Below, piece by piece: positions 1-64,000 of a DNA stretch of 64,000 nucleotides (its first letter is position 1; the number at the start of each line of letters is the position of its first letter). A program made the translations under genes and the position numbers. This DNA is from Limnoperna fortunei (lineage: Eukaryota; Mollusca; Bivalvia; Mytilida; Modiolidae). The stretch is taken from contig OX104119.1 of the NCBI GenBank assembly GCA_944474755.1, positions 82,526,896-82,590,895 of the forward strand. The letters run 5' to 3'. The notes beneath the pieces are model-generated. The model saw nothing but the letters and a program-made list of their open reading frames with translations, had not been told where the DNA came from and made no database searches.

Positions 1-1221
1 GATGAACAACGATCTACTTCTCAACTTACTGGGAATTCACCTATCGAATTTAACATAGCAGCTCAAAATTCTTTAGAATACATCGACTTAAAAAGAAGTA
101 AAATCTACGTCAAAGCCAGAATTAAACATGCAGATGGACAAAGTTTGCAAGCAACTGAATATGTTGCACCGATCAATAACTTTTTACATTCTATGTTCTA
201 TCAAGTTGATGTTACCATACAAAACAAACTTATTACTTCAACAACAACACATTACCCATATAAAGCGCTGATACAAAACTTGTTGTCTTATGGGACTGAT
301 GCAAAGACATCTCAACTTACAAGTCAACTATATTTAAAAGATATAACTGGTCATTATGATGATAATGATGTAAAAAACGGATCCAACACCTCTTTGTACA
401 ATCGTGCCATGTATTTTATGGAATCACAAATATGTGATATGGAAGGACCTCTCCTACACGATCTTTTTAGTTTGGATAGATATATGTTGAATTCTGTTGC
501 CATTAACGTAAAATTGTATAGATCTAGACCAGAATTCTGTTTGATGACAAATGAAGGAACACCCAAATTTGAAGTAGTGATTGAAGACATTTATTTAAAA
601 GTATGTAAACTTCAAGTCCTACCTTCTATCATCACTGCTCATGCAGAAAAATTGAAAACAACAAATGCAAAATATCCATTTACTAGAACAGAGGTTCGAC
701 TGATGAATATACCTGCTGGAAGTTTGAATTTCAACTACAATAATTTGTTTAATGGATTAAGGCCTACCCGTGTAGTTATAGGTTTTGTGGATTCACAAGC
801 TGCTGCTGGAAGTTATGCTTTAAATCCATTCAACTTTCAACATTTCAATCTCAGTCAGATAACGTTGAAACTCAACCAGGTGCCAGTATCTGGAAATATA
901 ATGAATCTCAATTTTAACACACCCGGGCGAACAGTATTACCAGCATTTTCTAGTATGTTTGACGTGACGAATAAATCAATGAAAGATAGTGGAAATCAAT
1001 TAACTAGAGATGACATAGCAGGAGGAAGTGCATTGTACTGTTTTGATGTTGAACCGAATTTCACAGATCAAGGACGATACCTAAATCTTATAAAGCAAGG
1101 CACTTGTTCTCTGGAGGCAGTATTTCAAAAGCCACTACAGAAAGCAACCACCTGCGTGGTGTATGCAGAATATACTGGCTATTTTGAAATTAACTTGGAG
1201 CGAGGTGTTATATTAGAATGA
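1..1221 (+). CDS. Capsid-like protein of the F54H12.2 type (5' end outside the window)
   Basis: The frame is open from base 1, so the gene begins left of the window; the first in-window ATG is well inside the protein. It ends at TGA 1219-1221. The roughly 406 visible residues have the pattern of proteins automatically named 'F54H12.2-like', found beside protease and packaging ATPase genes in Polinton/adintovirus-like elements of animals. Cues are a PYKA-x-I-x-x-LLSYG stretch, a KYPF-R-x-EV stretch, a VIGFVD...NPFNFQHFN stretch and a tyrosine-rich YAEY end. Such proteins are thought to be jelly-roll virion proteins; that role is family knowledge, not shown here. The ATG of the protease frame overlaps its stop (ATGA). 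No break is seen in this copy. Confidence 0.75.
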   Translation, partial: DEQRSTSQLTGNSPIEFNIAAQNSLEYIDLKRSKIYVKARIKHADGQSLQATEYVAPINNFLHSMFYQVDVTIQNKLITSTTTHYPYKALIQNLLSYGTDAKTSQLTSQLYLKDITGHYDDNDVKNGSNTSLYNRAMYFMESQICDMEGPLLHDLFSLDRYMLNSVAINVKLYRSRPEFCLMTNEGTPKFEVVIEDIYLKVCKLQVLPSIITAHAEKLKTTNAKYPFTRTEVRLMNIPAGSLNFNYNNLFNGLRPTRVVIGFVDSQAAAGSYALNPFNFQHFNLSQITLKLNQVPVSGNIMNLNFNTPGRTVLPAFSSMFDVTNKSMKDSGNQLTRDDIAGGSALYCFDVEPNFTDQGRYLNLIKQGTCSLEAVFQKPLQKATTCVVYAEYTGYFEINLERGVILE

Positions 1222-1724
1222 ATACCTACCAACTTCAATGCATTATTAGTTGTGACGTTTACATGAAGAATAATATATTGGGTGTATATGCTGCTGATAA
1301 AATACCTAAAACATTACGAAATCAATCCGGATTTATAGCTAATACTGATCCTCATCAAAAACCCGGGAAACACTGGATTGCCTTTTTTTAAAACAATGAA
1401 GAACTCGAATGTTTTGATTCATATGGAATATCACCAGAACATTATTCACAAAGTTTTAAATCATTTATGTCAAAATTCCCGAAATTAAAAGTGAATGCGA
1501 AGCGAATTCAAAGTGATGATACAACTGTTTTTGGACAGCATTGTTTATTTTATTTAATGTGTAAAACTATGGGTTATACAATGGGACAGATTCTAAACAT
1601 TTTTAACAACAATTATCACTTTAATGATCAATTTGTATATAACTTTATAGATGAACGTTTTTATTGTTGTATGTCATATTCAGCTAATGTGTATCAAATT
1701 TGCACTTGTGAAAATAAAATGTAA
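1218..1724 (+). pseudogene. Adenain-like cysteine protease with one in-frame stop
   Basis: The reading frame starts at ATG 1218, overlapping the capsid gene stop, and runs to TAA 1722-1724 (169 codons) with a single TAA at codon 58 (1389-1391). The halves carry the adenovirus-type protease triad in order: His in a KHWIAFF context just before the stop, Asp in FDSYG about 11 residues after it, and Gln/Cys in GQHCLFYLM near 1534-1560. In related elements such an enzyme matures virion proteins. The stop falls between the His and Asp residues, so ordinary translation gives an inactive stub. The frame is otherwise intact, suggesting a recent loss or an assembly error. Confidence 0.75.
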
Positions 1725-1804
1725 ATAACACTTAATTTTCGTCTGCTTCTTCCTTAAACATATAAAAATATGATTCAACAAATATCAATTCAGTTTTAAC
1801 AAAC

Positions 1805-2485
1805 ATGTCAAACGGTGTGGGTAACTGGTGGGAGCATGAATCCCTTATTAAACTACAGTCTCCAACTAGTATATACGTTGTTGCCCCCAGTGGTGGTGGA
1901 AAAACAGTTTTAGTTAAAAATATACTAACACAGGCCGATGGGGTGTTTACAATACCACCTGTAAAAATATTTTTCTGCTATTCAGTCGATCAACCAATAT
2001 ACGATGAGATGAAAAAAGAAATTTCCAACATAGAATTTCATAATGGGTTTCCCACTATGGATACTCTAACAGAATGGGGAGCGATACCAGGTCATAAAAT
2101 AGTGGTCCTGGACGACTTAATGATGGATGCAGCGGATAGTCCAGAAATTGCCCATTTAATGACTATTGGTTCCCATCATTATCAAATTACTGTCATACAC
2201 ATACTTCAAAACCTATTTGTTAAAGGAAAATCAATGAGAACAGCTTCTTTCAACTGTCATTACATTATTTTAATGGCTAATAAACGTGATATGTTACAAG
2301 TGGCTGCTTTAGGACGGCAAATGTTTCCTGGTCAGTCACAGTTTTTCATGGATAGTTTCGTTTCTTGTACTAGTTCACCCCATGGCTACATCTTAATAGA
2401 TGCACATCCAAGATCTGATAAAATATATCAGTTGCGCACAAACATTCTACCAGGACAGTCGACAATTATATATCATCCAAAATGA
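1805..2485 (+). CDS. FtsK/HerA-type genome-packaging ATPase (A32-like)
   Basis: The 226-residue protein carries a P-loop (APSGGGKT, about residues 27-34) and a hydrophobic strand ending in acidic residues (IVVLDDLM, about 99-106), the Walker A and B motifs of A32-like packaging ATPases. A polar segment with QNLF near residue 138 and an arginine in the GRQMF stretch (about 177) fit the sensor and arginine-finger region. Length is usual for the family. It lies 80 nt after the protease frame on the same strand, and its TGA overlaps the ATG of the next small gene. Capsid, protease and ATPase together form the morphogenesis core of Polinton/adintovirus-like elements. The frame is intact. Confidence 0.85.
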   Translation: MSNGVGNWWEHESLIKLQSPTSIYVVAPSGGGKTVLVKNILTQADGVFTIPPVKIFFCYSVDQPIYDEMKKEISNIEFHNGFPTMDTLTEWGAIPGHKIVVLDDLMMDAADSPEIAHLMTIGSHHYQITVIHILQNLFVKGKSMRTASFNCHYIILMANKRDMLQVAALGRQMFPGQSQFFMDSFVSCTSSPHGYILIDAHPRSDKIYQLRTNILPGQSTIIYHPK

Positions 2486-2655
2486 ATCAAGAGCAAAAAC
2501 TATATTTTATTCTGTTTCTGATAAATGCACCAAAACACCAACTAATGTCCGTTTTAAGGACATTAACTAAGGAACAGTTACAAACCATCATTGAAATTAT
2601 TTACAATGTGGTGCAAGGAGTATGTCCTATTCTAGAAAGCAGTAAAAGTATTTAA
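2482..2655 (+). CDS. 57-residue helical protein following the ATPase
   Basis: ATG 2482 overlaps the ATPase TGA (ATGA), the same coupling as capsid/protease, which supports translation. The product is short, leucine/isoleucine-rich and probably all helical, with an LTKEQLQTIIEI stretch and a C-terminal VVQGVCPI. Small proteins of this kind are often seen beside the capsid/ATPase genes in related animal elements; their function is not known to me. It stops 23 nt before the LINE tail begins, so the original C-terminus may have been lost. Confidence 0.55.
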   Translation: MNQEQKLYFILFLINAPKHQLMSVLRTLTKEQLQTIIEIIYNVVQGVCPILESSKSI

Positions 2656-2892
2656 AACAGGAACAAACATCTCATTCGATTGATTGATTGATTGATTGAT
2701 TGATGTTTAACGTCCAGCAAGCAATATTTCAGCTATATTCAGGACGTGAAAACCATAATTTTTAAATTAGTAGAACGTCATGCCTCCTTCTTATACTAAA
2801 ACGTGATCTCATACAATAATATGAGAATATACACAGATAAAAATGGTAGTTAAAACAATAAAAAATATGAAGTATCACAATTAATAGTGAAA

Positions 2893-5800
2893 TTAAATTT
2901 TATTAAATAAATTAATTTCCTTTAAGAACTTTAAAATTTTGTCGCCTGCGACAGTTTGAAATAAATTAAAATACGTATCTGCACTATAGAAACGTTCCCG
3001 AATGTGGGCCACGTCCACACAGTCCATCAAGACATGCTTAATGGTGTATGGACTGTTGCATGGCACACATTCGGGTCGTGGCTCATTGTTTAAAATATAA
3101 CTATGTGTCGTCCTGGTATGACCAAGACGACATCTTGTTAAAACAACTTGGTCTCTTCGACCTTTAAAACATTTAAAATTATTTGTGTGCAGTAGTGGCT
3201 GGATCTCATGAAGTTTATTATGAACTTGGAGATCCCAACCACTCTGCCACAAATTAGAAATATATTTAAAAATCAACGCTTTAAAATCGGTAAAAGGAAT
3301 ATTACAGTTAATGATGGTATCATTTAATGCATTTTTAGCCTCCTGATCCACGACTGTGTTTCCATGGATTCCGACATGACTGGGAATCCAGAAGAAGATA
3401 ATCTCTTTTCCCAAAGCAACAAGAGATTTGTAGATTTGAATAATTTTTAAAATGTAAGGATTTTTAATTTTGAAATTTTCAATAGCCAGTAGACAAGACA
3501 GGGAATCGGAGCAGACAATAAATTTGCATTCTTCTGACGAAGCAACTATTTTCATCGCAAGAAGAATAGCTTGCGCCTCTGCTGTAAATACAGATGAGGC
3601 AGACGGAAGGCGGCGAGTTTCAACACGCTCTCCGAAGACAGCGGCCGAGGCGACTTTATCACCGTCTTTTGACCCGTCTGTGTAAATAGTACTATAGTCA
3701 GGGTAACAAGATTTAATTTCTGCATAATGTTGTTGTATTATTAAATGGTTTGTGTCGGACTTTTTATGTTTTCTTAGATCATAAATAAATATCGGTTTGG
3801 GGTTTAACCACGGGGGATTATGCGGAATTTCGATTGCAGCGATTTCATCTAAATTTATACCAGAATTTTCCAAATGAGATTTAATTCGGAGGCCAAAAGG
3901 TTGAATTTTGTTTGGATGTTTTCCGAAAATGTTTTGGTAAAGAGGTTTGAAAACACAGTCGTGGGCGGGGTTGCCAGGATATGCCTTTAATTTGGTTGCA
4001 TATTGCAAAGCGAGCTTTATTCTTCTTTGATACAAAGAAGGCTCGCCTGCTTCTACATATAAACTCTCAACAGGTGTGGTTCTGAAAGCTCCAAGGCATA
4101 GTCGCAATCCTTGATGGTGTATAGTATCAAGGATTTTGACATATGACTTGCGAGCAGAACCATAAATAAAACAACCGTAATCCAACTTCGATCGAACCAG
4201 CGATCTATATAGATTGAGTAAAACATCACATTCAGCACCCCAGTCGGTGCTGGCAACGACTTTTAAAATATCTAATGCCTTTAGGCATTTATTTTTTAAC
4301 ATTTTGATATGGGGAAGAAAGGTTAGCCTTGAATCAAATATGAGACCAAGAAAAGTAGTTTCTTTTACAATTTTGATAGGATTATTATATAATTTTAATT
4401 CGGGGTCAGGATGCATCTTTCGTTTATTACAAAAATGCATCCCAACGGTTTTTGCAGTGGAGAATTTAAAACCATTCTCCATTGCCCATTTCTCTATTCT
4501 ATTTAAACATAACTGCAGTTGACGTTCAATATTATTCATGTTTTTTCCTCGGTAACATATGAGGAAGTCGTCAACATAAAGAGAACCATCAATATTATCT
4601 TTTAAAACTTGAGCAAGGCTATTAATTTTGATACTAAATAAAGTGACAGAAAGGATGCTTCCCTGTGGAACACCCATTTCCTGTTCAAAAGGGTCCGATA
4701 AAGTAGAATTGACCCTAACTTTAAATTCTCTGTCAGATAAAAAGTTTGAAATAAAGGTAGGAAGTCTACCTTTCAACCCCATATCAAAAAGATCTTTTAA
4801 AATACCATATTTCCATGTTGTGTCATACGCTTTTTCTAAATCGAAAAAGATAGACACAACATGCTCATTTTTTGCAAAGGCGTTTCGAATATACGTTTCG
4901 AAACGTACAAGATGATCTAGGGTACTTCGCCCTTGTCTAAAACCGCACTGAATATTAGAAAGTAGATTGTTGGATTCTAAAAACCAGACAAGGCGATCAT
5001 TGATCATCCTTTCCATGGTTTTACAAAGACAGCTTGTGAGTGCTATAGGCCGATAGTTGGACGCTTCCGAGTGATCTTTTCCTGGCTTTGGAATAGGCAC
5101 AACAGTGGCCATTTTCCATATAGATGGTAAGTCACCCGTTTCCCAAATGTTGTTAAGAAGACTCAGAAGGCATTGGAGAGAAGATTGTGGCAGATGTTTG
5201 AGAAGTTGATAATGGATGTCATCTGGACCACATGCTGTGTCGTGAGATTTGTTCAAAGAAGTTTTTAGCTCTTCCAAAGAAAAAGGTGTATTGTAATCTT
5301 CCAAATTTTTTGACTGGAAATTAAGTTTTGATTTTTCTTTTTGAGTTTTGATACGCTGAAAATCCGGATGATAATTTCCAGCGGACGAGTGTTTTGCAAA
5401 TGTTTCGGCCAATTTGTTAGATATATCTGACTCTGATGTTAACAAGTCTTGTCCATCCTTTAAATGATGGACATTTGCTTTACTGTTTTTACCTTTAATT
5501 TTACGAATCATGTTCCAAATTTTATTCATAGGGGTATGGTTATTTAGTTTAGAAACAAAGTTACGCCAAGAGGTGCGTCGTCTTTGTTTCGTTACCCTGC
5601 GAGCTTTCGCTCGAAAAATTCGGAAATGGTTAAGATTATTTTGAGTTGGATGTTTATTAAAGCGTCGTTCGGCCTTTTTCCGGTCTTTAATAGCGTCCTC
5701 ACAGCTGTCATCGAACCATGGTTTACTAGGATGTTTTGGATTTGTCGAGGTCTTAGGAATAGTTTCGTCAGCAATTGAAATAAGTGTTTCATTGAATTTT

Positions 5801-6573
5801 AAAATTGGATCAGAAATAGTTTCAAAAGTATCCCAGTTAAGTCGCTCCATACAGAGCTGCTCAAATAGAGGCCAATTGGCCTTGCCAAATTTATACCGAG
5901 CGACTCGTTCTTTGTTTGACGAGTGTAAAGACTGCAAGATAATGGGAAAGTGATCACTGCCACAGAGATCGTCATGGACTTTCCATGAGAAATCGGGCAA
6001 CAGAGAAGGATCTGCTATTGTTAGATCAATAGCCGAGTATGATCCATTCCCAGGATGTAAATATGTATTAGTTCCATCATTAAAAATGCACAGATCTTCC
6101 TGATTCATTAAGCTTTCAATAATTTTACCTTTATCGCTTATTGTGTTACTGCCCCATAAAGGGTTGTGTCCGTTGAAGTCCCCAAGTAATATATAAGGGG
6201 CCGGAAGCTGATCAGTAAGATGTTTCAACTGATTTAAATTTAATGAAGAATTTGGAGGGATATACACAGAACATAAAGTAATTGTTTTGTCTAATGATAT
6301 TCTAACAGCAACCGCCTGAAGATCAGTGTTGAGATCTACAGGGCTATGTAGAACTTGGTCTTTTACAAGAATGGTAGAGCCGCCAGCAGCTCTATCATTC
6401 TCGTCTACATATGTGCTGTATATAGAGTAATTTTTTAAAGATATGTTATCACTTCGTTTTAGGTGGGACTCATGGAGGCAAAATGCAACAGGAAGAAAGG
6501 CTTGAACTAATAATGTGATTTCAAGAAAATTAATCTTAAGACCTCGACAATTCCATTGTATTATTGTACCCAT
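2893..6573 (-). CDS. LINE ORF2: endonuclease, reverse transcriptase, RNase H
   Basis: The 1226-residue frame is uninterrupted. The N-terminus is an APE-type endonuclease (IIQWNCRGL at the start, GDFNGHNPLWGS near 130, SDHFPI near 205). The RT carries LEKAYDTTWK (about 575), GVPQGSILS (about 640) and the catalytic YVDDF (about 666). RNase H follows with IYTDGSKDG (about 963), CSDSLSC (about 1024) and a His-containing HVGIHGN plus VVDQEA (about 1065). The C-terminus has a Cys/His cluster (CVPC...H...C) usual in I-like elements. ATG 6573 overlaps the ORF1 stop as TAATG, which suggests termination-reinitiation. All catalytic motifs are present, so the copy may still be competent. Confidence 0.93.
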   Translation of the reverse strand: MGTIIQWNCRGLKINFLEITLLVQAFLPVAFCLHESHLKRSDNISLKNYSIYSTYVDENDRAAGGSTILVKDQVLHSPVDLNTDLQAVAVRISLDKTITLCSVYIPPNSSLNLNQLKHLTDQLPAPYILLGDFNGHNPLWGSNTISDKGKIIESLMNQEDLCIFNDGTNTYLHPGNGSYSAIDLTIADPSLLPDFSWKVHDDLCGSDHFPIILQSLHSSNKERVARYKFGKANWPLFEQLCMERLNWDTFETISDPILKFNETLISIADETIPKTSTNPKHPSKPWFDDSCEDAIKDRKKAERRFNKHPTQNNLNHFRIFRAKARRVTKQRRRTSWRNFVSKLNNHTPMNKIWNMIRKIKGKNSKANVHHLKDGQDLLTSESDISNKLAETFAKHSSAGNYHPDFQRIKTQKEKSKLNFQSKNLEDYNTPFSLEELKTSLNKSHDTACGPDDIHYQLLKHLPQSSLQCLLSLLNNIWETGDLPSIWKMATVVPIPKPGKDHSEASNYRPIALTSCLCKTMERMINDRLVWFLESNNLLSNIQCGFRQGRSTLDHLVRFETYIRNAFAKNEHVVSIFFDLEKAYDTTWKYGILKDLFDMGLKGRLPTFISNFLSDREFKVRVNSTLSDPFEQEMGVPQGSILSVTLFSIKINSLAQVLKDNIDGSLYVDDFLICYRGKNMNNIERQLQLCLNRIEKWAMENGFKFSTAKTVGMHFCNKRKMHPDPELKLYNNPIKIVKETTFLGLIFDSRLTFLPHIKMLKNKCLKALDILKVVASTDWGAECDVLLNLYRSLVRSKLDYGCFIYGSARKSYVKILDTIHHQGLRLCLGAFRTTPVESLYVEAGEPSLYQRRIKLALQYATKLKAYPGNPAHDCVFKPLYQNIFGKHPNKIQPFGLRIKSHLENSGINLDEIAAIEIPHNPPWLNPKPIFIYDLRKHKKSDTNHLIIQQHYAEIKSCYPDYSTIYTDGSKDGDKVASAAVFGERVETRRLPSASSVFTAEAQAILLAMKIVASSEECKFIVCSDSLSCLLAIENFKIKNPYILKIIQIYKSLVALGKEIIFFWIPSHVGIHGNTVVDQEAKNALNDTIINCNIPFTDFKALIFKYISNLWQSGWDLQVHNKLHEIQPLLHTNNFKCFKGRRDQVVLTRCRLGHTRTTHSYILNNEPRPECVPCNSPYTIKHVLMDCVDVAHIRERFYSADTYFNLFQTVAGDKILKFLKEINLFNKI

Positions 6574-7913
6574 TATGGTCTTCGAATAGGGGAATAGTTG
6601 ACAGTTTTTTTGGGGCTATTCCGCCGGTTTCTGCTGGGGGATCTACTTTTAGATCCAGTATCTGGGGGTAGTGTATCCATGGGATCGCCCCAGATAGTAG
6701 TGTCTAGATGATCTAGACTTCCAAACCTGTTGTGGACCTTAATGGGATCCCGCAGCAGTTTTGGAGTACGATCTCCTTTTTGATTTGATTTTTTATTTGA
6801 GTTAGAATTTACATTGGAGTTGGTATTTTTTAAATTTTTTTTGGGGCTTCTTGAAGAATTGGTTGTGGATTGAGAGGGTGCTGAAGACGTCGCAGTTTGA
6901 GAGGGTGCTGAAGACGCAGCAGTTTGAGAAGATGACGATTTTCGTGAAGATTTAATGATTTTGTCTGTTGTTGTAACTGTTAATTTTGAAGGTTCCTGTT
7001 TGTCAATAGGCCAGGTGATGATTGTCTGCGTTTCAACTGAAGTGAGAACGCGTTTGGCAACACTGGCGTATGATGTTGATGCAGGAGACGAAGGATTATT
7101 CGTTGAATTATACAGACGACGAGCCTCGGGGTAAGGGATGTTTTTTTCAGTTTTTAACTTTTGTATCTCTTTTTCCTTTTTAAAATGATGACAATCCTTG
7201 GATGAGGACATGTGGGCTTCACCACAATTGGCACACTTTGGAGTTTTAGTGCAGGTAAAGCCCTCATGTCCTTCTTCGGCGCACTTAAAACAGATCAAGT
7301 GACCTCTGCACTGTCCCTTCCCATGGCCGAACTTTTGACACTTAAAGCAGCGCACAGGGTTGGAGATGTATGCGCTGACTTTAACATTGTAGAGACCGAT
7401 TTTTATTGATGAAGGGACAGATGGAGTATTAAAGTGTAGGAGGAAGGTATTCAGTTTGACCTGAACACCTTCTCTGTTGGCTACGAATCTTTTGACTTTA
7501 GTTATACCCTGAGGTTTAAGTTCTTCACAAATTTCGTCATCTGTAAGTTCAGAGAGATCTTGGTCTCTGTAACGAATAATACCTTGACTGGAATTTAACG
7601 TTCTATGAGGAGAAGAAGAGATGTTTAAATCAAGAATTTTGTTTAATTTTAACAAATTGAAGGATTGCTGTTTCTTTGAACATTCAATTAACAAAGAGCC
7701 TGATTTCAATTTTGTAACATTTTTTACATCTCCTGCACAACCCTTTATAGTTTTTTCAATTACAAAAGGAGAAATTTTGGATAAAGGTTTATTTTGTTCA
7801 GTACTGGTTAGAACAATAAATCTTGACCACTGCTCATCGTCAACCATTTCTTCTAGAGCGAATTCATTTTTTCTTTTTTTTGAACTTGTTATACCATTAG
7901 TTTTAGAAGCCAT
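6573..7913 (-). CDS. LINE ORF1: gag-like nucleic-acid-binding protein
   Basis: I start it at ATG 7913 (MASKTNG); the frame is open 12 codons further but only from a GTG. The 446-residue protein has a central run of three zinc knuckles around residues 190-240 (CFKCQKFGHGKGQC, CFKCAEEGHEGFTC, CANCGEAHMSSSKDC), preceded by a region rich in basic residues. The C-terminal third is Ser/Thr/Asn-rich with direct APSQ-type repeats and SPKK-like motifs. By family analogy it coats the LINE RNA in a ribonucleoprotein. Its TAA overlaps the ORF2 ATG by one base. LINE copy 2 has the same gene in broken form (22389-23460). Confidence 0.9.
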   Translation of the reverse strand: MASKTNGITSSKKRKNEFALEEMVDDEQWSRFIVLTSTEQNKPLSKISPFVIEKTIKGCAGDVKNVTKLKSGSLLIECSKKQQSFNLLKLNKILDLNISSSPHRTLNSSQGIIRYRDQDLSELTDDEICEELKPQGITKVKRFVANREGVQVKLNTFLLHFNTPSVPSSIKIGLYNVKVSAYISNPVRCFKCQKFGHGKGQCRGHLICFKCAEEGHEGFTCTKTPKCANCGEAHMSSSKDCHHFKKEKEIQKLKTEKNIPYPEARRLYNSTNNPSSPASTSYASVAKRVLTSVETQTIITWPIDKQEPSKLTVTTTDKIIKSSRKSSSSQTAASSAPSQTATSSAPSQSTTNSSRSPKKNLKNTNSNVNSNSNKKSNQKGDRTPKLLRDPIKVHNRFGSLDHLDTTIWGDPMDTLPPDTGSKSRSPSRNRRNSPKKTVNYSPIRRP

Positions 7914-8799
7914 GTTGTAAGAATGCGGTTCACCACCCTTGTCACCCACCCGCCACGGAGTGCCAACAGGGGCGATGCTTGTCTCTGCGGATCACCAGCA
8001 GAAAGCATCAGGTGTTCCAAGGGTGGTATACTCAAATAGATGAATTTCTTCACGAACGCAAGCTTCATGCCAGAATTAACTGGCGAAACAACCGTTCGAA
8101 ACTCATTCCACTCGATTGACCCATGAGCCACCGCCTTCTTAACAGCTTGTAACAACAACTTTGGAACTGAAATTCACAGGATATGATCAAGTGACAAGAG
8201 AAATGACGACAAGCTTGTTAAGGGCTCGGCGTGACCAGCCGATTGACCGAACCGGGTCCATCCGGTCTCCCGTCTAGTTGAAGTCAGGGCCAAAGTGGTG
8301 TATTGAAAATCAAACCCGCTGACCCGCACTAATGGATGCAGCAGAGAGTGATCTCTCAACCACCAGGATCCCTTCCTCCACCGACACGGGTTGCAACACA
8401 CGGCAAACATGTCGCCTCTATAAAGCTGAGGAAGCTTTGCCCTTCAGCCACCGCCTTCTTTGCAAATCCTGTAAGGGAGCTGTCTATCAAATGGTACATA
8501 CATTTCATGGAACAGTTTGAAGGAAAAAATGTAATAGAGTAGCTTAAATGAGAAGGATTCACAAAGGGCAAGACGTGACATTCCGATTCATCGAAGTCAG
8601 GGCTAACTCGATTTCCCGTCTGGAAAAAGTAAGGGTTCAGTAAGTTATCGGGACCGTTTACCCGGCCTACTGAAATCCCGTCCTGTAATCGACACGGGTC
8701 GCAACACACGGCAAGTGTTGCCTCTGTTAGCAGACTCTTACTGCAGGCTGAGGAAGCCGTGGGCCTATTCTCCTGTGCCCCGGGTCCCACACGGGGTTT
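7914..8799 (-). promoter_or_regulatory. 5' leader of LINE copy 1 with two degenerate monomers
   Basis: No long frame fits here. Several phrases occur twice about 310-320 bases apart: gccaccgccttctt at about 8127 and 8447, and cgcaacacacggcaa-type phrases at about 8391 and 8699. GAAGTCAGGGC occurs near 8279 and 8594. This looks like two tandem monomers, as in LINE families with monomeric 5' promoters; promoter activity is inference. The far end (8686-8780) recurs alone at 26166-26264, and its first bases resemble the start of the SINE at 29786. Confidence 0.5.
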
Positions 8800-8857
8800 G
8801 TGATTTATTAAAAATGCATTAAATAATGTTCTGTATAATACAATGAATACTTTCCAG

Positions 8858-10232
8858 TGTGTTTGGGAAATGTTTGGAAAATTTGCGTGAAAGAATTTCT
8901 ATGTCTCTCATCCACTCGGAAGAAAAGCTTAAAAAGTATGTAGCCAAGCCATCCTTTCAACGATGTCAAATTTTCAACGACGATCTTGTTGGGGTTCAAA
9001 ACAAACAGGTTAACCTTCTACTGAACAAACCCATCTACGTTGGACAAACTATCCTGGATATTTCTAAATGGCTCATGTATCACTTCCACTACAAGGTGAT
9101 GAAACCCAAAAATGGCGACAAAATAGAGTTGTTATTTACAGATACAGGTATGTTTCACCATATTTAATATATTTCAATATTTATAAAAGAAGATATTGAG
9201 TAGATGTATAAGACGCTGCAACAGTTTGAATAGGATGGTTCATACCCACAATTGATTTCTCAGATAAAATACATTATTGATTTATAAAATAAATCCGCGG
9301 GAATTCTATTAATCAATACACTTAGTATTTAATATTTCACAATTTTTATAGTTTATTTCATTAGAAACTCTTCATTTAAAAAAAAAAGTTAATCAGAAAT
9401 TGTACAATTCCAGATTCTTTATGCTATGAAATCGAAACAGAGGACGTATATGAAGATATGAAAAGTATGAAAGACTTATTGGATACGTCAAACTTTCCAA
9501 CAACACATGAACTCTACTCTGAGAAGAACACAAAAGTTCCTGGTAAATTTAAAGATGAACTTGGAGGTAATTTGATTGATTTTGTATTTATCACCATTTA
9601 AATAATATTTATGCAAAAATCTCACGAACAAAAGTTATTTATATCAAATTAATATAATTTGAGTAATAGAATATATATATAAAAAACATAAATCAAATTA
9701 AGAATAAAATGGGAGGATATGGAGTAAATGCTAGAGTAGTAATCTTACAATTATTATCATCCTTTGTTTGACATCAGGGTTAAAATCTATTAACGATTAC
9801 AAAACACAACAGAATATGGATGTGAAATTGTATGAATAAAATGACATAAACGCTGAAATATTTCTTATACCATTATTTTTTTCAGGCACCCCCATAACTG
9901 AAGTAATTAGTCTAAGGCCGAAAATGTATAGTATAACGTATAACAGAAAAGATGCTGATGGAAATGGAATTACACATGCAGTGGAAAAGAAAGTGGCGAA
10001 GGGAATAGCAAAATGTGAAATCAAAAAAACATTGCGTCATGAAATGTATAAAAACTGTCTTTTGGATGAAACAGTAACAATGAATTCAATGAAGTCTATT
10101 CGAAGTAGAAATCATGAACTTTATATGGACATAATAAACAAAAAAGGATTGTGTAGTTTCGATGACAAGCGCTACTGGATAAACTCAGTAGAAGGTTATC
10201 CTTTTGGACATTATAAATTAAAAAAACAATAG
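8858..10232 (+). CDS. 3' part of a Polinton-type family B DNA polymerase gene, three visible exons
   Basis: Three exons fit: 8858-9147, 9414-9566 and 9886-10232 (stop TAG), with GT..AG introns 9148-9413 and 9567-9885. The first exon opens just after an acceptor (tttccag) with a short FGK-containing motif that in this family lies in the Pol motif B region, followed by a conserved stretch with NKPIYVGQTILDISK and FHY. The catalytic motif C tetrad Asp-Thr-Asp-Ser is encoded across the first junction, and both junctions keep frame. Palm N-terminal, exonuclease and TP-like domains are absent; LINE copy 1 ends 58 nt upstream, so the gene is truncated or interrupted. Protein-primed replication is family knowledge. 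This could be an element gene that gained introns or a captured host copy. Confidence 0.75.
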
Positions 10233-10326
10233 TTGAGTGAAATGTCTTTATAACTAATAAAAGTTGATATAATGATTTATATATTCTTTACATGATAGTT
10301 ACTTGTAAAAGAAACGTCTAATACGT

Positions 10327-11223
10327 CTACTCATCTTCAAACTCATTCACTATATTCTCAAAAGTTTCATTATCAAAATCGTCACTCATCTTCGGCTTCT
10401 TAAAGATCACACTTCCATCTTGGTGTATGTCTCTTTTATTGGTGGTACTCATGGGTTGAAATGGTATGCGTGTTGCATCATAGATCCCCCAAGTTGGTGG
10501 CGTTAATGGACGCTGTAGTGTAGCCAGTTTATGGGTTGCAGGTGAAAATTGAATTGTAGCCGGTGTCGGGGTTGTTATCATTGGTTGTGTAAAAGGTTTT
10601 GGATTTGTGTTCACCACAAGCTGAGAAGGAAAAAAAACACTTGTTATGTAAAGATTATGTTCAGCATAACCCAATACTGAGATAAAGTCCTGAATTGGGG
10701 TTCTTCAGTTTAGCATTTCAACCATTCAAGTCTGTTTAATATAAAAAACTATTTGGAAGTGGATATTTGGTAAATAATTTTTTCCAATTATACTAGAATA
10801 TCCCAACTTATATGACTTTTATACCCACACCAGTTAACTATATATTTGATGTGCGTATACTATCTTCAACTAGATGAAAAAAAAAGTTTTTACAAAGACG
10901 TTCATGCATTTATAATTTATGGAACTTACTTGTGGGAAGCATGCTTTCAGTGAGTCCAAGTTAGTTCTAAGTGTTATCAAGGCATCGAGTTCATCCATTC
11001 CTAGACATAAATGACCCCCTCGAGAAGTACATCCAGGCTTAGCTTTTCTGTTGTCATATAAGTCGACGTAGTAAAATCCAGTTTCATCATGTCGACGAAG
11101 AACAATTGCTTTGTTTCGACCAAATTTACTTCGAAATTCTACCTCGTTCTTTGAATTAACTCTTTGTTGGAAGACGGGTATACTGCACTGTTCTGTGTTT
11201 GCATCTAAAAGTGCTTGAGCCAT
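10327..11223 (-). CDS. Two-exon gene with a PC4/p15-like domain
   Basis: Exon 1 runs 11223-10930 and ends in a strong donor (gtaagt); exon 2 runs 10620-10327 after a polypyrimidine/ctcag acceptor. Both are 294 nt and phase 0, giving about 195 residues. I prefer ATG 11223 because the longer frame begins with GTG. Residues about 30-95 (KFGRNKAIVLRR, GFYYVDLYD, SRGGHLCLGMDELDALITL) have the strand-strand-strand-helix spacing of the PC4 single-stranded-DNA-binding domain. The C-terminal half is Pro/Thr-rich then acidic. It faces the polymerase gene tail to tail, 94 nt away. A role in replication or transcription of the element is inference; the PC4 call is tentative. Confidence 0.5.
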
Positions 11224-11856
11224 GTTTGCAATCACAAGTGTGGTTCACTGAATTACATTTTTCATTTTATAAAGACCCATATAATTTACGCGCTAAAAAG
11301 TATCCAACCAAAGTACCTTAAATTTCCACAGTTAAGTGTGGTTCGTCACGTTGTAGAATCTAGATTTTAGCTCCACCTCGATAGTCATTTACATGTCACG
11401 ACATCTCAAAGTTTCATAAATCACATTGTGATTGGTCAAGTTGTGGAATCTAGATTTTTAGTTCCATTTGTGTATGTCACAACAAACATTCCTATATGAT
11501 TACAAAAAGAATTCTAAAACCTTACTAAATATTATGGTTTTTTTTCTGTTCACAACCATCTAAACTGAAAATTTCCGTTATATGTAAAAAACAACAACAA
11601 AAAAACTAACAAACAAACAAACAAAAAACGAAATATTTTCTGTGAACGCATAAACAACACTATAAATGAAAAAAAACTCACTAGTTGCTACATCAGAGAC
11701 TTGATAATTTTTAAAGTTCAGATGTCGTATGCCTAATTAGTACATGTAAAAGTCAAAAAATATTATTCTTCCATCCGCTCATATTCATTTATGATACTAT
11801 TATGATCTGCAGAAATCACCAATTGTAAACCCAATCGAAAATTTGTGTTAATGTGT
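11224..11856. other. Intergenic stretch with a short internal duplication
   Basis: No gene is supported. Two similar blocks occur: gttgtagaatctagatttta near 11350 and gttgtggaatctagattttt near 11440, both after TCACG/TCACA-type text. The part next to 11223 probably holds the promoter of the minus-strand PC4-like gene (a tataa-like tract near 11265), which is inference. A CAAACAAA-rich low-complexity tract lies at 11590-11630. Confidence 0.4.
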
Positions 11857-12201
11857 TTAAGTTCCCTTTTTAACCTCGAGTTTTTGCAATTTCAACACAC
11901 TTGGCAAAACGTAATTTTTCACGATGGTAATGTAAGAATCATAAAGGTGTTGCATCTCGAATTTAGGATAATATTGTCGCAACAAATTATAAATGTCCCT
12001 TGATTCCCTTTTTAACTTATTTACACTGAGTCGTATGTATGAAGAAGACTTTACGATTGAATTTCTAAGATCAGATATGATTCCAGACTGACTTTGGTGA
12101 ATATGTAAGTATTCTTTTTCTGTTAATCTCGCTAGAACTTGTTTTATTAAATATATACTTTTTACTGATCGAATTTTAAAATCTCTTGTAATATACTGCA
12201 T
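11857..12201 (-). CDS. Orphan 114-residue ORF, lysine-rich and probably helical
   Basis: ATG 12201 to a stop at 11857-11859. I do not recognise the product. It is basic, rich in Lys, Ser and Tyr, and predicted to be mostly helical with no signal peptide or membrane segment. Its first 40 codons lie in a segment (12080-12200) that recurs degenerately at 12222-12335, so part of the frame is repeat-derived. It could be a fragment of a spliced gene or a chance frame. Confidence 0.3.
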   Translation of the reverse strand: MQYITRDFKIRSVKSIYLIKQVLARLTEKEYLHIHQSQSGIISDLRNSIVKSSSYIRLSVNKLKRESRDIYNLLRQYYPKFEMQHLYDSYITIVKNYVLPSVLKLQKLEVKKGT

Positions 12202-12335
12202 TCTAAATTATTAGATATTAAACCAGACTAACTTGGTTGAATATGTAAACAATTGTTTTCCGTTATTCTAGAACTTGTTTTATTAAAAGTATACTATTTT
12301 CTGATTAAATTTTAAAAATTTCTTACTATATGAAA
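12080..12335. repeat. Degenerate direct duplication of about 115 bp
   Basis: 12085-12195 and 12222-12335 align over phrases such as ccagact-act, gaatatgtaa and agaacttgttttattaaa, with small gaps. It overlaps the start of the minus-strand ORF at 12201. Confidence 0.6.
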
Positions 12336-12754
12336 TTTTGCGGATGTGTATCTTAGATAACATGATTGACAACTTGACACGCCCCCTTTCGTTATAACGG
12401 CCATGAATTTGTGTAAAGATGATTTTCTACGCCCATTGGAACACCTAACTTTGTAAATAATTTTGATTTTAGAGTATTTTCATGATCAAAATGCACTTTA
12501 AACGTCCATATATGCATATTTCTTCATGTATTATATTTTCAACACTGGTACCTTATCCTCCCACTGTTTTCGATTACCATATAAACCAGTTCTTTAAAAC
12601 ATTTTTAATATACAATAATTTTCATATTACTCTTAAAGAAAAATCAATATGTTTTTTAAATCAATAAAATTGTATTGAAAAGAAAAACTAAATTTTGTTT
12701 AAAAAGTAAACAACATTTTTCTTACGTAATATTTGTTGACATTTGGCGGGGAAG
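12336..12754. other. AT-rich intergenic stretch
   Basis: I see no gene here. It lies between the minus-strand ORF and the plus-strand membrane protein gene and may hold the promoter of the latter; I see no definite motif. Confidence 0.4.
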
Positions 12755-14112
12755 ATGGCCTACAAAACATTTGTGCTCTGCTTGCTTGTGTTGATTTGTT
12801 TAACTAACAACTGCAAAGCAAATCTAATAGAATACAATTTGAATGGTAGAACATGCACACCATTTGAGAATGCAGTTATATTTTAGAAAATTGGTCTGAG
12901 GTGTTCTTTCAAAGGAAATGGGATCTATTTGTTCGATTCGGATATGAATGCAAACATCGAAATTTTAATAATAGAAAGAATAACGGATTCCACCTTATCT
13001 GTCCATGGAAGTGGATCATTAAAGAAAATAATTATCGACAAGGGAAGTTTGGAAACATGCAACAACATTATGACAACACAGGGAGTTGAAATCCGAATTG
13101 ACGGTAGACCATGTGTAAGTGTAACATTATAGATAGTATGTGTATCCCACATGAAATAGTTTCCATACTGTTTTTTAAGGAATTAAAATATTTTCCTTTT
13201 ATATCATAACTTAACCCCTGAAAAGAATTTCACACATGCATAAGAAGAATAAGAATACTTTATGTATCCACATCAGGACTCGTAGGAATAACACAATGTA
13301 TTACATATATTATTTACATATTTGTTGTTTTCATGTACAGGAAAGTATAACTGCTGTAAGTATGATGAGACCCTCAGAAAGGACTATGTCATCAACACAT
13401 CAAGGGAGAACAACAGAAGGCCTAAAGATAACAACGCCGGACACTCATCGTGGGGAAACAACTGAGGGACGTGAGAAATCAACACGTCTTCAAGGGGGAT
13501 CAACAGAGGGAAAAACACAAGACGCTCCATCGACAACACCTCTGGGGGAGGCAACAAAAGGAAGCAGGGTACATAATAATATTCCATATTTATATAATGT
13601 TTTATGTACATTTATCAACATTTAAATTACAAAAAGTTAGTTCATATATGTATATTTATTTTTGTATAAATATATCAAGGGGATCCCTTTTCAAATTTTA
13701 ACGTTCTTAGAAACAGGTGTCCATCTTTTATTTAATATCCACATATGGTTCGTCATTTTCTATTGAGGTCCATCATTTTCTATTCTATAATGAAATGATA
13801 ATAAAGAATGGAATTTGCTGCTATAACTTTAATAATGCGAGATGTTAAATATCTAAAAAATTAAGGTAAAAAATGTATCATATTTTTCATTTGTTATAGG
13901 ATGAAAAAGTGACACCCTGGATAATAACAACAGTGACTGTCTTAGCAGGTACAACAATTACTATTCATATTATTTCATATGTCATATTTTTCTTGATAGT
14001 TCTTCTATCTGTTATTTTATTAATTTTGTTTTTTTGCGACGTATTTCGACAACATTCTGGAGAGAGAAAATATCAACAGTTGTTAGACGCAGATAACCTA
14101 GTATTAAATTAG
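12755..14112 (+). pseudogene. Type I membrane protein gene: signal peptide, ectodomain, mucin-like stalk, TM; one in-frame TAG
   Basis: Exons 12755-13114, 13341-13568 and 13900-14112 (stop TAG) all join in phase 0 with GT..AG introns. Exon 1 starts with a signal peptide (MAYKTFVLCLLVLICLT) and encodes a short ectodomain with several cysteines and alternating hydrophobic strands that may form a beta solenoid. Codon 44 is TAG (12884-12886). Exon 2 is a Ser/Thr-rich stalk with four degenerate repeats of a TxxG-x-TTEG type, a likely O-glycosylation region. Exon 3 encodes a transmembrane helix of about 30 residues and a short tail. I do not recognise the family. The site beside element genes raises either a host surface-protein gene or an element glycoprotein; neither is proven. 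Confidence 0.55.
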
Positions 14113-14266
14113 AAAAGTAATGTTTTTGAAAATACGTTTTTAATCAATGTTAAAATTCCTGAGGGTAAATGAAAAAAACTGTTGAAACAACAATCAACTA
14201 ACCAATTATATCATTATATATAATATTAGAAAATTTTGCGTTACAATTCACAACATAATTTAAAAG

Positions 14267-14416
14267 ATGTTGACCGAGTTCTTTTTTTCAGTTATTACAG
14301 GTTTCCTCCTCATATTTATTGCTTATTGACTTTGTAAAAGGAGGGTGGGTGGTGGTGAAATAAATGACATTGAGTTACAGGCAGTACAATATGACTATCA
14401 TAGAAAGAATTCATAA
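14267..14416 (+). pseudogene. Small single-pass membrane ORF broken by TGA (unit 1)
   Basis: ATG 14267 starts a hydrophobic stretch (about residues 5-20) ending at TGA 14327-14329. The same frame then continues for 29 codons with a basic KRR stop-transfer-like cluster and an acidic tail to TAA 14414. The layout of membrane helix, basic cluster and tail across the TGA suggests one former protein. The identical TGA is in unit 2, so it predates the duplication or is not a defect. Function unknown. Confidence 0.4.
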
Positions 14417-14427
14417 AAAACAAATGT

Positions 14428-14871
14428 ATGAATGCAGTATATAAGGCAGTAATTTACAAAAATCTTAAATTTAATCATTCCTTTACAGTTTTGCTGAGCA
14501 TAATTGTTGCCGTACTTATTCGGAAATTTAAAGTCAGAAATTCATCTTCAGCATTAAATTTAGAATCAGGTGATATTGTTTTGTTTGAGCAAACGCCACA
14601 GGAATTCATGACAAGATTTTAATTGACTTTTTTAGAAAATATTGAAGTTTTCTTAATTTCCACAACAACAATCATCTATGGATTATATCGATTTGTTGTC
14701 AGTGTGCAAGCAATTTTTCGAGAACATCCACCACCACAACCCTTAATTCCAATACCTATTCAACCAGTACTGCACCCTGCACAACCTATGGAACAAGCAG
14801 CACCAGTACCGATAAGACGAAGTGGAAGGGTAGTTAAAAGACCAGAGCGTTTAATAGTTACTATGAAATAA
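14428..14871 (+). pseudogene. Membrane ORF with proline-rich tail, one in-frame TAA (unit 1)
   Basis: ATG 14428 begins 64 codons with a membrane segment (FTVLLSIIVAVLIRKF) and an acidic tail, ended by TAA 14620. The same frame reopens at once for 82 codons with a second hydrophobic stretch, a proline-rich run (residues 30-55 of that part) and a basic end (SGRVVKRPERL). A tttttag acceptor-like site at about 14634 means the second part could be a separate exon. Unit 2 has the same stop. I do not recognise either part. Confidence 0.4.
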
Positions 14872-14988
14872 TTGTTGACACATATCAGCTTTTAGAAAAA
14901 CACACTTTTATATTATTACTATATTATATTTGCTTCTTATTTTAAAAAATCATTTAATAGGATTTTCACAGTTTTAAAACTCACTTAC

Positions 14989-15299
14989 CTGTCATCTACA
15001 ACATTCTTTATCACTTCCATAACGGTTTTCCCGATATCGGTTCCCATTCTACTGCATGCCTGGAACATGCCTTCCAAAAAGTTTGCGTTTCTTTTAAAAA
15101 GTATGAAAAACCACATATGTTGTGGACTGTGTATCAAACAATAAAATGCTTCAATAATTGATTCCATAAGTTGGCGGTCAAAAATTAGTGGAATATTGTA
15201 AACAAATTTCCACATTTCCTCTTTAAAAAAATCACAGTTGCAACAAAGATTACAGTGTTCTATCACATTAATATGGTGACAAGATTTTAGACCTTCCAT
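14989..15299 (-). CDS. First exon of an unrecognised Cys-rich protein (unit 1)
   Basis: ATG 15299 opens 103 codons that run into an exact donor (CAG|gtaagt at 14989/14988), so I read it as a first coding exon. The N-terminus has a Cys/His cluster (CHHINVIEHCNLCCNC) that could bind metal; the rest is helical and hydrophobic. No downstream exon is evident at lower coordinates. An identical exon is at 16887-17197. Confidence 0.45.
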
Positions 15300-15585
15300 G
15301 ATGCTTCTTAACTGATTTTAGGTGTATGGCTATGTTATTGTGGGAAAAATTCTTACATAAAGCTTGTATTACATAACTGGAAGTTATGGGGATAGCCCAT
15401 CATCCAATAGTATTAAATTCATTATGTAATTTTTAAAACTTCCATAGATACATGAATGTATGTATAATGACATAATACAATAACAGTATTATCCAGGTAA
15501 ACATAAACCCAGCAATTCTTTCTACCCATCACAATTAGTAGCAGTAGTCCTTTTATTAACATTTTTCATGTTTTTTTCTATTATA

Positions 15586-15595
15586 ACCCCCCCCC

Positions 15596-15624
<29 letters not shown>
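15586..15624. repeat. C-run plus (AC)n microsatellite at the duplication junction
   Basis: A C-run passes into (CA)n exactly where unit 1 meets unit 2. The same tract ends unit 2 (17484-17519), consistent with slippage or unequal exchange at this site. Confidence 0.9.
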
Positions 15625-15626
<2 letters not shown>

Positions 15627-15790
15627 GGTTCGTCATTTTCTATTGAGGTCCATCATTTTCTATTCTATAATGAAATGATAATAAAGAATGGAATTTGCTG
15701 CTATAACTTTAATAATGCGAGATGTTAAATATCTAAAAAATTAAGGTCAAAAATGTAATTCTAAAATATCATATTTTTCATTTGTTATAG

Positions 15791-16003
15791 GATGAAAAAG
15801 TGACACCCTGGATAATAACAACAGTGACTGTCTTAGCAGGTACAACAATTACTATTCATATTATTTCATATGTCATATTTTTCTTGATAGTTCTTCTATC
15901 TGTTATTTTATTAATTTTGTTTTTTTGCGACGTATTTCGACAACATTCTGGAGAGAGAAAATATCAACAGTTGTTAGACGCAGATAACCTAGTATTAAAT
16001 TAG
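15791..16003 (+). CDS. Second copy of the membrane-anchor exon (unit 2)
   Basis: Same acceptor (ttgttatag) and same coding sequence as 13900-14112: a transmembrane helix and short tail ending in TAG. It could serve as an alternative last exon of the gene at 12755, or be a passive copy. Confidence 0.5.
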   Translation, partial: DEKVTPWIITTVTVLAGTTITIHIISYVIFFLIVLLSVILLILFFCDVFRQHSGERKYQQLLDADNLVLN

Positions 16004-16163
16004 AAAAGTAATGTTTTTGAAAATACGTTTTTAATCAATGTTAAAATTCCTGAGGGTAATTTCAAATGAAAAATACTGTTGAAACAACAATCAACTAACC
16101 AATTATATCATTATATATAATATTAGAAAATTTTGCGTTACAATTCACAACATAATTTAAAAG

Positions 16164-16313
16164 ATGTTGACCGAGTTCTTTTTTTCAGTTATTACAGGTT
16201 TCCTCCTCATATTTATTGCTTATTGACTTTGTAAAAGGAGGGTGGGTGGTGGTGAAATAAATGACATTGAGTTACAGGCAGTACAATATGACTATCATAG
16301 AAAGAATTCATAA
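16164..16313 (+). pseudogene. Small membrane ORF with TGA (unit 2 copy)
   Basis: Copy of 14267-14416 with the same internal TGA (16224-16226). Confidence 0.4.
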
Positions 16314-16325
16314 AAAAACAAATGT

Positions 16326-16769
16326 ATGAATGCAGTATATAAGGCAGTAATTTACAAAATTCTTAAATTTAATCATTCCTTTACAGTTTTGCTGAGCATA
16401 ATTGTTGCCGTACTTATTCGGAAATTTAAAGTCAGAAATTCATCTTCAGCATTAAATTTAGAATCAGGTGATATTGTTTTGTTTGAGCAAACGCCACAGG
16501 AATTCATGACAAGATTTTAATTGACTTTTTTAGAAAATATTGAAGTTTTCTTAATTTCCACAACAACAATCATCTATGGATTATATCGATTTGTTGTCAG
16601 TGTGCAAGCAATTTTTCGAGAACATCCACCACCACAACCCTTAATTCCAATACCTATTCAACCAGTACTGCACCCTGCACAACCTATGGAACAAGCAGCA
16701 CCAGTACCGATAAGACGAAGTGGAAGGGTAGTTAAAAGACCAGAGCGTTTAATAGTTACTATGAAATAA
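16326..16769 (+). pseudogene. Membrane ORF with proline-rich tail and TAA (unit 2 copy)
   Basis: Copy of 14428-14871. It differs by one residue in the first part (Asn to Ile) and keeps the same TAA (16518-16520). Confidence 0.4.
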
Positions 16770-16886
16770 TTGTTGACACATATCAGCTTTTAGAAAAACA
16801 CACTTTTATATTATTACTATATTATATTTGCTTCTTATTTTAAAAAATCATTTAATAGGATTTTCACAGTTTTAAAACTCACTTAC

Positions 16887-17197
16887 CTGTCATCTACAAC
16901 ATTCTTTATCACTTCCATAACGGTTTTCCCGATATCGGTTCCCATTCTACTGCATGCCTGGAACATGCCTTCCAAAAAGTTTGCGTTTCTTTTAAAAAGT
17001 ATGAAAAACCACATATGTTGTGGACTGTGTATCAAACAATAAAATGCTTCAATAATTGATTCCATAAGTTGGCGGTCAAAAATTAGTGGAATATTGTAAA
17101 CAAATTTCCACATTTCCTCTTTAAAAAAATCACAGTTGCAACAAAGATTACAGTGTTCTATCACATTAATATGGTGACAAGATTTTAGACCTTCCAT
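16887..17197 (-). CDS. First exon of the Cys-rich protein (unit 2 copy)
   Basis: Identical in protein to the exon at 14989-15299, with the same gtaagt donor. Confidence 0.45.
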
Positions 17198-17519
17198 GAT
17201 GCTTCTTAACTGATTTTAGGTGTATGGCTATGTTATTGTGGGAAAAATTCTTACATAAAGCTTGTATTACATAACTGGAAGTTATGGGGATAGCCTATCA
17301 TCCAATAGTATTAAATTCATTATGTAATTTTTAAAACTTCCATAGATACATGAATGTATGTATAATGACATAATACAATAACAGTATTATCCAGGTAAAC
17401 ATAAACCCAGCAATTCTTTCTACCCATCACAATTAGTAGCAGTAGTCCTTTTATTAACATTTTTCATGTTTTTTTCTATTATAACCCCCCCCCCCCACAC
17501 ACACACACACACACACACA

Positions 17520-17861
17520 GACTTTACCTCAGTATGTTAATATGTTATGATAGTAAATGTTGGGTGAAATATAATACTCAAATGTATATTTTTGTTGTTA
17601 AAATTTCTCAGGTTATTGAAAAAATTTTAATAATTTTTTTAGTGCTTTATTGTTTGAAGTTTGATATACATGTAATGCTCAGATGTATATACACTACTTA
17701 TTAAAACAATATTTCTTTGGTGCTTAAAAAACTTTCAGTTGGTGCTTTTTTCTTTGAAGTGTGATTTTGATAACTTGCTATGAAGTTGTTGTTTGTACAC
17801 TAGTCATAGTTTTTTGCATTGGTCTTTTTTCTCTCATGTTGTCATTGTAACAAAGTTTGAT
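17520..17861. other. AT-rich stretch, nothing recognised
   Basis: Between the duplication and LINE copy 2 I see only AT-rich text with no supported gene or repeat. Confidence 0.4.
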
Positions 17862-18080
17862 TGATTGATTGATTGTTTGTTGTTTTACGTCCAGCAAGCA
17901 TTATTTCAGCTATATTCAGGACGTGATAATTACTACAAATCAACTTATTTGATCATAAACAACCATTTTATATCCCTTCCTTAATACTAAAACAATATCT
18001 CATACAATAGTATGATAATATACATATAAAAATTAAATTAAAACAATAAAAAGTATGCAATATCACAATTAGCAGTATAA

Positions 18081-21000
18081 TTAAATTTTGCTATATAAAT
18101 TAAGTTCTTTTAAAAACTTTAAAATTGTGTCGCCCGCGACAGTCCTGAACAAATTAAAATAAGTATCTACAGTATAGAAACGTTCCCGAATGTGGGCCAC
18201 GTCCACACAGTCCATCAAGACATGCTTGATTGTGTATGGACAGTTGCATGGCACACACTCGGGTCGTTGCTCGTTATTTAAAATATAACTATGAGTCGTC
18301 CTGGTATGACCAAGACGACATCTGGTTAAAACAACTTGGTCTCGACGACTTCTAAAACAATTAAAATTATTTTTGTGCAGTAGTGGCTGGATCTCATGAA
18401 GTTTATTATGAACCTCTAGATCCCAACCACTCTGCCACAAACGAGAAATATGTTTAAAAATAACTGCTTTAAAATCAGTAAAAGGTATGGCACAATTAAT
18501 AATATCGTTATTCAAGGCCTTTTTGGCCTCCTCGTCCACGACCATGTTCCCATGGATCCCCACATGACTTGGGATCGAGAAAAACATAACTTCTTTACCC
18601 AAAGCAACAAGGGATTTGTAAATTTGAATAATTTTTAAAATATAAGTATTCTTAATTTTGAAGTTTTCAATAGCAAGGAGACATGACAGAGAATCAGAGC
18701 AGATCATAAATTTGTGCTCGTCTGACGAAGCAACTATTTTCATGGCAAGAAGAATAGCTTGCGATTCAGCAGTATATACAGATGAGGCAGACGGGAGACG
18801 ACGAGTTTCAACACGCTCTCCGAAGACAGCGGCTGAAGCAACTTTATCTTCGTCTTTTGACCCATCAGTATAAATAGTACTATAGTCAGGGTAACAAGAT
18901 TTAATTTCTGCAAAATGTTGCTGTATAATTAATGGGTTTGTGTCGCATTTTCTATGTTTTCTTAGATCATAAATAAAGATTGGCTTGGGGTTTAACCAAG
19001 GGGGGTTATGTGGAATTTCAATTGCAGCAATTTCATCTAAATTTATACCTGAATTCTCCAAATGAGATTTAATCCGCAAGCCAAAAGGTTGAATTTTGTT
19101 TGGATGCTTTTCGAAAATGTTCTGATAAAGAGGTTTGAAAACACAGTCGTGGGCGGGGTTGTCAGGATAAGCCTTCAATTTGGTTGCATATTGCAAAGCG
19201 ACCTTTATTCTTCTTTGATACAAAGAAGGCTCGTTTGCTTCTACATACAAACTATTGACAGGTGTGGTTCTAAATGCTCCAAGGCATAGTCGCAATCCTT
19301 GATGGTGTATAGTATCAAGGATTTTGACATATGACTTGCGAGCAGAACCATAAATAAAACAACCGTAATCCAATTTCGATCGAACCAGCGATCTATATAG
19401 ATTGAGTAAAACATCACATTCAGCACCCCAGTCGGTGCTGGATACGACTTTTAAAATATCTAAAGCTTTAAGGCATTTATTTTTTAACATTTTGATATGG
19501 GGAAGAAAGGTTAGCCTTGAATCATATATGAGACCAAGAAAAGTAGTTTCTTTTACAATTTTGATAGGATTATTATATAATTTTAATTCGGGATCAGGGT
19601 GCATCTTTCGTTTATTACAAAAATGCATCCCAACGGTTTTTTGCAGTGGAGAATTTAAAACCATTCTCAATTGCCCATTTCTCTATTCTATTTAAACATA
19701 ACTGTAGTTGACGTTCAATATTATTCATGTTTTCCCCGGTAGCATATGAGGAAGTCGTCAACATAAAGAGAACCATCAATATTATCTTTTACAACTTGAG
19801 CAAGGCTATTAATTTTGATAGTAAATAAAGTGACAGAAAGGATGCTTCCCCGAGGAACACCCATTTCCTGTTCAAAAGGGTCAGATAAAGTAGAATTTCC
19901 CCTAACTTTAAATTCTCTGTCGGATAAAAAGTTTGAAATAAAGGTAGGAAGTCTACCTTTCAACCCCATATCAAAAAGATCTTTTAAAATACCATATTTG
20001 CATGTTGTGTCGTATGCTTTTTCTAAATCGAAGAAGATAGACACAACATGCTCATTTTTTGCAATGGCGTTTCGAATATAAGTTTCGAAACGTACAAGAT
20101 AATCTAGGGTACCTCGCCCTTGTCTGAAACCACATTGAATATTAGAAAGTAGATTGTTGGATTCTAAAAACCGGACAAGGCGATCGTTGATCATCCTTTC
20201 CATGGTTTTACAAAGACAGCTTGTGATGGCTTTAGGCCGACAGTTTGACGCTTCCGAGTGATCTTTTCCTGGTTTTGGAATAGGCACAACAGGTGCCATT
20301 TTCCATATAGATGTTAAGTCACCCGTTTCCCAAATTTTGTTAAGAAGATTTAAAACATTGTAAAGAGACTGTGGAAGATGTTTGAGAAGTTGATAATGGA
20401 CCACATGCTGTATCATGTGATTTGTTTAGAGAAATTTTTAAGTTCTTTCAAAGAAAACGGTTTATTGTAACCTTCTAAATTGTTTGATTGAAAATTCATT
20501 TTGGATTTTTCTTTTTGAATTTTGACTCGCTGAAAATCTGGATGGTAATTATCAGCTGATGAGTGTTTTGCAAAAGTTTCAGCTAATTTGTTTGATATGT
20601 CCGATTCCGATGTTAATATAAGTTATATACGTTCATATCCGTAGATATGGGGATTTTAACACCTTAAGTGCCCCAAGTACGCCCTGAGGCGAAGCCGAAG
20701 TGTGTACAGAGGTGCTGAAGGTGTTCAAATCTCCATATCTACGGATATGAACGTGTATAACGAATTTATCCCCGGTATTAGTTTGAAATAATCGAATTTT
20801 AGGTACTTTGTCAAAGCAATGGCGGACGTAAAAGTGACGTTTTCATCATTATCAATGGAAGTTTGATTGAAATTTGATAAAAATTAGGACTTTTTTACAA
20901 GGTGTAGGGTACTACCCTATGGTAGTTGGTAGTACCCTACAGTTCTTGAAAAAGAACAGTTGTTTTGTTGAATTCAAGCAGATGTTTAAGAAATACATTT

Positions 21001-22389
21001 TGGCGCTAAATGTCTTGCAGAGACGTCATAATAGTGTGACGTCGTTGTTTGTCAAACTGCATATTTTTTGTTTCGTTTTCTGTTAAAAATAAAACACATT
21101 TGGACCTTTTGTTAAAGATTTCATCATCCTATATATGACACAAACTGATTACCATTTAAAATATAAACGCATCTTAAGTACTTTTGTGCAACTAACGGTT
21201 AGCAACTCCCGGGTATATGACTTTGCAACAAGTCGGGTATATTGGTTTTGTAAAGACGTGTAACTGACCAATCAAATTCCAGGAATAATACCGATACGGG
21301 GATAATAAGTCTTGACCATCTTTTAAATGATGGACATTTGCTTTACTGTATTTACCTTTAATTTAACGAATCATGTTCCAAATTTTATTCATGGGGGTAT
21401 GGTTATTCAGTTTAGAAACAAAGTTACGCCAAGAAGTGCGTCGTCTTTGTTTCGTTACCTTGCGAGCTTTTGCTCGAAAAATTCGGAAATGGTTAAGATT
21501 ATTTTGGTTGGATGTTTATTGAAGCGTCGTTCAGCTTTTTTCTGATCTTTTATAGCGTCCTTACAGTCATCATCAAGCCATGGTTTACTAGGATGTTTTG
21601 GATTTGTCGAGGTCTTAGGAATCGTTTCGTCAGCAATTGAAGTACGAGTTTCATTAAATTTAAAAACTGGATCAGAGATGTCATGAAAAGTCTCTGATTG
21701 AAGTCGCTCCTTACAGAGTTCTTCAAATCGGGGCCAATTTGGCTTGTTAAATTTATATCTAGCGGCTCGTTCTGTGATGGAAGAGTGCAAAGATTCCAAT
21801 ATAATGGGAAAGTGATCACTGCCACAGAGATCGTCATGGACTTTCCATGAGAATTCGGGCAAGAGAGAAGGATCTGCTATTGTTAGATCAATTGCCGAAT
21901 ATGATCCATTCCCAGGATGTAAATATGTATTGGCACCATCATTGAAAAAGCACAAATCTTCCTGATTTATTAAGCCTTCAATAAGTTTACCTAAAGGGTT
22001 GTGTCCGTTGAAGTCTCCAAGTAATCTGGAAGCTGAGCAGTAAGATGTTTCAACCGATTTAAATTTAATGAAGAATTTGGAGGGATATACACAGAGCATT
22101 AAGCAATTGTTTTGTCTAAAGATATTATAACAGCAACCGCCTGAAGATCAGTGTTGAGATCTACAAGGCTATGTAGAACTTGATCTTTTACAAGAATGGT
22201 AGAGCCGCCAGCAGTTCTATCATTCTCGTCTACATATGTGCTGTATATAGAGTAGTTTTTTAAAGATATGTTGTCTCATCGTTTTAGGTGGGATTCTTGG
22301 AGGCAAAATGCAACAGGAAAAAAGGCTTGAACTAATAATGTAAAATTAATCTTAAGACCTCGACAATTCCATTGTATTATTGTACCCAT
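18081..22389 (-). pseudogene. LINE copy 2 ORF2 remnants
   Basis: Pieces in different frames: endonuclease about 21455-22389 (with GDFNGHNP and GSDHFPI), RT palm 19721-20416 (FDLEKAYDTT, YVDDF near 19750), then RT thumb, RNase H and the C-terminal Cys/His region 18081-19670. A frameshift sits near 19640-19740. Versus copy 1 there are small deletions near 20396, 21994, 22034 and 22340. The gene cannot make a full product. Confidence 0.9.
20618..21306. mobile_element. 0.7-kb palindromic insertion in LINE copy 2
   Basis: LINE similarity stops after gatgttaat (about 20617) and resumes at aagtcttgaccatc (about 21307). The left part is a hairpin: tacgttcatatccgtagata (about 20637) pairs with its reverse complement near 20735, with complementary AACACCT/AGGTGTT further in. 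The text ttatccccggtatta near 20768 recurs inverted as taataccgatacggggataa at the right end. This looks like a non-autonomous fold-back or MITE-like insertion. No transposase is seen. Confidence 0.7.
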
Positions 22390-23460
22390 TATGGTCTGTG
22401 AATAGTGGAATAGTTGACAGTTTTTTTGGGCTATTCCGCCGGTTTCTGCTGGGGGATCAACTTTTAGATCCAGTATCTGGGGGATAGTGTATCCATGGGA
22501 TCGCCCCAGATAGTAGTGTCTTATCTAGACTTCTAAACCTGTTGTGGACCTTTATGGGATCCCTCAGCAGTTTTGGAGTACGATCTCCTTTTTGATTTGA
22601 GTTTTTATTAGAGTTAGAAAAATTTAAATAGGAGTTTTTTTTAATTTGTTTTTGGCTGCTTGAAGAATTGGTTGAGGATTGAGAGGGTACTGAAGACGTA
22701 GCAGTTTGAGAGGGTGCTGAAGACGTAGCAGTTTGTGAAGATGACGATTTTCGTCTGTTGTTGTAACTGTTAATTTTGAAGGTTCCAGTTTGTCAATAGG
22801 CCAGGTGATGATTGTCTGCGTTTCAACAGAAGTGAGAACGCGTTTGGCCACACTGGCGTATGACGTTGATGCTGGAGACGAGGGATTATTCGTTGTATTA
22901 TACAGACGACGAGCCTCAGGGTAAGAGATGTTTTTTTCAGTTTTTATCTGATGAATTTCTTTTTCCTTTTTTAAATGCTGAGTCCTTAGATGAGGACATG
23001 TGGGCTTCACCACAATTAGCACACTTTGGAGTTTTAGTGCAGGTGAAGCCTTCATGTCCTTCCTCTGCACAATTAAAACAAATCTGGTGACCTCTGCACT
23101 GTCGCTTTCCGTGGCCGAACTTTTGACACTTAAAGCAGCGCACAGGGTTGGAGATGTATGCGCTGACTTTAGCTTTGTAGAGACCAATCTTGATAGATTC
23201 GGAGCCAGTGGGTGTGTTGAAATTTAACAGAAAGGTGTTCAGTTCAGTTTTACCTGAACACCCTGTCTGTTAGCAATAAATCTTTTCACTTTTGTAACAC
23301 CCTGAGGCTCTAGTAGTAAACAGATTTCGTCGTCCGATAATTCCGAGAGATCTTCGCCTCGGTAACGAATAATCCCTCGACTCGAGTTGAGATATTTCTA
23401 AATCAACAATTTTTGAAAGTTTGGTTAATTTGAAGACTGGTGTTTTCTATTACATTCAAT
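22389..23460 (-). pseudogene. LINE copy 2 ORF1 remnant
   Basis: Frames within 22624-23187 hold the zinc-knuckle region (CFKCQKFGHGKRQC, CFNCAEEGHEGFTC) and the Ser/Thr-rich tail, but split between two frames. The N-terminal part near 23230-23460 is partly duplicated (cagttcagtttt) and shortened. Confidence 0.85.
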
Positions 23461-24056
23461 AACGTTCGAAACCCGGTCTACTTGGTTGACCCATGGGCCA
23501 CCACCTTCTTAACAGCCTGTTAATGAACGATTTTGTTAGTAAGATTTAAAAGACATAATCAAGTAATAAGTCAATACACCACTTTGGCCCTGACTTCAAC
23601 TAGACGGGAGGCCGGATGGACCCGGTTCGGTCAATCGGCTGGTCACGCCGAGCCCTTAACAAGCTTGTCTTCATTTTCTGAAAATCGAAACCCGCTGACC
23701 CGCACTTATGGATGCAGCAAAGAGTGATCTCTCAACCACCAGGATCCCTTCCTCCGCCATCACGGGTTGCAACACACGGAAAACATGTCCTCTATAAAGC
23801 TGAGGAAGCTTTTTCCTTGAGCCACCGCATACTTGGCAAATCCTGTCAGGAAGCCGTCTATCAAATGGTATATGCAATTCGTGGATCAGTTTGAAGTAAA
23901 ATAATGTAATAGTGAAGCTTAAATGAGAATCATTCACAAAGGGCACGACGTGACATGCCGATTCATCGAAGTTAGGGCTAACCCGATTTCCTGTCTAGAA
24001 AAAGTTAGGGTTCAGTAAGTTATCGGAACCGTATTCCCGGCCTACTGAAACACCCT

Positions 24057-24369
24057 ATCCTATACTTATTTGCTTCTAGAAGAAGAAAATTATTAGTGCT
24101 GTTAGTCTTCTTCAAATATTAACAAAGTATACCGTATAGACTGCACAGTATGCCACAGTACGCTATTAGCTACTTGTATATTAACATGGTTTTCGGGTGT
24201 CTTCGGAAAGTCAGGCGGCATCGTGTAAATCCGATAATACTGATAACACAGCATCCACGCTGCTTTTGGACGCCATATTGATATATGAGTAATAATTTGA
24301 TAGTTTTTTTCATATTTGACTTTTATTATAATCTTTGATTCACTTTTCAATAAATTACCAAGGATAAAA
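24057..24369. other. Stretch upstream of the homeodomain-like gene
   Basis: No gene is supported. It may contain the promoter of the gene starting at 24370. Confidence 0.3.
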
Positions 24370-25039
24370 ATGGAACCTGTTGCTGATGTTGTAAGTTTAT
24401 CTTAAATAAAATGAAGTATAAGTTAAATGTACATGTATTTTTTTAATAAAATTGTACGGCTTCTGACAGTCCTTCGACTGGGAGGCATGGTAGGATACCA
24501 AAGATCGAGTTTAATATAAATACGATTCCATTTGTTATTATTTCTTTGCACTTTTAAAGTTTGAATTGGATTAAGTTTTGTATATTATACGGCAAAGAGA
24601 GTATTAAAGGTGAATTTTTTTCAGAGTGTCAAAAATGTACACCTTGAACAATAAAAACGATTTCCTGTTACTGAAAGCATTATCATGTTTATAAAAATAA
24701 CAAAATACCGGTGTCCACCAATAAAAAAAAAATATTGGAAACGCGAAACCAGTACAGTGCAAGTTGTTGGTCTTTAGCCTTACATTTTCAAGGGACGTAA
24801 CTTAATGCGGGAAACTTTGTAAATTATTGTTCTGTCAAGATTTTCAAACAAAAATGGGGTAAATATTACGTTTATATGGTATGGTCGTTCCTTTCATAGA
24901 AAAGACATAGAGAATCGTATACAGAAGAGACAGTAGCTGCCTTTGAAGATGCTTGGCAGAGCGGAATGAAGTCCTTGAAAGACAAAGATAAAATATCAGC
25001 TCTTTCATCCAAACTAGACGTTCCTGTTGAAAAGATTGA
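24370..25039 (+). CDS. Small spliced gene with a homeodomain-like helix-turn-helix (partial)
   Basis: ATG 24370 opens seven codons ending at a gtaagt donor (24390/24391). After a ttcatag acceptor an exon from 24900 keeps frame and encodes a basic RHRESYTEET start, an aromatic/acidic helix, and SKLDVPVEKIE, then meets a gtaata donor near 25039. The spacing resembles helices 1 and 2 of an atypical homeodomain, with the recognition helix expected on the next exon, which I could not place. The function, if any, would be DNA binding; that is inference. Confidence 0.4.
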
Positions 25040-26057
25040 GGTAATATGTAGTCCTAAAATAAATCTGAAATTACCAATACCAGGACAGTATCACAAATGT
25101 CATCAGTTGACCAACAATAAAAGGCCAAGCAGGACAGATCATCAAACTTAAAGTATCAAACAGTAGCTGCAAAAACATAGCGCTTGAGGTTGCTTTTTTT
25201 CAATTTGGATTTTTTTATGCAACCAAAAGCTACAATTCAGGCCCTTTTGACTTAGATCGTTGCCTTTAGACATTAATCTTCAACCTTCAATATCGTTTCA
25301 CCTTTTAAAATGTCAGTCATGACAGTTTGACTGTGAAATTTATTCATTCATTCATTTAATAGCTGTGAAAACATAGCTCTTGAGGTTCCTTTTTTTATTT
25401 GGATTTTTTATGCAACTTTAAACACAGGCACTTGTTTCCTTAAAAATATACTAACCATACGATTTGCAGTTTAAGGTAGATTGGGTGTATAAAACTTTAT
25501 CCATAGAATTTTCTTAAATTTTGGCCACAGTTAGCGCTAGAATGGTTCTTTAAATCTCAATAATAAAAATTAAAGCACCATCAGAATTTTTGTAGAAACG
25601 ACTTTGAAAAAAATCTATATAGTAAATTTTCTTATTTTCAGAAAAATTGATTTTCCCTATTGATCATAAATAAAAAGTACTCAAAATCATGCATTCTCTT
25701 AAATTTGTGAAAATCTTTGTTTGTAGGGACATTTAAATATACTAAATAAAAAATTAAGTTCATTGAGATCTAAAAAAGTGATTGCAGGGTCTAAATTGTC
25801 AGATCAACCGTTTAAGAGTTTTCCCCTTTATCTGTTTTTCAATGATCAATTTTAACTGATTTTTAAAAATCTTCTTCTCTGAAACCACTAAAGGGATTAC
25901 ATGTACTTTCAAACTTTGTACACTTGATCCTTAGGATGTCTTTTACCAAGATTGTGAAATTTTTGTACACGGACAACCAACATTAGCCACCGTTGTTAAA
26001 CATAGAACATAGGGTCAAACCAGTAGTGGAACAATTCCTTATAGGATTTATTTCTCA
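25040..26057. other. AT-rich non-coding stretch
   Basis: No supported gene. A phrase (agctgcaaaaacatagcgcttgaggtt near 25160) recurs as agctgtgaaaacatagctcttgaggtt near 25360, a short degenerate direct repeat. Confidence 0.4.
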
Positions 26058-26468
26058 TTAATCATCAAATAGACTAAGATAATAATGAGATGTGGAATAA
26101 GTGTATGTGACACAAACCCCATAAACACGCAGTAATTTAAAATTCTCAACGGAAAACGACCAGCAGTCTTGTAATCGACACGGGTCGCCACACACGGCAA
26201 GTGTTGCCTCTGTAAGCAGACTTTTACTACAGGCTGAGGAAGCCGTGGGCCTATTCTCCCACTCGGGATTCATCTGAAAGTTATAAATTACGGTTTGACA
26301 GCCACATCTTTCCACCCTTTCATAACAGTGAAAGACAACACAATTCGTGTTTTCCAAAATAACATCAGGGGATTGCGACGCAAATGTATGAAATTTTATT
26401 TTCAAGTTTCCTCTATATTTGTCTATAGCCTGTTGACACTCTACTTGGCACCTTTCTGATAAATTCAC
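26058..26468 (-). other. Orphan frame partly made of LINE 5' sequence
   Basis: A 136-codon frame whose first 70 codons (26260-26468) form a Cys-containing stretch I do not recognise, then pass into the LINE 5' fragment. The first part might be a real exon (a ttttgca-type tract precedes it on the minus strand), but codons 71-105 are LINE sequence, so the frame as a whole is unlikely to be a gene. Confidence 0.2.
26166..26264 (-). mobile_element. Detached 5'-terminal fragment of the LINE family
   Basis: Matches 8686-8780 of LINE copy 1 (tgtaatcgacacgggtcgc..., ...gaagccgtgggcctattctc) in the same orientation. It supplies exactly the part missing from LINE copy 2. Confidence 0.85.
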
Positions 26469-26469
26469 T

Positions 26470-27195
26470 GCAAAATTGTAAGAGTATCTTTACCCTGGCA
26501 GCCTTTGTTTTACCCGACATAATGTTAACTATATCAGGCACTTCCTTATACTTTTACTGTGAATGTTTGGCCAGTCCCTGGTATCTAGAAAATATTCAGG
26601 GTGTGCTGTGTAACATTTTCATTTTATAAATCCTGTGCGACTTTAAATGCTGAACTATCGGAATCCGTTATGATGTGCTTAATTGTTGCTCCAACAGCAA
26701 TTATTATACTTTCATCTTTAGTTTAATTTTCAGCTGAAATGGAGTGATTTCAATTCCAGAGTAGACGGAATTATTATAGTCACCATCACATATAACTACT
26801 ATTGTCGGCGGCAATGTAAATCCTTACAGCGGACATTATCAATGTATTTATAATGACAAAACTTTTTTTTTGAATAATAATTATTTGTTGTTGTATGTAC
26901 CATGAAATTCATGCGCTATTCTCTTGTTGTCACACCAATGTGGAGAAAAAATTAGACAAAAATGATTAACTGAACTACATTATTAGTTTTTTTAGTAGTT
27001 AAGTATTAAAGATATAACCCACAATTGGTGTGGAGAGAAAAAACGTATCTCTGAAGTAATAGAAAATCCTCATTCATGGAATTGTCCGACAAATTATTCC
27101 ATATAGTACAAGAGTAAAACTACATGTTTTTATTGACAATCAATTACAAATAGTACAACATCATGTTTTGTCAGCAAATTATTATGCTTTCCTTT
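26470..27195. other. AT-rich stretch, nothing recognised
   Basis: No gene, RNA or repeat that I can support. Confidence 0.4.
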
Positions 27196-27199
27196 CCAA

Positions 27200-27650
27200 A
27201 TTCAAAATTCTGGGACCATACTGGGAAGGTTCCCAGTGCTTGACCCACAGAGCAGCCCAGGGCGTCCCCGGGTGGCGGATAGGGGAGACCCTCTCGTTTT
27301 GTTTTTTTTTTAGGGGGGGGGGGGGGGTTGTAAGGTCATAATACGGAAAGCCTGACCGCGGACCGTAGTGGGTAACGCGTTTGTAGAGTGCCACGCTCTT
27401 TGCACGATAAAGACCCCTTTTATAAATTTCGAAAAAAGAGTAGGCTCATTGTAGCCGCTACGAAAGGCTAAATTTTACGCCCCTACCCAAAACTCCATAC
27501 TTTTTCAGTGGCAGTCGAAATTTTATTCCCTGTGACCCATCCCACCCCTATTTTCTGTTGATTTATTGTTTGTTAACTTGTTCCCGTCCTGAATATAGCT
27601 GAAATACTGCTCGCTGGACGTAAAGCAGACATCCAATCAATCAATCAACC
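27200..27650 (+). mobile_element. SINE copy of the GAATATAGCTGAAATA-tail family
   Basis: Body phrases (cataatacggaaagcctgaccgcggaccgta, gagtgccacgctctttgcacgataaagacc, tcattgtagccgctac) and the tail cctgaatatagctgaaatactgctcgctggacg plus (atca)n match copies at 29786, 51061 (-), 57820 and parts at 42270, 61075 (-) and 61815. A long G-run lies inside at about 27310-27327. Confidence 0.85.
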
Positions 27651-27779
27651 AAATTCTATATTCGAATTCGTGACCTTTGACCTATTCTTACGCTGTTAAA
27701 ATTTAAATAGTTCCATGACGTCATCGACGTTTTTACTATAAAGATATTAAAATTTATAGTTAAAATTAAATTATAAGAT

Positions 27780-27918
27780 ATTTCAAATTTCTGAACTGGT
27801 TATACGATATAATATGGTTACAGTCTGTTTACACCATTCATAAACCGCTTGCGATTTATTAGGCGTAAACCGACCCAACCATATTATATCGTATAACCTG
27901 TTCGGAAATTTGAAGTAT
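27780..27918. repeat. Inverted repeat, about 43-bp arms
   Basis: tggttatacgatataatatggtt (about 27799) pairs with aaccatattatatcgtataac (about 27878), and flanking tatttcaaatttctgaac with gttcggaaatttgaagta. It is a MITE-like hairpin of about 140 bp with no coding capacity. Confidence 0.8.
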
Positions 27919-28012
27919 TCCTTAAGTAATTAAATAATCCGTTGTACAAACTACGTTTATTAAATTCCTTAACTATGACATCTAACAATTTATATAACTA
28001 AGGTATTATACA

Positions 28013-28214
28013 TGTAAAATCGATGGATTCATTAAAACTATGTTTTCGGCTCTAATACTTTAATACAACTATCTCAAACATTAAACAGCATCATATATAA
28101 ATCAATGATAAACATTGCAGACTAGACGCGCCTATTGTTATAATAAGATCGTCATCAGAACACGTGTTTAACCTTTAACTAAAAGTATGAATGTAACTTG
28201 TTAGCGATATTACA
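28013..28214 (-). repeat. gypsy 3' LTR
   Basis: 202 bp, TG...CA, near-identical to 33063-33264. The outer flank is the target duplication ATACA. Confidence 0.95.
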
Positions 28215-28224
28215 TCTCTCCCTT
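28215..28224 (-). promoter_or_regulatory. gypsy polypurine tract
   Basis: On the minus strand AAGGGAGAGA directly abuts the 3' LTR, the expected plus-strand primer position. Confidence 0.7.
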
Positions 28225-28508
28225 ATCAGATTAAATTTCTCATGATATTTAAAAGTCATGAATGAGTTATAAAATTAGAAAATTGAAATAAACCTTAGAG
28301 TCTATGAAAATAAGATATGAAATTAACAGAACGCGTATTCAAGTCCTTTATATCAACTGTTCAATTAAAGCTATCATTCGGAAAATGAATAAAATTCAAC
28401 AAATACAATTTGCATCATAACTTCACTTTCGTTTATATTTCAAGCTTGTAATAAAACACATAAATTTGAGCACGGGATTATTATGCCCGTAACGCACTGC
28501 TCAAATAT

Positions 28509-31500
28509 TTAACCACATACATAATCATTCAAATACTTCGGACGATTTCGGATCCTTCCTGACCTTCTCGGTTCAAAACTAGTTGTAGGATCTTCATTAT
28601 TTTGCGAGTCTAATATCTCATCAATTTCAGTGTCACTTAACGGTGTTACCTTCTTGAAATGTGACGCATTTCTAGTTATCTCTTTATGTCCGTCACTTGC
28701 GGTTATCATAGTTCCTTTCTTCGTTTTTACAGTCAGTGGTGTCGGATTGAATGGTGTTGTAAGTTTGTCCTTCTTTTCTTGTTTGACCAAAACGCTTTCT
28801 CCTATTTTGAAATTTGACGGTTTTACGTAATGTCTTTCTTCAAAATTTTGTTTCATCTTTCCTTTCTTCTTCTTGTCGGTTTCGCGCAATTTTCGATCTT
28901 CGGGTGGTTTAGCGGTTTGGAATTGTGGTATCTTAACGTTAAAGTTTCGTCCAAACATCAATTTTCCAGGTGATTGTCCCGTTGTAGCATGAGGTGTTGC
29001 TCTGTAGTTTCTAAGGAACGTGTGAATTTCCTGTTTCCAGCTACGGTGTTCGGTGTTGGCGGCACGTATAGCTTTTCCTATGGTCTTCATGAATCTCTCA
29101 CTTTCTGCATTTGCTCTTGGCCATAACGGTGTTATTTTCCTGTGTTTAAATCCTAAAGTGTCGGCAAATTTTCGAAACTCCTCGGAATTAAACGGTGGTC
29201 CATTATCACTTTTTAATACTGTCGGTATACCCATTGTACTGAAGATTTTATCCAAAAGCGGAATAACTGTCTTTGACGTTAAACTAGTCAAATGTTCAAC
29301 TACTGGAAATCTTGAGTACTCGTCGATTACGACCATTAAGTAATATCCACCGGTAAAAGGACCAGTAAAATCGACGCTAAGATTCTCCCAGACTTGTGAT
29401 GGTAACTCACTCATCTTCAAAGGCTCATAAACGGTCTTCGGAGTTGATGCTAAACACGGTATACATGCTTTACAAACTTTTTCAACAAGTTTATCTATTC
29501 CGGCGAAATAAACCTTTTCTCTTAACAGTTGTTTTGTACGTACTATTCCAGAGTGTCCCTCGTGTGCAAGCTCAATAACACGCATTTGTAAATCCTTTGG
29601 AATTACTATTCGATTGTCATGCAATAAAATTTCACCATCATTAACAGGTACTACGGTAAGTTCATATCGCAATCTAGATAAAGTATCTAATGTTGTGTTC
29701 TCATATGACCTTTCCCATCTGTTTGTTTTGACGGCAGTAATAGCTGTCTGCAACTCTGGGTCATTTTGTGTACTTAAAAGAATTTTTAGCCCCGTGCGGG
29801 ATCCGGGTGGCTAAAAGAATAGACCGCAGTCGCGCTAGCTTGTCGTAAAAGGCGACTAAATAGCGCCCAGTACCCTGACCGGCGTGTCAGGTCGGTTTGC
29901 CTAAAGACCGACTGGGATGTGTGCCCTAGGTGGTTGAATGGGGTACCCCTGGCAAGCTGGGGTTGTCAGGCCATAATACGGAAAACCTGACCGCAAACCA
30001 TATTAGTGCACCGTGTTGGGAAAATGCCACGTTCCTCGCACGTTAAAGAACGCTGCTGTAGTATTCGCTATGAGTAGGGATTTCGATCCCGCTACAGGAG
30101 GCTAAATTGCCCGACCCTATCCATCCTCCCATTTGCTAGTGGCAATCTAAAATCCGTTACCCCTTTTTTTCCTTGTGTCCCATCCCATTTTCATTCATCA
30201 TCATTTCATGTTCATTTTATCATCCATTTCATGTTCATCGCCTGAATATAGCTGAAATATTGCTGCTCGGGCGTTAAACACCATCAATCAATCATCATCT
30301 TAAAAGAATTTCACTTAAGGTCATAGCCTTAGGTACAGCATTGTCAGTAATAAATTTTACATATTCCTCTGCTATTTTCGAATGTTTGTATGATTGTGAT
30401 GTCTTCTCGGTTGGATGGCGAGATAAATAATCTGCAGCGTTTACTTTTCCTGGTTTATACAGTACTTTGAAATCATATTGCTGAAGTCTTAATCGCCACC
30501 TTTCGATTCGAGCAGGTATTTTCTTCTTCGGATTGTTGAATATTGTCTGGAGTGGTTCATGGTCTGAAACTAGTGTGAATGTTTGTCCATAAACATAAAG
30601 ATGAAAATGTTCAATACTCCACACTATAGCAAGTGATTCCTTCTTGGTTTGCGAATAACGAGTTTCTATGTCCGTTAACGCACGACTGGCATACGCAATG
30701 ATTCGGCCTTCTTGTGTGAGAAGCGCTGCTAACCCAACTGGACTTGTATCTACGATTAGCATTGTCTCTTTCTTTGGGTCAAAATATGCCATAACACGGT
30801 CAGCTACAAGCTCGTTCTTTAGCTTATCAAATGATTCTTGCTGCTCAGGAGTCCACTCAAACTTAGTGTCCTGTTTCGTAAGTCGGCGAAGCGGTTCAGT
30901 AATGGTCGAATAATTCGGGATAAACCTACCAACGTAATTCGTCATTGCAAGAAAACTTCTAACTTCTCCAATATCCTTTGGAACAGCTGTGTTTTTAATC
31001 GCGGCTATCTTCTTAGGATCAGCTGAAATTCCGTCTGCACTAAAAATATGTCCGTAAAATTCCAATCGGTCTTTATTGAATTCACATTTTGACCTGTTCA
31101 GTGTTAGATTCTTCTCTTTAAGACGCACAAATAGCTTTTCTAAACGTTCATCGTGATCCTTTTGATTCTGAGCAAACACGATAATGTCGTCGGATATATT
31201 CCGAACGCCTTCTAATCCTTCTAATGCTACGATTAAAGTATTTTGAAAAATCTCAGCTGCTGATGAAACCCCGAAGTTTAACCTCTTGAATCGTCTGAGT
31301 CCTACGTGAGTTGTGAATGTAGTTATGTTTCGCGAGTTTTCTTCCAGCTCTAGTTGATGATACCCGTTTTTCAAATCCAGTTTCGAAAACACTTTCGAAC
31401 CGTTTAAATCCAAGATCATATCATCAAGTGTAGGCGTAATATGTCGGGAACGTAATATAGCCTTGTTTGGTTCCCGCATGTCAACGCATAAACGAACCTC

Positions 31501-32961
31501 ATTCGGACTTTTGGGTTTCGGAGCGATCACTATCGGACTAACCCACGGAGTCGGTCCATCTACGGTTTCGATTATATCCAGTGCTTCTAGTCGTTCCAAC
31601 TCTCGTTCGAGTTTCTTGCGTGAATGAAACGGAATTCGTCTGTGTGGTTGTACAATTGGTTTCACTGATTTATCCACATGTATTTTAACTTTCACATCTT
31701 TTAACTTCCCAATTCCATCGAATACTTCACTGTATTTATTACATAATTTCACATGACTTGTCGACACATTTGATATTTCAGACACAATATTTAATTCCAC
31801 AGATGTATCATAACACAGTAGATTGCCATACTCCCCTTGAACTACAAACACGGGTGCGGTTGTTATTCTACTGTCATTCTCTATCGTCGCTTGAAATTGT
31901 CCCATTAATTCCAGCGTTTTATCCGAACCATAAGCGAATACTCTAGTATTGGCGTGAGAAAGTTTCGGTTTTCTCTTTATCCTTTTGAACGTATTTTCAT
32001 CGATAACATTTATACTAGATCCAGTGTCCACTAGGAACTTCACGTCTGAATCGTTGATTTTCGCTGTGATTTTCGGTTGTCCTCTCTGAATCTTGTTAAC
32101 GGTTACTTCACGTAATCCAAGCACATATTCTTCATCGGAATTGCTTTCTGAAGTGTCATCTCGCTGTACAAGATCGTCCTCGAGTCTATTAATCCTTCTT
32201 CTCCCATGTTTTGTTTGTTGTTTTCCAGTCTTTGATGTGCATACGTTTGCAAAATGGTTGCGTTTATTACAAACGTTACAAGTCTTTCCGTATGCAGGGC
32301 AAAACTTCTTGTGAGGATATTCACCTCCACAGTTTCTACACTTCTTCTTTTTAACTTCACGTTCAGATGTTTCTGGTTGTTTCTGAAGAAATCTCGGATT
32401 GTTTCTGCGTTTCCGTATCGCATTAGTCATTTCACCCTCGTTTTTCTCGATTTCTGTTGCTTGGTGTTCCGATACTTCAAGCGCTCGTCCATCCGCTAAT
32501 AGTTTTTCTAATGCCAGGTCCTCACGAAGAGCTTTTCTTCTCAACCTTGACGACCAACATCCTTGAATAATTTGAGACTTAATTTCTTTGTTTGTGTCCG
32601 CAAATTCACAGTTTACAGCAAGCTGGCGTAACCTGGTGCAGAATCTGTCAATTGTCTCATCCTTGGACTGCTTGGATTGTCGGAATTTATAAATTTCGAA
32701 TTCAGTGTTCTTCGGAGCAAAGTACGCTGTCAGTTTTGTCTTAGCGGCTTCGAAATCTTCTCCGGTATCAACGAGAGTGTCAAAAATTTCGTTCACTTCC
32801 TCCCCAGCATAATGCAGTAATAAAGCTCTTTGACGTTTCTTGTCCTTTATGTCTAGTCCAATGAACAGATTTTCTAGACGACTAATCCACTTTTTCCATC
32901 TAACTTCTGCATTACTTTCATGTACGGAAAACGTCGGAAAATTCGGCAATGATGTAGCCAT
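28509..32961 (-). pseudogene. gypsy gag-pol polyprotein, interrupted by a SINE
   Basis: Upstream half (32961-30295, 888 codons): gag-like region, two Cys/His zinc motifs (CRNCGGEYPHKKFC, CNVCNKRNHFANVC near residues 207-240), retropepsin VDTGSSINVI (about 310), RT with LDLKNGYHQL (about 528) and a divergent catalytic SDDIIVF (about 592), then RNase H. Downstream half (29753-28509): integrase with an HHCC zinc finger (HEGH...CKACIPC), DDE residues in VDFTGPF, SDNGPPF and NAESERF, and a basic C-terminus. The SINE lies between the halves with a 13-bp duplication; without it the two frames are colinear. No other stop is seen, so the SINE is the main lesion. Confidence 0.93.
29786..30298 (+). mobile_element. 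SINE inserted in gypsy pol, with 13-bp target duplication
   Basis: Flanks CTTAAAAGAATTT at 29773-29785 and 30299-30311 are a perfect 13-bp duplication, giving exact ends. The 513-bp insert begins ttagccccgtgcgggatccg, has the shared body (cataatacggaaaacctgaccgc...) and ends with the family tail (gaatatagctgaaatattgc) and (atca)n. Its first 70 bases resemble the 5' end of LINE copy 1. LINE-type target-primed insertion is inferred from tail and duplication. Confidence 0.95.
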
Positions 32962-33044
32962 GGCTTAAAAATCAGTGTTACTAATTAGTAAATCCAATGA
33001 AATACATTTGATTGCACTTTTCCACTCATAAGACGTCGCGAATT

Positions 33045-33062
33045 TTAAATCCTCGTCGCCAT
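33045..33062 (-). promoter_or_regulatory. Putative gypsy primer-binding site
   Basis: On the minus strand ATGGCGACGAGGATTT follows the 5' LTR at once, where a tRNA primer should pair. I cannot name the tRNA. Confidence 0.5.
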
Positions 33063-33264
33063 TGTAAAATCGATGGATTCATTAAAACTATGTTTTCAGT
33101 TCTAATACTTTAATACAACTATCTCAAACATTAAACAGCATCATATATAAATCAATGATAAACATTGCAGACTAGACGCGCCTATTGTTATAATAAGATC
33201 TGTCATCAGAACACGTGTTAAACTTTAACTAAAAGTATGAATGTAACTTGTTAGCGATATTACA
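33063..33264 (-). repeat. gypsy 5' LTR
   Basis: 202 bp, followed by the target duplication ATACA at 33265-33269. It holds the promoter by family analogy. Confidence 0.95.
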
Positions 33265-33317
33265 ATACACTAAATGTAACATGTTAGCTCTAACTTTTTC
33301 TTGCTATGTTCACAGAT

Positions 33318-33444
33318 ACAATTACCGATGGCTTGCAGGAAAACATGGATTGGGAGAAATTATTTATTTACATAAACATTATCAAAACATCATTATACGA
33401 ACAGTATAATACAATGTATCAAATAAAAATTGACAAATAACCCC
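33318..33444 (-). repeat. B2 repeat of the DIRS-order element
   Basis: 127 bp identical to 33631-33757 as far as I can read (acaattaccgatggcttgc ... tgacaaataacccc). Confidence 0.95.
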
Positions 33445-33518
33445 GCTTTAATCATTAAGCAATAATATAAAAACAAAGCAGCAAAAATACACATGTTATA
33501 AAAAGGGTGGGTGGGTGG

Positions 33519-33633
33519 GGAAAACTTCTGCTCAAAAAATGCGCCAAAACATCGCCAAGAAAATTACCTCCTAACAAAAGAGCTAAAATTATCGCCCTTG
33601 TAATTACTAAATTTTACCGGATAAAATTTCACA
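33519..33633 (-). repeat. A2 repeat
   Basis: 115 bp matching 38366-38480 with one difference (cgccaag versus cgctaag). It overlaps B1 by 3 bases at the circular-junction point. Confidence 0.95.
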
Positions 33634-33757
33634 ATTACCGATGGCTTGCAGGAAAACATGGATTGGGAGAAATTATTTATTTACATAAACATTATCAAAA
33701 CATCATTATACGAACAGTATAATACAATGTATCAAATAAAAATTGACAAATAACCCC
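33631..33757 (-). repeat. B1 repeat
   Basis: 127-bp twin of B2, abutting A2. Confidence 0.95.
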
Positions 33758-34005
33758 AAGGACAACCAATAAACCCCAATCCATGTCCAAAGAAAAAGGG
33801 GGAAAAAAGGGGGTGAGTCATATTTGCAAATAATAAAGAAACTTGTCCTCAAAACTTATTAATGTAGTTGTTAACAATCAAATTAATGCATACGATATGT
33901 TATAAACTAAAACATTAACATGTAACAACATTTTAAGAACCAATAATGTCAAAAAATTCCAGCATACAAAATACTTATACTAAACACTTGTACCAATATT
34001 CACAT

Positions 34006-34898
34006 TCATAAGATAAATTTACAATTAATATTGTCCAGCATGGTCTTAGACACCTTCAATTGTTGTTCACAATTAGGTTTAATATAAGCTTGATATGCAT
34101 TAGATCGCCAGTTACCATGAATGCGCAGACATTCAGTATCAATACCAGACTCATGTGCAAACGTGCACCCCCACGCCTAAAACTGTGCAATGCATATCTG
34201 CTAGGGTCATAGCCTAAAGATTTGAGTAGCTTACATGCCATTGGATATGTGACAGGAAAAGTACTCGTCCCTGATCTCAGGACAAAAAAGGGGTCATCAG
34301 GTTCAGCTGGAATAGCTTGTACTAATTTATCTATAGCTGTTACAGGACATAATGGATTCTCTCTAGCTCTAATAAAAGGAATGACCTGTTTGTTTTCTCC
34401 AAAGTTGTCTGTTTTGGAAGACTCAATAGAAATAAGCACACCATCAGATAATATGTGAACAGACCTTCTACGTAAATAATGTCCTGAATTGTTTGCCACC
34501 TGTTTGCCCGAGTCAGGGATGAGGTTGGACTTCCTAAGAAAGGAAAAGAATGCGACTAGAAATATGGTCCAACAGTTCAAATGTAGCTGATTATCGAAAT
34601 TAATGACTGATTTCAGACGCAATAAAATCTCTGGGGTAATTGGTAGTTTAGGCGCAGGAGGGACACAAATAGACCTATGTAAACCAGACAAAGCAGTTTT
34701 GACTTGTAAAAATTTAGTAGGTTCGAAATCAATACCATAGCATTGGTGTAAAAGTTTAATGCTGCTAACCAAAGAACGAAGATATGTGAATGAATGGCAT
34801 GTTCTAGCCATGAACTGTACAAAACTAGCTATGGTGTTAGGTGTAGCAGGAACAGTCGCTAATCTAAAGTATTTACAAATGTCAGGAAAGATTTCCAA
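34006..34898 (-). pseudogene. Tyrosine recombinase of the DIRS-order element, frameshifted
   Basis: The main frame carries the N-terminal SAM-like helices, the domain boundary near ITPEILLRL, the first arginine (FFSFLRKSNLIP) and the box II HSFRRGG. Just after RRGG (about 34160) the frame is lost. A neighbouring frame continues with the HGNWRS motif and a following tyrosine in AYIKP, ending at 34006. So catalytic Arg, His and Arg are in one frame and the Tyr in another, from an apparent one-base loss. The enzyme would close the circular DNA and integrate it. A sequencing or assembly error is possible because the element looks young. Confidence 0.85.
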
Positions 34899-35084
34899 TG
34901 ACTTAACAAATTTTTAACTGTTCCACTTGAAAAAGCCTGGTGCTGTGTCTGATTTAATTCAAACTGTAAAAATTTCCACTGAGCTGAACAACCTACAAAA
35001 TACATACAATCCTACTGTCAGTACATGGTTACCATATTCAACAATAGTTCTGACTATAATTCTAAAAAAGTAATCACGACAGAT

Positions 35085-36955
35085 TTACCAGTTATTCAAA
35101 AATGAAAACATATCATCTGTAACAGTTTGCAACACCATATTTGGATACTTGTCTAAAGCTGCTTTAATGTTACCGCGACTCAAATCGTCCGCTACATCAT
35201 TAGCCACACCACTAATATGTGAGGCTCTAATATCGAAGTCACACTTAGCCGCTATAAATAAAAGCTCTCTAGCACATTGATTTAAAAATGCTGACTTTGA
35301 ACGACCATTGTTTATCACATTTGTAGAAATCATATTGTCACATTGAACGAGAACTCGCTTTCCTGCCCAATTTTTTCCCCATAGTTTTACAGCAACTATA
35401 ATAGTCAGTAACTCCAACGAGTTAATATCCAACTCTTGCTCCAAAATACTTTTGGGAAAAGTTCGTGAAAAACCGAAGTGGCCGCTAACTCCGCCACAAG
35501 ATTCTAAACAAGCATCTGTTTGAAAATTTTCTCCTGGTGCAGAAAAATATGGTTCACTTAAAAGTGAAACACCGTTATAAATGTCTAAGAAAGTTTTCCA
35601 CCAGTTGATATCCATTTTAAATTGTTTATCAAGTTTAACACTAACTCTACTATTTGGTATCTGCCTCAGTGTATCTAACATCCTGGCAATAAAAATCCTG
35701 CCAGGCTTTACACACTTTGCAATAAACTGTAACTTGCCAATTAAACTTTGTATCTCACGGAGAGTCGCAGATCTTTTATCGAGCCATAACTTTAGTTCTT
35801 GTTTAATTGAAATTAAACGCTCTGGAGTTACTTCGATTGTCATCGTTATAGAGTTAAACAAAACACCTAAGAAAGTCATTATCTGATTTGGTTCCTTAGC
35901 CTTATCTTCCGATTCCTGCAAACCAAGTGCTTTCAATAATGCCCGTAGATCCAAAAATGCCTTGTAAGCCGCTTCTTTTTCTGCCTCAACTGATGCGAAA
36001 TCATCAAGATAATTTATAAGTTCCTGATAATCTCTGTTGAATATAAACGCAACCGCATTAGTGGTTCGTTGGCAAGCCATAGCCGCGGATGCCAGACCAA
36101 AAGGTAATCTTGTGTCTATATAAAAATGTTCTTTCCACCGCAACCCTAAAAGGATAAAATCATGCGGATCAACAGGAATTTGTCTGTAGGCTCTACTAAG
36201 ATCGAGTTTATACATACAACACCCTTGTCCTTTTCTGTGTATTAATTTTGACAAGTTATCCACTGATGGATACACTAAATGATAAGGTTCACCAAGTAAG
36301 TATCTCTAGCAATGCCGAAATTAACTGAAAAGTCTGGTGGAAAGCTCAAATCCATCACAATTCGCCTTTTATCTGAGTTGCTATCTTTACGCACAGTTTG
36401 TAAAGGAGAAACTACTAAACAATCATTAAAAGGTCTATGCCTGAAAGGTCCAACAATGGCCTGAAAATTAAGTTCCTTAGAAATGTACTGATCTACAACT
36501 TTTTCATAAACCAAGGCTGAAGAATGATTATCATAAATCTTATATGGTAAAAATTCATATGAAAAATTAATAGGCCACCCATATCTCAAAAATTTACAAA
36601 CTATATTATCATCATATTTACATAATAATTTTTCCCACAATGCAATATTAAAAGAAGATGGAACATCTAAGCAAGCACCTAAAAAATTATAATTTCCACT
36701 ATTCCATACTTTATCATGCATATCTAACATATAATCACAAAATTTGACCCTTGCTTTGTACATACACTTGCTCGGAATAACATTTGAATTTAAAACACTG
36801 GTAGCTCTATACAACACTTTAGGTGTGGATGTATTATTAGAAATTATACTGCAATTTCCACCTTCAGATTGCTCAGTATGCTCATTGCTCATTTCTACAC
36901 ACTGCTCAAATTGCTCGATATTATACAATTGCTCGGACTGCTCAATACTATACAC
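35085..36955 (-). pseudogene. Reverse transcriptase/RNase H of the DIRS-order element, frameshifted
   Basis: Two overlapping frames. 36955-36275 encodes the linker and first RT motifs (RRIVMDLSFP). 36275-35085 encodes LDLSRAYRQIP, PFGLASA, the catalytic YLDDF, then RNase H with QTDACLES, INSLELL, QCDNM and a HISGVANDVADDLSR end. The switch is near 36290, where both frames overlap for about 15 bases; a one-base indel or a frameshift signal would explain it. The 396-codon frame begins with GTG, not a real start, so I treat the two as one gene. Confidence 0.85.
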
Positions 36956-37102
36956 ATGCTCTGATGCATTGCTAACAATATTTACATTGCTGAAATTAAT
37001 ATGCTCACAATTACGTGTAACACTATGCTCATTTTTCTCAAATTTTCCAGAATAAAATTTCTTATTTACATCACCAACAACTTCTGCAGATTTTAAAGAT
37101 AG

Positions 37103-38359
37103 TCAACGCCTCCTGCAATTCCTCTCCGGATGAGGAAAACATAAACCTTTCTTTGCACAAGCTAAGCACACATGAATTTTAGAACAAACTTTTCCATCTT
37201 TTGATAAAGCACATTCCATATCAAAATTATAGCTGCGGCATATGATATTTACAATTTTAGATTCTACCTCCAACTTTTCACCTTGGACACTGCTAGAACT
37301 AGCGCTATTTGAAATACAATACGACAAATTGTCAAAATTATCTTCCCAACTTTTCTCGCCGAATTCTAATGCTTGCATCACACTATTATGAAATTGCCTT
37401 GCATGTGCCCATCCGTGAACTATTCCATGCTTCATTACTTGTTTCAGCAACTTCAATCTGCCACGTTTTTCAGTTGTACTAACAATTGCATCATCCTGCA
37501 GAATAATGTTAACTGCACCTAAGACAAATGCTTCCATTGATATGTTAACTGGTTTCCGTAGCTTGGCTATATGCGCAATTTCACTAGTAAATGCATGAGG
37601 CCAAAAAATTACATGTCTCACAAGCTCCTGTGTTTCAATGTCCAACCCTGACTTTAACTTAATCTTACCATTAGCCTGCTTGATGGAGTCTTGTATTATC
37701 TGCCTGTAGAATGTCTCCCTGTCAGCAGCAGCTTGATTTCCAACTAATGGCATCGCAGCTAACTCCCTTTGTACTGCTTCCTGCAACATGGGCATGTCCC
37801 TCAGGTCATTGACTGTCACTGAAGCTTCGGAGGTAGGCAAATTGTTCGTCCCGATGCCCAACGCGGGCAATTTATTCACTGCAATAGGCGAGGTATGTAA
37901 GTTGCCCCTTGGAATGCCTGACGAGGGCAAATTGCTCACTGAAATGTCAGACAAGGGCATGTTGCTCCCTGATATGCCAGACATTGGGATAATGTTAGTA
38001 GCAATTCCTGAGGTTGTGGACTTAGTACCAGGTGTTGAAGATGGGTTCTGACCTGTTTGAGACAACATTTTTTGCCGTAGGTCATTATTTTCAAGTTCTA
38101 ACTTATGAAGGCTATCATTAACTTCCTCTTGCAGTTGAGTTATATGATTAATCAAATCAGCCTTTGTAGCCTTCTTGACTGATTTCTTCGGGACCGCCCC
38201 GGACGTGCCTGGCCCAGAGTTGCCTGCGCCCAAAAACACATCTCTACCGTCAATGTATGTGTTGGCTTGCGTGTGGGGAGAGGAAAACATCCTTATCTCA
38301 TCATCAATGTCAGTCTGATTGCGTAAAAACTGCTCAATACTTAAATTATAATGCTGCAT
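37103..38359 (-). CDS. gag-like ORF1 of the DIRS-order element
   Basis: 418 residues, ATG 38359, seven bases inside A1. Residues about 68-100 look like a coiled coil (LINHITQLQEEVNDSLHKLELENNDL). A low-complexity part with IPMSGISGSN / LPLSDISVSN-type repeats follows (about 118-175). The C-terminus has a Cys-rich end (CLACAKKGLCFPHPERNC) that may bind nucleic acid. No stop or shift is seen. Structural function is inferred from position. Confidence 0.75.
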   Translation of the reverse strand: MQHYNLSIEQFLRNQTDIDDEIRMFSSPHTQANTYIDGRDVFLGAGNSGPGTSGAVPKKSVKKATKADLINHITQLQEEVNDSLHKLELENNDLRQKMLSQTGQNPSSTPGTKSTTSGIATNIIPMSGISGSNMPLSDISVSNLPSSGIPRGNLHTSPIAVNKLPALGIGTNNLPTSEASVTVNDLRDMPMLQEAVQRELAAMPLVGNQAAADRETFYRQIIQDSIKQANGKIKLKSGLDIETQELVRHVIFWPHAFTSEIAHIAKLRKPVNISMEAFVLGAVNIILQDDAIVSTTEKRGRLKLLKQVMKHGIVHGWAHARQFHNSVMQALEFGEKSWEDNFDNLSYCISNSASSSSVQGEKLEVESKIVNIICRSYNFDMECALSKDGKVCSKIHVCLACAKKGLCFPHPERNCRRR

Positions 38360-38365
38360 TTCTCT

Positions 38366-38480
38366 GGAAAACTTCTGCTCAAAAAATGCGCCAAAACATC
38401 GCTAAGAAAATTACCTCCTAACAAAAGAGCTAAAATTATCGCCCTTGTAATTACTAAATTTTACCGGATAAAATTTCACA
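38366..38480 (-). repeat. A1 repeat (5' terminus)
   Basis: 115-bp partner of A2 and the outer right end of the element. Confidence 0.95.
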
Positions 38481-39239
38481 TTTATTTAAATTAAAAACTC
38501 GCAAATCATCATTGAAAAGTAACTAAAAATTCTGAAATTACCAATAGCTATCTCTCTAACAAGAACCTTAAGACTGGACTATATACATATTTTAATGTCA
38601 AACTAAACTACATTACTATTAATAAACATGTTTACTACATGTACCAGACAACTAGAAGAATAGGTTAACTTTAATAACCAACCAGTGATTGCATTGTGTG
38701 ACAATTAACATATTTTACTTTACTAGTAGAGCTACAAAACTTTTAAACAGTGTTATGAATAATAAAAAATTTGTTATTTTCTTACAAACAACACACTCAT
38801 AATTGTTTATCTTTCCCGGACAAAGATAAACTAGCACCCACACATTTTATAATCATATTCATTTCTTAAGCAATGTTAAAATTTTCAATCACAACCAAAA
38901 ACTTGATTTCTTAAGCAGGGTAATCAAACCTTTCAGCCTTTACATTGAAACATTAGTTAAACAATGATATCATGGCAGTAACATTAGACTAGGTTCATAA
39001 CAAAATAATATTTCAAATAGCTCTATATCATAGGTCTCATCATACATCACCTAACAAAAACTTCTAAGAACAAATTCCCTATAAAATATAACACTTGCGT
39101 TTCTAATACAAAACATGTTATAAATTGGAAAAAATATCTCGACTTTAACCATTCAAATGAATCAAACTGACAAACAGAAATAAAAACTTAGAACAAAATC
39201 TCGTAGCAATAAAAAAAATATAAACAAAATATTTACAAA
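38481..39239. other. AT-rich stretch, nothing recognised
   Basis: No supported gene, repeat or RNA between the DIRS-order element and the gag fragment. Confidence 0.4.
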
Positions 39240-39600
39240 AGAGGAGGAGGTCGCTTTTCTATTACAAATCTCCGAAGCAATTAAAACATCTATCGATACT
39301 TGTGTTAAGATCAGTCTTTATTTTATCGTTCGCAACGGGTCTTGATTTATCCTCAAGAGTTTGTATACGTGCCGTAAGTTTGTCAATGCTGTTTTCAAGA
39401 ACTGATACATATTGCTCACGATCATTGGTCTTCTCGGGGGTCTCGTCGCGGATTGTTCTATTTGTCACGGCTAATCCAGGTTCATCATGGCGGTATCCAT
39501 ATGCCTCGCCAAGTTTCTTTGATGTAAGGGCATCTTTTAAGTTAGTAATGTTCCTGGCACGAACAAAGAAAGCCAGTTGAGATGGAAGTTCATTAACAAA
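39240..39600 (-). pseudogene. LTR-retrotransposon gag fragment
   Basis: A minus-strand frame (39600 down to 39262) has a capsid-like ELPSQLAFFVRARNITNLKDAL...GEAYGYR stretch, a coiled-coil-like region and the start of a Cys knuckle (CFNC) before stopping. It is cut on both sides and abuts the recombinase fragment at about 39600, a transposon-transposon junction. Confidence 0.6.
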
Positions 39601-40377
39601 ACGAGAAATGATATCTGTCCGATTTCTTCAACTTATTCCTTTTTTCCAACACTTTACAGTTCTTTCTTATTGAAGAAGTACGTTTTATATATTCTGTTAC
39701 GGTAATATAAACACAAAGGTCTTCATCGGTTATATACGGTTTTAATATCACTAGTGGGTTAACAAATCCTGGTCTACTCTGTTTAAGTAGTTTGTCATTC
39801 AAATAAAAAATAACACGATTCTCCTGAATCTCCATATGTTGTATATCCATAAATTGAATAGTTTGTACTTTTGTAGCATTAGTCAAACATATAAGCATCA
39901 CTAATTGTCAACAGGCTAAAGCGTTTTAATATATTTCAACACCATAGAAACATGCCATATATATACACTTCTCGGTCTCCTTTGCCCAAGGTTATAAACA
40001 CCACGCATAAATCGAATAATAGTAGAGTGACGTCCTACAAGACAGTTATCAAAACGTAAACCAACTGCTGAAAGAGCTGACCTCGCCACATTTAAGGCGC
40101 TATAACTGAGTCTAGCCTTAAATAATTCAGTCATGAAGTTTAATACATCAATTAAAGTACATTGAACTTGACTAACTTGTCTCCTACTACAGAAGAAAAA
40201 CCATTTCTTAATATAAACTGAGTATTGTTTGTGTGTTAAAGTTCTCCATGATGCAAGCATGATCTCGGTGGTGTCTGCAGAAAAGCCTCGTTTTTTATAA
40301 CGTTCCCCGATACACGACATCCCATCAAGTTTAGAGTCTTTTGTAGTGTGTGACACTTTGTTCTGTTGTACGGGCAA
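39593..40377 (-). pseudogene. Tyrosine recombinase fragment of a second DIRS-like element
   Basis: 40377-39916 holds the N-terminal core-binding region (TLTHKQYSVYIKKW, SYSALNVARSALSA). 39901-39593 continues with the start of the catalytic domain and is cut off at about 39600 before the box II His-Arg and Tyr. A stop separates the two parts. Confidence 0.75.
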
Positions 40378-40905
40378 ACCAGGGTTGTGTTTGCCAAAGT
40401 GGTCCTACTATCAAGATCTCTGCACAGTCTTGAACAATCTTTCTCACACATTGATCCATTAAGCCGAAAAGAGGAAATGCATAGCCATAAAACGTTTCCC
40501 AATATATAAAAAAAGGCATTAACACGAATACAATCTGAATCCCCTTACCATGAACAAAAATTTTGTAGCTGAGTATTTAGTCTGGAAGCAAATAAATCTA
40601 TTTGAGGTTCACCCCATATTTTACAAATTTCTGTGAAAATTTCTTTGTTTAATTGCCATTCAATGTGGTCATTAAATTTTCTAGACTGAATATCAGCTTG
40701 ATTAATTTTGCCTAGTATATGTGTGGCTGTGATCCAAATTTGTTCTTTGATACAAAAGGCCCAGATAAGTTTTGCTACTTCATTACAAGGCTTGGAATGT
40801 ACACCTACCATGTTGTTGATATATGTTACTGCAGTGGTACAGTACTTGAGATTGAAAACGCAACACTTTTATCAATCCGTCAGCGATCAGTTATCAATCA
40901 GTCAG

Positions 40906-40991
40906 ATCAGTCAAATCGTTCCCAATCCGTCAGATCGTTCCCAATCCGTCCATCCGTCAATTGATGGATTCGGAACGATTTGACTGATCTG
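40906..40991. repeat. Subterminal hairpin of the TA-flanked element
   Basis: gatcagtcaaatcgttcc (40906) pairs with ggaacgatttgactgatc (about 40974), loop about 50 nt containing three atccgtc words. Confidence 0.85.
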
Positions 40992-41158
40992 ACGGATCGA
41001 TTTGGTCTGATCGGTCCGATCCGTCCATTCAAATTCCGGTTAGTGAAATCAATATTGCGAAATGTGAAAATTCGTTTCACTTGCAAATATTAGAAGTATA
41101 CAAATGTCAACTGTTGTGTCCTCATTTATGGCTCGTTTAACCTAATAATAAGGCTAAA

Positions 41159-41565
41159 ACAGGTCTAAAGTTATAAATAATACGAATGGAAATTCCCCCA
41201 ATCTATTACTAGTTATATATGCATCTGTGACTACATAGTGTCATTTTATTAACAAAATAATTATTAAAAAAAACACACAATGACTTAAAACAAATTGACC
41301 TCGCGTGCCAAGGCGTACGTCTCGTATTTGTCTTTGAATTTGTTAAAGCGGAAAAAGTCGAGTGTAAAGTTATAAATCATAAATGGAAATTCCCCCAATA
41401 TATAACTAATGCATCTGCGACGGAATATAAACATTATATAGTGCAATTTTATTATTTTAAAATGGAAAAAAACACACACGCACAATGAATTAAAAAATAT
41501 TTGACCTCGCGTGACAAGGCGTACATCTCGTATTTGACTTCAAAATTTTTTAAAGCGGAAAAAGC
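41159..41565. repeat. Tandem duplication, about 200-bp units
   Basis: Two degenerate units share aaatggaaattcccccaat, atgcatctg, ttgacctcgcgtg, caaggcgtac and aaagcggaaaaag. Confidence 0.85.
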
Positions 41566-42269
41566 GAGAAAGACGAAGGCGGAATAGTAAAATTTTTATA
41601 GACGTCTCACTTTCGCGTTAGCATTATTTGTATGTATGATTGAAGTTAATTTTACACTATTTTCAAACATTAAATTAGTCTATTTAATATGGCGTCGAGT
41701 GTTTATAAGGAAGAGCTGCAGTACCCAACGAAACAGCAGACCTTCGACAGGAAAACTGGTTCATTTTGCAAATTTAGGGATGAGTCGAGCACACCTTTTT
41801 GCTGTAAGGGTCGAACAGACATCTCGGTGATCAATACTAGATTACTGCTACCTTAACCACCGCGATCGAGGTTTTTTATTATAAACGCGTTTTCTTTCTG
41901 TGCCACAATTCCTAAGAATTCCGGTGTATAATACTGAGAAAGATTTACGACAAAAGCGAATAAATCTATTTATATATTTTATTCACTATCTAATTGTGTC
42001 ACATGAATTTGCAGAGAATTAAATGTCAAATAAAGAATAAACGCGTTTGTATATAGAAGCTTACGAGTTAAAGAAGCAAACATGTAAGCATAATTTTAAA
42101 ATCAATTGTGCTTTCGCATTTTAGCCGTCACAATTTGTTTATTTTACGATGTCTGTTATAGTCATTCGATATTTAATGATATATAAGTATAAATGGTTTC
42201 CTTTAAATTCGGAAGTGTTTGAAATTAGTTACTAGGTATCGCGTTTTTTTGGGAGGGGGTGGTTCAGGA

Positions 42270-42790
42270 AATATTAGAATTGCCGCGAACCATAGTGACG
42301 TGTTTAGAGAGTACTTGCACGCTAAGGATCTCTTTAGTAGATTTCGAAAAGGAGAAGGCTTAAAATTTTCCGCCTATACGACTTATTTTTCCAGTTGAAT
42401 TCAAAATGTTTGCCCTTTTTTCCATCTTTTTCTAATTGATTGAGGGGCCTCTGTGGCCGAGTGGTAGTCTACTATTGATCACGTTGTCTGCCAACACTGA
42501 GGTTGCAGGTTCGAGTCTCAAGGCGAGCAGGGTGCACTCGACTTAATTGACAAGTATTGCCACTTTTCCTGCCGAAGGACCGGGGTTTTCTCCGGGTACT
42601 CCGGCTTCCTCCTCCAATAAAAACTAAACGCCATGATATAGCTTCAATATTGCTGAAAGTGGCGTTAAACAATATTTAAACAAACAAACAAACAAATCTA
42701 ATATTCTCGTCATGAATAAAGCTGGACACCCTCGCTGAAAGAAAAGCAAGTATCCAATCAATCAATCAATCAATGAAATAAGTTATTCAA
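42270..42790 (+). mobile_element. SINE of the gaatatagctgaaata family, split by a tRNA-derived SINE
   Basis: 42270-42440 matches the SINE body (gcgaaccatagtgacgtgtttagagagt, agatttcgaaaaggag); 42703-42780 matches its end and (atca)n tail. Between them sits a complete tRNA-derived SINE. Confidence 0.7.
42443..42702 (+). mobile_element. tRNA-derived SINE, copy 1
   Basis: The head is tRNA-like with A-box (tggccgagtggt) and B-box (ggttcgagtct) about 40 bases apart. The body has ctccgggtactccggcttcc and the end has cgccatgatatagc, cttcaatattgctgaaagtg, then (aaac)n. A Leu/Ser-type tRNA origin is likely. Confidence 0.85.
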
Positions 42791-43002
42791 ATTGAATGAC
42801 AATCTTTTAATGGGTACAATTTGATAAGGCTCTGTTTTATAGATATGACTGTAATGACAATGTTCAAACCGATCTTCATAGACCTAGGGAATTAATGACG
42901 TTTTGTTAAAAAAATTACAATTTCGTACTATCACACGTGTCTATCTGTAACACATTTTTACGCTTAACTGCAGTATTCACAGACAAGTCTCCCTGGCGTT
43001 AT

Positions 43003-43200
43003 TAGGGCCTCAGTGGCTGATTAGTTAGTCATCTACTAGTTATTACATCCCTATAAACAGGTTTTCGAACGACTGCAGATAGGGTGTGCCCGACTCCAAC
43101 TGTATTGACTTGTCCGTTTTAACCCGTGTACTCCGGCTTCCTCCCACCCCACCCCCAATAAAAAATTGACGCCATGAAATAAATGAAACAATCCAGCGTA
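43003..43200 (+). mobile_element. tRNA-derived SINE, degraded copy 2
   Basis: Shares gggcctcagtggctgattag, ctccggcttcctccc and gacgccatgaaata with the copies at 42443 and 43737, with gaps. Confidence 0.75.
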
Positions 43201-43736
43201 ATTGTAATTATACTTTTTAACTTCTTTTATTGCCTGTCAAATAAAACTTGCGACCAGAATCGCTGTATATTTACTACTTTTTGTTCAGTAAACAATTTGT
43301 TTTGATTGACAATGCTTGTTCAGCAGTTCAACAATTGTTTATACACAACAGTTTTTATAATTGTATTTAAAATGTTGTAGACTAAATAAAAACACGTAGG
43401 CATACATTTAAGTAACTAGTAATGATGTCAAATAGAGGCCACGTCCTTTCCTAAATGAAAATAAATCTGTTACTGAATGGGGGAGTCGGGTCGGCTTAAT
43501 ATACGACAAAAAATATACATGTAACAGGTCGCAGAAAATAAAATAGGCCGAAATCACGAGTCGCGGAAATAAAAAAAGACAACCAATAAAGGATTACGAA
43601 AATAAAACTTTTACCTCGTAGCTACTGATGTGCCTTAAATCGAAGTTTTTTTAAGGTTTACAGGGCGCAACCCGCATATATGTCCTGTTTAAAGAAATTT
43701 GCTTTATTATATAATATAAAGAACATAGTTTTTTCG

Positions 43737-43997
43737 GGGGGCCTCGGTGGCCGAGTGGTCAAGGTAGTTCGTCTACTATTGATCACGTGGTCTGTCAACA
43801 CTGAGATTGCGGGTTCGATTCTCACTGCAGGCAGGGTGTACTCGACTCCAATCTTAATTGACAAGGATTGCCAGTTTTCCTACCGCAGGTCGGGGGTTCT
43901 CTCCGGGTACTCCGGCTTCCTCCCCCAATAAAAACTGGACGCCATGAAATAGCTGAAAAATTGCTGAAAGTGGCGTTAAAACACCATTCAAACATAG
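43737..43997 (+). mobile_element. tRNA-derived SINE, copy 3
   Basis: Best preserved copy: ggggcctcggtggccgagtg, B-box ggttcgattct, body ctctccgggtactccggctt, end gctgaaagtggcgttaaaac. Confidence 0.9.
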
Positions 43998-45819
43998 TTT
44001 TTTCTTTAAATATGTTTACTTATGTTATTTTTAAGAACGAGACATTGTATTAACTATTCTTTTGAATAGTTGCATTTATTTTATTATAAATTTTATTATA
44101 AATGCATATATAATATACAAATCACGCAGAATTCGTTTTATCTTTAAATTATTAATGTATGCGTATCCGTCAATAAACTGACCGATTTATGCATATAATA
44201 AAATGACGGATTCTGGATCGCACTGATTGAACTGATCGCTGACGGTTACCAAGGTAATGACGGATTCATAATTTTGGACGGATGTATTCATCATCAATCA
44301 GTCAGCGATCCGTCACCGTTCCAAAATCCGTCACCAATCAGTTATCAATCAGTCAAAGTGTTGCGTTTACGGGTGCAAGTACTGTATTATCAGTTTGAAT
44401 TTTAATGTGCTTACAAGCAGCAAAAAGAAGATATTTCAATTATCTTAGAGCATATAGTATAGCCAAAAGTGCATTTATATGAAATGTAGTTTCACGTTCA
44501 TTCCATCTACCGCCAATATTATGGGTTTTACTAACAGTACAACCCCAGCCTTGTAAAGAAGCATCTGCTTGTATTGTAATATCTGGATTTGGTTTTATGA
44601 TTGTACGTGTTTGTTGTCTTAAATTATCAACCCACCATTTCATTTCATTTGAAATATACATACTTTCATCAAAATCTCCTTTTTTAATTTTAAGTGCTTC
44701 AATTTTTGCCATTTCTATATCCCTATAATGCAAAGGGCCATGTTCAACAGCAGGAAAACGCGATATAATAAGGACCAAAATGTTTTATAAGTCACGAATA
44801 GATGCTTCGTCTTTGATTATAATTGCACTGATTTCTTTCATCAGTCTTTATCTTTTCTCTTCTGGTAAAATAAAAAGCATAAAATCTGAGTCAATTATGA
44901 AACCAAGGAATACGATTCTTTTTGTTGGTACAAAACAGACTTATCATTATGAACAATGAAACCCAATTGATCAAATAAAGCCACAGATGTTTTCACATTA
45001 AACTCACACTCATTTGGTGTGTCACCTAAAAGTATGGAGTCATCAATATAACCCATATTAATAAAACCATATTTTCGAAGAGTTGCAGAAACCACTTTCA
45101 TAATTTGGGTAATAATTCTAGGTGCAGAGCTAATGCCATTTGGTAGGCAGGTATATTGAAAAATTTTGTTTCTCCATGAAAATCTCAAAAATGGTCTAAA
45201 ATTGTGTGCTATAGGTACAGAATAATATGAATGGCGGAGATCAACACCGGCCATAAAGGAGTTTGGTTTAATCAAAGATAATGCAGTTTCAAATGTATCC
45301 ATTTTAAAATGATAGTATTCTATATGTTCATTCAATTTTTTGAGGTTGAAAATCATTCTGTATTCTCCATTCCTTTTTGGTCAAACAAAAATTGAGGACA
45401 AAAACTGGTACGGTTCTTGTCTAACTTCTATTATTTTAATTTCTAAAAAAAAAATTTTCAATTTCTTTGTTTATAATCTTACATTCTTGCTCATTAAATG
45501 ACACATTTTGATAGAATCTGATTTTTGGTAGGGTACAACATTATTTTTAAACTCAATTTTACATCCTGAAATAATATCAGTGATATTTTTATCTGAAGTA
45601 AAATTTCGCCATTCAGTTTCAAAATTGTTCAATGTACCTGCTTCAAATTTTACCACTGGTTTGTTAATATTCACATTACCTAAAAGTAATTGTTGCTTCA
45701 TCTGTTGGAGTTTTTTTAATCTTCTGACCTCTCAACCATTCTACGTCTGACACGACCACCTCTGCGGGTCCATTGTCTGTAACCATAATTACCATAACTT
45801 CCTGTTTCAGGAGCTTTTT

Positions 45820-46347
45820 CTATTTTCTTGGATATTCTGTTACAAATACCAATGTACTACTGTTGGTGTTAATGGTGGGCACATACGGTTGCCCTGTCCC
45901 TGAAGATGAATTGATGAATAATGGGTACATTGGTTGTACTTCAGCATTCAAAGGATTGTTTATTGAAGCAGTCATATATGTCGTCGGATTTAGACTAAGT
46001 CTTCTTTCTGTATTTGGCATAAAGTTTATCACAAGCACAGGTACTGGGTTTGTAGGTCTATTACTGGCATCGCACACGTTGACTACTGTTGTCGGGTTCA
46101 TGGTTGACCAATCAGGAGCTGCATGCACGTCCACTACTGTTGAAATGCTACGTGATTGCTGAATATTCACTGTTGAGGAACTCCGAGATGACCGGACACT
46201 CTTTGGTGCAGATATGCCTGATGCGGCTGGAGTAAGTCTCCGCTTCCTCCTAGATCTTCTTAGCATGGTAACCAGTTGATAGGTTGACGAATATGTGAAT
46301 CTATAGTCAACTTTACCGTGTCTGTCCAACGGGATTTTGCCTGACAA
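45820..46347 (-). other. 175-codon frame upstream of the second DIRS-like element, possible gag
   Basis: Basic at the N-terminus (LRRSRRKRRLTP), then Ser/Thr/Asn/Pro-rich with no known domain. Shortly after its stop an RRGGRVRRR cluster occurs in the same region, as in some DIRS gag proteins. The start lies inside an inverted-repeat arm, so the real start is uncertain. Confidence 0.35.
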
Positions 46348-46882
46348 AATTGAAAACTGCTACCGCGATTTGTCGAGTTTATGGTCCTTTTGTAAATCTC
46401 ATATTACACTTTTTGAAATCAACAATTATTTTCCACAGCTAAACGGCGTTGTGAAATGCGGCTGAATTTTCATTTTGATAGATGGAATTTCCATAGGAAG
46501 TCAGCCATTTTTGTTTCTAAAGGGGTCTAATGTTGTTTACAAACATTCGTCTGCTTTCGTAACGTTCAATGGTATTCTGACAAACCGCGAGACTTTTCCC
46601 GCCTCAACTGCAGACGACATTACCCGAAGGATTCGAATAGACAACAATGTAATTTTCCTAACGTACACTTCCGTTCAACACAAGGTCAAAATTAAGTATG
46701 GAAAATCGATCTGTCAAAATGAAAAACGGCCGCATTTCATAAGGCCGATTAACTGTGGAAAATAATTGTTTCTTTCAAAAAATGTAATATGAGATCTACT
46801 AAAGGACCATAAACTCGACCAAACGCGGTAGCAGTTTTCCATTTTGTCAAGCAAAAACCCGTCGGATTGACACGGTAAAGTT
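46309..46882. repeat. Long inverted-repeat (fold-back) element, about 170-bp arms
   Basis: 46309-46478 and 46714-46882 are inverse copies (aactttaccgtgtc ... ccacag-tta ... cattttga), about 85-90 percent alike by eye, around a 235-bp centre. No transposase and no clear target duplication. Confidence 0.85.
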
Positions 46883-47734
46883 TAGTATAAATCTTTTTTA
46901 AAGAATTGTCATCGATGTATAAACTAATTATAACATGTATTTAATAAAATCCTAAACTAAGAAATATTTGTTCGTGGGCGAAAGTGGGTCACTTACATTG
47001 TCTGCATTCCAATTTTATGGAAATTAAGAAGGCTGCATTATGGGTATGCAATTACAGAAACAATACTAAATCTAAAATCATTAATTTATCTCCCTTTTAG
47101 CAGTTTGACAAAAAACATTTATTATCTAGAAATAATAAATTTATATTTTCAATATCATTTGATGTCCAATTAGATGCCTGATTATTTAATGCGAGTAGTG
47201 TATTGCCAGCCCTAATTATTGAACTCCCTTATAGAGATTTTGACAGAAGATTAAAAAAATAATTGATTCTTGTTTTAGACTCTGCTCAATTTCCTATATT
47301 TTACAAAAACCGATAACACGTCTGAATTCGTACACTTTGTTTAACATGTTGAATTAATTGGCGATAACGACCAGCTGTTTTGCCCGTTTTAAAGCCATTA
47401 AATCTGTAAATAAACCCAACGAATAAGCACCTTTCTTAGCAAAACCACAGGGACTGTATATAACCCCTAAAACTCGTGTCATATACTATAGACCCACGTA
47501 TAGAATATAGGGATGAAGTTATTTGTCAAAAGGTGGAACAGGTAAGTAAATACATGCATAATCATACAAGAAAACTTTTGATGCAGAGCATTTATTGTCG
47601 CCGAATTATTCTACGTGTTTGTATGATAACTTTGCGGGCGCATTCAAACCATTTTATATCTATGTTACAGAAGTTAATTTATATGTGTTTGGTTAAATGT
47701 TTAACGCCATTTACAGCAAGTTTTTAGCTATATC
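46883..47734. other. AT-rich stretch, nothing recognised
   Basis: No supported gene or repeat. Confidence 0.35.
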
Positions 47735-47850
47735 ATGGCATCCGAAGGTTAGGGGTTTTCATCGGCTTCATTTCCCCAATAAAAACGACGCCATGTTATA
47801 ACTGAAAATTGCTGAAGTCGCGTTAAAAAACATTCAAACCAACAAAAACA
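47735..47850 (+). mobile_element. 3' half of a tRNA-derived SINE
   Basis: ggggttttcatcggcttcat, cccaataaaaacgacgccat and attgctgaagtcgcgttaaa match the 3' part of the 43737 copy. Confidence 0.75.
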
Positions 47851-49445
47851 ATTGATACAAAATACAGATCATCTGGACAATATGGCAGTGTACGAGACAG
47901 ATGATCTGATATAAAAAAAATACATGCTAATTTTTTTTTACCAAGTTTAGGTTGGCTTAAAATATTCTACGTGGATAGGTGTAGATAAGCATAAATAATC
48001 GCAGTAGCCTTTTATACATATAAAGGCTTGCGAAGCAATCATCTCGGATGTTAGATCGAAGTATAAACACACTCGTTGTAAGGACTATCTATAAATATTC
48101 GCTGAAAGAAGGCATGAATTCGTATGTGAAGCTAAATCCTAAGAAATTTGAGGAAATGTAATCTTTTATCATATATTAAATCATAAATATACTTGAACTA
48201 AAAAAGATGGCATACTCCGGAATTGTATACATAAAATGACTTTTTATTTTCATCCGAAATTGTAAATAGAATACCAAAAATATTAATAATTTCATGAAAA
48301 TGGTATACCACTTAAGCATTTTTACATTCCAACATCATATTTTATCTTGATTTTTCATTAAACTTGATTGACATTCTTTTCGCTAAATTTTGTTCATCCA
48401 TGGTAACCAAGTATACTTCGAAATATCGCAACTGAGCTTCCAAAATGTTGCATGACAGGTTTATGCTACTTTTCAGTATACAAGAAAAACATTCATATAA
48501 TTTAAATATTTGTTAGATGTAATTAGATATTTAATTTGCAGTATGCTAAAATGTCTCCAGATTTACCATTTTGTGAACTGAAATAATTCAAGCTCTCAGG
48601 TTTTTTAGCAAGACTTATTTCCAATTATTTTTTTTTTTTGGCATTTGTCAGTGAATTAATAAAATATCAAAATGTTGTAAGGTATTAATACAATCCTGGA
48701 GAATTTATATATAAATTACAAAGTGTTGTATTTTCCATTAAACAGTCACTTAGTTAGTGCTTTACAATTATTTAGCTGAATAATCAGAAATGTTTATAAT
48801 ACAAAATGGTAATTTCTTCTCATTAGGACCAAAACACATATACAGAGTGAAGGTCTATAGTAAAAAGCATATCACATCTGATAATTCTAATAAGATCTGT
48901 TCTAAACTTCAAATTTCCTATTTTTATTCAAATCTTTGCGTTAACTTCATTTTCCATTTGTTTACTGTTTAATCTATCTTTAAATATAATGAAACAATGT
49001 AAAAATAAAAATTACTATTTGAAAAGCTGTGATCAACATTGTCAAAGTTTTCATAATTTATACAACAATTTGGAATAACCAATATGCTACCAATAAATAT
49101 TCGATATTTTGTCACATGTCATTTTGACTAGTTTTCAGTGGCTACAGGTATATGATATTTTGTAGGACCCAAGATATGTTCCCTCCAAACCCAAATATAT
49201 GAATAAACTCATAACCGCTCAATTTGTAATTTACGACATTTTGGAAACTCAGCCCCAATATTTCCTCCTTGATCCATCCTTAGCAACGAAAGTGAATACA
49301 AATTGATATTAACGGAACAGAACTAAAGCAACACAGTTGTCAACATTGTTTTGTCTCCATGAACGACCCGATTAGCAGAGTAAAAACTATATTGTACCTG
49401 AAAAATGTGTAACTCCAGATGTATACACAAAATGTTTGATTTTGG
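47851..49445. other. AT-rich stretch, nothing recognised
   Basis: No coding frame or repeat that I can support over 1.6 kb. Confidence 0.35.
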
Positions 49446-49475
49446 TATAATTATACCCCAAGCAACGAAGTTGCC

Positions 49476-49508
<33 letters not shown>

Positions 49509-49975
49509 CGCCCGGGTGTCATGCTGTTGTCGCCTGGATAGCACTCTCATTTCTTAATGGATTTTTATGAAACTTTGGGTAATTGTTACTTATAGTAGGT
49601 GCTTCGATGGGATTGAATTTCATTAAAGGCAGTTTTTTGGGAGGGGGACTTAGTCCACTTTTATGTACATGTATATTTAATATTGTCGCCTGGATAGCGC
49701 TTTTATTTCTTCAGGAAACTTTAGGAAATTTTTTCTTATAGTAGGTGCTTGGTTGGGATTGATTTTCATGGCATTTTGTCAAAGGAGACCACATTTTTGG
49801 GAGGGGGACTTAGTCAACTTTAATATATGTATACTCAATGTTGTGGCCTGGATAGCGCTTTCATTTCTTAATGGATTTTCATGAAACTTCAATATACCAA
49901 CTTAAGTACCAAATGCCACCTTGATATAATGGGAACGCGTGGGGTATTGTGAGCTTGCTCACTTAGGTTCTTTTA
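49446..49975. mobile_element. Repeat with hairpin ends and three internal repeats
   Basis: It starts ttataccccaagcaacgaag, with self-complementary gcaacgaagttgc and ataatt/ttata-type ends. It contains three copies of a unit with gtcgcctggatagc (about 49529, 49684, 49848; period about 155-165) and ends near gtgagcttgctcac, a perfect 6-bp-stem hairpin, then ttagg. Helitron-like or other non-autonomous origin is possible; I cannot decide. Confidence 0.6.
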
Positions 49976-51060
49976 TTAAAAACATGAAGTTGCATCCGTT
50001 CCCATGGCAAGGATACCCACCACTCGTATGCAAGCGTCACAAAATATTTGTGTTAAAGAAGTCCACATTTCAGCAAACAGGAGTAGAGAACTGGCGGACT
50101 GATAATACCAACTTCAGTACAATTCATCAAGTCGTTTTAAGACTGATGATTGCGCGAACAAAAAAGTGAACCAATCCCTATTTAATTGGGATATGTATTT
50201 GCTAACAGTTAATCAACATAAATATGATCAGGTGATCAGAAAAAGATCGTCCTAGCCACCACCCATCTTTTACATGGTTGTCATGCCGCGAGAAACTAAA
50301 TTGCAAATGAAAGAACAATTCATTGGCCGATGTAAAGAAATTGTGCCTCTTTCTGGTAAACAATTATTTTAAAATTGTAAAACAGGGATTTATGTTATAT
50401 TATAGAAATAGTTTTTTCTTGTTAAACTTATAACAGAAAATGTGTGAGAAGTAAGCTTATCCTTTAAGTTAGTACAAGTAAAGAAAATACTAAGTGTGCA
50501 ATCATCGCTTACAAAAAAATAGCAAAAAAATCCGAGTGAACGGCAACTGCCAAAGGTCAATGGACAGTTACGAATCCGGATATAAACAAACATACACCGC
50601 GCAACACAAAAACCAAAAACGCAAAGAACAGAAAGTGAGCAACCCGAACCAGTCGAGTTACTCATTGTCATGTCTTGGAAAGTCGAATCCAGGAATAGGA
50701 AGCACTACATATGACTCGGCGAAAATGTCGGATTGTATTTGAGCGATTGATTTCCCATAACGATCAATTAAGTCATGGTGTCTTACATAGAACGTCTGTA
50801 GAGATTACATCAAATCAGCAGTGATCTGTAATATCTATATCTGACCAGTGTGATGAAGACGTGCTTGGTTTTATTGCATTTTATCGAACAACTGATACAA
50901 TGATTGATTCATACAACATGCAGACACCACGTGCTATCGCTCAGCCCACCCCTTCCTTGTTTTTATTAAATGTTATTAGGTAACAGTTATGTATGATTAA
51001 AATGTTACAATAACACAAACTATTTTAAAATTATGCGTAAAAGTCATTTAACATGTTCAG
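49976..51060. other. Stretch without supported genes
   Basis: Short frames at 49939-50169 and 50390-50742 lack codon structure, splice context or recognisable domains. Confidence 0.35.
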
Positions 51061-51450
51061 TTGATTGATTGGATGTTTGCTATGCGTCCAGCGAGCAGTA
51101 TTTCAGCTATATTCACGACGATAGGCAGTTAAAAGACAATAAATCACAAGAACAAAGGAAGTATGGGACACACGAAATACAATTTTGAATGTAACTGGAA
51201 AAGTATGCAGTATTGGGTAGGGGCGGAGAATTTAGCCTTTTGTAGCGACTACAATGAGCCTACTCTTTTTCTAAATCTACAAAAGTGGTCTTTATCTTGA
51301 AAGGAGCGTGTCACTCTCCTAACACGTCACCCACTGCGGTCCGCAGTCAAGCCTTCCGTATTGTGACCTGACAAACGAGAAGGTCTTACCTATCCACCAC
51401 CTGGGGACGCTCTGGGCTGGCTGCTTTGTGGGTAGAGCACTGGGTGAACA
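51061..51450 (-). mobile_element. SINE remnant, minus strand
   Basis: Inverse of the 27200/57820 family: tail gcgagcagtatttcagctat near 51088, body gcgactacaatgagcctact and tctaaatctacaaaa, then caagccttccgtattgtgac. Confidence 0.85.
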
Positions 51451-51649
51451 TGTTCATTGGTGTACCAATTCAGAATTTTTAATTGACAGCATTTAATGAT
51501 GATCTTTATGAACCGTAAAACTAAAGTTTATTTAAAGGATACTAAATCCAGCATGTCTTTCTTTCTCTCTCTTTCTCACAGACAATACAAATGAGTCTCT
51601 TATCAGTTGTTATTTCAGTAGGTAGTCATTAAATTTCCCTGGGATTTTC

Positions 51650-52200
51650 CTGCCTGGGTGGTCTTTCTTATTAGGGCTCGCCACGTTGTGGCGGACGCAC
51701 TACAGTCTGTCCGTCTGAAACTATTCATTTCATCTGTTGTCATTGCCATGGGTACATCATTTTCCGCAATGTAAGAAACAAATTCTTTGGAGATGTCATA
51801 ATTATCGGCATCCGAGGTTTCTTCACGCGGACTCTATGGCCCAATAAACACTGAGCGCTTCGCGTTCTGTCTGGGAATACCGCTTTTCGACCTGTGATAG
51901 TTTCCTACTTGCGTAATCTACTGGTTTATTATTTCAATGTGCTTGTTTTTGTATTCAACCCCACGGATTTGCATCAACGATGATACTTGTTTCAGCATCT
52001 TGGTTGTAATAACTCGTCACTTCCGCACTTGATAAATTTTTTAAAGGTCTCGAACGCGATTCTTTGTTCGTTGTTCCATTTCCACTTCGTTTTTTTACGT
52101 GTTACTTTTATTAGTAGTGCAGATAGAGTATCAAAGTCACGAATGTATTGTGTACAGAAATTCACAAGTCCTAGAAAGCTTCGGATGGATTTGTGGGGTA
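51650..52200 (-). pseudogene. gypsy RT/RNase H remnant
   Basis: In broken minus-strand frames I read LSQVEKRYSQTEREALSVYW near 51870, IVDANPWG near 51970, and RT-thumb text (KKRSGNGTTNKE in one frame) near 52070-52180, the usual RT-RNase H junction of Metaviridae. Multiple stops and shifts. Confidence 0.75.
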
Positions 52201-53330
52201 AATAGCAAAAATGGTCAGCAGTACCATCCGTACAATTCAGTCAGTTGGTATGAAATTGTAAGATGACTCCTTAAACGAGTTATTGCCCTTAAATGACATT
52301 TTTTTTAATTAAATTTACCGTTTTTGTCCTGTAACTTAAAAACTATAACAGGTAGAGTGAAACTATAAATAGCAGAAATGATCAGCAATAAAAATTCTAT
52401 AATTAACCTAATTGGTCTGAAATTGTCAGATGACTCCTTATGTGGATTATTACCCTTAAATGACAAATTTTTATGACATTTTCCTTTTTTGTTCCGTAAA
52501 TTAAAAACTATAACAGCTAGTCAAAAAATGCAAAAATGATCAGAAGTGCAAGCCCTACAGTTGACGTCAATGGTCTGAAACTGTCAGATTACTCCTTACA
52601 AAAGTTTTTACCATTAAATGACAATATTTCAATGAAATTTTCTGTTTTTGTCCTGTAACTTGAAAACTATAACAGTTAGAGTGAAACTATAAATGGCAAT
52701 TATGATCAGCAGTATAAGCCCTACAATTCTCGAATTTAATCTGAAATTGTCAGATGACTCCTTATAGGTGTTATTGCCCTTTAAATGATATTTTCCGCTT
52801 TTGACCTGTAATTTAAAAACTATAACAGCTAGAGTGTAACTGTAAATTGCTAAAATGATCAGCAATACATGTTCTAGAATTCACTTTCTTGGTCTGAAAT
52901 TATCATATGATTCCTCATTAGAGTTGATGCCCTTTTATAAACATTTTTGTTGGAATTTGTAACTTAAATGCCATAACAGCTCGATTGAAACTGCAATATT
53001 ACACAAATGATCAGCAAAACAAGGCCTACAAATCATTGGTTAGTCTTAAATTGCAAGATGGATCTTTATAGGAGTTATTGCATTTTAATTACGATTTTGG
53101 ACAAATAATCAGTTTTTGTGTTATAATTTAAAGTCTGTAACACCTAGAGTAAAACTGTAAATTACTTAATTACCATGAGGGACAAGGCCTACAAATCTTT
53201 TATTTTCAGAAATTGTCTGATAGCACCTGATAGGAGTTATCGTAAACCAAAACGTTTGAAGTAATGTTTATTTTTTACCAGAAACGCTATAACTAGACTG
53301 AAACTGTAAATTGCAAAAATTTAAATATAG
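52201..53330. repeat. Degenerate minisatellite, about 160-bp period, seven or more units
   Basis: Units are marked by aaatgatcagcag-like text at about 52207, 52375, 52533, 52698, 52852, 53005 and 53171, each followed by ggtctgaaattgtcagatga and gtcctgtaacttaaaaacta. Divergence is high, so it is old. Confidence 0.8.
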
Positions 53331-54141
53331 TTGAAGTCATATGTGTTCCAGGTGAGCGATTACTTGCTCCCGTGAACCTCAATTTTTTCTCCATCTGCCT
53401 TGCATTCCTTAGCAATTATGTATTACAGCCTGACCACTTACATGAAGGTTATAACAAAATACCGAACACCTAAGGAAACTGTCAAAAAATACAATGCACA
53501 AATCAAAGTCCAAAAACTGGCAAACGTAAAACCAACAAGCAACAATATAGCAACTACAGCAATGGTCCGAACTTGGTAAAGGCATTTCGACAGAAATGGT
53601 GAGTCAACCCAGGTCTTATGACATGCCAAACCTCCCGCTTACATTTATGAAGTATGTGGGTTGGTTTGTTGATGAAATTGGATGGGTATCATATACCACT
53701 AGTCAGTAATAATTATATTCAACAATCATCGTAGCACATTCACTGTGTGCTGAATTCAAAAATTGGGAAAATAATTGCATATTTTCAAACGGGATATTTT
53801 TCAACATGGAAATGTTATCTACAATAAAACTGATTAAAGACGCATACGGGTCTTTTTTCTAGTTATCTTTGTTTACAAGTTTTCCACAAAGAAATTGGTG
53901 ACGATTGCAAAAATCAGTACACTCGCTGCAAGCTCTTTCGTACCTGATCAATGGACAAATATAGACACCGTTTGCACGAGAAGCTGGAATATTGCTGCAT
54001 GTGAAGAACATTTATTATATTGAAGTTAAAAAGGGCATTTCCTGTTCTCCATCTGCCTTGTATTCCTGAACCATTCCATATTACAGCCTTATCACTTAAA
54101 ACTTTAGTTAACCTATTTGTTAAAAAAACCATACAAATGTT
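53331..54141. other. 3' flank of the HGSNAT-like gene
   Basis: No gene seen. Short direct repeat: ctccatctgccttgcattcc (53391) and ctccatctgccttgtattcc (about 54039). Confidence 0.4.
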
Positions 54142-54147
54142 TTTATT
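54142..54147 (-). terminator. Putative polyadenylation signal of the HGSNAT-like gene
   Basis: AATAAA on the minus strand, about 96 nt after the stop codon at 54243-54245. Confidence 0.6.
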
Positions 54148-54242
54148 GATTTTAACTTAAACATTTTAAACGGAAAAGCAATAAAGTCGACCACATAATA
54201 AAAACTCTATACATTTTTTTACAAAGCGAATACAGAAATTAT

Positions 54243-57200
54243 TTACAGAGCAACGAATATCTTCTTTCTGTACAAAACATACGCCAAAACAACGAAAATT
54301 GACGTGTCCCATGTAGCCTTTAAAAGTAGACTGGCGTGATCCTCTGGAACCTTAAAATTTACAGGAAAAAATCTGTAGAAGATGTCATGGCAACAGTAGA
54401 CTACTATTGAGTTCATACCTGAAATGGAAAAACAAACACTTTGGCAAGGAACCTGTACGAATCATTGTATTTACGTTAATTACAGAAATTATAATTGCTA
54501 GTCAATGATTTGAACGCATACACGATCAATTTTCGAAGACAGACCTTTAAACGAATCAAAATAATTATTAATAGGTTCGAATGCTGAACTCGATTGAAAA
54601 ATATAGGTGAAAACCTGAGCAAACAAGACGAAACAAAGGAAGATTTCAGGCATGTTTTTTTACAAGATTTACGACTTTTGAAATCGGCGAGTTAATTGAA
54701 ACTGGCGCATACATATTTAAATTTAAAGATATAAACCAAACAAAACTGAAAAAACTAAACCAAGTCGAATAGGAAATAAAATACTACTTGTTACGCCACA
54801 AGAGGTAAAAACAATTATTGTAGGAAATAAGGCCACTTCAAGAAATACTTTATGAAGGATACTGACATTTTATTGGTTTTAACTAGGCTGACTGGCTATA
54901 AGCGAGTACAGCCAATAATGTTTAGCTTGGTAGGTTATCGATTGGAAACATTTTTATAGAACCCGTTAGCTTTATGTCACTCAGATGCAAAACTTAAACT
55001 TCGAACAGCATAAGATCTTTTACTGTTTGGAAGCACTTTACACTTTCCGACACAAATTCGTTTACTGGTGTATACATACATAATTGCAAATATGTTATTC
55101 AACATTATTAGGGACTATAGATCAGAAAGCTTGTCTTTGTATTCTTTACATACACTACTGTTTATAAAAAACATTCTGGTATATATGAATATATTTCCTT
55201 TCAGATCCTATAAATATCTTTAAAACCGTACAGGGATATATGAATGGATCTCCTTCCCAGATCTTATATATATCTATAAAACCATACCAGGATATATGAA
55301 TGGATCTCCTTCCCAGATCTTATAAATATCTATAAAACCATACCAGGATATCTGAATGGATCTCCTTCCCAGATCTTATATATATCTATAAAACCATACC
55401 AGGATATATGAATGGATCTCCTTCCCAGATCTTATAAATATCTATAAAACCATACCAGGATATCTGAATGGATCTCCTTCCCAGATCTTATATATATCTA
55501 TAAAACCATACCAGGATATATGAATGGATCTTTCCAGATCTTATAAATATCTATAAAACCATACCAGGATATATGAATGGATCTCCTTCCCAGATCTTAT
55601 AAATATCTATAAAACCATACCAGGATATATGAATGGATCTCCTTCCCAGATCTTATATATATCTATAAAACCGTACAAGGATATATGAATGGATCTCCTT
55701 CCCAGATCGTATAAATATCTATAAAACCGTACAAGGATATATGAATGGATCTCCTTCCCAGATCTTATATATATGTATAAAACCATACCAGGATATATGA
55801 ATGGATCTCCTTCCCAGATCTTATAAATATCTATAAAACCATACCAGGATATATGAATGGATCTTCCCAGATCTTATATATATCTATAAAACCATTCCAG
55901 GATATATGAATGGATCTCCTTCCCAGATCTTATAAATATCTATAAAACCATACCAGGATATATGAATGGATCTCCTTCCCAGATCTTATATATATCTATA
56001 AAACCGTACAAGGATATATGAATGGATCTCCTTCCCAGATCTTATAAATATCTATAAAACCGTACAAGGATATATGAATGGATCTCCTTCCCAGATCTTA
56101 TAAATATCTATAAAACCGTACAAGGATATATGAATGGATCTCCTTCCCAGATCTTATATATATCTATAAAACCATACCAGGATATATGAATGGATCTCCT
56201 TCCCAGATCTTATATATATCTATAAAACCATACCAGGATATATGAATGGATCTCCTTCCCAGGTCTTATAAATATCTATAAAACCATACCAGGATATATG
56301 AATGGATCTCCTTCCCAGATCTTATAAATATCTATAAAACCATTCCAGGATATATGAATGGATCTCCTTCCCAGATCTTATAAATATCTATAAAACCATA
56401 CCAGGATATATGAATGGATCTCCTTCCCAGATCTTATATATATCTATAAAACCATACCAGGATATATGAATGGATCTCCTTCCCAGATCTTATAAATATC
56501 TATAAAACCATACCAGGATATATGAATGGATCTCCTTCCCAGATCTTATAAATATCTATAAAACCATACCAGGATATATGAATGGATCTCCTTCCCAGAT
56601 CTTATAAATATCTATAAAACCATACCAGGATATCTGAATGGATCTCCTTCCCAGATCTTATAAATATCTATAAAACCATACCAGGATATATGAATGGATC
56701 TTCCCAGATCTTATAAATATCTATAAAACCGTATAAGGATATATGAATGGATCTCCTTCCCAGATCTTATAAATATCTATAAAACCATACCAGGATATAT
56801 GAATGGATCTCCTTCCCAGATCTTATAAATATCTATAAAACCATACCAGGATATATGAATGGATCTCCTTCCCAGATCTTATAAATATCTATAAAACCGT
56901 ATAAGGATATATGAATGGATCTCCTTCCCAGATCTTATAAATATCTATAAAACCATACCAGGATATATGAATAGATCTCCTTCCCAGATCTTATAAATAT
57001 CTATAAAACCATACCAGGATATATGAATGGATCTTCCCGGATCTTATAAATATCTATAAAACCGTATAAGGATATATGAATGGATCTCCTTCCCAGATCT
57101 TATAAATATCTATAAAACCGGACAAGGATATATGAATGGATCTCCTTCCCAGATCTTATAAATATCTATAAAACCATACCAGGATATATGAATGGATCTC

Positions 57201-60200
57201 CTTCCCAGATCTTATAAATATCTATAAAACCGTACAAGGATATATGAATGGATCTCCTTCCCAGATCTTATAAATATCTATAAAACCATACCAGGATATA
57301 TGAATGGATCTCCTTCCCAGATCTTATAAATATCTATAAAACCATACCAGGATATATGAATGGATCTTCCCAGATCTTATAAATATCTATAAAACCGTAC
57401 CAGGATATATGAATGGATCTTCCCAGATCTTATAAATATCTATAAAACCATACCAGGATATATGAATGGATCTTCCCAGATCTTATAAATATCTATAAAA
57501 CCATACCAGGATATATGAATGGATCTCCTTCCCTGATCTTATATATATCTATAAAACCATACCAGGATATATGAATGGATCTCCTTCCCAGATCTTATAA
57601 ATATCTATAAAACCATACCAGGATATATGAATGGATCTACTTCCCTGATCTTATATATATCTATAAAACCATACCAGGATATATGAATGGATCTCCTTCC
57701 CAGATCTTGTATATATCTATGACTATATACAGTACTGTTAATAGGAAGAATGCGAACGATGCTGTCACCAAAATGAAGGATACCGACCTACAATATATGT
57801 TATATATATATTTTAGTATACTGGGACCATACTAGGAGGGTTCCCACAGAGCAGCTCAGCGCGTCTCCGTGTTCGGATAAGGGAGACCCTCTCGTTGGGG
57901 TTGACAGGTCATAATACGGATAGTCTGGTTGCGGACCTTAGTTGGTTACGTGTTTGGAGAGTGCCATGCTCCTTGCACGATAAAGACCCTTTTTGTAGAT
58001 TTCGAAAAAGAGTAGATTCATTGTAGCCGCTACAAAAGGCTATATTCTCCACCCTAACCGAAAATGCCATATTTGTCCACTAGCAGTCTTAATTGTATTC
58101 CCTGTGTCAAGTCACACCCACTTTTTCCGTTGATTAATTGTTTGTTAACTTGTTCTCGTCCCGAATATAGCTGTAATACTGCTCGCTGGACGTAAAGCCA
58201 ACATTCAATCAATCAATGTTTTATTTTAATATGCAAACTGCATATAAAAGTTAACGACGGTTTTGTATAGTGTCATTCTGTTTTTGTATTTGTTCTCAAT
58301 ACATACGTCCATCACAAAATCACTACTGTTTTCCAATTGATAAAAAGAGAACTCGGAGATCCTTGTTTCGTTAATTAAAAGGATTATTCATGGCTTGACA
58401 ACAAATATCTATGTGGCATGTTCGAAGCAAACTTTTTCAGTGTTCTTTAAAATGGTTTAAATATAAGTCGGTTTATTTTGTTTTGTATTTTTGATGGAAG
58501 CTTGAACAGTTCGTAATACGGGCAATAATACTGCTATTCAAATTACATATTACATACCACAAATTTTTGTTAAGAGGTATCCAACCATCATTCTGGGAAC
58601 CCTTACACAGAATGGCACCAATAACACCCTGTAAAAAACTGCATTTCAGAGGGTTTGTTGTACAATATCATCTTTTCTCTTTATTTGAAACGTAACAAAT
58701 CAGAAGATCTTCAGTGCTATGTTGGCCTAGGTGGTCCAGTGGTTAAAGTAGTGTCAACAATGAGACAATTATTATCCTTAATAAATGATTATTCATTATA
58801 TAGCCGCAAAACTGAAATATAAGCTATTCAAAGATACAAACAAATCTAACTGTAAGCTAAAATATTCAATACAAACCTGAAATTAATTTGTTTTAATGCG
58901 TGTACTCATGTAAACAGATATTATTCCTTCTTCATAAAATAACTATGTATTTTTTATAAATTATTCCACAAACTTACAGTTATTACACCCCAAACTAGCC
59001 ATCTTATTATCCTTTGCTTTGGTGTTTGGAAACAAATTAATACACGCCCTGCCTGAAAATAAACAGGAAATACAGAGCAGTAGCTACGACCGTTGGCATA
59101 TTGCGGCTGGCTTTTCGCAGCTTATTTGACATATTTAAGTAGGTAGATGGAAATACAACAGTTTATCAAAAGTGAGTTATTGTCGAAAATAAGTAGTCAA
59201 ATTCAAGTAAAAATAACCTTCCAAGTATCCATTGTTTTGCTTATAGTTTAGTCGTCCTACAACCAACGCTAAAACCCGTTACTGATAAAATATAGTACTT
59301 AATTAAATTATCATGTTTTTAACTTCGAGGTTTATCTGAGGTAATTATTCCATATTTTGTTTTATTCTTAAACGATGTATTCACTGGAAAACATCGTATG
59401 CTTTAGAGGTTCATATTAGTTAAAAATTGCATATGAGAAGCCTTTATGACGTAACTCTTGTTTTACCAATTAGCGACAGAGAACAAAAGCCCAAACGTTG
59501 ATTATTAATTTTTTTCTAAGTGAAAATTGATAAAATATTATACACCAATATATTTCGACATTATTTTAATTATGATTTTTTGCCATTCGCAACCAGAGAA
59601 TGGTTATTGTTGTGGAAAAAAGTTCTGTCGTAGGAATTTATTCATCACCACATTCAAAATGAATGCTAATGAAACTACTTACTTGAATACCGAGAAAACA
59701 AAGAAATATTGAAGATAAAGTCCCCAGAATTCCTTCTGGATCATGTGGTGCTGTAGTTTGGTATATTGTCTACAAGAGAAGTAATATATACAACAGAAAA
59801 AATACTATATAGATAACAATTTACCTTAATGTATGATTGGATTTTTATCTGCAAACTACAGATAATATGTAAAAAAAAACGTTAATCCTATATTTGTGAT
59901 TAAAAATTTAACAACAATCGTTTGGTGGAGATTAAAAGATATAATACCAACCTGTGGTGTTGGGTGACCATAAATATGATTTTTACCAAGAACCAGTACA
60001 TCTATATATTGTGCTACTCCGCCAGTACAGTTGTAGTATTTACCGCCCTCGTGTAATCCTCCAGGGCCGATATATCCTCTAATAATAAAGGCAATATTGA
60101 ATTATTAATTACATAACAGGTGGATATCAAATCCATGTTTTTCATTTTATATTCAGACCTTATATTCAAATGAGGAAAAATCTAATATATTCCTACTTTT

Positions 60201-61466
60201 TATAACTAATCTTTTAAAAATAAACATCCAGATGGGGTGTAAGTACGCACTCTGGTTTTAACACTGCAAAATGACATTAACTGCACACTCAGACGGTAAA
60301 TTACTTGACCCCATAAAACGGCTGAACATTACCGATATTTACTTTCAATCCATTTACAAGGCCATAACGATATTCTTAATAGACAGTTAAATGTGCTTTA
60401 AAATGAGTACATGTTTTATATATAATACTAGACATATGCTTTAAACACTTACATACATTTACTAATCACTCAGACATTGTTGAAACATAACACTTCATAC
60501 TAAATTGGACAAACTGCCTAGTTAGTCCGATTCTAACCCGAATACAAAAAATAGCGAATAGCAAAGATAATTAAATTATGAAACCAACAAAATCTATCTT
60601 ACGTCGGACATCCTGGAAACGGTAGTGTGAGCGTCAATACCATATATACTGCCAAAATAACCAGGGAAATTATCCATTGTGGGACTAAGGATAAAATGTC
60701 AACAACTGGAGCACACCGTCTCTGCTGAAACGTAACAGTGTATGAAGTCATTTATTTAACATTCCTAGACATTTGGTATGCATATAAAATGGTAAACATA
60801 TTTTGACTGTTAATCCAATAATAACTGTTGTTTTGGCGCAGAGTTTTGCTGTACTTAACTCCTACAATAATAACTGTTTTTTTTTTGGCGAAGAGTTCTG
60901 CTGTACTTAACTCCTACAATAATAACTGTTGTTTTGGTGCAGTGTTCTGAACTGTACTTAACTCCTACAATAATACACTCGGCTGAACTCTTGGTAGTTA
61001 CACTAAACATCAATATATCTATTATTGTAATCTTCAGTATTTGGTTCGTAGATTTATGTTTTGATTGATTAATAGTTGGCGTTCAGCGAGCAATATTTCA
61101 GCTTGCTCAGGACAATTAAGAAATCAACGGCGAAAAGGAATGGACTTACGGGAACACAATTTGGACTGGCATACGAAAGGTGTGGAGCATTAGGTAAAGA
61201 CGGAGAATTAAGCTTCTTGTAGTGTCTAAAATGGACCCAAGTCTACGAGATAAATAATTCGCAGTAGTTTCAAAACCACGTGATTATCATGTTGCAATAA
61301 CAACAGAAATAATGGTGTATTTAATTTTACTTAAACAAAAGTTTAATAATTCTTACCTTGATTTTATAACTGCTTATGAAAATCAGTTCAATAACTGCCA
61401 GCACTAAGTAAGTTAGGCTAAATCTCTGTAATACACCGGGTATCCTTAGGCGTTTCAAATCAATCG
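54243..61466 (-). CDS. HGSNAT: Heparan-alpha-glucosaminide N-acetyltransferase-like gene, last eight exons
   Basis: Exons in transcript order: 61466-61357, 60724-60603, 60078-59952, 59769-59683, 59052-58978, 58628-58558, 57787-57675, 54418-54243 (stop TAA). All junctions are GT..AG and phases agree, giving 292 residues without a stop. Family landmarks: [16 protein letters not shown] continuing into [20 protein letters not shown] across a junction; [23 protein letters not shown]; a W-x-G-x-PF-x-YPG motif; and the C-terminal GMNS...LYRKK. The human enzyme is a multi-pass lysosomal membrane protein that acetylates terminal glucosamine of heparan sulfate using cytosolic acetyl-CoA; the role here is by homology. 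N-terminal exons lie beyond 64000. The last visible intron (54419-57674) holds a satellite made from its own 5' boundary. Confidence 0.93.
54419..55177. other. Satellite-free 3' part of the last HGSNAT-like intron
   Basis: No exon or repeat recognised; the intron acceptor is the cag at 54421-54419 (minus). Confidence 0.5.
55178..57719 (-). repeat. 56-bp satellite derived from an HGSNAT exon end plus its 5' splice site, about 45 units
   Basis: The 56-bp unit, read on the minus strand, is GATATTTATAAGATCTGGGA (20 nt), then the rest of a 41-nt block identical or nearly so to the last 41-43 nt of exon 57787-57675, then about 15 nt starting gtatggttttata, which is the start of the following intron. 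The exon end itself is the first unit. Two main donor types occur, CTG|GTATGG and CTT|GTACGG, plus TATATATAT/TATAAATAT variants and shorter units lacking 5 nt. Units decay only at the far (55178) end. Confidence 0.95.
57820..58217 (+). mobile_element. SINE in an HGSNAT-like intron
   Basis: Body (gtcataatacggatagtctg, cgataaagaccctttttgta, tcattgtagccgctacaaaa) and tail (gaatatagctgtaatactgc, aatcaatcaat) match the 27200 copy. Confidence 0.9.
58717..58775 (+). mobile_element. 5' fragment of a tRNA-derived SINE
   Basis: tgttggcctaggtggtccag, tggttaaagtagtgtcaaca resembles the head of the 43737 SINE. Confidence 0.55.
60818..60977. repeat. Three tandem units of about 55-60 bp in an HGSNAT-like intron
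   Basis: aataataactgttgttttgg ... tgctgtacttaactcctac repeats three times, upstream of the exon starting at 60724. Confidence 0.85.
61068..61225 (-). mobile_element. SINE tail fragment, minus strand
   Basis: gttcagcgagcaatatttcagct is the inverse of the shared tail; ggcatacgaaaggtgtggag and gacggagaattaagcttctt match the body. Confidence 0.75.
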
Positions 61467-61814
61467 CTTAGAATAATAATAATAATATAATCAGTAAAGA
61501 TCGACTCTGTAATGTCTGGACTACGATTATCTTTTTGAATATCAGACCTTTTTTTGCTGTCACACAAACCAATTAGGAAGGTCCCAAAATTGACATAACC
61601 CACCCCATTTTATGACGAAATCGGACATAACTCGGCTCGTAAATGATGCAGGGAAATATACAAATCTTATCCTGTCGGTGTGCAAAGTTTCAGTCTTGAT
61701 TTTTAGGATTCTGTTTTTTATTTGTTCATTGCTTTGTATGTCTTTTGCATTTTCATAGGTGCTTAATCGAACTGCTTAGTTCACATTGTACTATAATATT
61801 AGTGTTTGTTATAA

Positions 61815-61890
61815 TTCTGCATCGCCTGAATATAGTTGAAATATTGCTGCTCGGGCGTTAAACACCATTAATCAATCAATCATTATAATT
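61815..61890 (+). mobile_element. SINE/LINE tail fragment
   Basis: gcctgaatatagttgaaata, ttgctgctcgggcgttaaac and (atca)n form the shared 3' tail only. Confidence 0.85.
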
Positions 61891-62115
61891 CTGCCTTTCA
61901 TTAGAATCTATAAGATTTCGATATTTCTAAGACACTGTTTCGAACACTGCCTTCAGTTCATGTTTATCGCTGACCGGAGATCATTATATATTTAACCTTA
62001 TATATTTGTGCTGTTGAGTATTGAGTTGACGAACATATGATATTCCACACTTAAGTAATTGCCCTCTAGGTTCGGCATGCAACTCTGCCCGGGCATAACT
62101 TTCTTTTTTTTTCAG

Positions 62116-62182
62116 TAATTCAGATTATTCCTTTATGGACTGTTGATCTTGAAGAAGCAGCCAGTATGTTTGACCTTCCAGG
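62116..62182 (+). other. Exon-like segment on the plus strand
   Basis: A polypyrimidine-cag acceptor, 67 open nucleotides (LWTVDLEEAASMFDLP) and a cag|gtatg donor. It lies in an HGSNAT-like intron on the opposite strand. It could be an exon of a plus-strand gene or a chance match. Confidence 0.2.
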
Positions 62183-62236
62183 TATGATATGCCACACATA
62201 ACCAACCAGAGCAAATGGGCGGATACGGTTAAAAAC

Positions 62237-64000
62237 TTGACAAGTAACTCTGGTTTAATGTTATCATGACAAGTAACTCTGGTTTAATGTTATCAGTGTT
62301 TAAATACTTGACAAGTAACTCTGGTTTAATGTTATCAGTGTTTAAATACTTGACAAGTAACTCTGGTTTAATGTTATCTTGACAAGTAACTCTGGTTTAA
62401 TGTTATCTTGACAAGTAACTCTGGTTTAATGTTATCATCAGTGTTTAAATACTTGACGAGTAACTCTGGTTTAATGTTATCATCAGTGTTTAAATACTTG
62501 ACAAGTAACTCTGGTTTAATGTTATCATCGGTGTTTAAATACTTGACAAGTAACTCTGGTTTAATGTTATCATCAGTGTTTAAATACTGGACAAGTAACT
62601 CTGGTTTAATGTTATCATCAGTGTTTAAATACTTGACAAGTAACTCTGGTTTAATGTTATCATCAGTGTTTAAATACTTACGACCCCATGGTTTAATGTT
62701 ATCATCAGTGTTTAAATACTTACGACAAGTAACTCTGGTTTAATGTTATCATGACAAGTAACTGGTTTAATGTTATCATCGGTGTTTAAATACTTACGAC
62801 CCCATGGTTTAATGTTATCATCGGTGTTTAAATACTTACGACCCCATGGTTTAATGTTATCATCAGTGTTTAAATACTTACGACCCCATGGTTAAATATT
62901 ATCATCAGTGTTTAAATACTTGACAAGTAACTCTGGTTTAATGTTATCATGACAAGTAACTCTGGTTTAATGTTATCATCGGTGTTTAAATACTTACGAC
63001 CCCATGGTTTAATGTTATCATCAGTGTTTAAATACTTACGACCCCATGGTTTAATGTTATCATCAGCGTTTAAATACTTACGACCCCATGGTTTAATGTT
63101 ATCAGTGTTTAAATACTTACGACCCCATGGTTTAATGTTATCATCAGTGTTTAAATACTTACGACCCCATGGTTTAATGTTATCATCAGTGTTTAAATAC
63201 TTGACAAGTAACTCTGGTTTAATGTTATCATCAGTGTTTAAATACTTGACAAGTAACTCTGGTTTAATGTTATCATCAGTGTTTAAATACTTGACAAGTA
63301 ACTCTGGTTTAATGTTATCATCAGTGTTTAAATACTTACGACCCCATGGTTTAATGTAATCATCAGTGTTTAAATACTTACGACCCCATGGTTTAATGTT
63401 ATCATCAGTGTTTAAATACTTACGACCCAATGGTTTAATGTTATCATCAGTGTTTAAATACTTACGACCCCATGGTTTAATGTTATCATCAGTGTTTAAA
63501 TACTTACGACCCCATGGTTTAATGTTATCATCAGTGTTTAAATACTTACGACCCCATGGTTTAATGTTATCATCAGTGTTTAAATACTTACGACCCCATG
63601 GTTTAATGTTATCATCAGTGTTTAAATACTTAAGACCCCATGGTTTAATGTTATCATCGGTGTTTAAATACTTACGACCCCATGGTTTAATGTTATCATC
63701 AGTGTTTAAATACTTACGACCCCATGGTTTAATGTTATCATCAGTGTTTAAATACTTGACAAGTAACTCTGGTTTAATGTTATCATCAGTGTTTAAATAC
63801 TTGACAAGCAACTCTGGTTTAATGTTATCATGACAAGTAACTCTGGTTTAATGTTATCATCAGTGTTTAAATACTTACGACCCCATGGTATAATGTTATC
63901 ATCAGTGTTTAAATACTTACGATCCCATGGTTTAATGTTATCATCAGTGTTTAAATACTTACGACCCCATGGTTTAATGTTATCATCAGTGTTTAAATAC
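62237..64000 (-). repeat. Second satellite, 42- and 45-bp units, about 40 copies, running off the window
   Basis: Minus-strand unit: AAGTATTTAAACACTGATGA then TAACATTAAACCA, followed either by TGGGGTCGT (42 bp) or GAGTTACTTGTC (45 bp). The 42-bp form gives a perfect donor, GGTC|GTAAGTAT, at every junction. Both lengths are multiples of three without stops, so long frames appear on both strands. The array lies upstream of exon 61466-61357, inside the HGSNAT-like transcription unit. Confidence 0.95.

What the first reader, a model, noticed from the sequence alone, without database searches (positions are those of the whole stretch)
55178..57787. An intronic satellite built from the gene's own exon end and 5' splice site
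The 56-bp unit repeated about 45 times in the last intron of the HGSNAT-like gene is not foreign sequence. Read on the gene's strand it is the last 41 nt of the preceding exon (encoding IYKIWEGDPFIYPG) plus about 15 nt of intron beginning gtatgg, and the true exon end is the first unit. Growth therefore began at an exon/intron border and kept the donor in each copy. I know of no named class of satellite defined by spanning a 5' splice site.
Basis: seen in the sequence. Interest (0 to 1): 0.92.

Follow-up and report, generated by a model that had tools for sequence, protein, structure and literature searches.

The report
Satellites grown from exon-end splice sites
In a mussel-like genome, tandem repeats carry copies of a gene's own exon end and 5' splice site; the same layout recurs at other genes, is far rarer for the one 3' splice-site motif counted, and likely grew by repeated local copying that splicing would ignore by using the first site.

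Summary
On the minus strand, 57720-55167 is 46 units, nearly all of 56 or 53 bp. Each carries the last 46 nt of an HGSNAT exon (57787-57675) plus 10 nt of intron with the donor; unit 1 is the real exon end. Corrections: the split is 46+10, not 41+15; GT survives in 39 of 44 downstream units (2-45), not in each; and a named class does exist, the 'mirages' of amphioxus.

The follow-up is larger than the finding. A second array in the same gene (64488-62233, about 54 units) also starts at a 5' splice site. In the same genome, three-in-a-row CAGGTAAGT gives 1220 matches against 304 for the reversed motif. It forms 16 arrays with unrelated units on contig 1 to 111.7 Mb. Of these, 4 begin at an exon supported by homology (IFT172, HUWE1, NDC1, a tyrosine kinase), 7 at an open exon-like stretch, and 5 at none. 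A 3' splice-site motif gives only 10 arrays in the whole genome.

Best reading: mirage-type, donor-biased minisatellites, common in this bivalve. Which donor is used, whether reads support the copy number, and why donors are favoured were not tested. A second donor motif did not show the excess at array level.

The parts
57675..57787 (-). Penultimate HGSNAT exon (113 nt, ...DIYKIWEGDPFIYPG), donor CCTG|GTATGG
   Evidence: Open frame across ten exons; homology to solved HGSNAT; junction conserved
55167..57720 (-). Array 1: 46 units of 56/53 bp (last 55 bp), each 46 nt exon end + 10 nt intron with the 5' splice site
   Evidence: TRF, unit segmentation, per-column variation
57665..57720 (-). Unit 1 of array 1 = the real exon end and donor
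   Evidence: Sequence
55167..55221 (-). Unit 46, degenerate intron-side edge (12 edits, GT lost)
54243..54418 (-). Last HGSNAT exon (acceptor TTTCAG|GTATGAAC), restores PG|MNSI
62233..64000 (-). Array 2, window part (continues to 64488 in L009): 42/45-bp units; the first joins exon end TGGGGTC to GTAAGTATTT
   Evidence: its exon 64630-64482 lies outside the window
61357..61466 (-). HGSNAT exon after array 2 (acceptor for NTNWG|P)
60603..60724 (-). HGSNAT exon
59952..60078 (-). HGSNAT exon
59683..59769 (-). HGSNAT exon
58978..59052 (-). HGSNAT exon
58558..58628 (-). HGSNAT exon

Best explanation
The array is a minisatellite whose unit spans an exon's 3' end and its 5' splice site (mirage type); it likely grew by repeated local duplication of that border, and splicing would use the first, exon-joined donor so that the remaining copies leave with the intron. 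Shown: unit composition, gene model, 46 units, a second such array in the same gene, and the same layout at other genes of this genome. Inferred: the first duplication arose by slippage or end-joining across the border, and the array then expanded and homogenised by slippage and unequal exchange. Inferred: proximal-donor choice, because any downstream donor of array 1 adds an immediate stop (...YPGMVL*), while array 2 read-through stays open for 15 repeats. Also inferred, and held at about 0.4 rather than at the confidence below: the donor bias reflects array birth or retention at 5' splice sites beyond mere tolerance, because donor-motif arrays exceed a reversed-motif control that should be neutral. 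The confidence below is for the mirage-type reading of the array.
For: Array 1 structure. Gene identity and conserved junction. Array 2 starts at the donor TGGGGTC|GTAAGTATTT, with a 26-nt exact border match repeated 19 times and 29 GTAAGT donors, the real one included; 54 unit cores, 15 repeats open on read-through. Genome: CAGGTAAGT x3 gives 1220 matches against 304 reversed, while single copies are 13512 against 10757. Array clusters on contig 1: 16 against 2 for the reversed motif and 0 for GATCAGAGT, a motif of the same composition (326 matches genome-wide). Acceptor motif TTTTTCAGG x3: 53 matches in 10 clusters genome-wide against 232 matches reversed, with 31909 single copies. Flanks of the 16 contig-1 clusters were read: 4 begin at homology-supported exons (IFT172, NDC1, tyrosine kinase, HUWE1) and 7 at open stretches with an acceptor and a donor. 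Array units share only short matches (12 nt) of the kind expected from the donor motif they were selected for.
Against: No RNA or read data, so donor use and true copy number are untested. In at least three arrays (L057, L058, L062) the exon-joined donor is GTAATT or GTGAGT while inner copies are GTAAGT, so if strength decided, an inner donor could win. A second donor motif, AAGGTGAGT x3, has a match excess (520 against 114) but only 7 clusters listed from contig 1 to C7:3.67 Mb, about 0.011 per Mb, lower than the reversed CAGGTAAGT motif's 0.026 per Mb. Of these 7, 2 begin at an open exon-like stretch, 4 do not and 1 was unresolved; its single-copy baseline did not complete. 5 of the 16 CAGGTAAGT arrays on contig 1, and 14 of 30 arrays read in all, show no exon at the edge or are unclear. 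For HUWE1 the match covers only the first 11 residues of the array's own exon. No related species could be compared.
Confidence: 0.84

Rival explanations
1. Tolerance only: tandem arrays arise everywhere in this repeat-rich genome, and those that overlap an exon survive only at its 3' end, because the first donor stays usable. There is no donor-specific cause.
For: The genome is rich in minisatellites. Arrays also occur away from visible exons (14 of 30 read are without one or unclear). AAGGTGAGT shows no array-level excess.
Against: Tolerance cannot lift donors above a neutral control, yet CAGGTAAGT arrays are 16 against 2 on contig 1 (p = 0.003 given single-site counts) and about 5.5 times denser per Mb than the reversed motif over C1-C5. 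Neutrality of the reversed motif is assumed.
Confidence: 0.35
2. Selected function: arrays of 5' splice sites act as U1 snRNP landing platforms that strengthen definition of the upstream exon or block premature polyadenylation (U1 roles recalled, from no call).
For: Many internal donors are intact: 30 of 44 identical in array 1, 29 GTAAGT in array 2 with the real one, 11 of 12 in the IFT172 array (8 nt compared). In three arrays the inner copies are closer to GTAAGT than the exon-joined donor.
Against: Array 1 has its variation concentrated in the donor (6 of 9 against 9 of 47 variable columns, p = 0.008), the opposite of conservation. Three other arrays show neither clear conservation nor a clear excess there. 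No expression data.
Confidence: 0.12
3. Source of new introns or exons: unit segments between ATAG and GTATGG (42 or 39 nt) keep the phase and could be used as in-frame extra exons.
For: Segment lengths are multiples of three and repeat DIYKIWEGDPFIYP in frame (sequence). The amphioxus authors propose such a route.
Against: The 14 nt between neighbouring segments are too short for an intron (general knowledge), and none of the 7 homologues carries an insert at this junction.
Confidence: 0.08
4. Assembly artefact: polymerase slippage or mis-assembly inflated a few copies.
For: No reads were available to test it.
Against: Unit variants are diverse, and unrelated arrays of the same design occur on other contigs.
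Confidence: 0.05

Closest known systems
Amphioxus 'mirages' (Adh3, globin, PGBD5 and troponin C genes; PMC3087553 and PMC3902484, passages read; the original 2002 Adh paper is not held)
   Same: Minisatellite-like tandem duplications spanning an exon/intron border; many repeats carry splice signals; homogenised centre with divergent edges; reported not to disturb splicing. Adh3 units (10-72 bp) are of the size seen here.
   Different: A bivalve, not amphioxus. Amphioxus cases include both 5' and 3' borders; here the one acceptor motif tested shows no excess. The globin BflGb6 case has 3 or 6 units of 150-160 bp; here up to 46 units of about 56 bp, and many loci.
Introns from tandem arrays / intron gain by tandem duplication of AG|GT (Rogers 1989; Zhuo et al. 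2007; seen as references in PMC3087553)
   Same: Local tandem duplication involving splice signals inside genes.
   Different: Here the exon junction is as in homologues and only the intron is lengthened; no new intron is shown.
Dual-specific splice sites in polyubiquitin UBC (PMC10809524, abstract read)
   Same: A tandem array of splice-site-bearing units in a gene.
   Different: UBC units are coding monomers with sites that act as both 5' and 3' splice sites; here copies lie in the intron and carry donors.
Internal tandem repeats in human segmental duplications (PMC2812944, outline and passages read)
   Same: Minisatellite expansion changes gene structure and can activate cryptic splice sites.
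   Different: No donor-spanning class was seen in the passages read; those repeats modify exons and introns of recent paralogs.

Membership tests
Mirages (border-spanning minisatellites) | Head-to-tail tandem repeat | tested here: met
Mirages (border-spanning minisatellites) | Unit spans a true exon/intron border | tested here: met
   Array 1 46+10 nt, array 2 7 nt of exon + intron; exons verified
Mirages (border-spanning minisatellites) | Homogenised interior, divergent border units | tested here: met
   Unit 46 has 12 edits against 0-4 in units 1-45
Mirages (border-spanning minisatellites) | Normal mRNA splicing despite duplicated splice sites | not testable with these tools
   No RNA data; only protein conservation across the junction
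Mirages (border-spanning minisatellites) | Length polymorphism between alleles or cells | not testable with these tools
   One assembly, no reads
Intron gain by tandem duplication | A new intron position is created | tested here: inconclusive
   At PG|MNSI none of 7 homologues has an insert; at NTNW|GP 6 of 7 have none and the annelid P0036 has one. Intron positions of the homologues were not seen, so the age of the intron is not shown
Dual-specific splice-site arrays (UBC type) | AG|GT site at each unit border | tested here: not met
   Array 1 donor is CTG|GTATGG, array 2 GTC|GTAAGT; CAG|GTAAGT does occur in other arrays but dual use is untested
Dispersed satellite family or mobile element | The same unit at many loci | tested here: not met
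   The array-1 unit was found only at this locus by a best-candidate search; 25 array units compared share only 12-nt matches

The most novel reading that the evidence does not exclude
In this bivalve, 5' splice sites are birthplaces of satellite DNA: hundreds of introns or more begin with a tandem array of their own exon end and donor, a donor-specific process linked to transcription or splicing that lengthens introns and fills them with copies of the real donor, so that only position can tell the spliceosome which one to use.
Probability: 0.4. Interest if true: 0.88.

Novelty: new variant of a known kind. Interest (0 to 1): 0.71.

Why it matters
Array 1 is a natural test of how a 5' splice site is chosen: 30 of 44 units in the same intron carry a 9-nt donor identical to the real one, so local sequence cannot decide and position must. 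If the donor bias holds in an annotated survey, donors would be a hot spot for satellite birth and a route of intron growth not described for bivalves in the papers searched here, and a class known from a few amphioxus genes would become a widespread one.

Tried and rejected
Rejected: the 41+15 split; a donor in every copy; 'no named class'; one dispersed satellite family as the cause; amplification of foreign DNA (the exon is conserved coding sequence).

Donor decay as a general rule: array 1 shows variation concentrated in the donor (p = 0.008, post hoc), but the arrays in L047, L050 and L052 show no clear excess, so no general claim is made.

AAGGTGAGT as a replicate: match excess but no array-level excess; told as evidence against. 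Arrays of its own reversed motif were not listed.

Led nowhere: Pfam found nothing, or nothing meaningful, for the exon candidates of L052, L055, L056, L057, L060, L061, L063, L065 and L070; for L071 it gave only below-cutoff matches, several to coiled-coil families. L048 was not searched. HUWE1 (L065) came from the PDB search, with the preceding exon joined: the match covers residues 1-53 of 66, and the array's exon is residues 43-66. PDB searches for L063 and L070 gave no hit. DENND6, RIC1 and kinesin as guesses for L057, L063 and L070 are recalled, not tested. Nine paper searches listed no bivalve case; their lists were capped and most were judged from titles and abstracts, so absence in print is claimed only for those listings. 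The earthworm metallothionein paper (PMC12783039, passages) describes intronic minisatellites, not border-spanning ones. A gene-first survey (family PF00063) did not complete and was not done, so the donor/acceptor contrast rests on motif searches. Array clusters were counted by eye from the listings, which stop at 100 places (the acceptor list, 53 places, is complete). Neither array of the window has the CAGGTAAGT motif, so neither is in those counts.
Full report
Observation. Tandem Repeats Finder reports a 56-bp, 45.8-copy array at 55181-57720. Cutting the minus strand unit by unit gives 46 units, 57720-55167: 56 bp, or 53 bp with one 3-nt deletion, and 55 bp for the last. Each unit is 46 nt of exon end (ATAG...CCTG) plus 10 nt of intron (GTATGGTTTT). 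Unit 1 is the real exon end; from the border, the longest stretch found again exactly inside the array is 54 nt, with 5 copies.

Gene. Ten exons on the minus strand, 66044 to 54243 (the first two lie outside the window, in L009), join into one open frame. It matches solved HGSNAT structures (human, as I recall) at 1.9e-123 over residues 2-375. The nearest protein listed is from Mytilus trossulus, 83% identical, so the species is probably a mytilid bivalve; the genome is 1.335 Gb in 285 contigs. In eight aligned proteins (this one and seven homologues) the residues G and MN of ...YPG|MNSI are invariant and none of the seven has an insert there, so the exon is conserved coding sequence and the array was derived from it. 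At the second junction, NTNW|GP, six of seven have no insert and one annelid protein (P0036) does. One residue, the Y of DIYKIW, is shared by exon and array but differs in all seven homologues (L, F or V), so the array is either younger than that change or has exchanged sequence with the exon.

Donors inside array 1. Of units 2-45, 39 of 44 keep GT and 30 of 44 have a 9-nt donor identical to the real one. Unit 46 is degenerate (12 edits) and has lost GT. Variable columns are 6 of 9 in the donor and 9 of 47 elsewhere (Fisher p = 0.008, post hoc); three other arrays do not show a clear excess. Reading on past unit 1 meets a stop at once...YPGMVL*, so use of any later donor would truncate the protein.

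A second array in the same gene. The exon ending at 64482 (...NTNWG) is followed directly by an array of mostly 42- or 45-bp units reaching 62233, with 54 unit cores. A 26-nt stretch across that border (7 nt exon, 19 nt intron) recurs exactly 19 times inside. The array holds 29 GTAAGT donors: 28 GTC|GTAAGT and 1 ATC|GTAAGT, the real one included. Read on from the exon, it stays open for 229 residues, 15 repeats.

Genome-wide. I searched the same genome for three motifs in a row with unit length about 27-57 bp. GGTAAGT: 14498 matches against 5954 for the reversed motif. CAGGTAAGT: 1220 against 304, although single copies are only 13512 against 10757. GATCAGAGT, of the same composition: 326 matches, many from one dispersed 50-bp family, and 90 for its reverse. 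Counted as arrays by eye, CAGGTAAGT forms 16 clusters on contig 1 up to 111.7 Mb (the list ends there), the reversed motif 2 on contig 1 and 14 over C1-C5 up to C5:97.7 Mb, and GATCAGAGT none on contig 1. Given single-site counts, 16 against 2 has p = 0.003; per Mb the ratio is about 5.5. The acceptor motif TTTTTCAGG gives 53 matches in 10 clusters in the whole genome, 2 of them on contig 1, against 232 matches for its reverse, with 31909 single copies. Scaled, CAGGTAAGT would give about 190 clusters. So for these motifs arrays favour the donor and not the acceptor.

Are they at exons? I read the 5' flanks of 30 donor-motif arrays: 10 (read), 13 more and 7. Five begin at the 3' end of an exon supported by homology: IFT172 (4.6e-12), NDC1 (3.3e-4 in PDB, 0.0016 and below cutoff in Pfam), a tyrosine kinase (1.1e-17), a DOMON protein (1e-4, below Pfam's cutoff) and HUWE1 (1.8e-21 with the preceding exon joined; only 11 residues of the array's own exon lie in the match). 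Ten begin at an open stretch of 36 to 189 nt with an acceptor before it and a donor after it but without a homology hit above cutoff; L048 of these was not searched, and short open stretches can be chance. Fourteen show none or are unclear, and in one the edge was not reached. Of the 16 contig-1 CAGGTAAGT arrays the split is 4, 7 and 5. The units of 25 arrays (23 loci plus the two in this gene) share only 12-nt matches, as expected from the motif they were selected for, so they most likely arose independently. In L057, L058 and L062 the exon-joined donor is GTAATT or GTGAGT while inner copies are GTAAGT.

Evidence against a general donor rule. AAGGTGAGT x3 has 520 matches against 114, but only 7 clusters were listed from contig 1 to C7:3.67 Mb, about 0.011 per Mb, lower than the reversed CAGGTAAGT control (control rate); 2 of the 7 begin at exon-like stretches. 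Its single-copy count did not complete. The array-level excess is therefore shown for one motif only.

How it most likely works. Local duplication across the exon/intron border, then growth and homogenisation by slippage and unequal exchange (inferred from unit variants and the degenerate edge). The first donor is used and the rest leaves with the intron (inferred; not tested by RNA). Why donors are favoured is open: neutral tolerance explains why such arrays survive, but not an excess over the reversed motif.

Compared with what is known. Minisatellites spanning exon/intron borders were named 'mirages' in amphioxus, at both 5' and 3' borders, and were reported not to disturb splicing (PMC3087553, passages and section 16 read; PMC3902484, passage read). 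Array 1 and array 2 meet the structural definition. What is added here is the phylum, the copy number, two in one gene, the recurrence through the genome, and the donor bias. No bivalve case was listed in nine paper searches.

Noticed in passing
60816-60975: A 52-bp, 3.2-copy repeat in another HGSNAT intron, about 380 nt after the donor; it does not span a splice site.
   Followed up: partly
52199-53035: A degenerate array of about 153-bp units downstream of the HGSNAT gene.
   Followed up: no
3819 and 19007 (minus-strand translations), 6870-6929 and 22679-22735: Near-identical coding-like stretches and a shared 27-bp repeat suggest two copies of one mobile or duplicated segment about 15 kb apart.
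   Followed up: no
57720-55222: Segments between ATAG and GTATGG in array 1 are 42 or 39 nt and in phase, repeating DIYKIWEGDPFIYP; they could in principle serve as in-frame exons.
   Followed up: partly
L057, L058, L062: The exon-joined donor (GTAATT or GTGAGT) differs from the GTAAGT of inner units, so these arrays would separate position from strength in donor choice.
   Followed up: partly
L065 (HUWE1 exon): Array units lack 9 nt that the exon itself has (GATGCTGCACAAGAACTACCAG in the exon against GATGAACTAACAG), which suggests that the array descends from a deleted copy.
   Followed up: no
C2, C5 and C12: A dispersed 50-bp satellite family (GATCAGAGTGGCAACAG...); the listed places on these contigs lie within the first 12 Mb.
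   Followed up: no
L010:8560 to L011:806: A long GC-richer array of 39-bp units (TTTGTTACAATAAACATCTGCCGGGCTGGGTAGCGGCCC) about 16 kb upstream of the first HGSNAT exon modelled; the gene's 5' end was not mapped.
   Followed up: no
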